Below, piece after piece: positions 1 through 64,000 of a stretch of DNA of 64,000 bases (positions are counted from its first letter, which is position 1; the number at the start of each line of letters is the position of its first letter). The notes below the pieces were generated by a model. It searched no databases, was not told the origin of the DNA, and was given only the letters and a program-made list of their open reading frames with translations. Position numbers and translations under genes: made by a program. The stretch comes from Lysobacter sp. yr284. Its GTDB lineage: Bacteria > Pseudomonadota > Gammaproteobacteria > Xanthomonadales > Xanthomonadaceae. The DNA is taken from positions 310,001 through 374,000 of the forward strand of contig NZ_FNPT01000004.1 of assembly GCF_900107375.1 (NCBI RefSeq). Direction: 5' to 3'.

Positions 1-1055
1 ACCTCGTCGAAGCTCTCCAGCCGCACCGCCACGCCGATGGCCTCGCTGGCGGCGTCCTCGCCGCGGCCGTCGAGCGCGGCGAGCATGAACTTGAGCAGGC
101 GCTCGCGCCGCTGCGGCGGCACGTGCACGATCATGCCCAGGTCGATCACCGCCAGCCGGCCGTCGCCGGCCAGCAGCACGTTGCCCGGATGCGGATCGGC
201 GTGGATCTCGCCGTGCAGGTAGGTCTGGTCGAGGTAGGCGCGCAGCAGGTCGGCGGCCAGGCCGCAGAAATCGCGCTCGGTGCGCAGCAGCCCCGACAGC
301 GCGAGTACGCTGCGGCCGTGCACCAGGTCCATCGTCACCACCGCCGGCGCGCACAGGCTCCAGACCGGTTGCGGCACGTACAACCCGGGATACGGCGCCA
401 GATGCCGGGCGAACCGTTCCAGGTTGCGCGCTTCGGCGCAGTAGTCCAGTTCGCCCAACAAGCTGCGGTGGAATTCGTCGAGCCAGTCGGCGAAGTGCAC
501 GCGGCGGCCGGTCTGGGTGACCTTGTCGGCGGTGCGCGCGAGCCGGCTGAGGATGTCCAGGTCGGTGGCGATGACGTGTTCGATGCCGGGCCGGCGCACC
601 TTCACCGCGACCTCGCGCCCATCGCGCAGGCGCGCGCGGTGCACCTGCGCCAGCGAGGCGCTTCCCAGCGGGTCGGGATCGAAGTCCTTGAACGCCTTGG
701 TCAGGCGCACTTGCAGGCTGTCCTCGATCCGCGCGCGCACCACGTCGTAGGGCAATCGCGGCTCGACCCGGTCGTGCATGCGGCCGAGCGCGCGGTGCAC
801 GTCGGGCGGCAGCAGGTCGGGGCGCGTGGCCAGCGCCTGGCCGAGCTTGACGAAGGCCGGGCCCAGCGATTCGAGGTCGCGTACGAACGCCTCGGCGTCC
901 GGCGCCGCGCCGGGCTGAGGTGCCAGCGCGTTGCCGTGCGCGGACGCCAACTCGGAGAATGCAGCGATGTGCCGGTACTTGGCGACGAAGGCGAGGATGC
1001 GCGCCGCGCGCAAGGCGCGGTTGTCGCCGCCGGTGCGGCCGGGAGTCTCGCTCAT
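1..1055 (-). CDS. ABC1/UbiB-family atypical protein kinase, partial
   Basis: The C-terminal end lies beyond the left edge; about 351 codons are visible. The protein has the ABC1/UbiB kinase-like core: a lysine in AVKVRRPG for nucleotide binding, the family QxxF-type segment GPAFVKLGQALATRPD near residue 70, the loop HADPHPGNVLL and the metal-binding VIDLGM. Family members support ubiquinone biosynthesis or act as ATPases of unclear target; this copy is not next to other ubi genes, so its substrate is unknown. The ATG at 1053-1055 is used because the N-terminal segment fits the family. It is the third gene of a minus-strand group (gaps of 28 and 15 bases) that lies behind a sigma-54 promoter, so a stress role is inferred. 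Confidence 0.85.
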   Translation of the reverse strand, partial: MSETPGRTGGDNRALRAARILAFVAKYRHIAAFSELASAHGNALAPQPGAAPDAEAFVRDLESLGPAFVKLGQALATRPDLLPPDVHRALGRMHDRVEPRLPYDVVRARIEDSLQVRLTKAFKDFDPDPLGSASLAQVHRARLRDGREVAVKVRRPGIEHVIATDLDILSRLARTADKVTQTGRRVHFADWLDEFHRSLLGELDYCAEARNLERFARHLAPYPGLYVPQPVWSLCAPAVVTMDLVHGRSVLALSGLLRTERDFCGLAADLLRAYLDQTYLHGEIHADPHPGNVLLAGDGRLAVIDLGMIVHVPPQRRERLLKFMLAALDGRGEDAASEAIGVAVRLESFDE

Positions 1056-1070
1056 GAGCGCGTCGCCGGA

Positions 1071-1253
1071 TCAGCCGTTCGCACGCAGGTACCGTTCCAC
1101 CGCGTCGGCCGATACGCCGACCGCGGCGATGGCCTCGCGCAGGCGGCGTTCGTCGACGCCGAAGCGCTCCGTCCAGTAACGCAACTCGTGGGCCTGCTCC
1201 AGGCTGATGCGGGCGCGGTCCTCGGGGCCGCGTCGGTGGCTGTCGTCGCTCAT
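1071..1253 (-). CDS. DUF3606-like small protein
   Basis: A 60-residue protein ending in a short helix-turn-helix-like fold typical of DUF3606: a tryptophan segment (ELRYWTERFGVDERRLREAI) followed by VGVSADAVERYL. Members are small, charged and widespread in proteobacteria without a known biochemical function. The start ATG at 1251-1253 follows a purine-rich stretch, and the gene ends 15 bases before the UbiB-like kinase, so the two are probably co-transcribed. A longer in-frame reading upstream exists but overlaps the preceding gene and has no family support. The family name is recalled from the motif, not from a search. Confidence 0.75.
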   Translation of the reverse strand: MSDDSHRRGPEDRARISLEQAHELRYWTERFGVDERRLREAIAAVGVSADAVERYLRANG

Positions 1254-1281
1254 GCCGGTCTCCTGTGGGTGGGGTGCGGAT

Positions 1282-1521
1282 TCACGAGCGCTGCGGCCGG
1301 TCGTGGCCGAACAAGCGTTCGATGCTGCCGCGGATGCGCGCGCCGACGTAGCCGTAGTCGATCGCGCCGGCCTGTTCGAGCACCCGCGCCACGGCCTGCT
1401 CGAACTCGACCTCCAGCACTTCGCGCTCCGGCGGATCGTCGATCCACGCCTGCACGGCGCTGTCGAGTCGGTCGAGCGCGCGTTCGAGCTCGGCGCGGGC
1501 GGGTCGGTCTTCGTGATCCAT
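1282..1521 (-). CDS. small hypothetical protein, first gene of the sigma-54 operon
   Basis: A 79-residue acidic, mostly helical protein that I do not recognise. It has no signal peptide or membrane segment. The middle contains the acidic segment PPEREVLEVEFEQAVARVLE and the end a basic patch with GHDRP. The ATG at 1519-1521 is chosen; an in-frame ATG lies six codons upstream. It lies about 50 bases downstream of the predicted transcription start of the sigma-54 promoter at 1582-1596, a leader length shared by two of the other three sigma-54 genes here. It is followed by the DUF3606 and UbiB-like genes in the same direction. Confidence 0.65.
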   Translation of the reverse strand: MDHEDRPARAELERALDRLDSAVQAWIDDPPEREVLEVEFEQAVARVLEQAGAIDYGYVGARIRGSIERLFGHDRPQRS

Positions 1522-1581
1522 GGCGCTACGGTGCATGTCGGCCCAGGGCAGGCGCGGCGGCCTGCGGCATGAACAGGCGAA

Positions 1582-1596
1582 GCAAGCCGCGTGCCA
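1582..1596 (-). promoter_or_regulatory. sigma-54 (-24/-12) promoter P1
   Basis: On the minus strand this reads TGGCAC-GCGGC-TTGC, the full -24/-12 consensus with the correct five-base spacing. It faces the genes at 1521, 1253 and 1055. A CGGAA-N5-TTCGCA site lies about 125 bases upstream, at 1714-1729. Confidence 0.75.
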
Positions 1597-1713
1597 GCGC
1601 CGGCGCGCGCGAACGCCGGCGCCGGACGCACAACGATCTACGCAAACCCCGGGGAAAGACGGCGCTACGCGCGTCGCACGGACGGTCTGCGCCGAACCCG
1701 GCCGCACAGGTCC

Positions 1714-1729
1714 CGGAATATTTTTCGCA
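1714..1729 (+). promoter_or_regulatory. candidate activator site (UAS) for P1
   Basis: Reads CGGAA-TATTT-TTCGCA. The same CGGAA-N5-TTCGCR pattern occurs upstream of the other sigma-54 promoters at 7300-7315 and 15906-15921, and in weaker form at 8125-8140. It is an imperfect dyad, as expected for an NtrC-type enhancer protein. Function is inferred. Confidence 0.5.
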
Positions 1730-1760
1730 CTGCGCAATCCTTGCCGCGCCACCCGGCCAC

Positions 1761-3878
1761 TCAGTTGCGCAGGTTGACCGGAATGGCATTGGCGTAACGG
1801 CTTTCGCTGAACACGCCCACGCGCTCGCCAAATTGCTTGAACACCAGATCGACGCGTTCCTCGCCGACCACCAGCCCGCGCACGCGCACGTCGTCGATGC
1901 CCGGCGGCAGGCGCGGGCGGTCGACGTGGACCACGCCGTGCTCGCCATCGATCTCCACGCCCAGGCAGGCCTGCAACAACATGAACGGCGATCCCGCGGC
2001 CCAGGCCTGCGGCAGGCAGGCGACGGGGTAGGGAATCGGCGGCGCGCCGGGCCGGCGGGTGAAGCCGCAGTACAGTTCCGGCAGACGCATGTCGAAATGA
2101 ACGGCGGTCTCGAACGCGCTGCGCAGCACGCGAGCGGCGGTCTCGCGACCGTGCTGGCGGGCGATCCCGCTGGCGCACAGCGCGCTGTCGTGCGGCCACA
2201 CCGAGCCGTTGTGGTAGGACATCGGGTTGTAGCGCGGCTGGCCCTTGGCCAGAGTGCGTAGTCCCCAGCCGGTATAGAACGCGTTCGACAACAGTCGCTC
2301 AGACACCGCATGCGCGCGCTGCGCATCGGCCAAACCGGTGTAGAGCAAGTGGCCGGGATTGCTGGCGAGCACCTCGCACAAGCGGCCTTCGCCGTCCAAG
2401 GCCAGACCGTAATAGCCCGCTTCGGGCATCCAGAACCTGTCCTCGACCGTCGCGCGCAGGCGCTCGGCGCGCGCGTCCCAGCCGGCGGCGGCCTCGTCGC
2501 CGCGGCGGCGGCCGAGTTCGGCCATCGCGCGCAGCGCGGCGAACGCGTAACCCTGCACTTCGACCAAGGCGATCGGGCCCGCGGGAATGCGGCCGTCGGC
2601 ATGGAACACCGAATCGCCGCTGTCCTTCCAGCCCTGGTTGGCCAGGCCGCTGGCCTCGGCGCGGGCGTAGTCGAGCAGGCCCCAGGGATTGGCGTCGCAA
2701 ACGCGTTCGATCCACGCAGTGGCCGCGCGCAGCGCCGGCCACAAGCGGTCGATGAAGGCGCGGTCGCCGCTGCGCCTGGCGTAGGCGCCGGCCAGCATCA
2801 CGAACAGCGGGGTGGTGTCGACGCCGCCGTAGTACAGGCCGAACGGCAGTTCGCGCAGGCTGGCCATCTCGCCCTTGCGGGTCTCGTGCAGGATCTTGCC
2901 AGGCGCCGAATCCAGGAACGCCGAATCCTCCTGGGCCTGGTGATCGGCCAGGAACTGCAGCACGCCGCGCGCCAGCCCGGGATCGAGCCACAGCGTCTGC
3001 AGCGCGGTGATCACCGCATCGCGCCCGAACGGCGTGGAGAACCACGGGATGCCGGCGTAGGGATACGGCCCGCTCGGCAGTTCGCTGGTGAGCAACGCCA
3101 GGTCCGAGCGCGAGCGCCGCATCCATTCGTCGAATAGCGGCCCGTTGCTGCCGATGTGGGCGCCGCGGCGGCGGCGGTGGCGCATGCGCAGGCGCGCCTG
3201 GGTTGCGGCCTGGCGGAAGCGCGCGCGCGAGGGCGCGTCGTCGTCGCTGTCGATGCCGGCTTCGACGTACAGCTCGTTGTGGCCGCCGGGCTCGATTCGC
3301 AGGACGATGTCCAGGCCAGCCCCGTCCTCGGCGCGCGGCGCCTGCGAGAAGGCGATGAACGAACTGCGCAGCACCCCGTCAAGGCCGCGGTACTGGAAGC
3401 GCCGGCGGCTGCCGTCGTCGCGGGTGGCGAGCATCTCGCCGCGGGCCTTGCGCACGCTGCCGCGCACTTCGAACATGTCGCGAAAATCGGCGGCCAGTTC
3501 GAACCGCAGCGGCAGCACCGCCGGTCGCGAATCGTAGTTGGTGCAGGCGACGCGTTCGTACATGCGCTCGCCCAGCAACAAGCGGGTACGCGCGATGTGG
3601 ACCAGTCCCTCGGGCGTGCCGGTGTCGCCGATCGGCGACAGCGCGCGATTGGTCAAGTGGGCGACGAAGAACGCGTTGTCGCGCGAGACCGCGGCGCTGA
3701 GCAGGGCCGGACGGCCGTCGCCGATGCCGAGCCGGTACACGCTCAGCAGGCGGGTGTCGTTGTGGAACAGGCCTTCGGCTGGGCCGGCGATGTCGCCGTA
3801 GCCGTTGGCGATGAGGAAGCTGTCGCCGTCCTTGAGCACATGGCTGGTGTACAGGGCGGCGGTGGCGGCGGCGTCCAT
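1761..3878 (-). CDS. amylo-alpha-1,6-glucosidase / glycogen-debranching-type protein
   Basis: A 705-residue protein with an N-terminal glycogen-debranching-type beta-sandwich domain (about residues 10-230, with the FLIANGYGDI and GLFHNDTRLL signatures) and a C-terminal (alpha/alpha)6 glycoside hydrolase domain (about 250-700). The latter carries WFSTPFGRDAVITALQ, which supplies a likely catalytic aspartate, and MSYHNGSVWPHDSA. No signal peptide is visible, so it should act in the cytoplasm on alpha-glucans. It starts 11 bases after the glycosyltransferase gene and ends the otsB-otsA operon. This suggests that glucan breakdown or remodelling feeds sugar into trehalose or a related glucoside. 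The exact substrate cannot be read from sequence. Confidence 0.85.
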   Translation of the reverse strand: MDAAATAALYTSHVLKDGDSFLIANGYGDIAGPAEGLFHNDTRLLSVYRLGIGDGRPALLSAAVSRDNAFFVAHLTNRALSPIGDTGTPEGLVHIARTRLLLGERMYERVACTNYDSRPAVLPLRFELAADFRDMFEVRGSVRKARGEMLATRDDGSRRRFQYRGLDGVLRSSFIAFSQAPRAEDGAGLDIVLRIEPGGHNELYVEAGIDSDDDAPSRARFRQAATQARLRMRHRRRRGAHIGSNGPLFDEWMRRSRSDLALLTSELPSGPYPYAGIPWFSTPFGRDAVITALQTLWLDPGLARGVLQFLADHQAQEDSAFLDSAPGKILHETRKGEMASLRELPFGLYYGGVDTTPLFVMLAGAYARRSGDRAFIDRLWPALRAATAWIERVCDANPWGLLDYARAEASGLANQGWKDSGDSVFHADGRIPAGPIALVEVQGYAFAALRAMAELGRRRGDEAAAGWDARAERLRATVEDRFWMPEAGYYGLALDGEGRLCEVLASNPGHLLYTGLADAQRAHAVSERLLSNAFYTGWGLRTLAKGQPRYNPMSYHNGSVWPHDSALCASGIARQHGRETAARVLRSAFETAVHFDMRLPELYCGFTRRPGAPPIPYPVACLPQAWAAGSPFMLLQACLGVEIDGEHGVVHVDRPRLPPGIDDVRVRGLVVGEERVDLVFKQFGERVGVFSESRYANAIPVNLRN

Positions 3879-3889
3879 CGGTTCCGCGC

Positions 3890-4957
3890 TCAGGCGCTCA
3901 GCTGCAGCGCGCGGCCGCCGCGACCGGCCAGACCGGCGTACAGGTCGAGGTAGTCGTGGGCCATCGCCGCGGCCGAGAAGCGCCGTTCGAACACGCTGCG
4001 GATGCGCGCGCGGTCGTAACCGGCGACCGCGCGCACCGCCGCGGCCGCGGCCTCGACCGAATCCACCACCGTGCCGGTGACGCCTTCGTCGATCACCTCC
4101 GGAACCGAGCCGCAGTTCCAGCCGATCACCGGCGTGCCGCAGGCCATCGCCTCGATCATCACCAGCCCGAACGGCTCGGGCCAGTCGATAGGGAACAGCA
4201 ACGCGGCGGCCTCGCCGAGGAACGCGGCCTTGTCGGCGTCGCCGATCTCGCCGATGAACTCGATCCCCGGCGCGTCCAGCAGCGGCGCGATGGTGTCGCG
4301 GAAGTAGTCGCGGTCGGCGCGGTCGACCTTGGCCGCGATCTTGAGCGGCCAGCCGGCCAGGCGCGCGATCTCGATCGCGCGGTCCACGCGCTTTTCCGGG
4401 GAGATGCGGCCGAGGAAGGCGAGATAGCCGCCGGCCGGGCGCGGCGCGAACGCGAACAACTGCGGCGGCAGCCCGTGATAGACCGTGCCCAGCCAGCGCG
4501 CGTGGCGCAGCGGCCGGCGCTGATGGTTGGAGATCGAGACCAGCGGATAGCGCGGCCAGCGCTTGTACGCCGGCGCCATGTCCTTGTGGTCCAGCCGCCC
4601 GTGCAGGGTGGTCAGGGTGCGGTCGGCGCAGTCTTCGAAGAACGGGAAATGCAGCAGGTCGACATGGAAGTGCAGCACATCGAACTCAGCGACGCGGCGG
4701 CGCACTTCGTGCATCTGGCTCAGGTGCGCGGCGAGGTTGGCGGTGCCGGAGGCGAAAGCGCTGTCGTCCAGGCGGATAGCGCGGTCGCGCACCGGCGCCA
4801 GTTTGGCGCGGGTGGCGGCGTCGGCGGAGGCGAACAGGGTCACCTCGTGGCCGGCCTCGACCAGCGCGTCGCACAGGTGCGCGACCACGCGCTCGGTACC
4901 GCCGTACAGGCGCGGTGGGACCGCTTCGTAGAGCGGGGAAATCTGCGCGATCTTCAT
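3890..4957 (-). CDS. GT4-family glycosyltransferase
   Basis: A 355-residue GT-B glycosyltransferase. The N-terminal half begins with PLYEAVPPRLYGGTERVV, the glycine-rich loop typical of the family. The C-terminal half has FLGRISPEKRVDRAIEIA and the sugar-nucleotide motif EPFGLVMIEAMACGTPVIG followed by GSVPEVI. The start is the ATG at 4955-4957, which overlaps the otsA stop by four bases, indicating translational coupling. The acceptor is unknown. Its place between a trehalose synthase and a glucan-debranching enzyme suggests a glucosyl donor and a role in an osmolyte or alpha-glucan. Confidence 0.85.
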   Translation of the reverse strand: MKIAQISPLYEAVPPRLYGGTERVVAHLCDALVEAGHEVTLFASADAATRAKLAPVRDRAIRLDDSAFASGTANLAAHLSQMHEVRRRVAEFDVLHFHVDLLHFPFFEDCADRTLTTLHGRLDHKDMAPAYKRWPRYPLVSISNHQRRPLRHARWLGTVYHGLPPQLFAFAPRPAGGYLAFLGRISPEKRVDRAIEIARLAGWPLKIAAKVDRADRDYFRDTIAPLLDAPGIEFIGEIGDADKAAFLGEAAALLFPIDWPEPFGLVMIEAMACGTPVIGWNCGSVPEVIDEGVTGTVVDSVEAAAAAVRAVAGYDRARIRSVFERRFSAAAMAHDYLDLYAGLAGRGGRALQLSA

Positions 4958-6444
4958 AGCGTGCCTTTGCTGAGCAGGGAACCGGGGACGAGCAGCGGCG
5001 CGGGCGCCAGCGCGGCCAGGCCGCGCGCGGCCACACTGGGCGACGGCGCAGCGCGGGCGCCGTCCTGGGCCGGTTCGCGCGCGGTCTCGGTCAGCGCCTG
5101 CAGGAAGCCGCGGCGCCAGGCGCCGATGTCGCTGGCGCGCAGGGTCGCCATCATCGCCGCCCAACGCTCGCGCCGTTGCGCCAGCGGCATACGCGCGGCC
5201 GTAGCGACCGCGTCGGCGACCTCGTCGGCGTCGTGCGGATTGACCAGCAGCGCCTCGTGCAACTGCTGCGCGGCGCCGGCGAAGCGCGACAGCACCAGGG
5301 CGCCGGGATCGGCCGCGGCTTGGCTAGCAACGTATTCCTTGGCCACCAGGTTCATGCCGTCGCGCAGCGGCGTGACCAGGCCGACCGAGGCGCTACGGTA
5401 GAAGCCGGTCAGCGCGCTGTGCGGGTAGTCGTGGTTGACGTAGCGGATCGGGGTCCAGTCCGGGCGCGCGTGCGCGCCGTTGACGTGGCCGGCCAGCGCT
5501 TCGAGTTCGGCGCGCAGGCTGCGGTACTCGGGCACGTCGCTGCGCGAGTGCGGGGCGATCTGAAGATAGGTGAGTTGGCCGCACAGGTCCGGATGGCGCT
5601 GCAGATGGCGCTCGAACGCGCGCATGCGTTCGGGCAGGCCCTTGGAGTAGTCCAAACGGTCGACGCCGATCACCAGCCGCCGGCCGCCCAGGCTGTCGCG
5701 CAGGCGCCGCACTTCGGCCAGGGCGATGGCATCGGCAGCCTGCGCGGCGATCGCGTCGGTGTCGATGCCGATCGGGAACGCGCCGATGCGGGTCGCGCGT
5801 GTCTCATCGCTGCGCCAGCGGCCATCGCCGGGCGGACGCAGGCCGGCATGGGCTTGCAGGTACTCGGCCAGATGCGCCGCATCGGCCTGGGTCTGCAGGC
5901 CGATCAGGTCGTAGGCGCGCAGCGGGTCGAACAGTTCGCGGTGGTGCGGCAGGGTCGCGGCGAGGTCCGCGGGCGGGAACGGCACGTGCAGGAAGAAGCC
6001 GATACGGTTGCCGACGCCGAGCCGGCGCAACTGCGCGGCCAGCGGGATCAGGTGATAGTCGTGGACCCAGATTACATCGTCGCCGCGCAGCTCGCGCGCC
6101 AGCGCGCGGGCGAAGCCGGCGTTGACCCGCTGGTAGCCGTCGCTGCATTCGCGATGGTAGTCGACCAGGTCGACCCGCGAATGCAGCAGCGGCCACAGCA
6201 CCCGGTTGGCGAATCCGCGGTAGTAATCGTCGACATCGTCCTGGCTGAGGTCGAGCGTGGCGTAGTCGATGCCGCGCTCGCGGTAGCGCTGCGGTATCTC
6301 GGTGGCGGCGCCGCTGCGGCCGCTCCAGCCGAACCACAATCCTTCGCTTTCGCGCAGCGCGGCCAGCAAGGCGATGGCCAGCCCGCCGGGACGTTGCGCG
6401 CCGGGCAGGGCGATGCGATTGGACACGATCACGGTGCGGGGCAT
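4954..6444 (-). CDS. otsA: alpha,alpha-trehalose-phosphate synthase
   Basis: A 496-residue GT20 enzyme that joins UDP-glucose and glucose-6-phosphate to form trehalose-6-phosphate in the cytoplasm. Visible family features include the N-terminal VIVSNRIALP, the GGLAIAL loop, WVHDYHLIPLAAQLRR, FFLHVPFPP, the central IGVDRLDYSKGLPERMRAFE and near the C-terminus LRDGMNLVAKEYVASQ. Length is normal for bacterial OtsA. It begins one base after the otsB stop region and overlaps the downstream glycosyltransferase by four bases, so the set is one operon. The C-terminal 40 residues are Ala/Pro-rich and probably disordered. Confidence 0.95.
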   Translation of the reverse strand: MPRTVIVSNRIALPGAQRPGGLAIALLAALRESEGLWFGWSGRSGAATEIPQRYRERGIDYATLDLSQDDVDDYYRGFANRVLWPLLHSRVDLVDYHRECSDGYQRVNAGFARALARELRGDDVIWVHDYHLIPLAAQLRRLGVGNRIGFFLHVPFPPADLAATLPHHRELFDPLRAYDLIGLQTQADAAHLAEYLQAHAGLRPPGDGRWRSDETRATRIGAFPIGIDTDAIAAQAADAIALAEVRRLRDSLGGRRLVIGVDRLDYSKGLPERMRAFERHLQRHPDLCGQLTYLQIAPHSRSDVPEYRSLRAELEALAGHVNGAHARPDWTPIRYVNHDYPHSALTGFYRSASVGLVTPLRDGMNLVAKEYVASQAAADPGALVLSRFAGAAQQLHEALLVNPHDADEVADAVATAARMPLAQRRERWAAMMATLRASDIGAWRRGFLQALTETAREPAQDGARAAPSPSVAARGLAALAPAPLLVPGSLLSKGTL

Positions 6445-6445
6445 G

Positions 6446-7201
6446 TCAGCCTGCCTCCGCGACCACGCCGAGCCAGTCGCGCACCTGCGCCGGATCGGCG
6501 AGGCGGTGGCGCGCGCGGGTGTCGGCGCGTTCGCCGACCAGCACGCTGATGCCGCCGTGCGCGTTGACCATGGCGAAGCCGGGCTCGTCGGCCGGATCGT
6601 CGCCGGCGAACACCGGGACGCGGCCGCGGAACGGCGCCAGCCCCAGCAGTTCGACGATCGCGCGGCCCTTGTCCATGCCGTCGGGACGGATTTCGATGCC
6701 GTGTGCGCCTCGGTGCTGGCGGTAGCCCGGCAGGCGGGTCAGCGCGGCATCGGCGAACTCGCCCATGGCCGCGGCCGCCCGCGGTGCGGCGCGCCAATGC
6801 AGGTTTAGGCATGGGCCGTGCGCTTCGATGCAGGCGCCGGGATAGTCGAGGGCGAAGCGCGCGGCCTCGCCGGCCAGCGCCAGCATCGATTCCGGCGGCG
6901 CCGGCGCGCGCAGCGGCGCATGCGCGCTGCGCCGCTCCAGCCCATGCATGCCGCTCAGGCACAGCTCGGCGCAATCGGGGAAGAGCGACTGCAGCGATTG
7001 CAGCGAGCGGCCGCTGACGAGCGCGAGCGCGCCGTCGAGTTCGGCGGCGAGACGGCGCAGGCGTTGCGGCAACTGCGGCGGAACGCGGGCGAGATGGGGG
7101 GCGGGCGCGTGCTCAAGCAGACAACCGTCCACGTCGAGGAACAAAGCCCAGTCGGACGCAGGCGCCGGCGGCGCGGTGCGCGAAATGTGTATCGAAGCCA
7201 T
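6446..7201 (-). CDS. otsB: trehalose-6-phosphate phosphatase
   Basis: A 251-residue HAD-superfamily phosphatase that removes phosphate from trehalose-6-phosphate. Motif I is FLDVDGCLLE (nucleophile and acid aspartates, near residues 23-25), followed by ALVSGRS, the lysine segment DGMDKGRAIVELL and the metal-binding GDDPADEPGF. It is the first gene of the trehalose/glucan operon and is divergent from the VOC gene. The 304-base spacer between them holds one of the candidate enhancer sites, so the two directions might share control, although no sigma-54 promoter faces otsB. Confidence 0.93.
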   Translation of the reverse strand: MASIHISRTAPPAPASDWALFLDVDGCLLEHAPAPHLARVPPQLPQRLRRLAAELDGALALVSGRSLQSLQSLFPDCAELCLSGMHGLERRSAHAPLRAPAPPESMLALAGEAARFALDYPGACIEAHGPCLNLHWRAAPRAAAAMGEFADAALTRLPGYRQHRGAHGIEIRPDGMDKGRAIVELLGLAPFRGRVPVFAGDDPADEPGFAMVNAHGGISVLVGERADTRARHRLADPAQVRDWLGVVAEAG

Positions 7202-7299
7202 GAACTCATCCTAACGCTGCGGATGTAATGGATCGGTTCAAGGATTCGCCAGAAAGCGCACGAAAATTAGTGCGTTATCCATCGCACGGTCGTTGTCTG

Positions 7300-7315
7300 C
7301 GCGAAGATTTTTCCG
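7300..7315 (-). promoter_or_regulatory. candidate activator site (UAS) for P2
   Basis: On the minus strand this reads CGGAA-AAATC-TTCGCG, the best match to the shared pattern. It lies about 120 bases upstream of the -24 element of the VOC promoter and about 100 bases from the otsB start. Confidence 0.5.
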
Positions 7316-7425
7316 CGCCGTGCAATTGTTGCAGCGATGCCGGGCAATATCGCGCATCGGTACCCGCCGATGCGCGGTAACGCGCAGGCAGCGCTGCTGC
7401 GCGAGCGAGGCGGATGCGCCGCGAG

Positions 7426-7441
7426 TGGCACACGGCTTGCG
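7426..7441 (+). promoter_or_regulatory. sigma-54 (-24/-12) promoter P2
   Basis: Reads TGGCAC-ACGGC-TTGC-G, full consensus with correct spacing. The predicted start point near 7452 gives a leader of about 54 bases to the VOC gene ATG at 7506. Confidence 0.75.
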
Positions 7442-7505
7442 TCTGTCTTTAGATCAGCAGCATGTCGCTGCAGCGCTCGTTCCCGCATCCGACCTGGAGG
7501 AAACC

Positions 7506-7886
7506 ATGCACAGAAGCCGATTGGCGCAAGTGGTGATCGATTGCGAGACGACCGACCCCGATTGGGCCGCACAGTTTTGGGCGCAGGCGCTGGGTTGCCG
7601 TATCGCCACCCTCGGCGATGCCAGCGACGAGATGTACCGCCGCCTGCTGGTGCACGCCGACCAGCCGTGCGTGCTGGTGCAGGCGGTGCCGCACGCCAGC
7701 CGGGTGCACCTGGACATCGAGACCGACGACGTCGAGGCCGAGGTGGTGCGGCTGGAGCAACTCGGCGCGGCGCGCATCGCCCAGGTCAAGCGTTGGTGGG
7801 TGATGGCCGCGCCGACCGGACAGCGCTTCTGCGTGCTGCCGCCGCAGCGCCTGGATTTTCCGGCGCACAGCAACGTCTGGCGCTGA
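7506..7886 (+). CDS. VOC-superfamily (glyoxalase-like) protein
   Basis: A 126-residue single-module vicinal-oxygen-chelate protein: an N-terminal strand with QVVIDCETTDPDWAAQFWAQ, then LVQAVPHASRVHLDIETDDVEAEV and a C-terminal PTGQRFCVLPPQ. The pattern fits the glyoxalase-like subgroup often annotated as VOC family proteins. Substrate unknown; such proteins act on reactive aldehydes, antibiotics or aromatic compounds. The ATG at 7506 is favoured by GGAGG six bases upstream. It is monocistronic and lies behind sigma-54 promoter P2, so it is likely induced together with the SDR/BON and 16102 transcripts. Confidence 0.85.
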   Translation: MHRSRLAQVVIDCETTDPDWAAQFWAQALGCRIATLGDASDEMYRRLLVHADQPCVLVQAVPHASRVHLDIETDDVEAEVVRLEQLGAARIAQVKRWWVMAAPTGQRFCVLPPQRLDFPAHSNVWR

Positions 7887-8124
7887 GCCGCGCCTGCCCG
7901 CGCGCCCCGGTCGAGGCCGGGTTGGACCGCGCTACGCTGTGGCTACGGCTGAAATCGCGGCTGGCCTTGGCACTGCGCGCGACGGCGGCGCAGACCGTGT
8001 TCGAGGCGTCGTTCCGGCTCAGCCGCGAGCCTGGGCGCTGGATCGGGCCGGACCGGCGCGCGCGGGCGATGGCGGACTGACAACGGCCGCCGCGACCTTG
8101 CGGCCGCCTAACGCGTGATGCGGC

Positions 8125-8140
8125 CGGAACAATCTGCACG
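8125..8140 (+). promoter_or_regulatory. weak candidate activator site (UAS) for P3
   Basis: Reads CGGAA-CAATC-TGCACG: the CGGAA half and five-base spacer match, the second half matches at four of six positions. It is only about 68 bases upstream of P3, closer than the sites of P1, P2 and P4. Confidence 0.3.
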
Positions 8141-8198
8141 GATGCGCAAGAGTTCCCGTGCGCGTACGCCGCCGCCGCTGCGCTGCGACAGCCAGGAT

Positions 8199-8214
8199 TG
8201 GCACGCGACTTGCG
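8199..8214 (+). promoter_or_regulatory. sigma-54 (-24/-12) promoter P3
   Basis: Reads TGGCAC-GCGAC-TTGC-G, full consensus. It would drive the SDR and BON genes with a leader of roughly 90 bases. Confidence 0.75.
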
Positions 8215-8315
8215 GTAGCACTGGACACACGCGTCCAAATTCGCGCACCTGATCGCGCATCGCGACGGCGCGACCGCTCCATCGAACCGCACGTCATCGC
8301 ACAGCGAGGTTAACC

Positions 8316-9179
8316 ATGAGCGAGCAAGACTCCCGCACGCCGCCAGCGCAGGCCCAGGACGAACAGCCCGGCCAGCAGGCGCAAATGGTCCCGCAACCAT
8401 TGAGCATCCGCGAGAGCTATCGCGGCAGCGGCCGCCTGCGCGGCAAGGTCGCCCTGATCAGCGGCGGCGACAGCGGCATCGGCCGCGCGGTCGCGCAGCA
8501 CTTCGCCCGCGAGGGCGCCAAAGTCGCGATCGCCTACCTGAAGGAAGACGACGACGCCGAGCACACCCGCGAACTGGTGATCGGCGAAGACAGCGACTGC
8601 CTGCTGATCCGCGGCGACCTCGCCGACCCGGCGCACTGCCGAGACGCGGTCGCGAAGACTGTGAGCGCGTTCGGGCGGCTCGACATCCTGGTCAACAACG
8701 CCGGCGAGCAGCACGAGGTGCAAGCGCCCGAGCAGCTCACGCCCGAACAGGTAGAACGCACCTTCCGCACCAACATCTTCGCCTACATCCACCTCGCCAA
8801 CGCCGCGCTGGAGCATCTGCCCAAGGGCGGCAGCATCGTCAACACCGGTTCGGTCACCGGCGTGCGCGGACACGAGACGCTGATCGACTACGCCGCGACC
8901 AAGGGCGCGATCCACGCCTTCACCTTCTCACTGGCCCAGGCTGTGGCCGACCGCGGCATCCGCGTCAACGCGGTCGCGCCGGGGCCGATCTGGACGCCGC
9001 TGATCCCGGCCAGCTTCTCGCCCGGGGAGGTGGCCGAGTTCGGTAAGTCCACGTTGATGAAACGCCCCGGCCAGCCGGCCGAAGTGGCGCCGGCCTACGT
9101 GTACCTGGCCAGCGAGGATGCCTCGTTCGTGACCGGGCAAATTATCCATGTCAACGGTGGAGAACATATCAGTGCGTAA
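8316..9179 (+). CDS. SDR-family NAD(P)-dependent oxidoreductase
   Basis: A 287-residue classical short-chain dehydrogenase. The Rossmann motif is ISGGDSGIGRAVAQHFAREG (about residues 50-69), followed by DILVNNAGE, the catalytic serine region NTGSVTGVRG, then YAATKGAIHAFT with the catalytic Tyr and Lys, and GPIWTPLIP. The 45-residue N-terminal extension rich in Gln/Pro is typical of the stress-linked glucose/ribitol-dehydrogenase-like subgroup (YhdG/YdaD type). The substrate is not known. It follows sigma-54 promoter P3 and overlaps the start of the BON gene, so the two are translationally coupled. Confidence 0.9.
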   Translation: MSEQDSRTPPAQAQDEQPGQQAQMVPQPLSIRESYRGSGRLRGKVALISGGDSGIGRAVAQHFAREGAKVAIAYLKEDDDAEHTRELVIGEDSDCLLIRGDLADPAHCRDAVAKTVSAFGRLDILVNNAGEQHEVQAPEQLTPEQVERTFRTNIFAYIHLANAALEHLPKGGSIVNTGSVTGVRGHETLIDYAATKGAIHAFTFSLAQAVADRGIRVNAVAPGPIWTPLIPASFSPGEVAEFGKSTLMKRPGQPAEVAPAYVYLASEDASFVTGQIIHVNGGEHISA

Positions 9180-10614
9180 CCAAGGCAAGAGCCGCAGCGA
9201 CGAGGTCGCCGGCACCGCAGAACTCAAGGCCGCCGCCCACGAGGCGTTGCGGCTGGGCGCGCGCGCCCTCGACAAGGGCCGCGCATGGTTGAACCAGACT
9301 TGGTCTGACGACGACAGGAGCCAGGACATGACACAGCGACAGGGCCACGGCGGCCGCGGCAGCGAATCCCCGCGCCGCTACGGCGGCGAAGAGCAACCGC
9401 GCGAACAGGCGCGCCGCCAGCGGGCGGACAGCGACGAAGCATCGTGGATGCACGATAAGGAGCGCCAGGCTGCGCGCACCGGTTATGCCGATTACGCCTA
9501 CGACCCGGCGCGCGGCCGCGGCCGCGAATATGGCCACGCCAGCGCCGATGATTACGGGCGCGGCGGCGAGCCTGGGCGCGACTACGGCGCGGGCACCGGC
9601 AGCGGCGAATCGGGCGAGCGTTCAGGTCTGCGCATGCCGCGCGACTATGGCCGAGGCTGGCACGAGGACGGCGTGCCGCACGAGCGCGGCCTGCGCGAGG
9701 CCTATGCACGCGAAGCGGGCGAGCGCGGTCTATATGGCGCTCACGGCCCCGGCGTACGCCCGCGCGGCGACGCTTACTACGACAGCGGCTGGCACGCGAG
9801 CGGTTTCGACGAGCGCTCGCAATCGGTCGGCTGGGAGGACGACCGCGGCGACGCGCCCGGCGGCTCGCCGCGCCAGGGCGATCCGCGCCACGGCTACTAC
9901 GTCTACGGCGGCGAACGCGGCGATCGCGAGCGCCTGCACGACTACGACGAATTCGATCCGCGCCGCGGCCGCCACGACGAAGACTATCGCGACGATCACC
10001 GGCGCATGGGCGAGGGCTACGGCCATTCCTCCGGCTACGCCGGCGGCGGGTTCGCCGGTTCCGGCTACGGCGCCGGCTTCGAGCCGAACCGCGACTGGTC
10101 GCGCCAACGCGCCCTCGATGCGCAATCGGCGTATCGCGAGCAGGGCCATCGCGGGCGCGGCCCGCGCAACTACGCGCGTCCGGACCAACGCATCGAGGAA
10201 GAACTCAACGAGCGCCTGACCGAGGACGCGCTGATCGATGCCAGCGACATCGAGGTCAGTTGCAGTCAGGGCAAGGTGGTGCTGACCGGCGAAGTCGACG
10301 ACCGCTGGATGAAGCACCGCGCCGAGGACATCGCCGATGCCTGCGGCGGAGTCAAGGACGTGGACAACCGCATTCGCGTGCGCGGCCGCGAACACGCGAC
10401 GCTCGCCGCCGGTGCACAGAGCAGCGGCCGCAGCGAGAACGCAGGCCGCTTCGGCCAGACGCCGACGGCCAAGACATCGGCGGACGCGACGTCGCCGGCC
10501 CAGGGTAGTGGCGCCCGCGCTGGCGGCAACGCGGGTGCGGGCAGCAATCCCGGCACCGGCGCCGGCACCAGCGGCGCCGCGCCCGCCGGTGGCGGTTCGA
10601 CGCCGCAGCGCTGA
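9172..10614 (+). CDS. BON-domain protein with long Gly/Arg/Asp/Tyr-rich disordered region
   Basis: A 480-residue protein if the GTG at 9172 is used. That start overlaps the SDR stop and follows GGTGGAG about ten bases upstream. An ATG at 9328 with AGGAG seven bases upstream is a serious alternative (428 residues), but third-position GC is high between the two starts, so the longer form is listed. The centre (about residues 70-335) is low-complexity, rich in Gly, Arg, Asp, Tyr and His, and likely disordered. A BON domain follows (about 340-405: RIEEELNERLTEDALI, VSCSQGKVVLTGEV, VKDVDNRIRV). The tail is Gly/Ala/Ser-rich. BON domains bind lipid or envelope surfaces and are common in osmotic-shock proteins. 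No signal peptide is apparent. Confidence 0.8.
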   Translation: MRNQGKSRSDEVAGTAELKAAAHEALRLGARALDKGRAWLNQTWSDDDRSQDMTQRQGHGGRGSESPRRYGGEEQPREQARRQRADSDEASWMHDKERQAARTGYADYAYDPARGRGREYGHASADDYGRGGEPGRDYGAGTGSGESGERSGLRMPRDYGRGWHEDGVPHERGLREAYAREAGERGLYGAHGPGVRPRGDAYYDSGWHASGFDERSQSVGWEDDRGDAPGGSPRQGDPRHGYYVYGGERGDRERLHDYDEFDPRRGRHDEDYRDDHRRMGEGYGHSSGYAGGGFAGSGYGAGFEPNRDWSRQRALDAQSAYREQGHRGRGPRNYARPDQRIEEELNERLTEDALIDASDIEVSCSQGKVVLTGEVDDRWMKHRAEDIADACGGVKDVDNRIRVRGREHATLAAGAQSSGRSENAGRFGQTPTAKTSADATSPAQGSGARAGGNAGAGSNPGTGAGTSGAAPAGGGSTPQR

Positions 10615-10878
10615 CGCAGCGGCCGGTACGGCCCGCGCCGCGGCCAGACCGGTCGCGGCGTGTCGCGCCGCATCGCCGACCACGCCTGCCGCAGCGCTGC
10701 AAGCGCTCGCCGGCCCCTGCACCGCGTAGCTTCAACCGCGCGGCGAGCGATCGCGTCGCAGCCGCAAGGCGTTTGGCGACGATTCGTAAGCCTTCGTGTC
10801 GTGTCGGGGTCTTCGCACCGTCTCCAGACCCGCAAGCGACAGCGTAAACGCCGCAGCGTCCGGCAACGCCGCCTTAGC

Positions 10879-13800
10879 TCAGGACATCGCCGCTTGGCCC
10901 AGTCCACGCTGCACCGCCGCCTGGATGCGTTCGATCGGCGCCGGCTTGATTAGATGCTCGTCGAAACCCGCCTCGCGGGTGTGCTCGCGATCCTCGGCCA
11001 AGCCGTAGCCGCTGTAGGCGATCAGGTACGGGGTGCGCGGTGCCGCGCGCAACGCGCGCGCCACGTCGTAGCCGTTGAGCGGACCGGGCAGTTCCAGGTC
11101 GCACAGCACCACTTCGGCCGGTTCCTCGCTCCACAGCGACAGCGCCTGCTCGCCGTCGCCGGCGATGCGCACCCGGTGGCCGTCCAGGGCCAGTAGGGTG
11201 GCCAGAGCGTCGGCGGTGTCGTTTTCGTCGTCCACGATCAGCACCCGGCCGCGCCGCGCCGCTGAGCTCGCCATGGGCGCCGCGGCAGAATCGCCGGCTT
11301 GCGCCGCGGCCAGCGGCAGGCGTACCTCGAAGCACGAACCCGATCCCGGGCCCTCGCTGTGCGCGGTGACCTCGCCGCCGTGGCGCTCGACCAGGGTCTT
11401 GACGATGCTCAGGCCGAGCCCGAGCCCGCGCGAACGCCAGCCCGGCGTCTGCACGAAGGGTTCGAACAGGTTGCCGGCGATGTCGCGGTCCAGGCCCAGG
11501 CCCTGGTCGCACACCTGCACGCACAGTCCGGCCGCGCCGTCGGCCAGCGCCGCGCGCTGCACCGATGCGCCGATGCGTTGTCCCGGCTCGCTGGCCTTGA
11601 TCGCGTTGGAGACCAGGTTGTCGAACACCTGGCGCAGGCGCGCGCGGTCGCCGTACACCGGCGCGAGGTCGAGCCCCTCGACCGGCTTGAAGACCACGCC
11701 GGCCGATTCGGCGCGCGCCAGATTGTCGTCGCGCACCTCTTCGAGCAGGGCGCGCAGATCCACCGGCTCGCGGCGCAGTTCCATGCCGCCCTGGGTGACC
11801 CGGGCGACATCGAGCAAATCCTCGACCATGCGCTGCACGTGCCGGTTCTGCCGCGCCAGCGTCGCCAGCGCGCGTTCGCGCTGCGGCGGGTCCAGGTCGG
11901 TGCGCTGCAGCAGTTCGCCGGCGGCGGCCACGCCCGAGAGCGGATTGCGCAGCTCGTGGCTGAGCACGGCGAGGAAGTGGCTGACCCGTTGGTTGGCCGC
12001 GGCCATCATCTCCAGTGCGCGCTTCTGGTCCTCGATGTCGGTGCTGGCGCCGTACCAGCAGCGCAGCCGGCCGTCCGGGTCCAGCAACGGCTGCCCGCGC
12101 ACGATGTGCCAGCGGTACTGGCCGTCTCCGGCGCGGCGGAAGCGCAGTTCGACGTTGAGCGGGCGGCCGTTGCGGATCGCTTCGTCCCAACTGCGCAAGC
12201 CCTCGGCGAGATCGTCGGGATGGCAGATGTCGCGCCAGTCCTGATCGCCGCCCAGGCCGGTGTACTCGTACCAGCGGCGATTTTGGTAGCGGATCGAGCC
12301 GTCGGGCTCGGCGATCCAGACCATCTTGGGCAAGTTGTCGAGCAGCGCGTGCTGCTCGGCTTCGGCGCGGCGCAATTGCTCTTCGAACAAACGCCGCTCG
12401 TGCACGTCGCGCAGTCCGCCGATCCATTCCAGTACCTGGCCGGCATTGTCGGTCACCGGCACCGCACGCAGGGCGACGTGGCGCGCCTCGCCGTGCGCGG
12501 TGAGTACGCGGAATTCAAGGTCGAGCAATTCCGGCGCTGCGGCGCGCAGGCTGTCGCGCCAGGCCGCGCGCACGCGCTCGCGGTCGAGCGGATCGACCGC
12601 GCCGAGCCAGCCTTCGCCGCGCGCCTGCGCGCGCGCCTGGCCGGTCAGGTCTTCCCAGCCCGGCGCGTCGAGCAGGCGCCCGCCGGCGTCGGCGTACCAG
12701 ACCATGCCGGCGCCGGCCACGGCCAGGCTGCGGAAGCGGCGCTCGCTGGCCTCCACCCGGCGCGCCGCCTCGACCCGCGCGGTCACGTCCAGCGCGTGCA
12801 CCACCACGCCTTCGATCCCGTCGCCTTCCGGCCGATGCGGGACGAACTGCACGTCGAAGTGTCGCTGCACCCCGTGCCGCGCCAGCTCCACCGGGAAGCG
12901 CACCGCTTGTCCGGCGAACGCGCGTTCCAGCAACGGCAGGTACGGCGCCAATTCCACCGCCGGATGCGCGTCGCGCAGCGGCAGGCCCTGCAGCCGGCGA
13001 TCGCCGAACCAGCGCCGGTAGGCGCGGTTGCACATGCGGTAGCGTTGGCGCGCGTCGACATAGGCCACCAGCGCAGGGATCCGGTCGATCAGCGCGCGCA
13101 TCAGCAGGCGCTGGGCGCGCAGCGCCGCGTCGCTGCGCTTGCGTTCGCCGATGTCCAGCGCGAGCAGGGCGATGTCGTGTTCGGACAAGGCCTCGCCGGC
13201 GAGCAGCATCCACGACGGTTCGCCGCCGCGCTCGGGCAGGGCCACTTCCACCGGCTCGAACGCGCCTTCGCTGCGCAGCCGCTGCAGCAGTTCGGCCGGG
13301 ACGCCGAGTTGTTCCAGCGACTGCGCGCGCATCGGCCCGGCCTCGTCGGCCGCGGGCGCGAGCATGCGCTCGAAGCCGGGGTTGGCCCACCAGCGCCCGC
13401 CCCGGGTATCGGCGAAACACACGCCCCACAGGTCGGTATCGAACACTGCGCGCAGGCGCCGCTCGCTCATGCCTTCCTCGGCGCCACGCGGCTCGCGCAG
13501 GAACACCGCGTGGCCGGAGAACGCGTCGCGCGGCCCCTGCAGCGGCACCGCCTCGGCCTGCAGCGGGCGGTCGCCGGCGCCGTGCAGCCGCAACGGGCCG
13601 GTGCGCTCCGGCAGGGATGGCGGCCAACCGTCGAACACCTCGGCCGCCAGCCGCCCGCGCGCGTGCTCGGGCGTTACATCGAGCAGTCGCGCCGCGGCGG
13701 GATTGAGATAGAGCACGTGTCCGTCGCGGCCGATCAACGCGACGCCGTCGCCGACCCCGGCCAGCACCGCCGACCACTGTTCCTGCTGCAGGCGCAGGCG

Positions 13801-14124
13801 GTTGCGCCGCCGCCGCAGCGTCGCGACGATCCAGACCAGCGCGCTGGCGCCGGCCAGGAACAAGGCGCAGCCGGCCAGGCCGATTTGCACCCGTAGGCCC
13901 GGCCAGAAGACGATCGCCGCCAGCGCCGCCGCCACCGCCACGGCGCCGCCGCGCACGCCGTCGTACCAGGCCGCGAGCACGGCCAGCAGGTACAGGCCGA
14001 GCAGCGGCAGCACGTCGTGCAGGCCTTGGCCGAAGCGCGCATGGCCCAGCGCCAGCGCCGCGGCCAAGGCCGCGGCGGCGAGGGTTTCGCGCGGCCGCAG
14101 CGCGGCCGGAGCGGAAGCTGGCAT
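10879..14124 (-). CDS. hybrid sensor histidine kinase with PAS domains and receiver
   Basis: A 1081-residue membrane sensor. The N-terminus has about four hydrophobic helices (residues 12-100, DUF4118-like), followed by several PAS/PAC modules (about 115-690), the last containing IRYQNRRWYEYTG. The kinase core has the H-box FLAVLSHELRNPLSG near residue 705, then the ATPase with DQGLGLDRDI and GLGLGLSIVKTLVERHGG. The C-terminal receiver (about 960-1080) has VLIVDDENDTADAL, the phospho-acceptor in VVLCDLELPG, and HLIKPAP. It starts two bases after the H-box small gene and is the last gene of a three-gene signalling operon with the sigma-54 activator. Phosphorelay within the operon is inferred. 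Confidence 0.92.
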   Translation of the reverse strand: MPASAPAALRPRETLAAAALAAALALGHARFGQGLHDVLPLLGLYLLAVLAAWYDGVRGGAVAVAAALAAIVFWPGLRVQIGLAGCALFLAGASALVWIVATLRRRRNRLRLQQEQWSAVLAGVGDGVALIGRDGHVLYLNPAAARLLDVTPEHARGRLAAEVFDGWPPSLPERTGPLRLHGAGDRPLQAEAVPLQGPRDAFSGHAVFLREPRGAEEGMSERRLRAVFDTDLWGVCFADTRGGRWWANPGFERMLAPAADEAGPMRAQSLEQLGVPAELLQRLRSEGAFEPVEVALPERGGEPSWMLLAGEALSEHDIALLALDIGERKRSDAALRAQRLLMRALIDRIPALVAYVDARQRYRMCNRAYRRWFGDRRLQGLPLRDAHPAVELAPYLPLLERAFAGQAVRFPVELARHGVQRHFDVQFVPHRPEGDGIEGVVVHALDVTARVEAARRVEASERRFRSLAVAGAGMVWYADAGGRLLDAPGWEDLTGQARAQARGEGWLGAVDPLDRERVRAAWRDSLRAAAPELLDLEFRVLTAHGEARHVALRAVPVTDNAGQVLEWIGGLRDVHERRLFEEQLRRAEAEQHALLDNLPKMVWIAEPDGSIRYQNRRWYEYTGLGGDQDWRDICHPDDLAEGLRSWDEAIRNGRPLNVELRFRRAGDGQYRWHIVRGQPLLDPDGRLRCWYGASTDIEDQKRALEMMAAANQRVSHFLAVLSHELRNPLSGVAAAGELLQRTDLDPPQRERALATLARQNRHVQRMVEDLLDVARVTQGGMELRREPVDLRALLEEVRDDNLARAESAGVVFKPVEGLDLAPVYGDRARLRQVFDNLVSNAIKASEPGQRIGASVQRAALADGAAGLCVQVCDQGLGLDRDIAGNLFEPFVQTPGWRSRGLGLGLSIVKTLVERHGGEVTAHSEGPGSGSCFEVRLPLAAAQAGDSAAAPMASSAARRGRVLIVDDENDTADALATLLALDGHRVRIAGDGEQALSLWSEEPAEVVLCDLELPGPLNGYDVARALRAAPRTPYLIAYSGYGLAEDREHTREAGFDEHLIKPAPIERIQAAVQRGLGQAAMS

Positions 14125-14126
14125 GA

Positions 14127-14417
14127 CTAAGCGCGCGGCGGCGCCTGCTCGAGCAGCGCCGCTGCGCGCGCACAGGCGCCGCGCGCGCGTTCGAGGTTTT
14201 CCTGCGCCTTGACCACCGCGCCGCCGGCCAGCACCGCCTGGGCGGCGGCGCAGGCCATGCTGGCGGTATTGAGTTCGTTGCGCAGTCGGTGGATCCAGCG
14301 CGCCGGATCGAGCGCCGGCGCCGCGGCGTCGGCGGTGGACGCTACGGCGTCCGGCGCGCCATCGCCGGACTGCGGTTCGGACGCAGCGGCGGGCGGTTGC
14401 GTATCGCGGTTGTTCAT
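14127..14417 (-). CDS. small protein with a histidine-kinase-like H-box
   Basis: A 96-residue protein. The first 38 residues are Ala/Pro/Asp-rich and probably disordered; the rest is helical. The segment WIHRLRNELNTASM at residues 41-54 resembles the dimerisation/phosphotransfer H-box of histidine kinases (compare SHELRNPLSG in the neighbouring kinase), with His43 and Asn47 in matching positions. No ATPase domain follows. The ATG at 14415-14417 is used. It lies between the sigma-54 activator (5-base gap) and the hybrid kinase (2-base gap). A phosphotransfer or kinase-docking role is inferred from motif and position only. Confidence 0.75.
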   Translation of the reverse strand: MNNRDTQPPAAASEPQSGDGAPDAVASTADAAAPALDPARWIHRLRNELNTASMACAAAQAVLAGGAVVKAQENLERARGACARAAALLEQAPPRA

Positions 14418-14422
14418 AGGAT

Positions 14423-15793
14423 TCAATCCACGTCGCAACCGGAGTCGCGCAGGCGCGCGATCTGGTTGTGCACGGTACGTACGCTCACGCCGAGCGCGCG
14501 GGCGGTGCGGGTGCGGTCCTGGCCGAAATGGGCCAGGGTCTTGAGCAACATCTCGCGTTCGATCTCGGCGTAGCTCATGCCGACGCTGAAGCGGACCGTG
14601 CCTGGGTCCTCGGTGGCGGCGCGCAGGCGGCGCGCGCCCGGCACGATCCGGACCTCGTCGCCGGGCGCGGTCAGAAACGCGCGGAGGACCGCGCTGCGCA
14701 ATTCGCGTACGTTGCCGGGCCAGGGATGCGCCGCCAGCGCGCGCTCGCTGCCGGCGGCTAGGCGCTTGCGCGCGCCGTGCTCGGCGTTGAGTTCGTCCAG
14801 GGTGGCGCGCGCGATCAGCGCGGCGTCGCCGCTGCGGCTGCGCAGCGGCGGCAGGTCCAGGTGCACGTCGGCGAGGCGGTAGTAGAGGTCTTCGCGCAGC
14901 GCGCCTTCCTCGACCGCGCGCAGCGGGTCGCGATTGCAGGCGGCGACCACGCGCACGTCGATCGCGATCTCGCCGGCGCCGCCGACCCGGGTCAGCGCGC
15001 CGGATTCGAGTACGCGCAACAAGTACACCTGCAGCGCTGCCGGCATCTCGGTGATTTCGTCGAGGAACAGCGTGCCGCCGTGGGCCTGCTCGAAATAGCC
15101 GCTGTGGCGGCCGGCGGCGCCGGTGAAGCTGCCGCGCTCGTGGCCGAACAGATGGCTGGCGAGCAGGTCCGGCGCGATCGCGCCGCAATTGACCGCGACG
15201 AAGGCGCCGCCGCGGCCGCTGAGGCGGTGCAGGGCGCGCGCGGCCAGTTCCTTGCCGGTGCCGCTCTCGCCGCTGAGCAACACCGACAGCGTCGACGGCG
15301 CGATCCGCCGCAGGTCCGCGTTCAAGCGCTGCATCGGCGGCGAAGCACCGATCATCCCGAGCGGATCGGCCGCGCGTTCCTCGCGTCCGCGCGCGGCGAC
15401 GCGATCGAGCAGTTGCCCGAACTGTTCCGGCACCAGCGGCTTGACCAGATACTCCATCACCGGCCGCGCGACCGCGCGCGCCGCGGTTTCCACCGACGGA
15501 TGCCCGGTGACGATGGCGATCTGGCCCAGTTCGGGCAGGGCGTCTTCGTCGAGCAGTTCGAAACCGCTGCCGTCGGGCAGGTCGAGATCGAGCAACAGCA
15601 GGTCCATCAGCGCCAGTTGCGGAAACTCGCGCGACTGCTCCAGCGAATGGGCCAGGTACGGTGTGTAGCCGTGGGAACGGGCGAAATCGGCGGCGGAGCG
15701 GGCGAAATCCCGATCGTCGTCGACGATCAAAACCGTCGGCGCAGCCGCGACGGGCGATGCCGGCGCACGGGTATGCGCGAGGTCGTTGGGCAC
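14423..15793 (-). CDS. sigma-54-dependent response regulator (NtrC family)
   Basis: A 456-residue activator: receiver domain (about 20-135, [15 protein letters not shown], acceptor Asp69 in [16 protein letters not shown]), AAA+ domain with Walker A GESGTGKE, the sigma-54 contact loop ERGSFTGA (GSFTGA in place of GAFTGA), Walker [11 protein letters not shown] and the arginine-finger region, and a C-terminal Fis-type helix-turn-helix ([19 protein letters not shown]). The GTG at 15791-15793 is preferred since the receiver begins soon after; the frame is open further upstream but without family support. It heads the operon with the H-box protein and the hybrid kinase. Four sigma-54 promoters within 16 kb make it the obvious local activator. 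Confidence 0.9.
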
Positions 15794-15905
15794 GGGCTGG
15801 CCATCCTGTCTGGGGGAAAGACCCTGTCCGGGGAAAGACGACGGTGCGACAGGGTACGGGACGCTCCGGGCCACCGTAGCCCTGCATCGGTTAAGCCGGT
15901 GTTGG

Positions 15906-15921
15906 CGGAAAATGATTCGCG
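15906..15921 (+). promoter_or_regulatory. candidate activator site (UAS) for P4
   Basis: Reads CGGAA-AATGA-TTCGCG. It lies about 117 bases upstream of P4 and about 110 bases upstream of the divergent activator gene, so it could serve autoregulation too. Confidence 0.5.
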
Positions 15922-16028
15922 CGTGATGAAACATTTGCGCCGTCACGGTTCGCAGCGGCCGTCGCGGCGATCGCACAAACCCGGCGGATGCGCAAGTTTT
16001 TACTGCGATGCGCGGCCGCCGGCGCAAC

Positions 16029-16044
16029 TGGCACGGGAGTTGCG
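16029..16044 (+). promoter_or_regulatory. sigma-54 (-24/-12) promoter P4
   Basis: Reads TGGCAC-GGGAG-TTGC-G, full consensus with correct spacing. The predicted start near 16055 leaves a 48-base leader to the ATG at 16102. Confidence 0.75.
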
Positions 16045-16101
16045 TGGTAGACGGGGCGAGCCGCGCATTCCTGCATCGGCCGCTTCACCGAGGAAGGATC
16101 T

Positions 16102-16548
16102 ATGCAGAGGCTGCCGCTCGACCGCAATCGTTTCATCCCGCTGCCGGCGACCATGGCGCTACGGTCGGTCCTGTCGCAGCACACTGCCCAGGCCAACCCA
16201 GACGATGCCGCGGCGCAGGCCGTGCACAACATCGGCGAACCGCGCGAATCGGTGTATCCGATGGCGCCGGAGGTGATCGATATGGAGTCGGAACTGGGCT
16301 ACTGGCGCGGCCACTACCGCGGCCTGCCCGGCGGCAGCGCGCTGCGCTACGGCGACTACGAGCCAGCGGTGAAGCTCGGCATGGACGCCTTCATGCGCAG
16401 CCGCGGCCGCGGCATCGACGAGATGGAGGACGAACTGGAGACCTGCTACCGCCGCACCCGCGGCATCAGCCGCCTGGATTGGCAGCAAGCGCGCGCGATC
16501 GTGCGCCTGGCCTGGAACCACCTGCACCTGCGGGGGCTCAAGGAATGA
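16102..16548 (+). CDS. small stress-type hypothetical protein
   Basis: A 148-residue soluble protein. The second half has a repeat-like pattern seen in proteobacterial general-stress hypotheticals: YWRGHYRGLP, YGDYEPAVKLGMDAF, then YRRTRGISRLDWQQARAIVR ending in LAWNHLHLRG. I know no biochemical function. GAGGAAGGAT seven bases before the ATG at 16102 is a strong ribosome site. It lies behind sigma-54 promoter P4 and ten bases before the MscS-type channel gene, so both are probably induced by the adjacent activator. A broken relative of its central segment lies at 46249-46389 on the minus strand. Confidence 0.8.
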   Translation: MQRLPLDRNRFIPLPATMALRSVLSQHTAQANPDDAAAQAVHNIGEPRESVYPMAPEVIDMESELGYWRGHYRGLPGGSALRYGDYEPAVKLGMDAFMRSRGRGIDEMEDELETCYRRTRGISRLDWQQARAIVRLAWNHLHLRGLKE

Positions 16549-16558
16549 GGGCAGGGCG

Positions 16559-17539
16559 GTGACCGGCGCGGCCTCGGTTTCGATCCTGGCCATCGCGGCG
16601 GCACCGACGGCGCCGTCGTTCGACTGGAGCGCGGTGCGCGAGCGCCTGTTGGCTGAGCTCTACCGTTTCCTCGCCGCCGCCCCGCTGCTGCTGGTGGCGT
16701 TGCTGCTGACGTTGGCGGCATGGTGGCTCGGCGGATGGCTGGCGCGGCGTGCGCTGATCGACCGCCTGGCGGGCGCCAACCCGTTCCTCAAGAACCTGCT
16801 GGCGACCACGCTGCGCGGCGGTTGCGCCTTGCTCGGCCTGGCTACGGGCCTGCAGCTGATGAACGCCACCGCCATCGTCGGCGCGCTGCTCGGCACCGCA
16901 GGCGTGGTCGGCATCGCGCTGGGCTTCGCCTTCAAGGACATCATCGAGAACTACATCGCCGGGGTGCTGCTGAGCCTGCGCCAACCCTTCCGGCCGCACG
17001 ATCATGTCCGCATCGCCGAACACGAAGGGCTGGTGATGGCGATGACCGCTCGCGCGACCGTGCTGATGACCCTAGACGGCAACCAGTTGCGGGTGCCGAA
17101 CGCGATCGTGTTCAAGAGCGTGATCCTCAACTTCAGCCAGAACCCCAGCCGGCGCTTCGAGTTCGACCTCAGCGCGCCGTTCGACGGCGCTTTGGAGGCG
17201 ACCCAGGCGCGGGTGCGAAGGCGGGTGGAAGCGGTGGACGGCGTGCTGCGCGAGCCCGACACCGAGGTCTTGCTGGTCTCCAGCGGCGACGGCAAGGCCG
17301 GCGTGCGCGTGCGCGGCTGGATCGACCAGCGCCGCAGCGATATCGATCAGGTGCGCAGCGCCGCGCTACGCGCGGCGACGGCGGCGTTGCAGGCCGATGC
17401 GGCCGCGCCGGCGCCTGCTGCGACGGCCGCTCCGGCCCGCCCGGGCGCGCCGGAGCGCACCCGCCAGCATCTGTTGCGTGCGGGCGAGGCCGGCGCGGGT
17501 TCGCGGGATCTGCTCGATCCCGCCGCACCGGCGGAGTGA
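16559..17539 (+). CDS. MscS-family mechanosensitive channel
   Basis: A 326-residue small-conductance mechanosensitive channel. Membrane helices fall at about residues 38-65, 80-95 and 98-125. The last is the pore helix of the family with GTAGVVGIALGFAFKDIIEN and ends in LLSLRQPF, followed by a cytoplasmic beta domain (HVRIAEHEGLVMAM, LDGNQLRVPNAIV) and an Ala/Pro-rich tail. It would release solutes on osmotic downshock from the inner membrane. The GTG at 16559 is the start that fits the short gap to the preceding gene. Co-transcription from P4 fits an osmotic-stress theme shared with trehalose synthesis. Confidence 0.88.
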   Translation: MTGAASVSILAIAAAPTAPSFDWSAVRERLLAELYRFLAAAPLLLVALLLTLAAWWLGGWLARRALIDRLAGANPFLKNLLATTLRGGCALLGLATGLQLMNATAIVGALLGTAGVVGIALGFAFKDIIENYIAGVLLSLRQPFRPHDHVRIAEHEGLVMAMTARATVLMTLDGNQLRVPNAIVFKSVILNFSQNPSRRFEFDLSAPFDGALEATQARVRRRVEAVDGVLREPDTEVLLVSSGDGKAGVRVRGWIDQRRSDIDQVRSAALRAATAALQADAAAPAPAATAAPARPGAPERTRQHLLRAGEAGAGSRDLLDPAAPAE

Positions 17540-17705
17540 CGCGGGCGGCGTGCATTCGTTAGCGCGCGATCAAGGCCGCGGCCCGACGGCGACGACGCTC
17601 CGCTAGCGCCGCGGCACCTAGCGTGGGGCGACGGCACCGCGAGGCCCGGCGCACCGCTGGATGGCCGCCGCCGCGTGCCGGCCCAAACGATGTGGAGGAT
17701 GCGAC

Positions 17706-17792
17706 ATGCCGCGCTACGCCCCGATCTTCATCGCGGTCGCTGCGATCGCCACCGCCGTTTCGCCGCGGCGCGGTCGGGCGTGGCCGGCCTGA
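17706..17792 (+). CDS. possible 28-residue hydrophobic peptide
   Basis: A short frame with a good ribosome site (GTGGAGGATG) before the ATG at 17706. The product has one hydrophobic stretch (IFIAVAAIATAV) and a basic end with GRAW. It ends 18 bases before ligD and may only be a leader. I recognise no family. Confidence 0.25.
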   Translation: MPRYAPIFIAVAAIATAVSPRRGRAWPA

Positions 17793-17810
17793 GCGTCGGC
17801 ACCGGCGCGC

Positions 17811-20447
17811 ATGAGCCTGCACGAGTACCAGCGTAAGCGGCGCTTCGACCGCACCCGCGAACCCGAACCGGGCGCGCCGCCGCGCGGCGAGCGCGCGATC
17901 TTCGTAGTCCAGCTGCACCATGCCAGCCACCGCCACTACGACTTCCGCCTGCAGGTCGGCGACGCGCTCAAGAGCTGGGCGGTGCCCAAGGGCCCCTCCT
18001 ACGATCCAGCGGTCAAGCGCATGGCGGTCGAGGTCGAGGACCATCCGCTCGGCTACGCCGGCTTCGAAGGCGAGATTCCCCACGGCGAATACGGCGGCGG
18101 CCATGTCGCGCGGTTCGACACCGGGGTGTGGGCGACCGACGGCGATCCGCAGGCGCAACTGGCCAAGGGCCACCTGCGCTTCGAATTGTTCGGGCGCAAG
18201 CTCAAGGGTGGCTGGCACCTGGTGCGTTCGGGCAAGCCCGCGCGCCAGCCGCAATGGCTGCTGTTCAAGGACCGCGACGAATACGCCGGCACGCTCGAAG
18301 CCGACGACCTGCTCGCCGACGTCGCCTCGCCGCCGGCGGCCGACGCGCAGCGCGCCGGCCGTGGCAAGCCGCGCAAGCGCCGTCTGGCCGAAGTCGCGCC
18401 GGCGCGCGCACGGCGCCGCGACTGGGCCGCGGCGGCGCGCAAGCTGACCGGCGCGCGAACGGCGCGATTCGAAGGTGGCGCGTTCGAGCTGCAGTTGGCG
18501 CGTCTGGTCGACGCGCCGCCGCCGGGCGAACAATGGCTGCACGAACTCAAATGGGACGGCTACCGGATCGGTATCGGCGTCGCCGCCGGCCGCGCGCGGC
18601 TGTGGTCGCGCAACGCGCTGGAGTGGACCCGGAAGATTCCCGAGATCGCCGCCGCGGTCGAAGCGTTGGGCCTGGACAGCGCGGCGCTGGACGGCGAACT
18701 GATCGCCGGCCGCGGCACGCGCGAGGACTTCAACCTGCTGCAGGCGACGCTGTCGGGCGAGAAACAGGGCGCGCTGTCGCTGGTGGTGTTCGACCTGCTG
18801 CACGTAGACGGTTGGGATCTCAGCGCCGCGCCGCTGCTGCAACGCAAGGCACTGCTGGAACAGCTGCTGCAGCGGGCCGGGCCGCACTTGCGCTACAGCT
18901 CGCACATCCTCGGCGACGGCGAGCGCGCCTACACGCTGGCCGACGAACAGGGCTTCGAAGGCATCGTGTCCAAGCGCGCCGACCGCGCCCACCATCCCGG
19001 CCGCAGCGACGAATGGCGCAAGAGCAAGCGACTGGCCAGCGACGAGTTCGCCGTGGTCGGCTACACGCCGCCGAAAGGCGCGCGCAGCGGGTTCGGTGCG
19101 TTGCTGCTGGCGCGACCGGACCCGGCGCACGGCTGGTCCTACGCGGGCCGCGTGGGCAGCGGTTTTTCCGCCGACTTGCTGGCGCGGATCAGCAAGCGCC
19201 TGCCCAGGGGCGCGGCCGCGCCAACGGTGCACGTGCCGCCGCACGACACCGACCTGCGCGCGGCGCGCTGGTTCGCGCCGGCGTTCGTGGTCGAGGCGTT
19301 CTATCGCGGCGTCGGCGGTCATGGCCTGCTGCGGCAGGCCTCGTTCAAGACTCTGCGCGCGGACAAGACGCCCGCTGCGTTGGCCGACGGCGACCGCGGT
19401 CCGGGCGCCGCGGCGCGGCTCCACTCCAATTCCGAGTCCGATTCCGAATCGCCACCGATACGAACCGCCATGACCCGCAAAGCCGCCAAAGCCAGCGCCG
19501 GCAAGGCCAAAGCCGACAAGACGCGCGCGGGCAAGCCCCAGGCTGCCGCCGATCTCGACGACTTCCGCCTCACCAGTCCCGAACGCGTGGTGTATCCCGA
19601 CATCGGCGCGAGTAAGCGCGACGTCGCTGCCTACTATCTGGCGATGGCCGACTGGCTGTTGCCGGAAATCGCCGACCGGCCGCTGTCGATCGTGCGCTGC
19701 ACTCAGGGCGCGGCGCGGCCCTGCTTCTTCCAGAAGCATCACACCGCCGGGCTTGAGGACGTGGACAGCGTCAGTCTGGAAGAGGAATCGGGCCAGCGCG
19801 CCGATTATCTGGTGGTCCGCGATCTGGCAGGACTGATGAACCTGGTCCAGTTCAACGCGCTGGAGTTCCATCCGTGGGGCGCGAAGGCGCCGCGGCCCGA
19901 CCGCGCCGACCGCATCGTGTTCGATCTCGACCCCGGCAGCGGCGTGCCCTGGTCCGAGGTCGTGTCCGCCGCACGCCAGTTGCGCTCGCTGCTGACCAAG
20001 CTAGAACTGCAGTCGTTCGTGCGCACCTCTGGCGGCAAGGGGCTGCACGTGGTGGTGCCGCTGAAGCCGGGTTGCGACTGGGACCTGGTCAAACCGTTCG
20101 CGCACAGCTTCGCCGAGACCCTGGCGCAGATGGAGCCGCTCAAGTACATCGCCACCGCGACCAAGAAATTCCGGAACGGCAAGATCTTCGTCGACTACCT
20201 GCGCAACGGCCGCGGCGCCACCAGCGTGGCCTCGTTCTCGCTGCGCGCGCGCGAGGGCGCGCCGGTGGCGATGCCGCTGCGCTGGGAGGATCTGGGCAAG
20301 GTCAAGAGCGGCCACGCCTTCGACATCCGCTCCGCGCAGGCGCGGGTCAAGCGCTTGCGCCGGCATCCATGGGCGGGGATCGACGCGGTGCGCCAGGATC
20401 TGGACCGCCTGTCCGAACGTTTGCAGCGGCTGCGGCCGGACGATTGA
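17811..20447 (+). CDS. ligD: multifunctional DNA ligase D (end joining)
   Basis: An 878-residue LigD with domain order phosphoesterase - ligase - polymerase. The phosphoesterase (about 1-165) has VVQLHHASHRHYDFRLQ and IPHGEYGGG. The ATP-dependent ligase (about 220-520) has the lysine nucleophile near residue 247 in ELKWDGYRIG, LDGELI and GFEGIVSKR. A Lys/Ala-rich linker precedes the primase-polymerase (about 580-870) with the metal-binding VFDLDPGSG and RTSGGKGLHVVVPL. It repairs double-strand breaks with Ku, encoded 83 bases downstream. About 55 codons of the phosphoesterase domain have a diverged second copy at 41999-42165. Confidence 0.95.
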   Translation: MSLHEYQRKRRFDRTREPEPGAPPRGERAIFVVQLHHASHRHYDFRLQVGDALKSWAVPKGPSYDPAVKRMAVEVEDHPLGYAGFEGEIPHGEYGGGHVARFDTGVWATDGDPQAQLAKGHLRFELFGRKLKGGWHLVRSGKPARQPQWLLFKDRDEYAGTLEADDLLADVASPPAADAQRAGRGKPRKRRLAEVAPARARRRDWAAAARKLTGARTARFEGGAFELQLARLVDAPPPGEQWLHELKWDGYRIGIGVAAGRARLWSRNALEWTRKIPEIAAAVEALGLDSAALDGELIAGRGTREDFNLLQATLSGEKQGALSLVVFDLLHVDGWDLSAAPLLQRKALLEQLLQRAGPHLRYSSHILGDGERAYTLADEQGFEGIVSKRADRAHHPGRSDEWRKSKRLASDEFAVVGYTPPKGARSGFGALLLARPDPAHGWSYAGRVGSGFSADLLARISKRLPRGAAAPTVHVPPHDTDLRAARWFAPAFVVEAFYRGVGGHGLLRQASFKTLRADKTPAALADGDRGPGAAARLHSNSESDSESPPIRTAMTRKAAKASAGKAKADKTRAGKPQAAADLDDFRLTSPERVVYPDIGASKRDVAAYYLAMADWLLPEIADRPLSIVRCTQGAARPCFFQKHHTAGLEDVDSVSLEEESGQRADYLVVRDLAGLMNLVQFNALEFHPWGAKAPRPDRADRIVFDLDPGSGVPWSEVVSAARQLRSLLTKLELQSFVRTSGGKGLHVVVPLKPGCDWDLVKPFAHSFAETLAQMEPLKYIATATKKFRNGKIFVDYLRNGRGATSVASFSLRAREGAPVAMPLRWEDLGKVKSGHAFDIRSAQARVKRLRRHPWAGIDAVRQDLDRLSERLQRLRPDD

Positions 20448-20530
20448 GCGCACCCGCGCTTTCACCGCGATTGAACCCGGGCCGGCGCACAGTCCGGCCA
20501 CTTCACCGCCCACTGTCAGGAGTCCGCACC

Positions 20531-21445
20531 ATGGCGCGCCCGATCTGGACCGGCACGATTTCCTTCGGCCTGCTCAACATCCCGGTCAAGCTGATGGCCG
20601 GCGAACGCCGCGTCGATCTGCATTTCCGCATGCTCGACAGCCGCAACAAGGCGCCGATCCGCTACGAGCGGGTCAACGAGGAGACCGGCGAGGAAGTGCC
20701 GTGGAAGGAGATCGTCAAGGCCTTCGAATACGACAAGGGCAGTTACGTGGTGCTGGAAGCGGCCGACATCGCGGCCGCCGCGCCTGACCACACCGAAACC
20801 GTCGACATCGACGCCTTCGTTGACGCGGCGCAGATCGGCAGCGAGTACTACGACAAGCCCTACATCCTGGAGCCCGGCAAGAAGGCCGAAAAGGGCTATG
20901 TGCTGCTGCGCGAGGTGCTGGAGAAGTCCGGCAAGGTCGGCATCGGCCGGGTGGTCATTCGCACCCGCGAGTACCTGGCCGCACTGGCGCCCAAGGGCAA
21001 CGCGCTGGTCCTGTTGATCCTGCGTTACGCTCAGGAACTGGTCGACCCGGAGGATTACAAGCTGCCCGAAGGCGGACTGGCCAAATGGAAGATCTCCGCG
21101 CGCGAGGTGGAGATGGCGCAGCAATTGATCGAATCCATGACCGCGCCGTGGAAGCCCGAATCCTACAAGGACGACTTCCGCCAGCGCCTGCACAAGGTAA
21201 TCGAGCAACGTGTCAAGGCCAAGAAAGTGGTGCGCGGCAAGCAAGCCGACGAATCCAAATTGCCGGAGAACGCCGCGACCAACGTCATCGACTTCGCCGA
21301 ACTGCTCAAGCGCAGTCTGGCGAAGAAAGGCGCAGCTGCGCCGGCCAAGGCAGCAGGCAAGCGTGCGGCCAAGACCGCCAAGACCGCAACAAGGAAGAAG
21401 CCAGCCAAGCGCGCCTCGCGATCTCGGGTGACCAAGCGCGCCTGA
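20531..21445 (+). CDS. ku: Ku protein, non-homologous end joining
   Basis: A 304-residue bacterial Ku homolog. The N-terminal signature is RPIWTGTISFGLLNIPVKL; the core contains EYYDKPYILEPGKKAEKGY and LILRYAQEL, and the tail (about 260-304) is Lys/Ala-rich, as in Ku proteins with extended DNA-binding tails. Ku homodimers thread onto broken DNA ends and recruit LigD. CAGGAG ten bases before the ATG at 20531 sets the start. It is the last typical high-GC gene before the accessory island. Confidence 0.95.
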   Translation: MARPIWTGTISFGLLNIPVKLMAGERRVDLHFRMLDSRNKAPIRYERVNEETGEEVPWKEIVKAFEYDKGSYVVLEAADIAAAAPDHTETVDIDAFVDAAQIGSEYYDKPYILEPGKKAEKGYVLLREVLEKSGKVGIGRVVIRTREYLAALAPKGNALVLLILRYAQELVDPEDYKLPEGGLAKWKISAREVEMAQQLIESMTAPWKPESYKDDFRQRLHKVIEQRVKAKKVVRGKQADESKLPENAATNVIDFAELLKRSLAKKGAAAPAKAAGKRAAKTAKTATRKKPAKRASRSRVTKRA

Positions 21446-22254
21446 TCGGCGGAGGCACGCGGTGTCGACGGGATTCGGTGAATCCCATCGCGCTCGGGTT
21501 GGCGATGCGGGCCGGCTATTCGAACGCGAGGTTTGGGTCCTTTTCCCGGAGCTCAGGCGAGCCGTTCACGCCGCCACTGCCAGTCTCTTACGACGACCGC
21601 TTCAGACCCTCCCTAGCATGTGCCCAGGCAGCCTGGGCATGTGATGAGGCGATCCGTAGAGCGTTCAGAAGAACGATATGACGAAAAGTTCCAAGCGCTA
21701 AAACTCAAACTGTGGAAGCACCCGCACGACGAACGCACGATCATGCCGGGCGTGGGGAGGGGGACTGCGGCTCATCGCCGGGGGATGGTTCTTCCCGGAA
21801 CATAACTTGGAATTCTGCGAAATTCATAGTCTGATCTTCATTTCAAAACTGGCAACGGCGAGATTGAGGCGTGGCCGGTCGCACGCGCTTTTGCCGTTTT
21901 TATGTCCCTCGAATCCGCGGGTAGCTGATGTTATTAGCAGCTGATGGTATTAATAGATTGTTTCGCAGATCTAAGGGCCCAATATGTAGCTTGAAGTTTT
22001 GAGAGCTAAATCCCTACGATGAGCCCTGGGGCTGATGGATCAGTCAATTTGGTCGAGACCAGAGACAATACGGAGGGGGCTCAGAGCGCGGTCTACATCC
22101 TGCAGCTCGACCGAGCGCCTCATCATCCTGCCACGGCGACATTTGGCAAAGATGTTGTCGCAGTTGAACACTTGACGACATTGCTGTGCTGCGACACGGA
22201 TGGGCGATAGCGAGTTGAGGATGTGACGCCATTGGACGTCTTAGCGGGAGTGAC
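21446..22254. other. left border of the accessory island, no clear gene
   Basis: An 809-base stretch whose base composition falls below that of the flanking genes from about 21800 on. Short open frames exist (for example 22019-22210), but without ribosome sites or coding-like composition. I looked for tRNA genes, integrase remnants and terminators and found none. Confidence 0.5.
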
Positions 22255-23601
22255 ATGATCGACCCCAAGATCCCAGAGAAGATCGAGAAACGTCTCAGGC
22301 TCATGACGCTTCGCAAGGATTTGGAGCCCTTTGCACGCGAGCTGTTAGAACTCGCGTGTGCTGGTAGCCGCGAACTGTGGGATGAATTGAACTCCGAGCG
22401 GCTCAAGACGGACGCGAACTTTCGGCGCAAGTTTCACGAGTTGGCCCACGAGGGAATGTTTGCGGCTCAGGAAAGGATGGCTGGTCGTATCGCCACGGGA
22501 GAGCCCCTGGACGTATCTGAGGAACTGTTGTTCCGGGCAGTCGCTGATACCATCGCGTGGGGAATGCTGAGCGGCCAGCTGTGCTATGCCCGCCGTATCT
22601 ACAAGTTCCAGAGGCAGCCTGACCTGTCGCAGTCGAATTTCGAGTCTGTCCTTCGTGTGGCCCGGGAGCTTCGGGAGCAGGACCCTGGGTGCATGCCGCT
22701 CATCACCGACCTGACCTCCTTTGTCCAGGTGGGCGACATCATGAGCGTGTCTGCGGACCGGCGCACTTCGTACATCGAGGTCAAGGAAGGAAAGCACAAC
22801 AAGCACGTGCTGGATCTGGCGATGTTCTACGAGGCATCTGGTTGCGAGCATTTCCGCGAGATTGTCGAGAAAACGGAGAGCCCCAAGACCGTAAAGCAGA
22901 TGGATCGTATGCTACGTCAGAAAGCCCGCATGACTTACTTGCGAGATGTCATGGCTACGGGTAAGGCGAAGGATCCAGACACAGGAGAGGAAATCCGAAT
23001 TCCGGAGCCGTTCTTTGAGATGGCAAGTTGGGATGAGGCGCTGGGGAACCTCACCGAGAAGGCGAAAGAGACGCAGAGCTGGGCCTATGACGTGCAGGGG
23101 CCCATCTTCTTAGGCGCCTATGCAGGAGATTTGGCTTCCCGCGGGCACATGATGTTCCTCATGGCATTGAGTCTTGAGGGGGATGTGGAGCAGGACTACC
23201 ACATCATTCGATTGGCAGATTGCATGCACGTCCCCTTGGCGCCGCCGGTGTTCTCCGGGGCTCTGGCGGATGAGGTCAAGATTGATCTGGTCTTCGGGCG
23301 CATGAATGTTTGCGTCGCTGTTTCTATTCCACGACTGATCGAAGTGTGTGAGATGGCGGGGATGGACGTGCGCTACGCGACACGAAAAGAACTTGGGCGA
23401 GCGAAGGCCGCTGGTGCCGAGCCGATCGTTCATCGGGGCAAAGGATTGATGTTCTCACTCGCTGGCAGGGAAATGATGTTGCTGGCGGGCGTGATCTTCC
23501 GAGCCCTATTTCATGGTCAGCAGCCCGAGTCGGTCTTACGGCAATATTTGGGGAACAGTGACCTGTTGAGTTCGGGCTTAGCGGAGAGTCGTCAGCCGTG
23601 A
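22255..23601 (+). CDS. unknown protein with PD-(D/E)xK-like motif
   Basis: A 448-residue protein that I do not recognise as a named family. The first 130 residues are helical and charged. Around residues 158-183 the sequence reads QVGDIMS, then RRTSYIEVKEGKHNK: Asp161 followed by Glu175-x-Lys177 is the spacing of a PD-(D/E)xK nuclease core. The C-terminal third alternates helical segments with hydrophobic strands (GHMMFLMALSLEGD, KIDLVFGRMNVCVAVSI). No signal peptide or clear membrane helix. It opens a four-gene operon with overlapping starts and stops. Codon use is less GC-rich than the flanking core genes, which suggests transfer. A nuclease role in defence is inferred only. Confidence 0.75.
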   Translation: MIDPKIPEKIEKRLRLMTLRKDLEPFARELLELACAGSRELWDELNSERLKTDANFRRKFHELAHEGMFAAQERMAGRIATGEPLDVSEELLFRAVADTIAWGMLSGQLCYARRIYKFQRQPDLSQSNFESVLRVARELREQDPGCMPLITDLTSFVQVGDIMSVSADRRTSYIEVKEGKHNKHVLDLAMFYEASGCEHFREIVEKTESPKTVKQMDRMLRQKARMTYLRDVMATGKAKDPDTGEEIRIPEPFFEMASWDEALGNLTEKAKETQSWAYDVQGPIFLGAYAGDLASRGHMMFLMALSLEGDVEQDYHIIRLADCMHVPLAPPVFSGALADEVKIDLVFGRMNVCVAVSIPRLIEVCEMAGMDVRYATRKELGRAKAAGAEPIVHRGKGLMFSLAGREMMLLAGVIFRALFHGQQPESVLRQYLGNSDLLSSGLAESRQP

Positions 23602-23759
23602 GGGACCACAATCTCAATCCACCGAAGGAGAAGCTCCCACCCTTGGTCAAGGTCAAGCTGGCGTCGATAACGCTGGCGGCCGTATTGTTTGACCGCATGA
23701 CTGACAAGGAGGCCGGCCGCTTCCTTCGCGAAGCTACCGGCACTCAATGGTCATTCTGA
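23598..23759 (+). CDS. 53-residue protein in the overlapping operon
   Basis: Starts at a GTG that overlaps the preceding stop by four bases (GTGA), with GGAGAG about ten bases upstream. The product is small and basic, with VKVKLASITLAAVLFDRMTD in the middle and ends in TQWSF. I recognise no family. It overlaps the next gene by 13 bases, so expression is probably coupled. The tight packing is the main evidence that it is real. Confidence 0.5.
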   Translation: MRDHNLNPPKEKLPPLVKVKLASITLAAVLFDRMTDKEAGRFLREATGTQWSF

Positions 23760-23968
23760 CCTGCATGCAATACCTGTCTGGCAAGGAAGCGCTGGTGGCA
23801 GTAGCCGCATTGCGTGAGGACTGGACAGAGGACGGCATGACCAAGCAGGCATTAGAGCAGGCGACGAAGGTGGCGGCCTTAGCCGTGGCCGATGCCCGCG
23901 CCAAGAGCGCGCCACTGTCCGCCAGCGATCTGGCAAAGCAGTGCCGGGAGGCGCGGCTGGATGAGTGA
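23747..23968 (+). CDS. 73-residue helical protein in the overlapping operon
   Basis: A small Ala-rich helical protein (VAVAALREDWTEDG, QATKVAALAVADARAK, SASDLAKQCREARLDE). No family recognised and no membrane segment. The ATG at 23747 lies inside the end of the previous gene; an internal ATG at 23765 is also possible. It overlaps the following gene by eight bases. Composition suits an adaptor or antitoxin-like protein, but nothing specific supports that. Confidence 0.55.
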   Translation: MVILTCMQYLSGKEALVAVAALREDWTEDGMTKQALEQATKVAALAVADARAKSAPLSASDLAKQCREARLDE

Positions 23969-24821
23969 CGTTGAGGCACTGGCCCGGCGCCTGATGACGA
24001 CTAAGTCGTCGAGGCGAGAGGACTACATGCTGGCACTCGAATGCCTTGATAAGGCCGTGTGCGAGGCTAGCGCCGTGGGCCAAGCTCAAGCCGGGCGCAT
24101 GGCGCCGCCTTGTGTCGGCTACGGGACGTATCTATTCGCGCGCATGTGTTCGCATGGCATAGCGGCGATGCGGGCCGTACCTCATTCTCGTTGGGTCAAA
24201 ACCGACCACCAAGAGTGGGGGTTCAATGTCCTAGCCTGCCATGCCCGCGCCCTGTTGGAAGGCAACTTGTACTTTTCCTATTTCATGCAGCGGACGGACG
24301 AGTCCCTAGAAGAGGGCAGGGCGCGGATCACGCTACTTCAACTCAACGACTGCTGCAGCCGATTGAAAATGTTTGCCGGCAGTGAGCAGCAGCGGTTGTG
24401 GTTCGAGCAGCAGCGCGATGAGTTACAAGTCCGCCTGCGCTCCATCCCATTCTTCCTGAAACTGTCGCCGGCTGTGCAGGCTCAGTGCCTGGCCGGCAAG
24501 AAAGCCTGGTTCCTAGACCGAGCTCAGCTGGTGGAGCTGGTAGGAATGGACAAGGCGGGCTTCGACATTCTGTGGGACCTTTGGTCACAGCACTCCCACA
24601 TCCACCCCGTTTCGTTCCTGCGCATGGAGCCCAATGGTCGTGGAACAGGCTTAGAGTGCGACCCCGACCGCATGTACCTAGCTGTAGCCATGCTTATCTG
24701 CGCCGGCATTCTGCAAGCGGCCACCGACAGGATCGTGGAGGTCTTCCCGGATGTGGCCGGCGAGCGGAAGGGTTTGGGCTCGAAGTTCAGCCCCGGACCC
24801 AAGCGCAACCGGCGCAGGTAG
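23961..24821 (+). CDS. helical protein, DUF5677-like, in the overlapping operon
   Basis: A 286-residue protein, starting at the ATG at 23961 that overlaps the preceding stop. It is mostly helical with HARALLEGNLYFSYFMQ near the middle and DLWSQHSHIHPVSFLRM near residue 215. The arginine-rich helix followed by a serine/histidine motif recalls DUF5677/AbiV-type proteins of defence loci, although I cannot confirm membership. Near the end a hydrophobic helix (YLAVAMLICAGILQAATD) may be buried or membrane-associated. The tail is basic. The operon ends here; a 272-base spacer follows with no visible feature. Confidence 0.7.
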   Translation: MSDVEALARRLMTTKSSRREDYMLALECLDKAVCEASAVGQAQAGRMAPPCVGYGTYLFARMCSHGIAAMRAVPHSRWVKTDHQEWGFNVLACHARALLEGNLYFSYFMQRTDESLEEGRARITLLQLNDCCSRLKMFAGSEQQRLWFEQQRDELQVRLRSIPFFLKLSPAVQAQCLAGKKAWFLDRAQLVELVGMDKAGFDILWDLWSQHSHIHPVSFLRMEPNGRGTGLECDPDRMYLAVAMLICAGILQAATDRIVEVFPDVAGERKGLGSKFSPGPKRNRRR

Positions 24822-25093
24822 GTCGGATCGGTTGCCGGCGACGCGTCGCGGCAAGATGTTCCCAAGCAGACTGGGGACGCGGGATTGAGGTAGGGGGCGA
24901 TCGAGGGGGGCTGGTCTGGCAGGCAAAGCTACGGGCGCGGCGGTGCAGGGGGCTTCGGTCCCGTGCCTTCTTGACTGGTGTAGACGTCGCGCTCCGAGTG
25001 GTCGTAGATCCTCTGGCAGACCAGTTGTAGCTGCAAGATGTCTATGAAACCCTGAGCGATTCGGCTAGCTAATTAAATTGAAGCTCAAAGAAT

Positions 25094-25762
25094 ATGTTCT
25101 ATGCATTCGATCTCAAGCATTTCTGCGGTGGATACGCGTACTTTTCCACCTTTTCCCATTACATTGAGCACTATGAGCGCTTTGAGGTAAGGGCGCCTTC
25201 GACAATCGTCTATAAAAAATTCGAAGAGTCTTTGGCTGAAATGGGGCGGTCGTGCTCTTTAGTGGTTACTGATAAGGCGTATGAGCGCTGGTTGCGTCTT
25301 CAAGGGTGGGCAATTGTCGAGCAGCAGCTCGCTCAGGAAAAAATGCCTCAATGGCTCCGAAGTCAACGATGTATCTCGTCCGCCTATGGTTCCTTTGTCA
25401 GCGTCGAAATTGCCTCGCCATCGGCGGTTAAAAGGAGCTACCGCGGCCGAGCTAAGCAGCGGATATTAAGCAGGGACAAAAATAAATGCTTGCTGTGTGG
25501 ATCGGCCGAAAGCCTCACGTTACAGCACGTTGTACCGTACTCCGCTGGTGGCGAGACGAGTAGTGGAAATTTGGTTACGCTTTGCGAAGCTTGTAATCAG
25601 AATTTAAAGAACGAAGTAGATATCGGGTTGTATCAGCTTGCAGGGCTGCATCATGGTTACGATCCTGCGATACTTGGCGAAGTCAAAAATTCCTCCGTTG
25701 CGCTGAAATGGGCGCGGTATCTTTCTTCAAATTTGATGCATAGCCGATGTGAACTTTGGTAG
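25094..25762 (+). CDS. HNH endonuclease
   Basis: A 222-residue protein with a C-terminal HNH domain: the zinc pair in CLLCG (about residue 135), the catalytic histidine in LTLQHVVPYSAGG, SGNLVTLCEACNQNLKN with the second zinc pair and the terminal asparagine. The N-terminal 110 residues are aromatic-rich and unrecognised, perhaps a target-recognition part. The gene is markedly AT-richer than the core genes (for instance AAAAAATTC and AAATAAATGC runs), a sign of recent transfer. It is followed at once by an unknown gene and a PIN-like gene. Confidence 0.85.
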   Translation: MFYAFDLKHFCGGYAYFSTFSHYIEHYERFEVRAPSTIVYKKFEESLAEMGRSCSLVVTDKAYERWLRLQGWAIVEQQLAQEKMPQWLRSQRCISSAYGSFVSVEIASPSAVKRSYRGRAKQRILSRDKNKCLLCGSAESLTLQHVVPYSAGGETSSGNLVTLCEACNQNLKNEVDIGLYQLAGLHHGYDPAILGEVKNSSVALKWARYLSSNLMHSRCELW

Positions 25763-25806
25763 GCAATATCGATGCGGTTTTTCATACATATCGTTGGGGC
25801 AAAAAA

Positions 25807-26472
25807 ATGACGAAGCCATCGGTCATCGAGGTGTTCAGTGAGCTAACTCTTCACTGTGGCTCAATTCCTGTTGTCGAAGTTGGAGGGATGCTCGTACGGC
25901 AAGCGGATGGACATACGTGGCGTCATGCGCATGATCGGGAAGATATGGCAAAGAAATCGTTTGGGGTGCCTGCTGATTTTTTTGCTTTTGAACGAGAGCA
26001 ATTAGATAACATCCCGAAAACGGAACTGATTCTTTGGGGGAAGGGTGATTCGATGCGGGTGTCGAACATCGTGCCGACTGCTTCAGGGCGTCTGAGTTAC
26101 TCGGAGTACAACTTGGTACTTGAGGACTTTGCAACTCAGGTCCTGGAGCCTGTCGCTCATGCGAACGAATTGCGCGTGGAGCACACGAGTGGTTTTCAGG
26201 GGCTGGTTGATTGGCTCTCACCTCAGGGTGTTCGAAAGCTGGAAGTATTCTCCGCTTGCGCGAACAGATCAACCGGCTCTGGGCATCCAAATGACCGGGA
26301 TCGATGGCTTGATTTCATTATCGCCGCGCATGAAGATCGCTCTAATCTTTCCGGTCGATTGTCACGCTGGCTGATTGAGGCTGAAAAGTGGCCCGAGGAG
26401 ATAGCGCGCGAACTTGAGTCCGAGTATGAGCTAGGCCGGGAATTACTCGGTAAGTACGTTGTCAAGGATTGA
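25807..26472 (+). CDS. unknown protein between HNH and PIN-like genes
   Basis: A 221-residue protein with no domain I recognise. It has mixed alpha/beta composition (IEVFSELTLHCGSIPVVEVG, YNLVLEDFATQVLEPVA) and a charged helical C-terminus. The ATG at 25807 is listed, with GGGG shortly upstream; a TTG at 25756 overlapping the HNH stop would add 17 residues and couple the genes. Its stop is two bases before the ATG of the PIN-like gene. Constant pairing with two nuclease-like genes suggests a shared system, perhaps as regulator or neutraliser. Confidence 0.65.
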   Translation: MTKPSVIEVFSELTLHCGSIPVVEVGGMLVRQADGHTWRHAHDREDMAKKSFGVPADFFAFEREQLDNIPKTELILWGKGDSMRVSNIVPTASGRLSYSEYNLVLEDFATQVLEPVAHANELRVEHTSGFQGLVDWLSPQGVRKLEVFSACANRSTGSGHPNDRDRWLDFIIAAHEDRSNLSGRLSRWLIEAEKWPEEIARELESEYELGRELLGKYVVKD

Positions 26473-26474
26473 TC

Positions 26475-27170
26475 ATGGAGCCCTTCGACGTCGCCGGGAT
26501 TGCGGCCCGAAATGTCCCCGTTCTTTGTATGGACACTTGTTCGATTCTTGATTTGATTCGCGAGCCCACGCGCGACGATATGAGGGATCTACGACCTCGC
26601 GAGGCGATGAAGTTGCTCGATCAGGCTCAAGCCGGTCGCCTCGCCTTATTTATGGCTCCCCAGGTGCATACGGAGTTCCGCGAGCATGTTGACGAGGTCA
26701 GTAAGCAGGCTGAGATCGCACTGAAGAAATTTGTTGCAAAAATTGAGCAAGTAAACGCACATGCGGCAGAATTTGGTGCGGAGAATATATTCGTCACTGA
26801 CCACTGGGACGGACATGTCGCGCGAGCGAAAGGTAAAGTGGACTTGCTGCTGCAAGCGACGATGTTGACGCAACAACCTGATGACGCAGCCAGTCGGGCC
26901 TATTTGCGCATGTGCGAAGCACGCGCGCCTGCAAGGATGGGCAAGGATTCAATGAAGGACTGCGTTGTGATCGAGACTTACTTGCAGAACATAAGAGATT
27001 TGCGCGAAGCGGGGCATTCAGAAAAAGTAGTGTTTCTGTCATCAAACGTGAAAGAATATCGCGATGAAGCAAAGCTTCGCGCGGAGTTAGATGTTGAGTT
27101 CAAGGCGCTTGGAATTGAGTATGCGCATGGTTATGGGCTAGCCCGGCACATTTTAGGTTTTCCGGTCTGA
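26475..27170 (+). CDS. PIN-like (DUF4935-type) putative ribonuclease
   Basis: A 231-residue protein with a PIN-like acidic layout: VLCMDTCSILDLIR (Asp20), PQVHTEFREHV (Glu near 65), GKDSMKDCVVIETYL (Asp near 160) and VFLSSNVKEYR near the end. The long central insertion with a Lys-rich helix fits the DUF4935 subgroup rather than short VapC toxins. PIN domains cleave RNA in the cytoplasm. The ATG at 26475 follows the previous stop by two bases. It closes the three-gene HNH/unknown/PIN cassette. Codon use is unlike the core genes. Confidence 0.75.
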   Translation: MEPFDVAGIAARNVPVLCMDTCSILDLIREPTRDDMRDLRPREAMKLLDQAQAGRLALFMAPQVHTEFREHVDEVSKQAEIALKKFVAKIEQVNAHAAEFGAENIFVTDHWDGHVARAKGKVDLLLQATMLTQQPDDAASRAYLRMCEARAPARMGKDSMKDCVVIETYLQNIRDLREAGHSEKVVFLSSNVKEYRDEAKLRAELDVEFKALGIEYAHGYGLARHILGFPV

Positions 27171-27407
27171 TTGGAGAGGCTCTCGTGATGGGCGATTCGT
27201 ATGCATGAAGTAGAGCGACGCCCGCTGCGCACCTGCTACGCTTCAAATTCGGCCTTGAATGAATCGAAGCGCGGATAGGGCGCTCGCCAGTCCCCTGGTT
27301 CAAACGGCAGGAGGTACGTAGCCGATCATCTGGCAGCAACGGTGACGGTGATCTGGTCCGCTGGGCGGCGCGTGGGCGCCATTCGAGCCATTACTCACAG
27401 GAGGTGC

Positions 27408-30400
27408 ATGATGGAGTCGAGGGATCCCGCAAAAGCACCAACGCCATCGCAGTTCATGCGTCAATTGCGGCCAGAGCTCTATTCGGACTCGACAGCTCGC
27501 ACTCAGTACCGGCTCAGGGCGGAAGTCCTGTCCCACCATCTGGACACGCTCACCGAGCGCAACCAGACCCATGACTTTGAATTGTTTTGTCGCAAGCTGT
27601 GCGAGCGTGCCATCTGTCCGAACTTGAGACCCGCCACCGGACCGGAAGGTGGCGGTGATAGTAAGGCAGATACGGAGACCACCCCGGTCGTAGACGAGAT
27701 CAGCAAGCTTACCTACGTCGGCATCGCCAACACCGGCGGTGAGCGGTGGGCGTTCGCATTCAGCGCGAAGAAAACTTGGTCGGATAAGGCCAAGTCCGAT
27801 GTCGCGGGCATCGCCGCGACGGATCGAGGCTACCAGCGGATCATCTTCATAACATCCCGTGCGGCGCGCGCCAAGGACCGCGCCCGCTTGGAAGACGACC
27901 TGTCTAAGAAGCACGGCATACCCGTCACGATTCACGATCGGGCTTGGATCATCGACGAGGTCATTGATAAGGATCGTCGCGACCTAGCCTTTCACTACCT
28001 TGGTATTGGTGAGGAGTCCAGCGACCGTGATCTGGGTCCGTCGGATTATTCGCGCTCCAAGCAGTTGACTGAAATCGAGCGGGAACTGGCGGACCCGACG
28101 GCTTTTGAAGGCATGCACATTCATCGAGCTACAGAAGCACTGGTGGCCGCTAAACTGGCACGCGGTTTGGAGTTGCCTCGGACCGATGTCGAAGGACGAT
28201 TCCTGCGCGCGATTCGATTGGCCGACGATGGCGGTACCTACTGCCAGCAACTGACGGCCCGCTATGAGTCACTGTGGACTGCATTCTGGTGGTTCGACGA
28301 CCTCCAGGCCGTCTTGTCGGGATACGACAGTTTCGAAACTCTGGTAATCGACGATTCGCAAGCTTCGAATCTAGAACAGCTGTGCAACTTGGCCCAGTTG
28401 CTCTTCAACGCGGTGATCGGCGGACAACAGACGTCCGAGCAGGTGCAGTTGGAGCGGCGGATTAGGCGGCTGTCGGCCCGGCTGGTGGGGTTGTTGGGCG
28501 ATGCCGAGAGACCCAATAACGCGCTTGAGGCCCGGGTTTCCTTCTTGACAATCGAAGTCAATCGGGCGCTGCTTGCGCAAGATATTGATGCGCTGTCAGC
28601 GTTGTGGCCGCAGTTCGCTGAGGTCCTTACTCGAGCGGAGGGGCTCGGGGAGTTCGATGCCTCGCGGCTGTCGCAGTTGATCGAGCGTTTCGGCCAAGTG
28701 GCCGGTGACGATCGGGGATATCGTCACCTCGTGGACCACCTCTCAAACTTCACTAGTAAGTGCACCGGTGAAGGTGAGGGCGCTTTGGTCTTACTGCGGC
28801 GCGCCAACCAGCTTTCGCTAGACCAGAACATGGAATTGATCCGGCTGCTCGGACGGGCCGCGCACCTACTCTCTAAAAAGGAGTATGCGCAAGAGCAGGT
28901 CAGCGCACTAGCCGAGTTGGCGATTGCGTACAAGAGCGCCGGGCTGGGGTGGGCAGCCCGGGCGAGCGCCACGTCCGCAGCGGCCACGGTGTTCGTCGAC
29001 GCCGAAGATGGGGGTGTGCTTCCCGTCAGCGTCTTCCCAATCTTGATGAATGTTGCGTGGATGGCCCTTTCCCTCAAGTACCTACCCGAGGTGCTTGACA
29101 CTATTCAAGTCGCCCGAGGCTGCTTGACGGCATTGCCGTTCGATGAAAAATCCGTCGAGCGTGCGAGCAAGCAGCTGGAATCGTTTGACTTGGTGCTCGC
29201 GTGTGAGGTGGTCAACCTAACTGACGCGGAACTCAGGGAGTTGACGTCGGTACCCGACGTCCTCCGCGGACTCAGGCTACGGCACAGTTGGTCCGCCTTG
29301 ATGTACCGACTGGGATACGAAGATCAATTGCGAGCCGACGGATGGATTCCCGAGAGCGAAACGCGCGACGGCGTTGCAGGTCTGTTTGCCCAAATGGCCG
29401 GACAGTCCACTGGAGTTTCTAGATGGCGGCCGGCTGTCTTCAACACCGGCGAAACGCAGGTCGCGAGCGACGGCGGTGCTCGGCGTCCGTATGGATATCG
29501 CGCATGCGCCCACTAACACCTCCATCATCGTCGCCGAGGCCATCGTGGGTGCGCTGGAGGCGTTTTTTGCCACGGCTTTCGAGCTGGACGCCTTCGGGCA
29601 TGTCGAGCGCTTTGACATACATGTCATCGAGGATCAGGTCACCAGCTTCGTAATCGAGACCGATCTCGATCGCATGCGCATGGTAGTGCGATGTCCAGTG
29701 GGAAACTTTCCCGGCTCGTCCAAGGTCTATCCGGACTTCCAGCGCATGCTGCTGGAGGTCGCCGCGACCGTCTTCTGGGCGACGTGTCAAACGCGCAGTC
29801 ATGGAGACGCGGCATCGCAACTTTTGCAAGGCGGCGCGGCCGGGGATCGTTTGGCTATGATCGGATCCCTGTGCTTGAGTCGGAGCCGCATCTTCGGAGG
29901 CGTCGCTCGACTGGACAAATGGGGCGAGCATTCGCCCCGGCAGTACGAGCTTAGGGTCGATCGGCCGACCGTGATCCCGCAAGCACCACAAATGCCCCCC
30001 TCGTCGTCGGCGACGGAGGATCCTGACGACGATTTCCGGAAGGTAACGGACCATCTCGAGGTCCAGGTGCGCTCGGTCATCGACGTGCACCTGTGGGATC
30101 AGGCGGCGTGGTCAGGGGCCGCGTACGGAAGTTTCGGCCTTACGGCACCACCCTTCCTGGCGCTGATGTTTAAGGACGAAGTAGCTGCAACCAGGATCTT
30201 CGAGCGTTGGCGCGAGCGCTTCGGCGACTGTGACGAGGCCGAGGAAATCTATATCGGAATTATTCGACAGTATTCCACCGTGCATCCGGCGCACTACGGT
30301 ATGGTATTGACATCTCGTCTGCCCGACGCCGACTCGCGGGTGGGCTTATCGACGGTGGTTTCTCGATCGCTGTCGATGGAGCCGGCCGATGACGTCAATC

Positions 30401-30603
30401 TCAGCCGGTTTCTGACAGAATATGAGCGTGTGGGTGCCTATCTGCTCATGCCGATGGTTCTGGCACCGGGCCAAGCCCAGCCCATTCTGCTAAAACATCT
30501 GCTTTTGCTTAAGCGAGCCCTCAGCGTGAAGGTTGCCGCCGAGGTCGGCCCTGTAGACCCAAAACTGATGTTCCTGGGGCCGCGTGGGCTAAGACCTCCT
30601 TGA
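27408..30603 (+). pseudogene. large nuclease-like/TPR-like defence-type protein, frameshifted
   Basis: Two overlapping reading frames together encode about 1065 residues. The first runs from the ATG pair at 27408/27411 (AGGAGG just upstream) to 29516. The second carries meaningful sequence from about 29400 to 30603. The break is near 29400, where MAGQS in the first frame should continue as SPLEFLDGG in the second; a one-base insertion would explain it. The N-terminus has a restriction-endonuclease-like segment (THDFELFCRKLCER, then WAFAFSAKKTWSDKAKSDV with Lys residues in core position); the middle is helical repeat, and the C-terminus starts VLGVRMDIAHAPTN. I have seen this architecture in defence-island proteins; function unproven. 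Either a real pseudogene or an assembly error. Confidence 0.7.
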
Positions 30604-31295
30604 AGCTAGGCACGGAACAAAGCCTTCACAACTTTGCCCAGCACACCATCGAGCTGGGAGTCATCCCGGCGCTGCGCCACTTGGGTATTGGTCTCACGGA
30701 TAGGTCTAACTGAGGCGTTTGCGCATGTCCGCCTATGGCCGATAGCCGTCGGAAGTGCTACGGGAGCCGGTACATTTCCGCCCCAACCCCTTCAGTGCCT
30801 AGCTTCCGCCGCGGCCTGAGCTGCGGACGGCCCGAAGATGTTTCGGAGTGCGGTCGCCCCCCGGGGCGGTCCGCGCGCCGATCAGCCGAGGCGATGCTTG
30901 AAGGAGACCGGTCGGTCGCCAAGACGATCATGATCGTGGATAATTCTAGATAACCGTGGATAACCCTGGGTAATCAAGAGAGTTGGATTCCGGTTGCCCA
31001 CGCTCCACCATTCCCCCGCGGTCGAACCGCGCCTGTCCGCCGCACTCCTCGCGAAAAGGCCTTGTTTCCGGCTCTTTCGTCGCAGGCCTGTGGACTCGTC
31101 AAATATCCACAGCCCCTGATTTGGCGAAAATTCCGCCGAACTTTCTCCGTTTTCTCCCTTCCCGTGGACTGCCGGCCAGTGGATCGGTTTTAGGGGTCTT
31201 ACGGATCAATGGGTTACGGCTGGTCGTTTCGACGGGTTTTATCGCGATCAACCTGCTGCGCAGGATTCAAACTACGAACCAATGGATGGTTGCGA
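30604..31295. other. right border of the island, no clear gene
   Basis: A 692-base non-coding stretch. It contains two CGTGGATAA motifs 20 bases apart (30934-30942 and 30954-30962), which resemble DnaA boxes on the minus strand, but no other origin features. No tRNA, integrase fragment or direct repeat matching the left border was recognised. Confidence 0.4.
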
Positions 31296-32233
31296 TCAGG
31301 CGGACAAAGCACCTTCTGAATTTCGCTTGCGAGAACGCACTCGCTGAAGGTCTCGCTGCGGCGGCGCACCAAAAAGTCGGCCGTATTCGCGGCTGAACTG
31401 AGAAGCGCTCTGGTAGCCGACGATACCGGCGGCGCGCCCGGCATCCATGCCCTGGTTGAGCATCAGTTGGCGTGCCTCTTGCAACTGAGTTGCTTCAGAT
31501 ACTGCAATGGACTCATTCCTGTCTGCTCGCGAAAGTGCTTGCGGAATGCAGTGGTACTCATGTTTGCGCGTTTGGCCAAGCCCTCGACTCGAAACGCCGA
31601 GCTGAAATTCTGCTTCATCCAGGCAATAACGCCGCCGATCTGCCGATCGGGCGAGTCCTCGAGAAGCAATTGGCGAAGGTGGCTGCCATGCGGCCCCTGC
31701 AGCAGGCGGATGACGATCTCTTGCTCGATCAGCGGAGCCAGAGAAGAGGCGACCTCCGGCTCGTCTAACAGGCCGACCAGTCGCTGTAAGGCTTCGAAGA
31801 GTGCAGGTTCCAGAGGTTCGATCGAGATGTCGAGCCGGCCAGGCTCTGGTTGCGGCGAGCGCTCCATTGCAGATGCCGCGTTCGCGATCTGACGCAGGTC
31901 CAGCCTCAGCAACAGGCCCAGGAAGGGGGCATGTACCGTCGCGCGGGTCACATGCGAGATCACGGGTTGCTCCAGCGAGACGACCATGGAGTGTCCCGGC
32001 ATGTAATTGAGGATGCGTTCGCCGACCAGCACCTGCTTGGCGCCCTGTGCGATCAGCACCAGTCCGAGGGGGTAGACACACGGCACGGGATCTGTAGGGC
32101 CGTGTCGTCGGTGGAGAGAGAGGGCGGGAATACCCGTTGGATGGTCGCCGGCGTTGGGGGCATGCCTGGCGATCAGGCGGGCGATGTCCCGGACGGGGGC
32201 CGGAGTGGTTTCAGTATCTTCAGTCGGGTGCAT
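31296..32233 (-). pseudogene. AraC-family regulator, frameshifted
   Basis: An AraC-type regulator of about 310 residues if repaired. The N-terminal part ([19 protein letters not shown], AraC_N-type ligand domain) and the first helix-turn-helix ([20 protein letters not shown]) read from 32233 down to about 31490. The second helix-turn-helix ([20 protein letters not shown]) continues in another frame down to 31296. The switch lies near 31485-31492, after SPLQYLKQL; one missing base explains it. As written, the protein stops soon after the first DNA-binding helices. It is divergent from the hydrolase at 32410, which it probably controlled. Confidence 0.8.
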
Positions 32234-32409
32234 CGGGGGCTCCCGTGCCTCGCTTGCGGGCAGAGGCGAGCAGTATGTCCTGGTCGTCCGGACCCTAGCA
32301 CCGGTTGCGATGTTTTATGCAAACAACGCGTTGAAATGGGCAAGGATCGGTGGTGACGGATCGCCAAGCTGAGCTCCCGCCCTAGCGCCGCCATCCAGCC
32401 GGAGCCACT

Positions 32410-33339
32410 GTGCAAAACGTCCAGATTCGAAACCGAGACATGGCGTGGGACATCGCCGCACTGATCCTGTTCCCACCGGGCTTCGACGCATCAAAGCGGT
32501 ATCCCGCTGTCGTCAGCGTGCATCCCTTTGGTAGCTGCAAGGAGCAGACCTCCAGCGCGGTCTATGGAAGACGCCTCGCCGAAGCGGGCTATGTCGTTAT
32601 TGCCTACGACGCCAGCTATCAGGGCGACAGCGGCGGTGCGCCGCGCTGGATCGAGAATCCGACGCAGCGGGTCGAGGACATCAGCCACGTCATCGATCAT
32701 GCGGTAACGCTGCCCTATGTCGATGCCGGCCGCATTGGTGTGCTGGGCATCTGTGGCGGCGGCGGATATGCGCTCAATGCCACGCTGACCGAAAAGCGGA
32801 TCAAGGCCGTGGTCGGGATCACACCGGTCAACATCGGTCGGTTGTTCCGCGAGGGATTCAGCGGGTACGACCCGATCGGCGCACTCGACGCCATGGCGGC
32901 CCAGCGCACTCATGAGGCGCGCGGAGGGGCGCACCAGATCAACGAACTCCTCCCGGCCAGCCCGGAAGCGGCCACGGCATCGGGCATGATCGAGCGCGAC
33001 GTGTGGGAAGCCACGGACTACTACAAGACGCCACGCGGCCAGCAACCTGGCGGATGGACCCGGATGCTGTTTAGCCGTGCGCAGAGCACCCTGGCTTGGG
33101 ATGCGTTCTCGTTCGTGGAATCGCTGATGACGCAACCGATGATGGTGGTGATCGGGCAGAACGTCGGCGCCTTCGGCGCTTATCGCGACGGCATGGAAGC
33201 CTACGGTCGTTCCACCGCATCGAAGGATCGGCAGCTCGTTTCTTTGGAGGGCTGGTCGCATTACGACCTGTACGACAAAGACGAGCCGGTAGGCCTGGCT
33301 ATGCAGCGAATCCTGCCCTTCCTCGGCAAGCACTTGTAG
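32410..33339 (+). CDS. alpha/beta hydrolase, dienelactone-hydrolase-like
   Basis: A 309-residue alpha/beta hydrolase. The nucleophile elbow is GICGGGGYALN, giving a cysteine nucleophile as in dienelactone hydrolases and YcjY-like proteins; a lid-like insertion follows, then LEGWSHYDLYD supplies the late histidine. No signal peptide, so it is probably cytoplasmic. The GTG at 32410 is preceded by GGAG. It is divergent from the AraC gene and followed by an NAD(P)-binding protein and a second hydrolase of the same type (34070-34984). Substrate unknown. Confidence 0.85.
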   Translation: MQNVQIRNRDMAWDIAALILFPPGFDASKRYPAVVSVHPFGSCKEQTSSAVYGRRLAEAGYVVIAYDASYQGDSGGAPRWIENPTQRVEDISHVIDHAVTLPYVDAGRIGVLGICGGGGYALNATLTEKRIKAVVGITPVNIGRLFREGFSGYDPIGALDAMAAQRTHEARGGAHQINELLPASPEAATASGMIERDVWEATDYYKTPRGQQPGGWTRMLFSRAQSTLAWDAFSFVESLMTQPMMVVIGQNVGAFGAYRDGMEAYGRSTASKDRQLVSLEGWSHYDLYDKDEPVGLAMQRILPFLGKHL

Positions 33340-33366
33340 TCGAACGAGTACATGGAGATTGTGGCC

Positions 33367-34005
33367 ATGAGCAATGTGCTGATCCTCGGCGCGAGCGGTC
33401 GGATCGCGCACCGCGTGATCGAGCGCCTGGCGGGTTCGAAGGGCGTCGGGCTCACCCTCTATCTACGGCATCCCCGCAAGCTGCGCAACAAGGCGCCGGC
33501 CAATGCGCGTGTAGTGCAAGGCGATGTTATGGATGCAACGGCATTGGCGCAGGCGATGGAGGGGCAGGATCTGATTTACGCCAACCTGACCGGCAGCGAT
33601 ATCGACCGACAGGCGAGAAGCGTGGTCGCGGCGATGAAGGACGCGCACGTCAAGCGCCTGATTTTCGTCGTGTCGCTTGGGATCTACGACGAGGTCCCCG
33701 GAAAGTTCGGCCAATGGAACAACACGATGATCGGCGAGGAACTCAGGCCGTTCCGACGCGCCGCCGACACCATCGAAGCATCCGGTCTCGACTACACCCT
33801 TCTGCGCCCGGCCTGGCTACAGGAGGAAGATGAGGTGGATTACGAGATCACGGAAAAGGGACTGCCGTTCAAAGGCACGGAGGTATCGCGCGCGAGTGTC
33901 GCCGATCTTATCGTGAAGATCGTCCGCGCGCCGGAGCTTCATTCGCGCGGCAACGTCGGCGTCAACAAACCCGGAACCGATGGGGACAAGCCATCCTTCT
34001 ATTGA
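33367..34005 (+). CDS. NAD(P)-binding (NmrA/atypical SDR-like) protein
   Basis: A 212-residue Rossmann protein with the N-terminal motif VLILGASGRIAHRVIERL and IFVVSLGIYDE in the middle, followed by DYTLLRPAWLQ typical of atypical SDR/NmrA-like proteins. It may be a redox enzyme or a redox-sensing regulator. The ATG at 33367 follows GGAG by nine bases; an ATG five codons earlier is possible. It lies 27 bases after the first hydrolase and before the second one, so the three form an operon. Confidence 0.82.
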   Translation: MSNVLILGASGRIAHRVIERLAGSKGVGLTLYLRHPRKLRNKAPANARVVQGDVMDATALAQAMEGQDLIYANLTGSDIDRQARSVVAAMKDAHVKRLIFVVSLGIYDEVPGKFGQWNNTMIGEELRPFRRAADTIEASGLDYTLLRPAWLQEEDEVDYEITEKGLPFKGTEVSRASVADLIVKIVRAPELHSRGNVGVNKPGTDGDKPSFY

Positions 34006-34069
34006 TCCATGCATCGCGCCGAATCCCGGATTGGGCAAGGGCGTGACCTTCCCTGCAGGAGCCAGCCAG

Positions 34070-34984
34070 ATGAAAAACGTCAAGTTCACCAACACCAACA
34101 ACCCCGACATCACCATCGCCGCGGTGATCAATTTTCCGAAGGGATTCGACGAGAACAAGAAGTATCCGGCAGTAGTCGTTTCGCACCCTGGTGGCGGCGT
34201 TAAGGAGCAGACCGCCGGAACTTACGCGAAAAAACTAGCCGGGCAGGGATTGATCGCCATCGCCTTCGACCGTTCGTACCAAGGCCAGAGCACGGGGCTG
34301 CCGCGTCAGCAGGAAAACCCGGCCGTCAGCACGGAGGACGTCAGTGCCGTGGTCGACTATCTGACCACGCTGCCCTACGTCGACAACGAACGCATCGGTG
34401 CGATGGGCATTTGCGCAGGCGCCGGCTATACCGCCAATGCCGCGATCGACGACCAGCGCATCAAGGCGGTGGGTACGGTAAGTGCGGTGAATATCGGCTC
34501 GATGTTTCGCAATGGATGGGAAAACACCGTCAGCGATGCCGATGTAGCGGCGGTGCTGGCGATGGGTTCCAAGGCGCGTACAGCGGATGCCGCCGGTGGA
34601 GAGAGCGCCACATTTCCGCTGGCCCCGCTGAAGGAAGAAGACGCCCCCAACGAGGAATTGCGCCAAGCGTGGGAGTACTACCATACCCCGCGCGCCGAGT
34701 ACCCGACCGCGCCCGGCTACATGACGACGCGCAGCCTCAACCAGATCATTCCGTACGACGCCTACAGCAAGGCAGAAGCGTTCTTAACCCAGCCTCTGCT
34801 GATTGTGGCGGGGAGCGAGGCGGGCAGCAAATGGATGAGCGAGGATCTGTACAAGCGCGCCGCCAGCAAGGACAAGCAGTTCCATGTGGTGAAAGGAGCG
34901 AACCACATGCAGCTTTACGATGGCGAGAAGGAAGTGGACGAAGCGGTGTCGAAGCTGGGGCCGTTCTTCAACGAGAAACTGTAG
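34070..34984 (+). CDS. alpha/beta hydrolase, dienelactone-hydrolase-like (paralog)
   Basis: A 304-residue paralog of the protein at 32410, with the same order of motifs: VVSHPGGGVKEQTAG, YDNERIGAMGICAGAGYTAN (cysteine elbow), and VKGANHMQLYDGEKE with the late histidine. CAGGAG nine bases before the ATG at 34070 sets the start. The pair probably arose by duplication. A stem-loop at 34998-35027 shortly after the stop may end the transcript. Substrate unknown. Confidence 0.85.
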   Translation: MKNVKFTNTNNPDITIAAVINFPKGFDENKKYPAVVVSHPGGGVKEQTAGTYAKKLAGQGLIAIAFDRSYQGQSTGLPRQQENPAVSTEDVSAVVDYLTTLPYVDNERIGAMGICAGAGYTANAAIDDQRIKAVGTVSAVNIGSMFRNGWENTVSDADVAAVLAMGSKARTADAAGGESATFPLAPLKEEDAPNEELRQAWEYYHTPRAEYPTAPGYMTTRSLNQIIPYDAYSKAEAFLTQPLLIVAGSEAGSKWMSEDLYKRAASKDKQFHVVKGANHMQLYDGEKEVDEAVSKLGPFFNEKL

Positions 34985-35427
34985 GTCGAACGGGGTCCGT
35001 GCCGAATTGGGTAGCCGATTCGGCACGTATCGTTCATTTAAGAAATGCTCGGCTGTATTTTGGATGCAAGTCCGAGGCGATGCGAACGCGCTCGGTCGTA
35101 ATGGTGTCTGGCGCCACACGTCTCGGCGGGCATCCAGCAACGTGAGGCCCTTTGGCGGTGAGTAGCGGCAGTGGTCGAACGTCGCCTCCTGCACGACGGA
35201 CTTCGCCTCCCCTGCGTGCAGCGATTTCATTCCGTAGCATCGAGGGTGCGATGTGAGCCGAGGTGGACTGCCCAGGAAAAATGAATAGGCAGGCCCGATT
35301 CCGGTTGGCAAGCCATCGCTACTCGCCAGTTGGGCAAGGGGGCAGCCGACCAGCGGTCCCAGTCAAAAACATGGCGCGGCGATGCCATTAGTGGTAAGTG
35401 GACTCGATATGCCGCAGGGATGTCGCC
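34985..35427. other. intergenic region before the ECF sigma gene
   Basis: A 443-base spacer. It begins with the stem-loop at 34998-35027; the rest contains no coding-like frame. The promoter of the ECF sigma/kinase operon should lie near its right end but shows no recognisable consensus. Confidence 0.4.
34998..35027 (+). terminator. stem-loop after the hydrolase operon
   Basis: A perfect 10-bp inverted repeat (CGTGCCGAAT / ATTCGGCACG) with a ten-base loop, 14 bases after the stop. Only a weak T-rich stretch follows (TATCGTTCATTT), so its strength is uncertain. Confidence 0.5.
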
Positions 35428-35988
35428 ATGATCGTCAGTGCCGCCGCCGAAACCTTGATTCCAGCCGCCCAATGGGAAGACGCCGGCTTTCGCGCACGTT
35501 TCGAGGCCTTGTACGCGCAACTCCAGAGCATCGCCCGGCGCGAGTTGCGAGGGGCGGCGCGCGGGACGCTCGACACCGGCGTGCTGGTGCATGAGGCCTA
35601 TTTGAAGCTCAATGGCGTCGAGTTGGATGTCAGTCAGCGCGGTCCGTTCCTCGCCTTGGCCGCCAAGGCGATGCGATGCGTACTGGTGGATCACGCGCGC
35701 GCGCGCGGCGCTTCCAAGCGCGGCGGCGATCAGGCTCGGGTCACGCTGGCTACGGACCTAGTCGCCGCGGCCAGCGACTCTTGTGTGGATGTGCTCGATA
35801 TAGAGCGCAGCCTGCAGTCGCTGGAGACATTGGACCCGCGCTTGGCGCGCGTGGTCGAACTGCATTTCTACGCCGGCATGGAGTTCGAGGAAATCGCCGA
35901 GCATCTCGGGGTCGCCGCGCGCACCGTCTATCGCGATTGGCGCAAAGCGCGCGCGTTCTTGTTGACGCAGTTGGGCGCTGTGCCGTGA
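35428..35988 (+). CDS. ECF-subfamily RNA polymerase sigma factor
   Basis: A 186-residue sigma factor of the TIGR02999-type ECF group. Region 2 contains QSIARRELRG and VHEAYLKLNG, and region 4 (from about residue 125) contains DPRLARVVELHFYAGMEFEE followed by the helix-turn-helix IAEHLGVAARTVYRDWR. These sigma factors are typically paired with a Ser/Thr kinase instead of a classical anti-sigma factor. That is the case here, since the kinase start overlaps its stop by four bases (GTGA). The ATG at 35428 is listed; a GTG at 35398 would add ten residues. Confidence 0.9.
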   Translation: MIVSAAAETLIPAAQWEDAGFRARFEALYAQLQSIARRELRGAARGTLDTGVLVHEAYLKLNGVELDVSQRGPFLALAAKAMRCVLVDHARARGASKRGGDQARVTLATDLVAAASDSCVDVLDIERSLQSLETLDPRLARVVELHFYAGMEFEEIAEHLGVAARTVYRDWRKARAFLLTQLGAVP

Positions 35989-38852
35989 CCGGCGAGAAGG
36001 AACGCTGGCAGCGGCTCTCGCAGTTGTTCGACCGCGCCCTGGATATGGAAGGGCCGCAGCGCGACGCCTTCGTCGATAGCGAATGCGCCGACGACCCGGG
36101 ACTGGGCGCGCAACTGCGGCGGATGCTGGCCGCCGATGCACTGCAAAGCGGCCTGGACGCGGGAGTCGCCGGCGTGATGTCGTTGCCGCACATCGAAGGC
36201 GGCGAGGACGACGATGCGGACGATGCCGCCATCGGCGAGCGCCTGGGGCCGTGGCGCCTGGAAACGCTGCTCGGCCGCGGCGGCATGGGCAGCGTGTATG
36301 CGGCCCGGCGCGACGATGGCAGCGCCGGCCAGCGTGCGGCGATCAAACGCTTGCGGCAGCGCTGGGAGCGCAGCGCCCTGGCCGAGCGTTTCGTGCAGGA
36401 GCGGCGCATTCTGGCCAAGCTTTCGCACGCGAATATTCCGGCCCTGCTCGACTACGGCCTCGACGCCGGCGGCAGGCCCTGGTTCGCCTTGGAATACGTC
36501 GACGGGCAGACGCTGGTGGAATGGGCCGATGCGCGGCGCACCGGCTTGCGCGAGCGTATCGCGCTGTTCCTGCAGGTATGCGCGGCCGTGCAGCACGCGC
36601 ACGAGCGTTTCGTCGTGCATCGCGACCTCAAGCCCGACAACATCCTGATCGACCGCAGCGGCCGCGCGCGGGTACTGGATTTCGGCGTGGCCAAACGCCT
36701 GGACGCGGACGAACGTGCCACCCGCACCGACATGTGCGCCGGTTTCACCCCGGAGTACGCCGCGCCCGAGCAAGTATCCGGCGGCGCCATCACGGCGGCC
36801 ACCGACGTCTATGCCCTGGGGGTATTGCTGTATCAATTGCTGGCCGGGCAGCTGCCCTATCATTTCGCCAAGGCCGATCTGCGCGGCGCCACCGAGGCGA
36901 TCGCCGCGCACGCCGCCGAGCGCCTGGAGCGCGCGCTGGTCGCCGGCGACCCGATCCAAGTCGGCGAACGCATCGCCTGCCGCGACACCACGCCGGCCGC
37001 GTTCCGCCGCTTCGTCCGCGGCGATCTGACCCGGATCGTGCAGACCGCGCTGGCCAAGGAGCCCGAGCGCCGCTATGCCAGCGTGGAAGCGATGGCGTCC
37101 GATCTGCGGCGCTTCCTCGACGGCCGCCCGGTGTCGGTCAGCGGCGACACCTATGGTTACCGCATGGGCAAGTTCGTACGGCGCAACCGCTGGGGCGTGG
37201 CGATGGCCACGTTGGCGACGCTGGCCTTGCTGGTCGGCAGTGCGTTTTCCCTGTACCGCGCCGAACAGGAGCGGGTCCAGCGCGAGCGCAGCGAAGCGGT
37301 GCTGGCTTTCATGAAAAACCTGTTCTTCGGCGATGCCGAGGAGGGCGGTTACGGCACCCAGCTGACGGCCGTGCAGTTGCTCGATCGCGCCGCGGCCCGT
37401 GTCGACAGCGCCTTTCCGGACGATCCGATCGGCAAGGCCGAGTTGCTGGGCGTGATCGCGTCGGTGTACGGCACGCTCGACTTGCACCGCGAATCCTCGC
37501 TGTACGCGCAACGCGCGGTGGCGCTGTCGCGCGGCTTGCGCGAACGCCTGCCGAAACAGTACGTGGAGCATGTCGGCTTGCTCGCCGACGCCTACTCGGA
37601 AAGCGGGCGCTACCGGGAACTGGTCGGCCTGATCAATGCCGAACTGGCCTTCGCGCGCCGGCACGACGACCGCGACATGCTTTCTGCGAGCCTGCTGCGC
37701 CAGCGCGGCCATGCGTTCAGGGAACTGGGCCGGCTCAAGGACGCCGAACGCGATCTGCGCGCCGCCATCGCGGCCTACGAATCCGCGCGCACACCGGCTT
37801 CGAGCCGCATCGGCAAAGCCTACAACGACCTCGCCTTGCTGGTCAGCGATAGCGGAGATTCCGAACAGGCGCTCGGCTTGTTCCGGCGCGTCGAGAGCAT
37901 CCATCGGCATGCGCCCGATGTTCTTACTCCGGACCGTCTCATCAACCGCTTCAACCAGGCGCGCGAGACCTACCGGCTCGGTCGCGTCGACGACACCATC
38001 GCCTTGTTGGAGCCGGCCATTGCGCGCATGGAGGCGATCTCCGGCCCGAGCTACAGCCGGACTTCGGTGGCGCGCAATTTGTTGGCGCAGGCCTATGCCG
38101 GCGTCGGCCGCTATGGCGACGCGTTGGCCATGGTCGAGCGCAATCTGCAGGCTCAGCGCAGTTCGCGAGTCGCGGATGCCGAAGCGATCGCCCAGACCGA
38201 AATGGTCCGCGCCAAATTGCTGACTTACCTGGGGCGCGCCGAGCAGGCGCTGCCGATCGCCGAAGCCGGCGTGCGGCTGCTGCGCGAGCGCTATCCCCAG
38301 CCCACCGCGTTGCGCGGACGCTCGCAGTGGATACTGGGCGAAACCCTGCTGTCGCTGCGCCGCTGCGCGCAGGCCGAGCCGCTGCTGCGCGCGGCCTTGG
38401 CCGACGAGCGCGCCCAAACCGGCGGCAAGCCCAGCGTGAACGCCGGCGAGGCCCTGGACAGTCTCGGCCGCTGCCGCGTACAGGCGCGGGACTGGGCCGG
38501 TGCGATCGCGTTGCTGGATCAGGCCGTGGCCGCGTTCCAGACCGAACTGGGCGCCGATCATCCGCGCACCTTGCGCAGCCGGCTGCATCGCGACTGGGTC
38601 CGCAGCCTGCGCGGTGCCGACCCCGACGGGTTGGCGCGCATGGCCGCCGACCGGGCGGCCCTGGCCACGGCCATGCGCGGCGAGCAAACCCCGGTGCTGT
38701 GGCAAGCCGACCTGTTGATCGACGATGCCGCACGCGCGCAAGGCCGGCCGGGCCCGGATGCGGCCCGCATCGCCCGGGCGCGCGCCGGGTTGTCGGCCGG
38801 CGCCGGTCCGGTACGCGCGATGCCGCCGTTGGGAATCAACAGCTTCTCCTGA
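35985..38852 (+). CDS. Ser/Thr protein kinase with TPR sensor domain
   Basis: A 955-residue Hanks-type kinase. Order: cytosolic N-terminus, kinase domain (about 85-390) with LLGRGGMGSVYAA, AIKRL lysine, VVHRDLKPDN, VLDFGVAK and APEQ; one membrane helix (about 404-425, ATLATLALLVGSAFSLY); then a long TPR-like helical region, presumably periplasmic, with TAVQLLDRAAARVD and repeated YxxALxMxE-like helices. It starts with a GTG coupled to the sigma factor and is expected to regulate it or to respond with it. All catalytic residues appear intact. The signal is unknown. Confidence 0.92.
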   Translation: MTGEKERWQRLSQLFDRALDMEGPQRDAFVDSECADDPGLGAQLRRMLAADALQSGLDAGVAGVMSLPHIEGGEDDDADDAAIGERLGPWRLETLLGRGGMGSVYAARRDDGSAGQRAAIKRLRQRWERSALAERFVQERRILAKLSHANIPALLDYGLDAGGRPWFALEYVDGQTLVEWADARRTGLRERIALFLQVCAAVQHAHERFVVHRDLKPDNILIDRSGRARVLDFGVAKRLDADERATRTDMCAGFTPEYAAPEQVSGGAITAATDVYALGVLLYQLLAGQLPYHFAKADLRGATEAIAAHAAERLERALVAGDPIQVGERIACRDTTPAAFRRFVRGDLTRIVQTALAKEPERRYASVEAMASDLRRFLDGRPVSVSGDTYGYRMGKFVRRNRWGVAMATLATLALLVGSAFSLYRAEQERVQRERSEAVLAFMKNLFFGDAEEGGYGTQLTAVQLLDRAAARVDSAFPDDPIGKAELLGVIASVYGTLDLHRESSLYAQRAVALSRGLRERLPKQYVEHVGLLADAYSESGRYRELVGLINAELAFARRHDDRDMLSASLLRQRGHAFRELGRLKDAERDLRAAIAAYESARTPASSRIGKAYNDLALLVSDSGDSEQALGLFRRVESIHRHAPDVLTPDRLINRFNQARETYRLGRVDDTIALLEPAIARMEAISGPSYSRTSVARNLLAQAYAGVGRYGDALAMVERNLQAQRSSRVADAEAIAQTEMVRAKLLTYLGRAEQALPIAEAGVRLLRERYPQPTALRGRSQWILGETLLSLRRCAQAEPLLRAALADERAQTGGKPSVNAGEALDSLGRCRVQARDWAGAIALLDQAVAAFQTELGADHPRTLRSRLHRDWVRSLRGADPDGLARMAADRAALATAMRGEQTPVLWQADLLIDDAARAQGRPGPDAARIARARAGLSAGAGPVRAMPPLGINSFS

Positions 38853-39005
38853 ACCGGGCGGTACGCGAGCGCTGACGGCCAGCCGCTTCTGCGCCGTGCG
38901 GCAGGCGGCGTGCGCCTGTGGCGCAGCGATGTCAGTCGCCGGCGTCGTATTCCGATCCGTAGGGGTGCCGGGCGATTCCGGCGCTACCTACCGAGGAAGG
39001 ACACG

Positions 39006-40943
39006 ATGACTACCGCAAAGCTGCGCCGTGCCAGGCTGGTCCTGGCGATCGCGCTCAGTCTGGGGATGGGCCTGGCCCACGCCGCTTGCCCGAATGGGGC
39101 GGGCGGCAACGAAGGCGAGGAGGGAGGATTCGGCAACGATACCTGCGTCCTCGGCGACACCGCGTTCGGCGACAGCAACCTCGCTCAGTACGGACAGGCG
39201 TTCGGATTCGCCAACAGCGCGATAGGCACCGACCAACGCTCCGCCGTCGCGCTCGGCTGGGGCAACGGTGCGCGCGGGGCCGGTGCGGTCGCCATCGGCT
39301 TGCAATCGAAAGCCGAGGGCGCGCGCGCCTTCAGCGCAGGCGACGGCGCCAGCAGTACCGCGCAGAACGCGATCGCCATCGGCGGCGATGCCGCGGCGAG
39401 CGCCGAAAACGCGGTCGCGCTGGGCGCCGGCAGCGTCGCCAGCGGCCTGGGCAGCAGCGCGTTCGGCTATATCAGCCAAGCCCAGGGCGAATACAGCACG
39501 GCCCTGGGCCAGTTCGCCCGCGCGCTCGGCCAGACCTCCACCGCGGTGGGCGCGGGCGCCTTCGCCGAAACCGCGTATACCACCGCGGTCGGCGCCCAGG
39601 CCGTCGCCAGCAATTACTGGGCGACCGCAGTAGGCCAGAACGCCAGGGCGACCGGCGAATACTCGACCGCCATCGGCCGCGATTCGCAGGCCGAATTCAG
39701 CCGCGCCACCGCGGTGGGCGTGGCCACCCGCATTTCCGGCGACAACGCCACCGCGGTGGGCACCGACGCCTCCGCGGCCGAGAACGCGGTCGCGTTCGGA
39801 CGCGATTCCAAGGCGGCGACCATGAACAGCACCGCGTTGGGCAGCGCCGCCGATGCGTCCGGAGCAGCGGGCGTAGCGGTCGGGTACGCGTCCAAGGCGC
39901 TGGGCGTCGCCTCGGTGGCGCTGGGCACCGGCGCCGAAGTCCTGGCGGGCAACATCGGCACCGCGATCGGGTTCGGGGCCAAGTCCAGCGCGTTCTGGGG
40001 CGTGGCCCTGGGCAACAACTCCAGCGCCGACCGCGACTACGCCGTTTCCATCGGCAGCAACGCGTTCAAGCGGCAATTGATCAATCTGCAAGACGGCACC
40101 CAGGACACCGATGCGGTCAACCTGCGCCAACTCAAGAACGCGCTGAACCTGGCGCCGGTCGCGGCGGCCTTCGGCGGCGGAGCGAGCTACGCGGACGGCG
40201 TTTTCTCCGGCCCGACTTACGCCATCCAGGGCAACAGCTTCGGCAATGCCGGCGATGCGTTTGTGGCCATCGACGGCGAACTGAGCGCGCTCAAGGCGCG
40301 TGCGGATCTGGCCGTGTACTACGACGATGCCGGTAAAGGCAGCGTCACCTTGAAGGGCGGGGGAGGCGGAGGCGGCAACGGCGGCGATGCCGCCACGGGC
40401 ACCCAGGTCAAGAACCTCGGCGACGCTGTAGACGACATGGATGCGGTCAACAAGCGGCAGATGGAGGCGGGCGACCTGGCCACGCTGGAGTCGGCCAACG
40501 GCTACACCGATACCCGCGAGCGCGAGCTGCGCGGCGACATGGCCAGCGGCGACGCCACCGTCCTGGTTTCGGCCAAGACCTATACCGACACCACCGCCAC
40601 GGCCACCTTGACGTCGGCCAATGCCTACACCGACAGCCGCTTCAATGCCCTGAGCGATGCATTCGACACCTTCCGCGGCGATGTCGACCGCCGTTTCCAG
40701 CAGCAGGATCGGCGGATCGACCGGCTGGCGGCGATGAGCGGCGCCTACGCCGGCATGGCGATGAACACCGCCGGCCTCGCGGGGCAGAACCGTATCGGCG
40801 TGGGCGTCGGCGGGCAGGGAGGCGCTGCGGCCATGGCGATCGGCTACCAACGCACGATCGGCGAGCGCGCCAGCGTCTCGATCGGTGCGGCGTTTGGCGG
40901 CGGCGAGAGAAGCGTGATGGGTGGCGCCGGCTACAGCTGGTGA
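39006..40943 (+). CDS. YadA-like trimeric autotransporter adhesin
   Basis: A 645-residue surface protein. A signal peptide (LVLAIALSLGMGLAHA, cleavage near residue 26) is followed by a head of about 14-residue repeats such as ENAVALGAGSVASG and NSTALGSAADASG (to about residue 360), a neck motif QDTDAVNLRQLKNAL, a Gly-rich linker, a second neck MDAVNKRQM, a short coiled-coil stalk (FRGDVDRRFQQQDRRIDRL), and the YadA anchor ending in the aromatic residue of GGAGYSW. Three chains form the outer-membrane pore and a fibre for adhesion. GAGGAAGGA before the ATG at 39006 supports the start. It overlaps or just precedes a secreted-protein gene. Confidence 0.92.
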   Translation: MTTAKLRRARLVLAIALSLGMGLAHAACPNGAGGNEGEEGGFGNDTCVLGDTAFGDSNLAQYGQAFGFANSAIGTDQRSAVALGWGNGARGAGAVAIGLQSKAEGARAFSAGDGASSTAQNAIAIGGDAAASAENAVALGAGSVASGLGSSAFGYISQAQGEYSTALGQFARALGQTSTAVGAGAFAETAYTTAVGAQAVASNYWATAVGQNARATGEYSTAIGRDSQAEFSRATAVGVATRISGDNATAVGTDASAAENAVAFGRDSKAATMNSTALGSAADASGAAGVAVGYASKALGVASVALGTGAEVLAGNIGTAIGFGAKSSAFWGVALGNNSSADRDYAVSIGSNAFKRQLINLQDGTQDTDAVNLRQLKNALNLAPVAAAFGGGASYADGVFSGPTYAIQGNSFGNAGDAFVAIDGELSALKARADLAVYYDDAGKGSVTLKGGGGGGGNGGDAATGTQVKNLGDAVDDMDAVNKRQMEAGDLATLESANGYTDTRERELRGDMASGDATVLVSAKTYTDTTATATLTSANAYTDSRFNALSDAFDTFRGDVDRRFQQQDRRIDRLAAMSGAYAGMAMNTAGLAGQNRIGVGVGGQGGAAAMAIGYQRTIGERASVSIGAAFGGGERSVMGGAGYSW

Positions 40944-40978
40944 GTGCGCCCGTATCCAAACACAACCGGAGAACTACC

Positions 40979-41575
40979 TTGAAACTCGATCTGCTCGGCG
41001 CTGTTGTGGCCGCCATCGCGTTCGTCGCACCCCACGCCTGCGGGGCGCGGGAAAATACCGCTCCCCGTGGCGATTGGTTGCCGGCTCCGCCCGTGCTGCG
41101 ATCGCTGTGCCTGCGGCCGTACAGCCAGACCGTCGTCGTGCGGTTGCCGTCCGGATACTCGGGCTACGCAGGGTCCTTCTCCTGGGGCAGTCGCTATCTG
41201 CGTGTCGACAAGGTCACCGCGCGCCTGCATCAGCCGGGGATGTGGGCTGCCGACCTCGGCGGCACCAGCGCGAACGAATTCGGTTGGTACCCGATGCGCA
41301 TGGACGGCAGTAGCGCCGTGTACGCCAGCGCCGTGGACGGTGCGATCTATCTGGATCCGAACACATCGGGCAGTGTGGTGCTCTACCGCCGCGGCACCGG
41401 CGCGCCCGGCAGCGGCGAGTTCACGGTGGAGGGCTGCCGGGTGGACCAGCGGCCCGAGCCGACGCTCAGGCCGGAAATCGTGGTACCGCACTTGCCGCGC
41501 GAATTCCCTTGGGCGAGCGATCGGCCAGCGTCGTTGCCGATCACCGGGCAGCCGGTGCAACTTCGCAGCCGCTGA
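40979..41575 (+). CDS. secreted hypothetical protein downstream of the adhesin
   Basis: A 198-residue exported protein from the TTG at 40979, which follows CGGAGAA by about six bases and gives a clean signal peptide (LLGAVVAAIAFVAPHACGA). A GTG at 40940 overlapping the adhesin stop would add 13 basic residues. The mature part is strand-rich (QTVVVRLPSGYSGYAGSFSW, SGSVVLYRRGTG) with two cysteines. I know no family. Its position suggests a periplasmic or surface helper of the adhesin, but this is inference. Confidence 0.65.
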   Translation: MKLDLLGAVVAAIAFVAPHACGARENTAPRGDWLPAPPVLRSLCLRPYSQTVVVRLPSGYSGYAGSFSWGSRYLRVDKVTARLHQPGMWAADLGGTSANEFGWYPMRMDGSSAVYASAVDGAIYLDPNTSGSVVLYRRGTGAPGSGEFTVEGCRVDQRPEPTLRPEIVVPHLPREFPWASDRPASLPITGQPVQLRSR

Positions 41576-41582
41576 ACCTGCG

Positions 41583-42329
41583 GTGCGCCATTCGAGCGCG
41601 TCGCGGACATCCGCGCCCGGCAGCGTGTTCTGCATCCGCGACCCGTTCCGGGAGATCGGCACCTTGGTGCTGCGCGCCGGTACGTACGATGACGGCACGC
41701 TGGCAGAAGGCGCCATTCTGGTCGTGGCGGTGCAAGACGTGTTCGGCCTGCCCGCGACAAGCTATCTCCAGCCGCAGCCGCCGGTGTGGACGCCGCCGGA
41801 TCGAAATCCGCAGCCGGCGCCGACGCGGCGGCTGTTGGAGGCTGGTTATCGGGATCTGGCCAGCACGCTTGATCCCGCTGCGCTGCCGGCGGACGCGGGC
41901 TTGGTCCTGGCCGTGGGCGAACAGCCCGCTGGCCTGGCGCTGAACTACATACCGACCACGCGCGTGGGCGGTGGCGCGTACAGCGAGGCCGGCACCAGCG
42001 ATCCGGAAGCGCAGCTGGCCAAGGGCCATCTGCGCTTCGAACTGTTCGGGCACAAGCTCAAGGGCGGCTGGCATCTGGTGCGTTCGGGCAAGCCGGCGCG
42101 GCCACCGCAGTGGCTGCGGTTCGGACTTTACGAGCGACGCCACGAGGAATACAGCGGCGAGCTTGAGAAATTCCATTGGGCCAACAACGTTTCCCTCGCC
42201 TTGGTTGATCGAGATGATCGGGTGGTGTGGGAAGCCGGCGAAGGGTCATCTGCCATCCACGACCCGATGAATGCCGTCGAACGCAGGGCCGCGAACCTGG
42301 ATCAAGTCATCGACAATCTTTTGCCCTGA
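41583..42329 (+). CDS. chimeric protein with embedded LigD phosphoesterase fragment
   Basis: A 248-residue frame from the GTG at 41583, with no clear ribosome site. The first 135 residues are unrecognised (GTLVLRAGTYDDGTLAEGAI, VVAVQDVFGLP, RLLEAGYRDLASTLDP). Residues 140-195 are unmistakably a copy of LigD: QLAKGHLRFELFGHKLKGGW and HLVRSGKPAR, matching LigD residues 111-165. The tail (NVSLALVDRDDRVVWEAGE, VIDNLLP) looks like the end of an envelope lipoprotein. Most likely a recombinant or decaying gene. The phosphoesterase catalytic residues are not included, so no ligase-related activity is expected. Confidence 0.55.
   Translation: MRHSSASRTSAPGSVFCIRDPFREIGTLVLRAGTYDDGTLAEGAILVVAVQDVFGLPATSYLQPQPPVWTPPDRNPQPAPTRRLLEAGYRDLASTLDPAALPADAGLVLAVGEQPAGLALNYIPTTRVGGGAYSEAGTSDPEAQLAKGHLRFELFGHKLKGGWHLVRSGKPARPPQWLRFGLYERRHEEYSGELEKFHWANNVSLALVDRDDRVVWEAGEGSSAIHDPMNAVERRAANLDQVIDNLLP
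41999..42165 (+). repeat. second copy of part of ligD
   Basis: Matches 18143-18305 in the phosphoesterase domain of ligD. Over the first 39 codons I count 13 nucleotide differences by eye; after that the similarity weakens with a short insertion. The frame is preserved. Confidence 0.8.
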
Positions 42330-42926
42330 GTCGCTGGGCTGTGAGGGCGTCGAGAGATGAGGCAATCGCTACCGCCGACGGCCGCTTGAGAGGAAACGCT
42401 TCCGCTTTTCCGCGGCGGCCACGAGACGAACGCTTTGCCGCTGCCGCTGCTTCTTGGCCACCTCTGCGGCCTGGCGCCCACTAGGCGCCCGCTGCGAGCG
42501 GGCTTACGCCAAGCAATACGGTGGCGCGAAGCGAGCTATCGCAGTCAGGAGAGCACGTGAGTGGCCGGATCGGAGCATTCCGTAAATGAGCCGCTCGGCG
42601 CCAGCGCGGGGGAAGCGCACATCGGGCGTTTTATTTGTGTAGCGGCAAGCATTGTCTCGGATGCCTCTTTTATTGAGGTCAAAATCGGCCTTTGAGGCGA
42701 TGTGAATCCCCCTGGTTTTTGCAGACAGTCGCGAGCCGGTTTTGCACTGCCCTCCGGCTCGGTCCGCGCCGGCGCATCGCGCTTGCCGATATCCCAAGCC
42801 GCCATGAGCAGATTTCTTTATGGCGATAAAATCATATTGCTTTCGCGGCTGAGCCGAAGCGGTGGCCCGCGAGTGCGCCGAGCGGCCTTGTCGCGATCCG
42901 AGGAGCCCCCTTCGCGAGTTGCCCCT
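42330..42926. other. intergenic region downstream of lanM
   Basis: A 597-base spacer between convergent genes. No coding-like frame was found on either strand. The composition is mixed, with an AT-richer part around 42620-42700 and 42800-42850. No obvious intrinsic terminator for lanM. Confidence 0.4.
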
Positions 42927-45791
42927 TCAACGAAAGGGCCGGGGGACGCTCAAGCTCAATATCGACGGCACGTGTTCCGGATCGGCAGCGCGCAAGCATG
43001 CATAGGCCATGCCGCTAAGCCCGATCATCAAACCCAACGGCATCTCGTTTTCAGTGCGGCCGCCGCAAACCCAGCGGTTGCTGCCCTGAACCAACAGTGC
43101 GTCGGCGAGCCGGCGGCATCGCGCCAACAATGCCGGGTCGCCGGACTGAACCGCCCATTCAAGCGGAAAGTCGAGGTTGCCCCAACTTCCATGGCAGAGG
43201 CAGTGTCCCGCAGCGTCGTCCATGCCGACAAGCACGGCGTTCAAGCAATGATCGACGTCGCGCTCCCAGGCGGCATCGCGATAGGCCGCCGGCCAAAGCA
43301 GACGCGCCAGTCCCACGCCGGAGGCGCCATGGCACCACGATGCGGTCCCCTTGCGTGCCTGCGTTGCGTTCGTCGTGTCGAGGTCGTACCACGAGCCTCC
43401 GCGGCGTCGGTAGGCGACACGTTCCCGCTCGAGCGCGGACAGGGCCATTCTCAGGCAGCGCGCATCGTCGAATGCGGTCGAATAGCGGGCCAGCGCCACC
43501 GCGATGCCCGCGGCCCCGTGTGCGAATCCGGTCGCACCCAGGGCATCGTCGCTCCCGTCGTGCCAGTACGCGCCGAACGCGTCTTGCTTGGCGGCTGCAA
43601 TCAGGCGATCGGCGCAGCATCTGATCGCTGCGCGCAAGTCGGGATCATTGCGATGGACGTGCAGTTGCAGCAGCACCAGGAGGCAACCCGCGACACCGGA
43701 GATGACATCGAGCTCCCGGTCTTCGGCAATGCGCTCGGAAATGGTCGGAACCCACGCGAGCGCGGCATCAACCAAGTCGGGCCGCCGCTGGCGCACTCCC
43801 AACACCAGCAGTGCATACATCCAGCCGCTCAGGCCGTTGAAGGCACCGATCGCGGGCAGGACGTGCGGGTTGCGCCGCAGGCGGCGGTCGATGGATTCCA
43901 TCGCTGCCGCCGAGCGGGCGACGAGTTCGCTGTGACCGGTCCGTAGCCCCGTTTCCGACAGCATCAGCATCACCCCCGCAAGCCCCTCGTACAGCGCTTC
44001 GTCCATCTGGGCCAGGCGCGGGACGTCTTCGCAGGAATAGTCGAGATGAATGAACCGGGTTTCGCCGCGATCGCAGAAACGCATCGCCACGATCTGATCC
44101 GCGATCTGCAGCGCCATCTCCTCGAAAGAACGCGGAGCGGCGCGTTCGCGCCTGGCAGCCATCGGGCGAGACGTCATCGCGGGCTCATCGAGCCGGGTGC
44201 TTTCCAGCGACTGATGGAGCAGATAGCGTTGCCTGCGGAAATCCTGCGGCGAAAGGGATCGCACGCGCTTTCGCATTTCCCGGATGCCGGAACTCGAAAA
44301 AAGCCCGCCGGCGCCGCGCCCGTCCTCGTCCTCGACCTCCAGGCGGTCTCCGCGGATCCAGAACCTCGGAACGTCGCCGCGCTCGAGGGCGCGTCGTTCC
44401 GAACAACCAACGCTGCGCAGCCCGGGCCAATCCTCGTAGCCCACATTCAGCCTGTCCAGGGCCTCGCTCCGCTTGCACCGGTCCCGCAGGTACTTGGGAT
44501 GCGACATGGCGTCCAGCAGGCGACCGTAGATCGCGGTGGATCGCAGTACGGCCCTCGACTTGAGGCCGGAGAATTGCGACAAGGGGCCGTCCTCGGCGAG
44601 CAGCCAATCCTTGTTGTCCAGCAAACCGGCGTAGGTGGATTCGAAACCCCGCAGAATCGAATCGGCGTACGCATAGGGAAGCGATGCGCCACCGTCGTCG
44701 CGTACCGGAAGGTTCTGTCCATGGCCTGGTTTTTCTTTGACCTGCGCCAGCCGAATTTCATCGCTGCCGGCGCCTATGATCCTGTGCACGAGGCGATGCT
44801 CGGCGCCGGTCGACAGACCGCTGATGTCCACCGACTCCAGCATGCTCTCTCTGGTGGGCAGCAATCCGGATTCCAGAATGGATCTGGCGCCGGCCGCCCA
44901 GCCATTACCTTGTTCGATTTGGTCGGAGCGCGGCTGGCATAACGTCTCCAGATCGACGATGACCGGATAGCCTGCGGAGGCGATGACGTTCTCAAAATGC
45001 AGGTCCGAAGCGGCAATCACATGGGCGATGGCTATCAGGCCCCCATACCGGCAGTAGTAGGAGGCTGCCGCTTCCTCACCGCCTATCGGGACGTGCTCGA
45101 TAGGCTCGGCATATCCGTAGGTTCCTTTGTCGAGCACGAGCGGCGCGCGCTGTCCCGGCCGGATTCCCCGATCCGCGAGCATGCGCAGGCATCGGGCAAA
45201 TGCCGTGTCCATGGCCATCGGGCGCGGCTTGTAGAACAGGGCCCCGCGCTCGAACGCCAGCCGCGCCACGGTGTTGCCGCCGTCGTGTCTGTCGCCCAGG
45301 CCCGTTTCGAAACCGCGCCACGCTCCGATTCCGCAGGCGCCGGGAACCACCGCGCCCAACGAGGCGTGATCTTTCGTGATGCGCTCCAGGAGCAGGTACA
45401 GCGTCCGTTCGACTTGCGTCGTGATGCGGACGATATCGCCGCTCAGCAGCGGATAGTTCTTTTCGATGGCGCTGCGGCCGCAGGCGCTTTGAATATGCTC
45501 GATGAAGAACTGGAATTTGTCCTGTGCGGTATCCCCGCGCAGGAGCCCGCGATGGCGGGCCAGGGCGATCTCCAGGATCAGGGCGCGAAAGCTCCACAGC
45601 AGCAGTGGAGTCGAAAATGCCGAGCGGATGCTCGGCAGCAGGCTTTGGGAGTCGAGCTTGTCCGGATGACTTCGGGCGGCGGATTCGTAGATGCCCGCGA
45701 CACGATACAGCGCCGGCTCGAACAACGGCCCTGCCCACCCCAGGAAAGGGTCCAGTCTTCGCAGGTCCTCGTCGCTCAGCATGACCGGCAC
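42927..45791 (-). CDS. lanM: class II lanthipeptide synthetase (LanM)
   Basis: A 954-residue bifunctional enzyme that dehydrates Ser/Thr in a precursor peptide and then forms lanthionine rings with Cys. The N-terminal dehydratase domain has RGALFYKPRP (Lys188), the catalytic segment DLHFENVIASAGYPVIVDLE (263-282) and SGLKSRAVLRSTAIYG. The C-terminal LanC-like cyclase (about 590-954) keeps all three zinc ligands: Cys820 in WCHGASG, Cys866 and His867 in CLCHGSWG. Length is normal. The GTG at 45789-45791 gives the longest form; an ATG at 45782 is also possible, neither with a clear ribosome site. The precursor gene lies 46 bases upstream with a hairpin between. No transporter is adjacent. Confidence 0.93.
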   Translation of the reverse strand: MPVMLSDEDLRRLDPFLGWAGPLFEPALYRVAGIYESAARSHPDKLDSQSLLPSIRSAFSTPLLLWSFRALILEIALARHRGLLRGDTAQDKFQFFIEHIQSACGRSAIEKNYPLLSGDIVRITTQVERTLYLLLERITKDHASLGAVVPGACGIGAWRGFETGLGDRHDGGNTVARLAFERGALFYKPRPMAMDTAFARCLRMLADRGIRPGQRAPLVLDKGTYGYAEPIEHVPIGGEEAAASYYCRYGGLIAIAHVIAASDLHFENVIASAGYPVIVDLETLCQPRSDQIEQGNGWAAGARSILESGLLPTRESMLESVDISGLSTGAEHRLVHRIIGAGSDEIRLAQVKEKPGHGQNLPVRDDGGASLPYAYADSILRGFESTYAGLLDNKDWLLAEDGPLSQFSGLKSRAVLRSTAIYGRLLDAMSHPKYLRDRCKRSEALDRLNVGYEDWPGLRSVGCSERRALERGDVPRFWIRGDRLEVEDEDGRGAGGLFSSSGIREMRKRVRSLSPQDFRRQRYLLHQSLESTRLDEPAMTSRPMAARRERAAPRSFEEMALQIADQIVAMRFCDRGETRFIHLDYSCEDVPRLAQMDEALYEGLAGVMLMLSETGLRTGHSELVARSAAAMESIDRRLRRNPHVLPAIGAFNGLSGWMYALLVLGVRQRRPDLVDAALAWVPTISERIAEDRELDVISGVAGCLLVLLQLHVHRNDPDLRAAIRCCADRLIAAAKQDAFGAYWHDGSDDALGATGFAHGAAGIAVALARYSTAFDDARCLRMALSALERERVAYRRRGGSWYDLDTTNATQARKGTASWCHGASGVGLARLLWPAAYRDAAWERDVDHCLNAVLVGMDDAAGHCLCHGSWGNLDFPLEWAVQSGDPALLARCRRLADALLVQGSNRWVCGGRTENEMPLGLMIGLSGMAYACLRAADPEHVPSILSLSVPRPFR

Positions 45792-45792
45792 A

Positions 45793-45820
45793 ATGATGGG
45801 CTGCAGATGCAGCCCATCAT
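45793..45820 (-). promoter_or_regulatory. perfect hairpin between lanA and lanM
   Basis: A 13-bp perfect inverted repeat (ATGATGGGCTGCA / TGCAGCCCATCAT) separated by two bases, ending just before the lanM GTG. No T-run follows. It may attenuate transcription, protect the precursor mRNA end or hide the lanM ribosome site, giving more precursor than enzyme. Confidence 0.6.
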
Positions 45821-45837
45821 CGAGTCCCGCATCGGGA

Positions 45838-45975
45838 TCAGGCGATGCACGTCCAGCGCGGGGTCCACGGCACGCGGCCGCTTTCCATTTTGTCGTCGCA
45901 CAGATCGGGCTCGCCGATCACTTCTTGCTGCAGCTGCTCGAAATCTTCGGTCGAAAGATCGATTTGCACTGGCAT
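45838..45975 (-). CDS. lanA: putative class II lanthipeptide precursor
   Basis: A 45-residue peptide gene directly upstream of lanM in the same direction. GAGAGGATC about ten bases before the ATG at 45973-45975 is a good ribosome site. The acidic leader begins PVQIDLSTEDFEQLQQEVIG, typical of amphipathic LanM leaders. The C-terminal part holds Ser32, Thr38, Thr42 and Cys43 in RVPWTPRWTCIA, with another Cys at 26. If the core starts after residue 28-34, only one (methyl)lanthionine ring is possible, for example Thr38 to Cys43; Thr42 is adjacent to the Cys and would stay open or dehydrated. There is no double-glycine motif. The assignment rests on position, size and composition. Confidence 0.75.
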   Translation of the reverse strand: MPVQIDLSTEDFEQLQQEVIGEPDLCDDKMESGRVPWTPRWTCIA

Positions 45976-46589
45976 GGTCAAGATCCTCTCCACAGATGGT
46001 CAGCGGACATCGCTCCGAGTCAGCCGCACATTCGTCCGCATTAATGTGCAGCAATGGTGCCAGGCCGTTGTTCGATACAAGCAGAACATCCAAGCGCTTT
46101 TGCAACTTATTCAAGTGTTCCTTAATGGTGGTTTCACATTCCTGTCCCGCCGACCGCCCGCCCGATACGACGTTGCGGTTCCGGCGTCGCACATGAATCG
46201 CAATCGGGCGATTTCGATCGGGCGATCGGAGCATACGTCGCAAAGCGGCAGGCGTCGGACCCGATCCTTACCGGTCCGGCGATAGCGAACTGCCAAATCC
46301 TCTAGCATTTCCACGATATCTCGCCCGTTGGCCTTCAGGCAGGCGTCAATGCCGACGTGGATCGCAGGTTCGACGTCGCCCAGCGCATTCGCCGGCAGCG
46401 CGGCAGGTCCGGTGCATGCCAACGGCGTGCGCGAAAGTCCCAGCTATGTATCCGGCCGGCTGCGGCCTGATTTAATATCGCGTTGAACGTCGCCTCCCGC
46501 ACGATCCGCTCCGCCTCGCGTCTGGCCTGGCCCGCTGCGGGCCGGTCGTATTGCGGCTCCACGTCGGCCCCGGCAAAAAGGACATTTGC
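45976..46589. other. region upstream of lanA
   Basis: A 614-base region. The 150 bases upstream of lanA are AT-richer than the surroundings and should hold its promoter. On the minus strand 46249-46389 is a gene fragment (listed separately). The remainder shows no coding-like frame. Confidence 0.45.
46249..46389 (-). pseudogene. fragment related to the stress-type protein at 16102
   Basis: About 47 codons read GDVEPAIHVGIDACLKANGR and DIVEMLEDLAVRYRRTG, clearly similar to YGDYEPAVKLGMDAFMRSRGR and EMEDELETCYRRTRG of the protein encoded at 16102-16548. The similarity stops on both sides, and the only upstream start is a TTG at 46422. Probably a decayed or truncated paralog. Confidence 0.5.
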
Positions 46590-47078
46590 ATGATCGCTTC
46601 CAGTTTCTTGTGGCTCCTGCTGGCCGCGGCTCCCGCGTCGGATGCCGATGCGCACGATGCGAAGAGCGTGGACGCGACGATGTGCGGGCCGGCAACCGAG
46701 ATTTTCCTGCCGGACAACCAGGTCGCTGCGAATGTGCGGCTGGAACACCTGCAGTACATGAGCCCAGGCGATCCGTGCGGCCGCAACTTCAAGCACGACG
46801 AAATCAAACTGCTGTACGAGCGGGTGAAGGCGGCCGCCGTTTCGTCGTTTGCCGGCAGCGAGGCCGGGTTCGGCGTCATGGTGCGATACGAACTGGCGGC
46901 AGGCAGCCCGATGGAGTTCGAGATGCAGACCAAAAGCGCTCCCGAGGCGGAGAAGGCGCGGCTCGAGCGGTTCTACAATGCCGCGAGCGCGGTCAAAGCG
47001 TTCCAGCCGACCGTCGGAACGGTCCACGTGGTGATGGAATACAGCATCGCGGCGGCGCCGGCGGCCGAGGGGAAATAA
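46590..47078 (+). CDS. secreted hypothetical protein
   Basis: A 162-residue exported protein. The signal peptide is short (MIASSFLWLLLAAAPASDAD), followed by a soluble domain with two cysteines (ATMCGPATEIF, GDPCGRNF) that may form a disulfide, and a C-terminal strand TVGTVHVVMEYSIA. AAGGA nine bases before the ATG at 46590 supports the start. I know no family. It is followed after two bases by a DUF3658-like gene and a lipoprotein gene, forming a small operon. Confidence 0.72.
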   Translation: MIASSFLWLLLAAAPASDADAHDAKSVDATMCGPATEIFLPDNQVAANVRLEHLQYMSPGDPCGRNFKHDEIKLLYERVKAAAVSSFAGSEAGFGVMVRYELAAGSPMEFEMQTKSAPEAEKARLERFYNAASAVKAFQPTVGTVHVVMEYSIAAAPAAEGK

Positions 47079-47080
47079 CA

Positions 47081-47419
47081 ATGTCGGGTCCGCAATACGA
47101 GCCCGCCGATGCGGCGCCCGACGCGGCCGGGCTCGAGCGGATTGCGGCGCTTCGGCCGGAACAGATTCAGGCGATCGACGCGGCGCTGATGAGCGCCTGC
47201 GATCGTGATTGGCGCAAAGTCGCCGGCGTGGTCGGCGGCGCGATGGGCAGCGTTCCCGGCCGGGTCGTCGGCATCTGCGATGGTTACTACGCCGCGCGCG
47301 TTTCCGGGTTGGTGGCGCGCGGGCTGTTGGAATCCAGGGGCGATCTGTCTCGGATGCGCTATAGCGAGGTTCGAGTCGCAAGCCCAGGCAAGTCGCCGTT
47401 CGAGGCTGGCGACCCATGA
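47081..47419 (+). CDS. DUF3658-like cytoplasmic protein
   Basis: A 112-residue protein with the DUF3658-type core: ACDRDWRKVAGVVGGAMG, DGYYAARVSGLVARGLLESR, then GDLSRMRYSEVRV. Such domains behave like small winged-helix modules; their function is unknown. The ATG at 47081 lies two bases after the preceding stop, with GAGGGG upstream. Its stop overlaps the lipoprotein start by four bases. The family call is from motif memory. Confidence 0.7.
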   Translation: MSGPQYEPADAAPDAAGLERIAALRPEQIQAIDAALMSACDRDWRKVAGVVGGAMGSVPGRVVGICDGYYAARVSGLVARGLLESRGDLSRMRYSEVRVASPGKSPFEAGDP

Positions 47420-47826
47420 GGCTGCGCGTTGCGCTGATTTTCGCCGCGGCGCTCGTCGCCGGGTGCAGTTCGCAGCGTGCGGAGGATCAGGTCACGATCA
47501 GGCTTCGCGGAGAGCGGCCGCGCGACATCGTGGCTGTGATCGAGGAGCGCCTGCTGCGGCATGATTTCGCGTATGCGGGGATCAGCCATCCAAACGCACC
47601 GGGCTCGCCCTTGGAGGCCCGTTTCTACAAAGGCAGGCGCAACGCCAATGCGACGGTGTACGTCAATTCGGACCAATGCGTCGGGTTCGTCACCTACGTG
47701 GATTTGGACGAAACCGATACAAGCCAGGTCAAGGCGGCGTTCGCGGATGTGAGGGCCGGCCTGAAGCAGCGTGAGCGGCTCGAATTCACCATCGGCGATT
47801 GTTCGAACCCGGCAGAGCCGTTTTGA
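47416..47826 (+). CDS. putative lipoprotein
   Basis: A 136-residue protein with a lipoprotein signal (LIFAAALVAGCSSQ, lipidated Cys17). The mature part is a small alpha/beta domain with QVTIRLRGERPRDIVAVIEE and a cysteine pair (SDQCVGFVTY, TIGDCSN). It would be anchored in the envelope. Translationally coupled to the DUF3658-like gene through ATGA. Function unknown. Confidence 0.75.
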   Translation: MRLRVALIFAAALVAGCSSQRAEDQVTIRLRGERPRDIVAVIEERLLRHDFAYAGISHPNAPGSPLEARFYKGRRNANATVYVNSDQCVGFVTYVDLDETDTSQVKAAFADVRAGLKQRERLEFTIGDCSNPAEPF

Positions 47827-47831
47827 GTCGG

Positions 47832-47859
47832 GGGCGAGGACGATAATGTCCTCTCGCCC
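47832..47859. terminator. stem-loop between convergent genes
   Basis: GGGCGAGGAC and CTCTCGCCC-type arms form a stem with one two-base bulge and a GATAAT loop, six bases after the lipoprotein stop. No clear T-run on either side; low strength. Confidence 0.4.
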
Positions 47860-47892
47860 ACGCATGTGCCTCGGCTGCCGCTAGCCTCTGCG

Positions 47893-48312
47893 TCAGCCCT
47901 GTTTGACGAGCGTGCGTTTGCCTATCGAATTGCTCTTGCGCGCGGTCGGTTTGGCGAGGCCGGGGATCAGGAAGTCGGTGACGCTGCGTCCGTATTTGGT
48001 TTTCTGGGCCAGCCAGCGCGGCATCCGGCCACGGCCCGACCAGGTATTGCGCTTGTTTTCCGGATCGCGGTATTTGGCGGCCACCTTGCTGGCCTTGCGC
48101 CGCGGGCTGCGCTTCCGGGAGGGAGTTTCAGCGGCCGGTTGATCGCCAAACAGCTCTTCGATCGTATAACCGTGCTGGGCGGCGAGCGCGACGGCATCTC
48201 GACGCACGGAGGCGACGGAGCGGCGGTTGGCTATCTGTTGCTTGCGCTGCTCCGCGGCGCTCAACAGGGCGGTCAGTTCCCGCAGGTTGAGCTTCTCGAT
48301 ATCGATATTCAT
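47893..48312 (-). CDS. H-NS family histone-like protein
   Basis: A 139-residue nucleoid protein. The N-terminal coiled-coil dimerisation part (LNLRELTALLSAAEQRKQQI) is followed by a basic linker and the C-terminal DNA-binding motif KYRDPENKRNTWSGRGRMPRW, the hallmark of the family. Such proteins silence AT-rich, often acquired DNA. The island and the AT-richer lan region would be natural targets, although this is inference. The ATG at 48310-48312 is used. Monocistronic, convergent with the lipoprotein gene. Confidence 0.9.
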   Translation of the reverse strand: MNIDIEKLNLRELTALLSAAEQRKQQIANRRSVASVRRDAVALAAQHGYTIEELFGDQPAAETPSRKRSPRRKASKVAAKYRDPENKRNTWSGRGRMPRWLAQKTKYGRSVTDFLIPGLAKPTARKSNSIGKRTLVKQG

Positions 48313-48593
48313 GCCGTCAAGGGTCCGGCCATGTCCATCGAGCTGTCAAGCAACGCCGCCGGCGGAAGCCGTCCCGGGCGGCGCGGCAGCCATTATTTGC
48401 GCGATAAACGATGGCGGTTTCTGCGCGGCGGGGTTTCGGCTGCGCTGCAGCACCCGCGGGAGGGAACGTTCGCGCGGGTGCGGTTCAAGGCGTGCCGGGC
48501 AGCACCGGCCCGGCAGGCGGTCTGCGCGGTTTGCGCGGATGGCGCGCTCGGCGAGCCACGGTCGCCGGGCGCAAACCCCGGCGAGGTTCGCGA

Positions 48594-49529
48594 TCATGCC
48601 TGTGCGGCGTCCGATCCGGGTTTTCGGTCGCCGCCGGCCGCATCGGGGCAGGCGTCGCCCGAGGCGACCGACGGCGATGGATCGAGGTTCGGCAGGATCC
48701 ACGCGCGTTTGCCGGTATCGTCGTAGACCACGCGCAAGCGCCGCAGGATCGCCAGGCCGATGTTGGCGGTGCCGCCTTCCATGAAACGGATCTCGGGATG
48801 CTCCAATCGCAACGGCCCGACGCACAGCGCGCCTTTCAGCCGCGCCGAGAAAATCGGCTGGCGCCCGGCGGCGGAGACCGCATAGCCGATCCGGACCGGT
48901 TCGGCCTGCAGCGCCACCTGGTCCTTGTATCGCATCGGCAGGATCAGGGCGCTGTCGTTGCCGCTGTCCAGCTTCGCCGGCAACCGCAGCGCGCCGATTT
49001 CGAGCATCAGCGAGGGAAGCCGGTCGGCGTACGGCAGCGCCGGGCCGGGGGGCGCGTTGTCGTCGGTGCGCGGGGTCAGGACGAGGCGGCTGCCGGGGCC
49101 GTCCATCTCGACGAAGTGCTCGGGGAAGCTGTTCGGGCCGAAGATGCCGATCTCGTCGGGCTGGTCGTAGGCGAGCGCGGTCGCGCGCGCGTCGGCGATG
49201 GCGACGCCTCCCAGGCGGGCGTTCTTGATGAAGGTGTCGTGGCCCGGCACCGGCTTGCCGGTGCTGCCGTCGATCGAGGGCGAGGGACCGGTATTGGGCA
49301 GGCCCAGGGATCGGGCCAGCCCGAGGTCGACCAGGTTGCCGTTGGTGCCGGTGTCGAATACGGCCGGAAACGGCGGATGCGATCCTATCCGCACCATCAC
49401 CAGGGCGCGGGTGGCCGACAGGTACAGCGGGATTTCCTCGCGCTTGGGCGCCGCTGCGGCGGCGGGCATCGTCGCGAATCCGAGCAGGAAAATGGACGTC
49501 AGTAATTTGGTCAAAGTCGGTCCCGACAC
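48594..49529 (-). CDS. secreted retropepsin-like aspartyl protease
   Basis: A 311-residue exported protein. The signal peptide runs to about residue 26 (LLTSIFLLGFATMPAAAAA). The active-site motif FPAVFDTGTNGNLVD is followed later by a second related motif AKLDSGNDSALIL, so a single chain may hold both half-sites. The C-terminal 25 residues are disordered. Acts in the periplasm or outside; substrate unknown. The GTG at 49527-49529 is listed; a TTG seven codons later is possible. It is divergent from a PadR regulator with a palindrome between them, so it is likely repressed by PadR. Confidence 0.82.
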   Translation of the reverse strand: MSGPTLTKLLTSIFLLGFATMPAAAAAPKREEIPLYLSATRALVMVRIGSHPPFPAVFDTGTNGNLVDLGLARSLGLPNTGPSPSIDGSTGKPVPGHDTFIKNARLGGVAIADARATALAYDQPDEIGIFGPNSFPEHFVEMDGPGSRLVLTPRTDDNAPPGPALPYADRLPSLMLEIGALRLPAKLDSGNDSALILPMRYKDQVALQAEPVRIGYAVSAAGRQPIFSARLKGALCVGPLRLEHPEIRFMEGGTANIGLAILRRLRVVYDDTGKRAWILPNLDPSPSVASGDACPDAAGGDRKPGSDAAQA

Positions 49530-49544
49530 AGCGATCTCTCCGTG

Positions 49545-49563
49545 ATAGTACGATTCGTACTAT
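49545..49563. promoter_or_regulatory. palindromic operator, probable PadR site
   Basis: ATAGTACG-ATT-CGTACTAT: a perfect 8-bp inverted repeat with a three-base centre, located 15 bases before the protease start and 28 bases before padR-like start. Position and symmetry fit a dimeric repressor controlling both genes. Confidence 0.65.
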
Positions 49564-49591
49564 AGGCAAAACCCTCCAGGGCGCAACTCCC

Positions 49592-50101
49592 ATGACTCCC
49601 CTCACCGAACTGGAAGGCGCGGTGCTTTCCGAAATCCACCATCGCCGCCAGCAGAACGCGTTCCAGGTCCGGCGCGCGTTCCAGGTCTCGCCGTCCATCG
49701 AATGGAGCGGCAGCGCCGGGGCGGTCTACCCCGCGGTCGCGCGGCTGCAGCGCCGCGGCCTGATCGCGGTGGGCGAGGCGGCGGACAAGCGCGCGACGCG
49801 GCCGCTGTCGCTGACCGCCGAAGGCGAGGCGGCGCTGCTGGCCTGGGCGAGCGACGGCGAGCGCGCGGCCAGCGTCGGCCTGGACCCGTTCCGGCTGCGC
49901 TCCGGCATCTGGATGGCGCTGCCGCCGGCGCAGCGCGCGCCGGTGCTGCGCGGCATCGCGGCCCAGATCGAGGCGAACCTGCGCTTCCTCGATGCGTACG
50001 TGCAGACCGTGGACGGCATCGAGGCGGTTCGTCTGCGCATGAGCATGCAGCTGCAGCAATCCAGGCTGGAGTGGATCGCGGACGCGTTGTCGAAGCCGTG
50101 A
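49592..50101 (+). CDS. PadR-family transcriptional regulator
   Basis: A 169-residue PadR-type regulator: N-terminal winged helix (LTELEGAVLSEIHHRRQQNA, then SAGAVYPAVARLQRRGLI and the wing with TRPLSLTAEGEAAL) and a C-terminal helical dimerisation domain (about 90-165). PadR proteins usually repress a neighbouring gene and release DNA upon binding small effectors. The palindrome at 49545-49563 and the divergent protease gene are the expected targets. The ATG at 49592 is used. Confidence 0.88.
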   Translation: MTPLTELEGAVLSEIHHRRQQNAFQVRRAFQVSPSIEWSGSAGAVYPAVARLQRRGLIAVGEAADKRATRPLSLTAEGEAALLAWASDGERAASVGLDPFRLRSGIWMALPPAQRAPVLRGIAAQIEANLRFLDAYVQTVDGIEAVRLRMSMQLQQSRLEWIADALSKP

Positions 50102-50198
50102 CGTGGCCGCGCCGGCACGCTTGCGCGTGTGCCGGCTGCGCCCGTCAACAGGCCGAAAGCCACATCGCCGCGGTGCGCGCGACGGTTACGATCCGGGC

Positions 50199-51089
50199 AT
50201 GAGCTTGCGCCGCTATCTGCAACTGGATGTATTCGCCCACCGCATCGGCGCCGGCAATCCGCTGGCGGTGGTGTTCGATGCGCAGGGGCTGGACGATGCG
50301 GCGATGCAGTCGTTCGCCGCGTGGATGCATCTGCCGGAAACGGTGTTCCTGCTGCCGCCGGGGCCCGGCGCGGACTACCGCGCGCGCATCTTCACCCCGA
50401 CCCGCGAACTCGACTTCGCCGGCCATCCCAGCGTCGGCGCGGCCTGGGCCGTGCTCGACGCGGGCCGGGTCGCGGCGGATTGCCAGGCGCTGGTGCAGCA
50501 GTGCGCGGCCGGCCTGCTGCCGGTGCGGATCGTGCACGATGCGACCGGGCCGCGGGTGTCGGTGCGCACGCCGCGCGCGCAGCGGATCGATCGCGGCGGC
50601 GAGGACGACGGCGCGCGCCTGCACGCGGCCTTGCGCGGTCTGGCGCTGGCCGATCCGGCGTCCGCCGCGCTGGCGCCGGCGCTGTGGGACAACGGCGTGC
50701 GCTGGTGGCTGGTCGAAGCCGCCGACGCGCGCGCGCTGCGCGAATGGCGGCCCGATCCCGCGACGCTCGCGGCGATCGCCGGACTCGGCGGGGATGCGCT
50801 GGGGCTGGCCGCGTTCGCGGCCGGCGACGTGCCCGGATGCGCGCGCACCGTGCGCGCGTTCTGCCCCGGCGACGGCTTCGCCGAAGACCCGGTGACCGGC
50901 AGCGCCAACGCCGCCATCGCCAGCGCCCTGCTCGATGCCGGGCGGCTGCGGGCCGGGGACGGCTATTGCGCCAGCCAGGGCCGCGAGGTCGGACGCGACG
51001 GGCGGGTGGAACTGCGCGTGGACGAGGATGCCGCGGTCTGGGTCGGCGGACGGGTGCAGGCGGTGATCCGCGGCAGCGTGGAGTGGTGA
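50199..51089 (+). CDS. PhzF-family isomerase/epimerase-like protein
   Basis: A 296-residue protein of the PhzF/diaminopimelate-epimerase fold. Visible family parts: LDVFAHRIGAGNPLAVVFD at the N-terminus, LPETVFLLPP (catalytic Glu near 46), RIFTPTRELDFAGHPSVGAA and, in the second half, AEDPVTGSANAAIASAL. Many members act on unknown substrates; no phenazine genes are present here. No signal peptide. The ATG at 50199 lies 98 bases after the PadR stop. Cytoplasmic. Confidence 0.9.
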   Translation: MSLRRYLQLDVFAHRIGAGNPLAVVFDAQGLDDAAMQSFAAWMHLPETVFLLPPGPGADYRARIFTPTRELDFAGHPSVGAAWAVLDAGRVAADCQALVQQCAAGLLPVRIVHDATGPRVSVRTPRAQRIDRGGEDDGARLHAALRGLALADPASAALAPALWDNGVRWWLVEAADARALREWRPDPATLAAIAGLGGDALGLAAFAAGDVPGCARTVRAFCPGDGFAEDPVTGSANAAIASALLDAGRLRAGDGYCASQGREVGRDGRVELRVDEDAAVWVGGRVQAVIRGSVEW

Positions 51090-51648
51090 GTCGGCGGATT
51101 GCCAATTTAGACTTGCATGACGCCAGGGGCGCTGTTTACGCAAATATGCGCGATTTTGTCCAAATCTGGATAAATCGGCCAGGCGCCTGCGGCGAACGCG
51201 GGGCATTGCCACGTGCAAGGTCGCTGGGCGAGGGCATCGGCCACGGCTAACCCCGAGGCTGGGCAGCGGGGCCGGATTGTTCGATCTCGTCACAATTTTC
51301 GGTTGCGATTTCGAGTGTGGCCCGATCCCCGCCGCGTTCGGCGCAACACATGCTGCGACGGGGCTGTCCGCTTGCGACAGGCGCACCCGTTTCTGCCCGC
51401 AGCGGTGAACGAAAATCACTGTTTCTCACCGAAAATGCCGGCTATCGGAAATCTTCCGCGGGCTCGTCGTCGCGGGTGTTTTCGTCACGTGTCCTTAACG
51501 ATAAACAGGCGCAGCCTGTCGTCGATGCACACGAGATTTGCACTTCGAAAGTGTGTTATCGGCGCTCAGCCGGTGTCGCCCCCGCCGACGCAGGCCTAGC
51601 GGTCCTACCTCAGGCACGAGCAGCGCAAGGCTGCATTCGGAGGACGTG
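51090..51648. other. intergenic region upstream of the collagen-like gene
   Basis: A 559-base spacer with local AT-rich patches (for instance around 51140-51175). No coding-like frame. The promoter of the collagen-like gene must lie near the right end, but I see no clear consensus. Confidence 0.4.
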
Positions 51649-53163
51649 ATGGACACCTGTGGCATTCGCAAAGCCCTTTCCTACAGCCTGCTCGCTGCGT
51701 GCATCTTGACGATCACGGTGGCGACGACCGGTTGCTCCGGGTCGGGCGGGGTCAAATCCAGCTTCAATCCCAATCCGGGCGGGCCCGGCGGTCCGGGCGA
51801 GCCGGGCGGCCCCGGCGGCCCCGGCGGCCCGGGCGAACCCGGTGGACCCGGCGGGCCGGGCAATCCGGGTGGCCCAGGCGGTCCCGGCAATCCGGGCGGC
51901 CCCGGCGGGCCGGGCGATCCGGGTGGTCCGGGCGGGCCGGGCAATCCCGGCGGTCCGGGCGGCCCCGGCAATCCAGGCGGCCCTGGCGGCCCCGGTGGTC
52001 CGGGCGGCGCCTCGGCGGGCAATCCGCTCGGCCAGATCATCACCACGACCGGCAACCTGGTCACCGGCATCGGCGGCGGCGTGAGCTCGCTCGGCGCGCA
52101 GATCCCGAACCAGGCCCTGCTCGGCGGCAACAACCCGACCACGCAAGGGCTGGCCAAGGTCGTCGACGACCTCGGCAAGACCGTCAGCGGTCTCGGCACC
52201 GCGACCAGCGGCGGCCTGGGCCAGATCGGCAATATCTCCAATCCGGTCGGCACCACAGTCGGCGGGGTCGACAATCTGGTGGTCAACGTCGGCACCACGG
52301 TCGGCGACCTCGGCGCGACCGTGGCCACCGTCGGCGCCTTCCAGGGTTCGCCGATCCAGCCGCTGACCAGCGCGGCCGGCGGCCTGGTCTCCGGCGTCGG
52401 CGGCGGGGTCAAGGATCTGGGCGGCAAGCTCGGCGGCGTGCTCGAAGGCCAGGCCGGGCAGCAGCTCACCGGCGCGGTCAGCCAGATCGTCACGCCGGTG
52501 GCGGGCCTGCTGCAGGTCAACGGCGGTACCGCCGGCGGCACCAGCGGCGGCGGCAACCTAGTGGCGAACGCTTCGCGCGGCGTCGGCGGCGTGGTCGGCG
52601 GCGTGGCTTCGGCCGGCGCCGGCCTCGGCGCGGCGATCGGCGGCGCACCGGTTCCGGGCGGCGCGGCGGGCGTGACCAACGTGGTCGGCGGCGCGGTGAC
52701 CGGTCTGAGCGGCAACCTCGGCACGGTCGGCGCCGGCATCACCGCCGGGCTGGGCAATGCCGGTTCGATCGCCAACCCGGTCGGCGTGACCGCGGCCGGC
52801 GCGACCACCGCGGTGGCCGGCGTCGGCGCCACGGTCGGCGGCGTCGGCGCCGGACTGGCCAGCGCGGGCGGCAACACGCCGCTGGCGCCGGTGACCGGTC
52901 TGGTCGGCGGCGTGGTCGCCGGGGTCGGCAGCGGCGTCAACCAGGTCGGCACGGGCGCGACTGCGGCAGTCAACGGGCCGCTGCAGCCGGTGACTCAGGG
53001 GCTGAGCACGGTCGTCAACGGCGTAGCCGGGGCGACCGGGCTCAACAACCCCAACGGCGGCCTGCTTGGCGGCGTGGTCGGTAGCGTCGGTGGCGACGGC
53101 AGCGGCAAGGGCGGCCTGCTCGGCACCGGCCTGCTCGGCGGCAAGAAGGGCGTCAAGCCGTGA
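51649..53163 (+). CDS. collagen-like Gly-rich exported protein
   Basis: A 504-residue protein. The N-terminus has a signal-like segment ([20 protein letters not shown]), possibly a lipoprotein signal although the lipobox is weak. Residues 42-120 are perfect Gly-x-x triplets ([15 protein letters not shown]), about 26 of them, as in collagen. The remainder is a repetitive Gly/Val/Thr-rich region with units such as [14 protein letters not shown] and [16 protein letters not shown], suggesting a fibrous beta structure. CGGAGGAC before the ATG at 51649 is a strong ribosome site. It precedes an outer-membrane exporter gene, which may be its partner. Confidence 0.85.
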
Positions 53164-53410
53164 GCGCGCGCCGCTGTGCGGCCTGCGACGCAGCGGCAGC
53201 GTGATCCACCGCGCGGGAACGGCCACGCGCCGTTCCCGCTGCGGTGCCAAAACTTGGATTCGCGACGCAGAGCGAAGACGCAGAGCGAGCATCGCGATGG
53301 CATTCGCGGATGCGCGCCCGCCCCGGGACGCGCGCGCATCGGCTTCGCGGCGTCCTGCGGCGCCGCTCGCGCAACACCCGGTCGCACGCAAAAAACTTGA
53401 GGGGCCGCGC

Positions 53411-55129
53411 ATGGGCACAGGGCTTTGGGGGAAGCGCTATCCGCTCGCGCTGGCATGGGCCGCGTGTTTGTCCGCGAACCTGCCGGCGCACGCCCAGACG
53501 GTTCCGCGATTGCCGGCCGCCGGCAACCCGCTGCAGACCCTGCCGCAGGCGCCGCTGCCCAAGGCGCCGCCGAAGGTCGAGACCACGGTGGCGCCGCAGC
53601 AGAATCCGGCGATGGCCGCGTTCCTGGCGCTGCAACTGGTGCCGTCGCGGTTCGAGGTGTCTGGGGTCAAGTCGGTGCGGTTCGACGACGTGATCGCGCT
53701 GTTCAAGCCGCTGGCGGGGCAACGGATCACCGTCGCGCAACTGCTCACCGCCGCCGAGGCCTGCACCCGGCTCTATCGCCAGCGCGGCTATGCGCTGTCG
53801 TTCTGCTACGTGCCGTCCCAGGACTTCGCCGACGGCGCGGTCAAGGTGGTGGCGGTGGAGGGCTACGTCGCCCAGGTCCACGTCAACGGCAAGGCCGGCG
53901 GGCTGGAGCGCAAGATCCGCGCGATCGCCCAGCGCATCGTCGACGACCGGCCGCTGCGGCAGGCGACGTTCGAACGCTATTCGCAGATCCTGGGCTTCCT
54001 GCCCGGCGCCAAGATCGGCCTCAACGTGCCGGCGCCGACCACCACCGACGGCGCGACCTCGCTGGAGATCAACGTCCAGGCCAAGCGCTACGACGCCAGC
54101 TGGGCGCTGGAGTTCAACCATCCCGGCACCCAGGGCCTGGCCACGCTCAACCTCAACGCGCTGACCGCGCTGGCCGAACAGTGGAGCCTGGCGGCGTTGT
54201 ATCCGGACGGGCGCGGCAACGAGCGCTTCTACAGCGCCGGCTATTCGCAGATGTTCGGCAGCGACGGCTGGATCGGCCGCGCCGAGGGCTCGCGCTACCG
54301 CGGCGTGCCGGCGACGCAGACGCCGCTGCCGGCCTTCCTCGACCATCGCGTCGAGCAGGACCGTTATGCGCTGAGCGCGCGCTATCCGCTCAAGCTGGAG
54401 GCCGAGCGCTCGCTGTTCCTGTCGCTGGGCGCGTACGCGGCCGACCAGTCCGACCGTTACCTCAACACCCTCAACGGCGCGAGCCTGGAGCAGCGGTCCA
54501 AGACCCGGGTGATCCAGGCCGGGCTCGACTACGCGCAGGCCCGGAAGGACCGCGCGCGCCAGCTCGGCGTGCAGATCGCGCGCGGGCTGGACGCCTGGGG
54601 CGCCAAGGCCGAGACCCTGACCAACATCGGCGGCGCGATCCTGCCTTCGGCCAGCGAAGTGGCCTTCACCAAGTACAGCCTGGGCTATGCGCAAAGCCGC
54701 GCGTGGAAGAACCAGCGCTACCTCGCGGTGCTGCGCGCGGCCGCGCAATACAGCCGCGAGCGGCTGCCGTCCTCGGAGCAGATCAGCTTCGGCGGCAGCC
54801 GCTTCGCCCTGGCCTACGACCCGGGCGAGACTTCCGGCGACCGCGGCTGGGGCGTGGGGCTGGAGTTGAGCCGCAATTTCAAGCCGGATACGCGCTGGCT
54901 CAAGGCGGTGTCGCCGTACCTGAGCGTGCAGCACGCGCGGGTGTCGCTGAGCGACGGCCGCCGGCCCGCGCCGAACCGGCTGGGCACGGTGGCGCTGGGT
55001 GTGCGGTTGTCGGACAACAAGCATTACAACGTGGATTTCGCTTATGCGAAGCCTACGGCGGATCTGCCGTTGGAGACGGACGATCGCAAGCCGCGGTGGA
55101 ATTTGAATTTTGCGTATCAGTTGCCGTGA
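53411..55129 (+). CDS. ShlB/FhaC-type two-partner secretion exporter
   Basis: A 572-residue TpsB-type protein. A signal peptide (ALAWAACLSANLPAHAQ) is followed by a Pro-rich linker, a POTRA domain (about 75-170: SRFEVSGVKSVRFDD, YALSFCYVPSQDF, VVAVEGYVAQVHVNG) and a C-terminal beta-barrel ending in WNLNFAYQLP, whose strands alternate as expected. The conserved signature FGGSRFALAYDPGETSGD is present near residue 460. It exports a partner protein across the outer membrane. No hemagglutinin-type TpsA gene is nearby; the collagen-like gene 248 bases upstream is the only candidate. Confidence 0.88.
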   Translation: MGTGLWGKRYPLALAWAACLSANLPAHAQTVPRLPAAGNPLQTLPQAPLPKAPPKVETTVAPQQNPAMAAFLALQLVPSRFEVSGVKSVRFDDVIALFKPLAGQRITVAQLLTAAEACTRLYRQRGYALSFCYVPSQDFADGAVKVVAVEGYVAQVHVNGKAGGLERKIRAIAQRIVDDRPLRQATFERYSQILGFLPGAKIGLNVPAPTTTDGATSLEINVQAKRYDASWALEFNHPGTQGLATLNLNALTALAEQWSLAALYPDGRGNERFYSAGYSQMFGSDGWIGRAEGSRYRGVPATQTPLPAFLDHRVEQDRYALSARYPLKLEAERSLFLSLGAYAADQSDRYLNTLNGASLEQRSKTRVIQAGLDYAQARKDRARQLGVQIARGLDAWGAKAETLTNIGGAILPSASEVAFTKYSLGYAQSRAWKNQRYLAVLRAAAQYSRERLPSSEQISFGGSRFALAYDPGETSGDRGWGVGLELSRNFKPDTRWLKAVSPYLSVQHARVSLSDGRRPAPNRLGTVALGVRLSDNKHYNVDFAYAKPTADLPLETDDRKPRWNLNFAYQLP

Positions 55130-55142
55130 GGGGATCGTAATT

Positions 55143-55177
55143 CTGCGGACTGCGGACTGCGGACTGCGGACTGCGGC
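55143..55177. repeat. 7-bp tandem repeat
   Basis: Five units of CTGCGGA (the last with a final C), immediately after the exporter gene. Likely variable in length between strains. Confidence 0.85.
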
Positions 55178-55340
55178 CGATGGCGGGTAGGGGGTGTGCT
55201 GTCACTGGCTGGCGGATGCGCTCTGGCGTTGCGCGTGATGCAGTCTCACTGGTTGCGGGATGTTCCTCATTGGTCGTGGGATGCGTCCTCAGTAGTCGCG
55301 GGATGCGCCTTCACTGATCGGGATCCGCGTTCTTGCCTGC

Positions 55341-55368
55341 CGTCGTTCCGGCGAAAGCCGGAATCCAC
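55341..55368 (+). repeat. REP-like hairpin, copy 1
   Basis: GTTCCGGC-GAAA-GCCGGAAT followed by CCAC. An inverted copy lies at 55711-55739. Confidence 0.8.
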
Positions 55369-55455
55369 TTTGACTTTTCTGTTGCCCTTGCTCTTATTGA
55401 AGCAGCGAGTGACGACAAGCCTCGATCCAAAGCTTCCGTCCGCAAGCGGCCGGGT

Positions 55456-55583
55456 CACTTTCTTTGTCCAAAGCAACAAAGAAAGTAACCAAAGAAAGTG
55501 CTTTTCCCTGTTTCGAATCAAGAGCCACTATGGCTCACAGGCGCGCGGGGCCGCGCCATAAGGGGCATCCTGCCCCATGGCGC
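55456..55583. repeat. composite intergenic repeat with two stems
   Basis: CACTTTCTTTG at 55456-55466 pairs with CAAAGAAAGTG at 55490-55500 (11 of 11), with an additional CAAAGAAAGT in between. A second stem at about 55553-55583 uses GCGCCAT/ATGGCGC and GGGGCA/TGCCCC. I recognise this layout from other Xanthomonadaceae intergenic regions. Confidence 0.65.
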
Positions 55584-55673
55584 GCGTGCGCATCCATGCG
55601 CACGCCCTCCGGGGCTGCGGAACGCGTGCTTTACGTGGGGTTGCGTCCGAGCGAAGAGCGAAGAGCGAAAGCA

Positions 55674-55703
55674 ACGGCAGCGGCAGCGGCAGCGGCAGCG
55701 GCA
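55674..55703. repeat. GGCAGC tandem repeat
   Basis: About five units of GGCAGC between 55674 and 55703. A short run of GCGAAGA units precedes it at about 55650-55669. Confidence 0.75.
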
Positions 55704-55710
55704 AGATCTT

Positions 55711-55739
55711 GTGGATTCCGGCTTTCGCCGGAATGACGG
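55711..55739 (-). repeat. REP-like hairpin, copy 2 (inverted)
   Basis: GTGGATTCCGGC-TTTC-GCCGGAATGACGG is the reverse complement of copy 1 at 55341-55368 with one difference. The two copies face each other about 340 bases apart. Confidence 0.8.
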
Positions 55740-55993
55740 CAAGTGGGAGGCGAGGCGGTTGTGTTATCGCAATCGCAATCCCGCGCGGTTCTTTCAGCAC
55801 AACACGAAACCGACCGAAGCCCCTGTAGGAGCTGCGCAAGCCGCGACCGCGACCAGCGGCAACGACGAAAGGTCCGGCGCAGCTACGCTCCCGCCCCAGT
55901 CGCTGGCGCTGATGGACGGAACCTCAACGCTTCAAGGCCCCGAAGATCAGAAGCGAGAACCGGGACACGGCCTGCAGTCGCCGTCTGCCGCCG

Positions 55994-57826
<1,833 letters not shown>

Positions 57827-57920
57827 GGGGCCTAGTTTAACGGCGCGGGCGCGCGCGGCGGTCGGAGAATCCCGGGGCGCGGGGTCGGAAGCCGTCGCGG
57901 CGGCGGGGGCGCCGGCTTGA

Positions 57921-58003
57921 GTGGGAGGGCCTTCAGGCCCGATGCTCTTTTTTCAGGTCGCGACGACCTGACCGGAAAGCATCGGGCCTGAAGGCCCTCC
58001 CAC
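57921..58003. repeat. long REP-like inverted repeat
   Basis: Arms of 26 identical bases (outer end GTGGGAGGGCCTTCAGGCCC) plus an inner stem TCAGGTCG/CGACCTGA with a three-base loop. A degenerate copy of one arm lies at 62975-63031. Typical of Lysobacter/Pseudomonas-like REP elements. Confidence 0.8.
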
Positions 58004-58014
58004 CGGAGCCGGCT

Positions 58015-58051
58015 GCAAAAAACCCCTCCCCGCCGGGCGGGAGAGGGGTTT
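58015..58051 (-). terminator. intrinsic terminator of dps
   Basis: On the minus strand a GC-rich stem (arms near AACCCCTCTCCCGCC and GGCGGGGAGGGGTT) is followed by TTTTTT. It lies 48 bases past the dps stop. Confidence 0.75.
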
Positions 58052-58098
58052 GGAGGGGCGGAGCCCGGGCGGCCTGCGCCGCGCCGGACCCGGGCCGG

Positions 58099-58680
58099 TC
58101 ACTGCAGCAGCGAGCGCAGCATCCAGGCGTACTTCTCGTGGGTCTGCAGGCGCTGGGTCAGCAGGTCCTCGCTCGGCGCGTCGTCGACGTCGTCGGCCTG
58201 GTCGAGTACCTTGCGCGCGGTGCGGCACACCGCTTCGTTGCCGACCACCAGCTGGCGTACCATTTCGCGCCAGTCGGCGGCGTCGGTCAGGCCCGGTTCC
58301 TCCGGGATCGAGGACAGGCGCACGAACTCGGCGTAGGAGCCCGGGGCGTTGAAGCCCAGGGCGCGGATGCGCTCGGCGATCTCGTCCAGCGCGGTCCACT
58401 GCTCGTTGTACTGGGTCTCGAACATGACGTGCAGGCTGTTGAACATCGGCCCGGTCACGTTCCAATGGAAGTTGTGGGTCTTCAGGTACAGGGTGTAGCT
58501 GTCGGCCAGGAAGCGCGACAGACCCTCGGCGATCTTCTTGCGATCGGCCGGCGAGATCCCGATATCGATCGAGGGGCCGCGGTCGCCCGGGCCGGGCGAG
58601 GCCGCCGGGTTCACCGGCGCCTCGGCGCCGCTCTTGCCCTTGGCGGGCTTGGTCTTGTCGGACTTGTTGGACTTGGCCAT
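58099..58680 (-). CDS. dps: Dps-type DNA-binding ferritin-like protein
   Basis: A 193-residue Dps/ferritin-like protein. A Lys/Ala/Pro-rich tail (residues 1-45) precedes the four-helix core with the ferroxidase region [18 protein letters not shown] and [18 protein letters not shown]. Dps protects DNA and stores iron using peroxide. The long basic N-terminal tail suggests DNA binding. The ATG at 58678-58680 is preceded by AAGGAG with ideal spacing; the longer upstream reading is not needed. An intrinsic terminator lies downstream. Confidence 0.92.
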
Positions 58681-58822
58681 GTGCGACTCCTTCATTGGGG
58701 GACGTGATTCCGGCGATCCGGACGCTTCTTCGATGGGGCCCGGACTTTGCGGCGACAATAGGCGCAGTCGCCGCGGAAGTGAAATGGTTTGTTTTTAGCG
58801 CTGCAATGCAGGCGATCTATCG

Positions 58823-61800
58823 ATGAATGACAGCCGATCTACCCAGTCTAGGCAGGCCGATGCGAGCGCTGCGTTACGGCAGGCGCGCCGCGCCATCGAC
58901 GGCGCGCTGAGCCGCGACCGCGGCCGCCTGCACGGGCTGTGGTCGCGCTGGAGCGGCAAGCCCGCCGACGCGGCCGCGCAGGACGCCTTCGCCAAGGCGC
59001 TGGCGGCGTCGGTCGCGCAGCGCCAGGCGCGCGCGGCGGCGCTGCCGCGCGCGCCGGTCGACCCGGCTTTGCCGATCGCGGCGGAAGCGCAGCGCATCGT
59101 CGAGCTGATCCGCAAGCACCCGGTGGTGGTGATCGCCGGCGAGACCGGTTCGGGCAAGACCACCCAGCTGCCCAAGCTGTGCCTGGCCGCCGGCCGCGGC
59201 GCCGCCGGCCTGATCGGCTGCACCCAGCCGCGCCGCATCGCCGCGCGCGCGGTGGCGCGGCGCGTGGCCGAGGAACTCAACACCGAACTCGGCGGCGCGG
59301 TCGGCTACCAGGTGCGCTTCAACGAGAACGTCGGCGAGCGCACCGCGGTCAAGTTCATGACCGACGGCATCCTGCTGGCCGAAATCCAGTCCGACCGCTT
59401 CCTGTCGGCCTACGACACCATCCTCATCGACGAGGCGCACGAGCGCAGCCTCAACATCGACTTCCTGCTCGGCTACCTCAAGCAGCTGCTGAAGAAGCGT
59501 CCGGACCTGAAGGTTATCGTGACCTCGGCCACCATCGACACCGAGCGCTTCGCCGCGCATTTCGACGGCGCGCCGGTGGTCAGCGTGGAGGGGCGCGGGT
59601 ACCCGGTCAACGTGCGCTACCGGCCGCTGGACGACTCCGAATCGCCGGGCGAGGAGGGCGAACCGCAGCGGCCGCGCCGGCCCGCGTCCGCCAGCGCCGA
59701 ACCGCGCGCCGCCGGCGGCGCGCGCAGCGTCAACGACGGCATCGTCGCCGCCTGCGACGAAATCACCCGCGAAGACCCGCGCGGCGACGTGCTGATCTTC
59801 CTGTCCGGCGAGCGCGAGATCCGCGACGCGCACCAGGCGCTGGAGCGGCGCAAGTACCGCGAGACCGAAGTGCTGCCGCTGTACGCGCGGCTGTCGGTGC
59901 GCGACCAGGACCGGGTCTTCAACCCCGGCCCCAAGCGCCGCATCGTGCTGGCGACCAACGTCGCCGAGACCTCGCTGACGGTGCCGCGCATCCGCTACGT
60001 GGTCGATCCGGGCCTGGCCCGGGTCAAGCGCTACAGCCCGCGCGGCAAGCTCGACCGGCTGCACATCGAGCCGGTCAGCCAGGCCAGCGCCGACCAGCGC
60101 AAGGGCCGCTGCGGGCGCATCAGCGAGGGCACCTGCTACCGCCTCTACAGCGAGCCGGATTTCGAATCGCGGCCGCGCTACACCGACCCGGAAATCCGCC
60201 GCGCCGCGCTGGCGGGGGTGATCCTGCGCATGCTGTCGCTGGGCTTGGGCGACATCGAGCAGTTCCCGTTCCTGGAGCCGCCCGACAGCCGCGCGATCGC
60301 CGACGGCTGGCAGCAGCTGGGCGAGCTCGGCGCGGTCGACGAGCAGCGCAAGCTGACCGCCACCGGCCGCACCATGGCGCGGCTGCCGGTGGACGTGAAG
60401 CTGGCGCGCATGCTGGTCGCCGCCAACGAGCACGGCTGCCTGCGCGAGATGGTCGCCATCGCCGCGTTCCTGGGCATCCAGGACCCGCGCGAGCGCCCGT
60501 CCGACCAGCGCGCCGCCGCCGACAACGCGCATGCGCTGTTCGCCGACCCGCGTTCGGAGTTCGTCGGCATCCTCAAGCTGTGGGACGCCTACCAGCAGGC
60601 GCACGAGGAACTGACCCAGTCCAAGCTGCGCGGCTGGTGCGAGAAGCACTTCCTCGGCTTCCTGCGCATGCGCGAGTGGCGCGAGCTGCACCGCCAGCTG
60701 AAGCTGCTGTGCGACGAGCTGGGCTGGCGCAGCCGCGAGCCCTCGCCCGAGCCGCTGGACGCGGCCGGCTACGCGACCTTGCACCGCGCGCTGATCGCCG
60801 GCCTGCCGACCCAGGTCGGTTTCCGCGGCGACAAGGGCCTGTACGACGGCCCGCGCGGACGCAAGTACACCTTGTTCCCCGGCTCGCCGCTGGCGAAGAA
60901 GCCGCCGCCGTGGCTGCTGTCGGCCACCTTGCTCGACACCGAGCGGGTGTGGTCGATGACCAACGCGTCGATCGAGCCGGATTGGGCGATCCAGGAGCTG
61001 CTGCACCTGCTCGCGCGCCGCCACCACGACCCGCGCTGGTCGCGCTCGCAGGGCCGCGTGGTGGGCAGCGAGCAGGTCAGCCTGTTCGGGCTGGTGCTGG
61101 CGCCCAAGCGGCCGATCCACTACGGCGCGCTGTACCCGGAGGAAAGCCGCGCGATCTTCGCCCGCGACGCGCTGGTGACCGGCGAGATCAACACCCGCGC
61201 CGGGTTCCTGCCGCGCAACCTCGCCGCGCTGGCCAAGGCGCGCGAAGAGGAAGCCAAGCAGCGCCGCGCCGGCCTGGTGGTGGACGAGGAATGGATGGCG
61301 CAGTGGTACCTCGACCGCTTGCCGCCGCAGGTCCACAACGCCCAGGCGCTGGACGCCTGGTACAACAAATTGCCGGCCAACGAGAAGGCCGCGCTGGAGT
61401 GGAGCGGCGAGGACCTGATGATCGGCGGCGAGAGCGAGGCCGCGCGCTTCCCGCCGTACCTGCAACTGGGCCAGGCCAGGCTGGCGGTGCGCTATCGCTT
61501 CGAGCCCGGCGCGGCCGACGACGGCATGACCCTGGCGGTGCCGCTGCACCTGCTCAACGCGCTCGACCCGGCGCAGCTGTCGTGGCTGGCGCCGGGCTTC
61601 GTCGCCGACAAGGCCGCGGCGCTGATCAAGTCGCTGCCGAAGGCGCTGCGGCGCAACTTCGTGCCGGCGCCGGACTTCGCCAAGGCCTTCCACGAGGCCC
61701 ACCCCACGCCCGAGGCCGACGATTTCGTCGGCGCGCTGGCGCGGTTCCTGCGCAAGCTCGGCGGGGTGGAGATCGCCGCGACCGACTTCGACGCGGCGTC

Positions 61801-62935
61801 GATCGACGCGCATCTGCGCATGAACCTGCGCCTGCTCGAATACCCGGCCGGCGCCGACGGACGCCGCGGCAAGGGCGAGCCCAAGGGCGAACCGGTGGTG
61901 CTGGCCGAGTCGCGCGACCTGGACGAACTGCGCGCGCGCTTCGGCGAACGCGCCGCGCGCGCGTTCGCCGCGCGCGCCGCCGACGGCCTGGGCCAGCGCG
62001 GTCTGACCACGTTCCCCGAACAGCCGATCCCGCTGTCGGTGCCCGGCGCCGCCGGCGTGCCGGCGTTCCCGGCCCTGCACGACGACGGCGACAGCGTCTC
62101 GCTGCGCGTGCACGCCGAGCGCGAGGCGGCCGTGCGCGCGCATCCGCGCGGGGTGCGGCGCCTGCTCGCGCTGGCGATGGTGGAAAAGCTCAAGCAGGCG
62201 CGCAAGCAGTTGCCGATCCAGCCCAAGATCGGCCTGCTGTACGCGGCGATCGAATCGGCGGCGCCGCGCCAGGCGCGCGATTCGCTGCTGCGCCAGGCCC
62301 AGGCCGGCAACGCCGCCGGCCGCGCCGCGCTCGACCGCCCGCGCGACGGCGACCGCCTGCGCGAGGATTTGGTCGACGGCGCGGTGCAGTCGCTGCTCGG
62401 CGAGGACGCCGAGCTGGTGCAGGTGCGCGATGCGGCCGCGTTCGAGCAGCGCCGCGACGAGGTCGCGCGCAAGCTGTTCCCCGAGGCGATGGAGCGGTTG
62501 CGCCAAGCCGAGGCGATCCTGGCGGCGGTGGCCGAAGTGCGCGCGCGCCTGGACTCGCCGTTGATGGGCTGGGCCAGCGGCAATCTCGACGACATGCGCG
62601 CGCAGCTGGCGCGGCTGACCCCGCCGGGCTTCCTGCGCGACGTGCCGACCGCGGTATTGGCCGAGTACCCGCGCTACCTCAAGGCGCTGGCGACCCGCGG
62701 CGAACGCGCCCTGCGCGATCCGGTGCGCGACCAGGCGCGCATGCTCGAACTCAAGCCCTTCGTCGACGCGCTGGACGCGGCGACCGCGGCGGGCGAGGGC
62801 GAGGACGCGGGCTGGCAGGCGCTGCGCTGGGACATCGAGGAACTGCGCGTGTCGTTGTTCGCGCAGGAACTGGGCGTGCGCGGCGGGGTCTCGCCGAAGA
62901 AGCTGGCGCAGCGGTTGGCGGCGTTGCGCGGCTGA
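58823..62935 (+). CDS. hrpA: ATP-dependent RNA helicase HrpA
   Basis: A 1370-residue DEAH-box helicase of normal HrpA length. Walker A is GETGSGKTTQLPK (near residue 107), followed by TQPRRIAARAVA, the DEAH box ILIDEAHERSLN near 205, VTSATIDTERF, then LATNVAETSLTVP and QRKGRCGR. The helicase-associated and OB-fold domains follow, and the C-terminal half is the HrpA-specific region (QLPIQPKIGLLYA...). It remodels RNA, including rescue of stalled ribosomes in related bacteria. The ATG at 58823 is used. Divergent from dps. Confidence 0.96.
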   Translation: MNDSRSTQSRQADASAALRQARRAIDGALSRDRGRLHGLWSRWSGKPADAAAQDAFAKALAASVAQRQARAAALPRAPVDPALPIAAEAQRIVELIRKHPVVVIAGETGSGKTTQLPKLCLAAGRGAAGLIGCTQPRRIAARAVARRVAEELNTELGGAVGYQVRFNENVGERTAVKFMTDGILLAEIQSDRFLSAYDTILIDEAHERSLNIDFLLGYLKQLLKKRPDLKVIVTSATIDTERFAAHFDGAPVVSVEGRGYPVNVRYRPLDDSESPGEEGEPQRPRRPASASAEPRAAGGARSVNDGIVAACDEITREDPRGDVLIFLSGEREIRDAHQALERRKYRETEVLPLYARLSVRDQDRVFNPGPKRRIVLATNVAETSLTVPRIRYVVDPGLARVKRYSPRGKLDRLHIEPVSQASADQRKGRCGRISEGTCYRLYSEPDFESRPRYTDPEIRRAALAGVILRMLSLGLGDIEQFPFLEPPDSRAIADGWQQLGELGAVDEQRKLTATGRTMARLPVDVKLARMLVAANEHGCLREMVAIAAFLGIQDPRERPSDQRAAADNAHALFADPRSEFVGILKLWDAYQQAHEELTQSKLRGWCEKHFLGFLRMREWRELHRQLKLLCDELGWRSREPSPEPLDAAGYATLHRALIAGLPTQVGFRGDKGLYDGPRGRKYTLFPGSPLAKKPPPWLLSATLLDTERVWSMTNASIEPDWAIQELLHLLARRHHDPRWSRSQGRVVGSEQVSLFGLVLAPKRPIHYGALYPEESRAIFARDALVTGEINTRAGFLPRNLAALAKAREEEAKQRRAGLVVDEEWMAQWYLDRLPPQVHNAQALDAWYNKLPANEKAALEWSGEDLMIGGESEAARFPPYLQLGQARLAVRYRFEPGAADDGMTLAVPLHLLNALDPAQLSWLAPGFVADKAAALIKSLPKALRRNFVPAPDFAKAFHEAHPTPEADDFVGALARFLRKLGGVEIAATDFDAASIDAHLRMNLRLLEYPAGADGRRGKGEPKGEPVVLAESRDLDELRARFGERAARAFAARAADGLGQRGLTTFPEQPIPLSVPGAAGVPAFPALHDDGDSVSLRVHAEREAAVRAHPRGVRRLLALAMVEKLKQARKQLPIQPKIGLLYAAIESAAPRQARDSLLRQAQAGNAAGRAALDRPRDGDRLREDLVDGAVQSLLGEDAELVQVRDAAAFEQRRDEVARKLFPEAMERLRQAEAILAAVAEVRARLDSPLMGWASGNLDDMRAQLARLTPPGFLRDVPTAVLAEYPRYLKALATRGERALRDPVRDQARMLELKPFVDALDAATAAGEGEDAGWQALRWDIEELRVSLFAQELGVRGGVSPKKLAQRLAALRG

Positions 62936-62974
62936 AGCCGCGGTGGTGGGCGGGCTGGGTATGGGCAGGCTGTT

Positions 62975-63031
62975 GCGGGAGGGTCTTCAGGCCCGGTGCC
63001 CGTCGCTCGGGTTGCGGCGACCCGACCCGAA
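62975..63031. repeat. degenerate REP-like element
   Basis: GGGAGGGTCTTCAGGCCCGG resembles the arm of the element at 57921-58003; a short stem TCGGGT/ACCCGA follows. Confidence 0.5.
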
Positions 63032-63055
63032 ACCCCTCCGGCGGAAGCCATCCCG

Positions 63056-63088
63056 AAAAAGCGAAGGCGGCCAAGTGGCCGCCTTCGC
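63056..63088 (-). terminator. intrinsic terminator after the 63116 gene
   Basis: A perfect 12-bp stem (GCGAAGGCGGCC / GGCCGCCTTCGC, loop of four) at 63061-63088, followed on the minus strand by TTTTT. It lies 28 bases after the stop of the small secreted protein and may also act on hrpA read-through. Confidence 0.85.
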
Positions 63089-63115
63089 TGCGTTGCGCGG
63101 GAGCGGGCGCGTAGC

Positions 63116-63622
63116 TCACTCCACCCGCTTGACCTTGGCCTTGGGAATCTGGCCTTCCATCGTGAGGTACCACGCACCGGCCATGCCGGGGGTCACGGTC
63201 ACCTTGGGTGTCGCGACCGGTTTGCCGAGGTAGAGCGAGCCGTCGATCACGCGCCAGCGCTGGCCGTTCTCCAACTCCAGCACGGTGCCGCCGGACCAGC
63301 CGCGGAACGCGCTGTCCTTGAGCGTGCTGGCGATCGGTTCGGGGCTTTCGGCCTCCTGCGGCAAACCGCGGCGCTCGGCGCGGATCTTCTTCACCGCCTC
63401 CTGCACCTGCGCGTCCTGGTCCTGCGCCAGCAACTGGTCGAGCAACTGGATCTGCTGCGGCGACAAAGTATCCAGGCCGGTGGCCTTGAGCTGCTCGGCG
63501 CTCAGGCGCTGCTGCAGCGGAACGTAGTGGCGCTCGGCGGCGCCCGCGGCGGGGGCGAGGACCGCGAACGAGACGGCGAGGGCGAGCGAGCCGGCCAGGG
63601 CCGACGGGGACAGCACGCGCAT
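63116..63622 (-). CDS. small secreted protein, paralog of its neighbour
   Basis: A 168-residue exported protein with a clear signal peptide (LALAVSFAVLAPAAGA, cleavage near 31). A helical middle part (LSPQQIQLLDQLLAQDQD) precedes a C-terminal beta-rich module: GGTVLELENGQRWRVIDG, then GAWYLTMEGQIPKAKVKRV. The same module ends the protein encoded just upstream (63676-64000). I know no function. The ATG at 63620-63622 fits the signal peptide. Confidence 0.78.
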   Translation of the reverse strand: MRVLSPSALAGSLALAVSFAVLAPAAGAAERHYVPLQQRLSAEQLKATGLDTLSPQQIQLLDQLLAQDQDAQVQEAVKKIRAERRGLPQEAESPEPIASTLKDSAFRGWSGGTVLELENGQRWRVIDGSLYLGKPVATPKVTVTPGMAGAWYLTMEGQIPKAKVKRVE

Positions 63623-63675
63623 GACGGAACTCCGGAGCGAAGGGCGATGACGGAAAACGGCGGGGGCGGGCGGAC

Positions 63676-64000
63676 TCACTTGACCCGGACGACCTTGGCG
63701 CGGGTGTTGTAGCCCTGCACCGACAGGTACCAGGCGTTGCCGATCACGCTCGGCGCGATGCGCACCTGCGGCGAATCCAGCTTCACCCCGGGCAGGTCGG
63801 CGCTGTCGTCCTGGCGCCACTCCTGGCCGTTGTCGAGCACGTAGGTCTGGCCGCGCGAGAAACCCTCGAAGCGGCCGGTCATGCGCGCCACCACCGGTTC
63901 CCGCGACGGGCTCTTGTCGAAGAAGCCGCGGCGTTCGTGCGCGGTCTCTTCCTTGGCCTTGACCACGGCCTTGCTGGTCTCGGTGTCGAGGGTGCGGTTG
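63676..64000 (-). CDS. paralogous small secreted protein, partial
   Basis: The N-terminus lies beyond the right edge; about 107 codons are visible. The C-terminal module matches its downstream neighbour: FSRGQTYVLDNGQEWRQDD, then GNAWYLSVQGYNTRAKVVRV. The visible upstream part is helical and charged (TETSKAVVKAKEETAHERRG). The frame remains open to the window edge, so the true start is not seen. Probably a tandem duplication with 63116-63622, 53 bases apart. Confidence 0.72.
   Translation of the reverse strand, partial: NRTLDTETSKAVVKAKEETAHERRGFFDKSPSREPVVARMTGRFEGFSRGQTYVLDNGQEWRQDDSADLPGVKLDSPQVRIAPSVIGNAWYLSVQGYNTRAKVVRVK

Follow-up and report, generated by a model that had tools for sequence, protein, structure and literature searches.

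Is a 45-residue peptide with a single cysteine in its core the substrate of the lanthipeptide synthetase encoded next to it, and what would the enzyme make of it? The question is raised by a compact locus on the minus strand of a 64,000-nucleotide stretch of the Lysobacter sp. yr284 genome (the window, whose positions are used throughout), where a sequence-only reading had recognised a class II synthetase (LanM) and, just upstream, its presumed precursor gene. The two genes are made up as follows:

42927-45791, minus strand: lanM, class II lanthipeptide synthetase of 954 residues, GTG start (Pfam, TIGR03897, CylM alignment)
44358-45455, minus strand: DUF4135 dehydratase domain, LanM residues 113-478 (Pfam, E 8.1e-88)
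42957-44006, minus strand: LANC_like cyclase domain, LanM residues 596-945 (Pfam, E 6.8e-58)
45838-45975, minus strand: lanA with its stop codon, encoding the 45-residue precursor (ATG start, 45 codons)
45984-45991, minus strand: GGAGAGGA, ribosome-binding-like site of lanA (from sequence)

The synthetase and the short gene before it

The enzyme is complete, as the sequence-only reading had held. An N-terminal DUF4135 and a C-terminal LANC_like domain in one chain mark it as a class II synthetase, and it covers positions 15-932 of the 932 in the TIGR03897 profile (649.5 bits; cut-off 304), which makes it full length. In the alignment to the solved CylM, residues D252/H254, D347/H349/N352, D364/E366, R506/T512 and C875/C911/H912 of that enzyme fall on D167/H169, D263/H265/N268, D280/E282, R413/T419 and C820/C866/H867 of the window LanM. 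We take these CylM residues to have catalytic and zinc-binding roles; all twelve matched residues are invariant among eight aligned LanMs of the subfamily described below. Since dN/dS for lanM is 0.29 between the window and genome G008 (0.034/0.116) and 0.32 between the window and L. aquatica (0.211/0.657), the enzyme is under constraint. In three other members, from G001, G003 and G016 (L039, L040 and L041), a search ahead of the conserved N-terminal stretch of lanM (IDPALRPLLRW) turned up no ATG, GTG or TTG.

Compared with the LicM2 and CylM systems, the window LanM has the same two-domain build and matching catalytic and zinc residues (E 5e-84 to LicM2, 6st5; E 1.2e-28 to CylM, 5dzt) but is distant in sequence. 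The locus also differs from those systems in its precursor, which has one core Cys and no double-glycine site, and in that no LanT or LanP gene was found beside lanA-lanM.

The product of lanA, translated from the window, is MPVQIDLSTEDFEQLQQEVIGEPDLCDDKMESGRVPWTPRWTCIA (45 residues). The gene lies on the same strand as lanM, 46 bases upstream of it, with 8 bases between the end of GGAGAGGA and the ATG, and the peptide carries Ser32, Thr38, Thr42 and Cys43; as to the 46 bases, the ribosome site and the four residues the earlier description proved accurate. An alternative GTG start, which would give a 51-residue frame, is also present. We prefer the 45-residue version because sister lanA peptides, when aligned, begin at the same Met-Pro. 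The second cysteine of the peptide, Cys26, belongs to the leader part.

Pairing of lanA with LanM across genomes

LanMs of the window's subfamily were found in 8 of 60 genomes searched, the source genome G000 included, all of them in the genus (at least 43% identity and at least 689 bits; next best match 203 bits). In profile searches of 20 genus genomes, the 8 with lanA coincided exactly with the 8 that have a subfamily LanM. A scan of named genomes, which used an alignment of relatives and two peptide patterns, kept the best 80 matches and was not exhaustive, added loci in Luteimonas panaciterrae, L. aquatica (two loci), Rhodanobacteraceae ZG21-1 and Fulvimonas sp. R45, with LanMs 45-70% identical to that of the window (next locus 34%); records equal to G005, G011 and G003 were counted once. 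With a single protein as query the same scan found no relative, whereas the alignment-based scan did. Among 398 sampled genomes of the order there were seven subfamily LanMs in six genomes, each scoring at least 1314 bits, while every other match listed reached at most 560 bits. The lanA profile matched in seven of these 398 genomes, and six of the matches adjoin a subfamily LanM; one match, in G295 (E 1e-3), has an internal stop and was taken as chance.

Altogether 13 subfamily LanM genes were found, 8 of them in Lysobacter-group genomes, and at least one lanA of the same leader family lies upstream of every one (one at 11 loci, two in Fulvimonas and four in ZG21-1, 17 in total). The sequence-only reading had made its case depend on the frame being conserved beside related LanM genes, and at 13/13 loci it is. 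In a tree the 13 enzymes cluster together (100/100), to the exclusion of the remaining four G000 LanMs; those three whose peptides share the RVPW-type core form one clade (100/100), and the remaining ten group with 87/99.

The profiles used for the 20-genome and 398-genome searches included the window peptide itself. An HMM of 13 lanA relatives, with the window, G008 and L. aquatica locus a copies left out, recovered the window lanA (E 9.6e-9, 31.3 bits) and, among 1183 six-frame segments, nothing else above the inclusion threshold; the best of the 20-fold shuffled segments scored 10.7 bits. Used alone as a query, the window peptide finds only G008 at E<=0.001 (2 of 60 genomes, counting itself), so a profile is needed to reach the sister peptides. 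Within G000 the lanA profiles matched nowhere else. Taken together, these comparisons strongly support the 45-residue peptide as the substrate of the adjoining LanM, as had been proposed from the window alone. The precursor beside lanM, the conserved leader and a core with Ser/Thr and Cys are what assigns the product to its class.

The family shares a recognisable leader, which in the window is:

45886-45975, minus strand: approximate leader part (residues 1-30), alignable and conserved across the sister lanA peptides

Its consensus among aligned peptides is roughly MPxxxxIxxxxxxRLxxESIGxxDLxDDKLVD, and across the family the leader is kept while the core diverges by clade. Double-glycine leaders (those of PCAT substrates) have models such as NHLP and Nif11. 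None of the Pfam and NCBIfam models matches the window leader, and the whole peptide matched no Pfam family, DUF6229 (PF19740) included, at E<=10. Eight aligned lanA peptides gave weak Pfam matches to two other families only (best E 0.042), and among further sister peptides (five against Pfam, six against NCBIfam) none reached a cut-off. As controls, the peptides beside the other G000 LanMs (4/4) and one from G377 (1/1) all matched PF19740. By these searches lanA is a new precursor family, one that none of the Pfam or NCBIfam models names. The window peptide also contains no GG, GA or GS motif, in agreement with the earlier remark that a double-glycine site is missing. Lys or Arg at leader position 29, present in 15 of 16 aligned peptides (the G016 peptide, identical to that of G001, was left out), may mark a possible cleavage site.

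At the codon level, leader codons 1-30 show a synonymous change in 1 of 23 comparable codons between the window and L. aquatica, against 223 of 638 codons in lanM (binomial P 7e-4, uncorrected). RNA structure as the cause was rejected: the leader folds no better than its shuffles (z 0.32, -0.62 and 0.74).

The core and its predicted ring

The ring prediction rests on three positions in the window:

45841-45876, minus strand: core residues 34-45, RVPWTPRWTCIA, identical in three species, with synonymous changes in 4 codons
45862-45864, minus strand: codon of Thr38, the predicted ring donor; Thr is kept through three different codons
45847-45849, minus strand: codon of Cys43, the predicted ring acceptor, the only Cys kept in the three RVPW-type peptides

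The core RVPWTPRWTCIA, known from three sequences of which two are close, occurs at three loci (window, G008, L. aquatica locus a) with LanMs that are 70-93% identical. Across its 12 codons there are no amino-acid changes, and Thr38 and Thr42 are each encoded by three different codons in the three species. Residues differ among the three peptides only at positions 5, 9, 26, 27, 28, 32 and 33. Because position 32 is Ser (window), Thr (G008) or Asn (L. aquatica) and position 26 is Cys, Cys or Arg (Arg in Luteimonas), the three peptides can have no more than one thioether in common. If Thr42, next to Cys43, lies too close to serve as ring donor, the donor is Thr38, the only kept core Ser or Thr not adjacent to Cys43. 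Conservation cannot tell which of Thr38 and Thr42 is modified, both being equally conserved. From these alignments we predict that the product most likely bears one methyllanthionine ring, Thr38-Cys43, perhaps with Dhb42. The single-ring part of the sequence-only reading, which rested on one core Cys, stands; Ser32, which it had listed with the C-terminal residues, is not a conserved donor, and in practice Thr38 would take that role.

Two other products deserve weighing. A larger ring, joining Ser32 or Thr32 of the Lysobacter peptides to Cys43 and enclosing GRVPWTPRWT, is permitted by the window and G008 sequences; it is improbable, given that L. aquatica has an otherwise identical core with Asn32, which cannot be a donor, and on this ground Ser32 was ruled out as the conserved one. 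We likewise consider it unlikely that Thr38 and/or Thr42 are only dehydrated, leaving a linear Dhb peptide with Cys43 free or in a disulfide. LanM products with a free Cys or without cyclisation are known (LanII-2B, in the accessible part of PMC9576775), but none of the three RVPW-type peptides lacks Cys43, and eight LanMs show no variation in the zinc residues of the cyclase. The Thr38-Cys43 ring remains our preferred reading, and we regard lanA and lanM as probably forming an operon of two genes, whose product would be a class II lanthipeptide closed by a single thioether.

Elsewhere in the family the cores range from one to four Cys on one leader type. Five genus genomes (G001, G003, G005, G006 and G016) have the core type SSNLLSLSCVYTSCHNC, carried by the same leader type before LanMs 44-46% identical to that of the window; these sister peptides differ from the window peptide in having three core Cys, for up to three rings. 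The lanA of G011 has a two-Cys core, and TAN[TS]C[YW]R[ST]C-type cores occur in two Luteimonas and two Rhodanobacteraceae peptides. Four different lanA precede one LanM in ZG21-1 (L047, about 6447-7846), and two of these four peptides have single-Cys cores, Thr-rich and with the Cys at or next to the C-terminus.

The locus invites comparison with several described lanthipeptides. According to the accessible parts of PMC9576775 and PMC11451712, the rhodanocin/DUF6229 systems of Dyella and Lysobacter are likewise class II, occur in Lysobacterales and have lanA adjoining lanM; rhodanocin, from Dyella, has three rings and a DUF6229 precursor (PMC9576775). The window peptide, in contrast, has no DUF6229 match and its LanM lies in another clade (100/100). 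One C-terminal methyllanthionine is reported for a class IV product of Chondromyces crocatus (PMC9576775, accessible part), but the enzyme here is class II and the peptides are unlike. The class II LanII-2E also has one ring and is thought to be only partly modified (same part of PMC9576775); its core has four Cys, and the peptide is again unlike that of the window. We do not regard the locus as a system of a new kind; it is most likely a variant, with one ring, of a class already known.

Location, export and a proposed route to the product

Between the genes, and in the surroundings of the unit, the following features were noted:

45791-45822, minus strand: stem-loop of 14 pairs between lanA and lanM (folding), its last base the G of the GTG start
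42935-46194, minus strand: block of 3,260 bases shared with G008 at 94.5% (nucleotide comparison)
48594-49529, minus strand: aspartyl-protease-like gene, 2.6 kb from lanA (Pfam)

The stem-loop folds better than shuffled sequence in the window (z -5.3), G008 (-5.1), L. aquatica locus a (-3.5) and G006 (-4.1); in G001 z is -2.0, with 10 of 200 shuffles as good. A perfect stem of at least 12 pairs lies within 100 bases after the last lanA at 9 of 13 loci. In L. panaciterrae it has 9 pairs (11 of 200 shuffles as good), and at three of the 13 (G001, G003 and G016) it is short or interrupted, with only 5-6 perfect pairs. At both L. aquatica loci and in ZG21-1 the stem is followed by a T run, like an intrinsic terminator; the window stem has none after it and does not appear in a terminator scan. 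We read the stem as a putative attenuator, an mRNA-protecting role being equally possible. No sigma-70-like promoter was found for the unit (0, with 0.8 expected).

The lanA-lanM unit occupies different chromosomal places in related species. Outside the shared block, no match to the window was found in 19.5 kb surrounding the G008 locus (E 1e-5, more than 60 bases). The G008 unit lies at 2.94 Mb and adjoins a LacI-type regulator gene, while the genes right of the window unit are at 1.38-1.41 Mb there (84-86% and 91-93% to their counterparts in two comparisons). The L. aquatica unit is flanked by genes for S-adenosylhomocysteine hydrolase and MTHFR. None of the neighbouring genes recurs at all three loci (window, G008, L. 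aquatica); the latter two have in common a single stretch of about 0.9 kb, lying some 7 kb away from lanA-lanM. A clean empty site was not found in G008, where the stretch compared matches the window at 46979-47373 and 30999-31251 only. Nor was a copy found on a known plasmid: tblastn with LanM gave 192 plasmid records, all below 60% identity (27-30% in the 8 listed). Phage families gave no match.

Other parts of the window drew separate notice. Positions 38910-40943 (plus strand) encode a trimeric, YadA-like autotransporter comprising head, stalk and anchor domains. At 40940-42329 (plus strand) two overlapping frames meet near 41575, either two genes or one with a frameshift; the second has a weak, below-cut-off LigD_N match. 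The region at about 55340-55900 is repeat-like, and most of those listed among 211 G008 matches to a 10.7-kb query fall there.

No dedicated protease or exporter gene was found beside lanA-lanM, a point against the one-ring operon. The sequence-only reading had stated that no transporter or protease is nearby. Its first half holds for the eight window genes given to Pfam (0/8 transporters; other ORFs were inspected by reading only), and its second is qualified by the aspartyl-protease-like gene. Its view that a unit without export genes would be unusual is weakened by the source genome. G000 holds five LanM genes, and a PF03412 search found one C39 peptidase, in a frame read as stand-alone, and no C39-ABC transporter; with five LanMs in the genome, the missing C39 transporter is a genome trait and not specific to this locus. 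The other four G000 LanMs each adjoin a DUF6229 precursor (4/4; E 2.2e-22 to 1.5e-12):

L002 4472-4681, minus strand: DUF6229 precursor beside another LanM (PF19740 match)
L003 933-1118, plus strand: DUF6229 precursor beside another LanM (PF19740 match)
L004 1191-1382, plus strand: DUF6229 precursor beside another LanM (PF19740 match)
L005 4363-4560, minus strand: DUF6229 precursor beside another LanM (PF19740 match)

Near one of the other G000 LanMs (L162) there is also an ORF with a Walker-A motif.

The absence of an export or protease gene beside the locus and of a detectable promoter would suit a silent remnant that has lost its transporter and protease and makes nothing. We hold this to be very unlikely: lanM dN/dS is about 0.3, the core is unchanged in three species, and the sister loci examined are also lanA-lanM units without a shared neighbour. 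That the 45-codon frame is not the LanM substrate and the true one lies elsewhere, as a peptide poor in Ser/Thr/Cys and matched by no family model might suggest, is scarcely credible against the pairing at 13/13 loci, the co-occurrence in 8/20 genomes and the lack of another lanA profile match in G000.

For the one-ring operon we propose the following route. A short lanA-lanM mRNA would be made, on which the stem-loop that follows lanA probably reduces the amount of LanM compared with that of the peptide. LanM would bind the leader (about residues 1-30) and phosphorylate Thr38, perhaps Thr42 too, and elimination of phosphate would give Dhb. The zinc-bound cyclase site would add the Cys43 thiol to Dhb38, closing a methyllanthionine ring of six residues (T-P-R-W-T-C) close to the C-terminal end of a peptide rich in Trp, Pro and Arg. 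Proteins encoded elsewhere would remove the leader, possibly by a cut after Lys29 or Arg34, and export the product. The most likely role is that of a released peptide acting on other cells, in antagonism or signalling. More tentatively, these may be minimal units of about 3.3 kb, lanA plus lanM with clade-specific cores, set in unrelated places without export or protease genes of their own, one clade being fixed on the RVPWTPRWTCIA ring (Thr38-Cys43) across two genera; the product might then act inside the cell or leave by lysis or a shared route.

According to PMC10745450, in its accessible part, no lanthipeptide has been isolated from Lysobacter. The accessible text of PMC11451712 counts 72 class II clusters in 24 Lysobacter genomes, with 27 unique precursors, picked by eye for many Ser/Thr/Cys, of which 21 are DUF6229; the six others may include the SSNLLSLSC type. 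The lanA family is not named in the accessible parts of PMC7268733 and PMC11667668 (the main text of the former never mentions 'Lysobacter' or 'Luteimonas'), and in the open-access literature, supplements aside, we found no paper treating the window peptide. That peptide stands outside DUF6229, the majority type among the unique class II precursors mined in Lysobacter (PMC11451712, accessible part). One leader type with one to four core Cys offers a natural series in which to ask what sets the number of rings that LanM makes. In its one-ring member, ring formation should be readable from one trypsin digest, because there is one conserved acceptor and, in practice, one donor.
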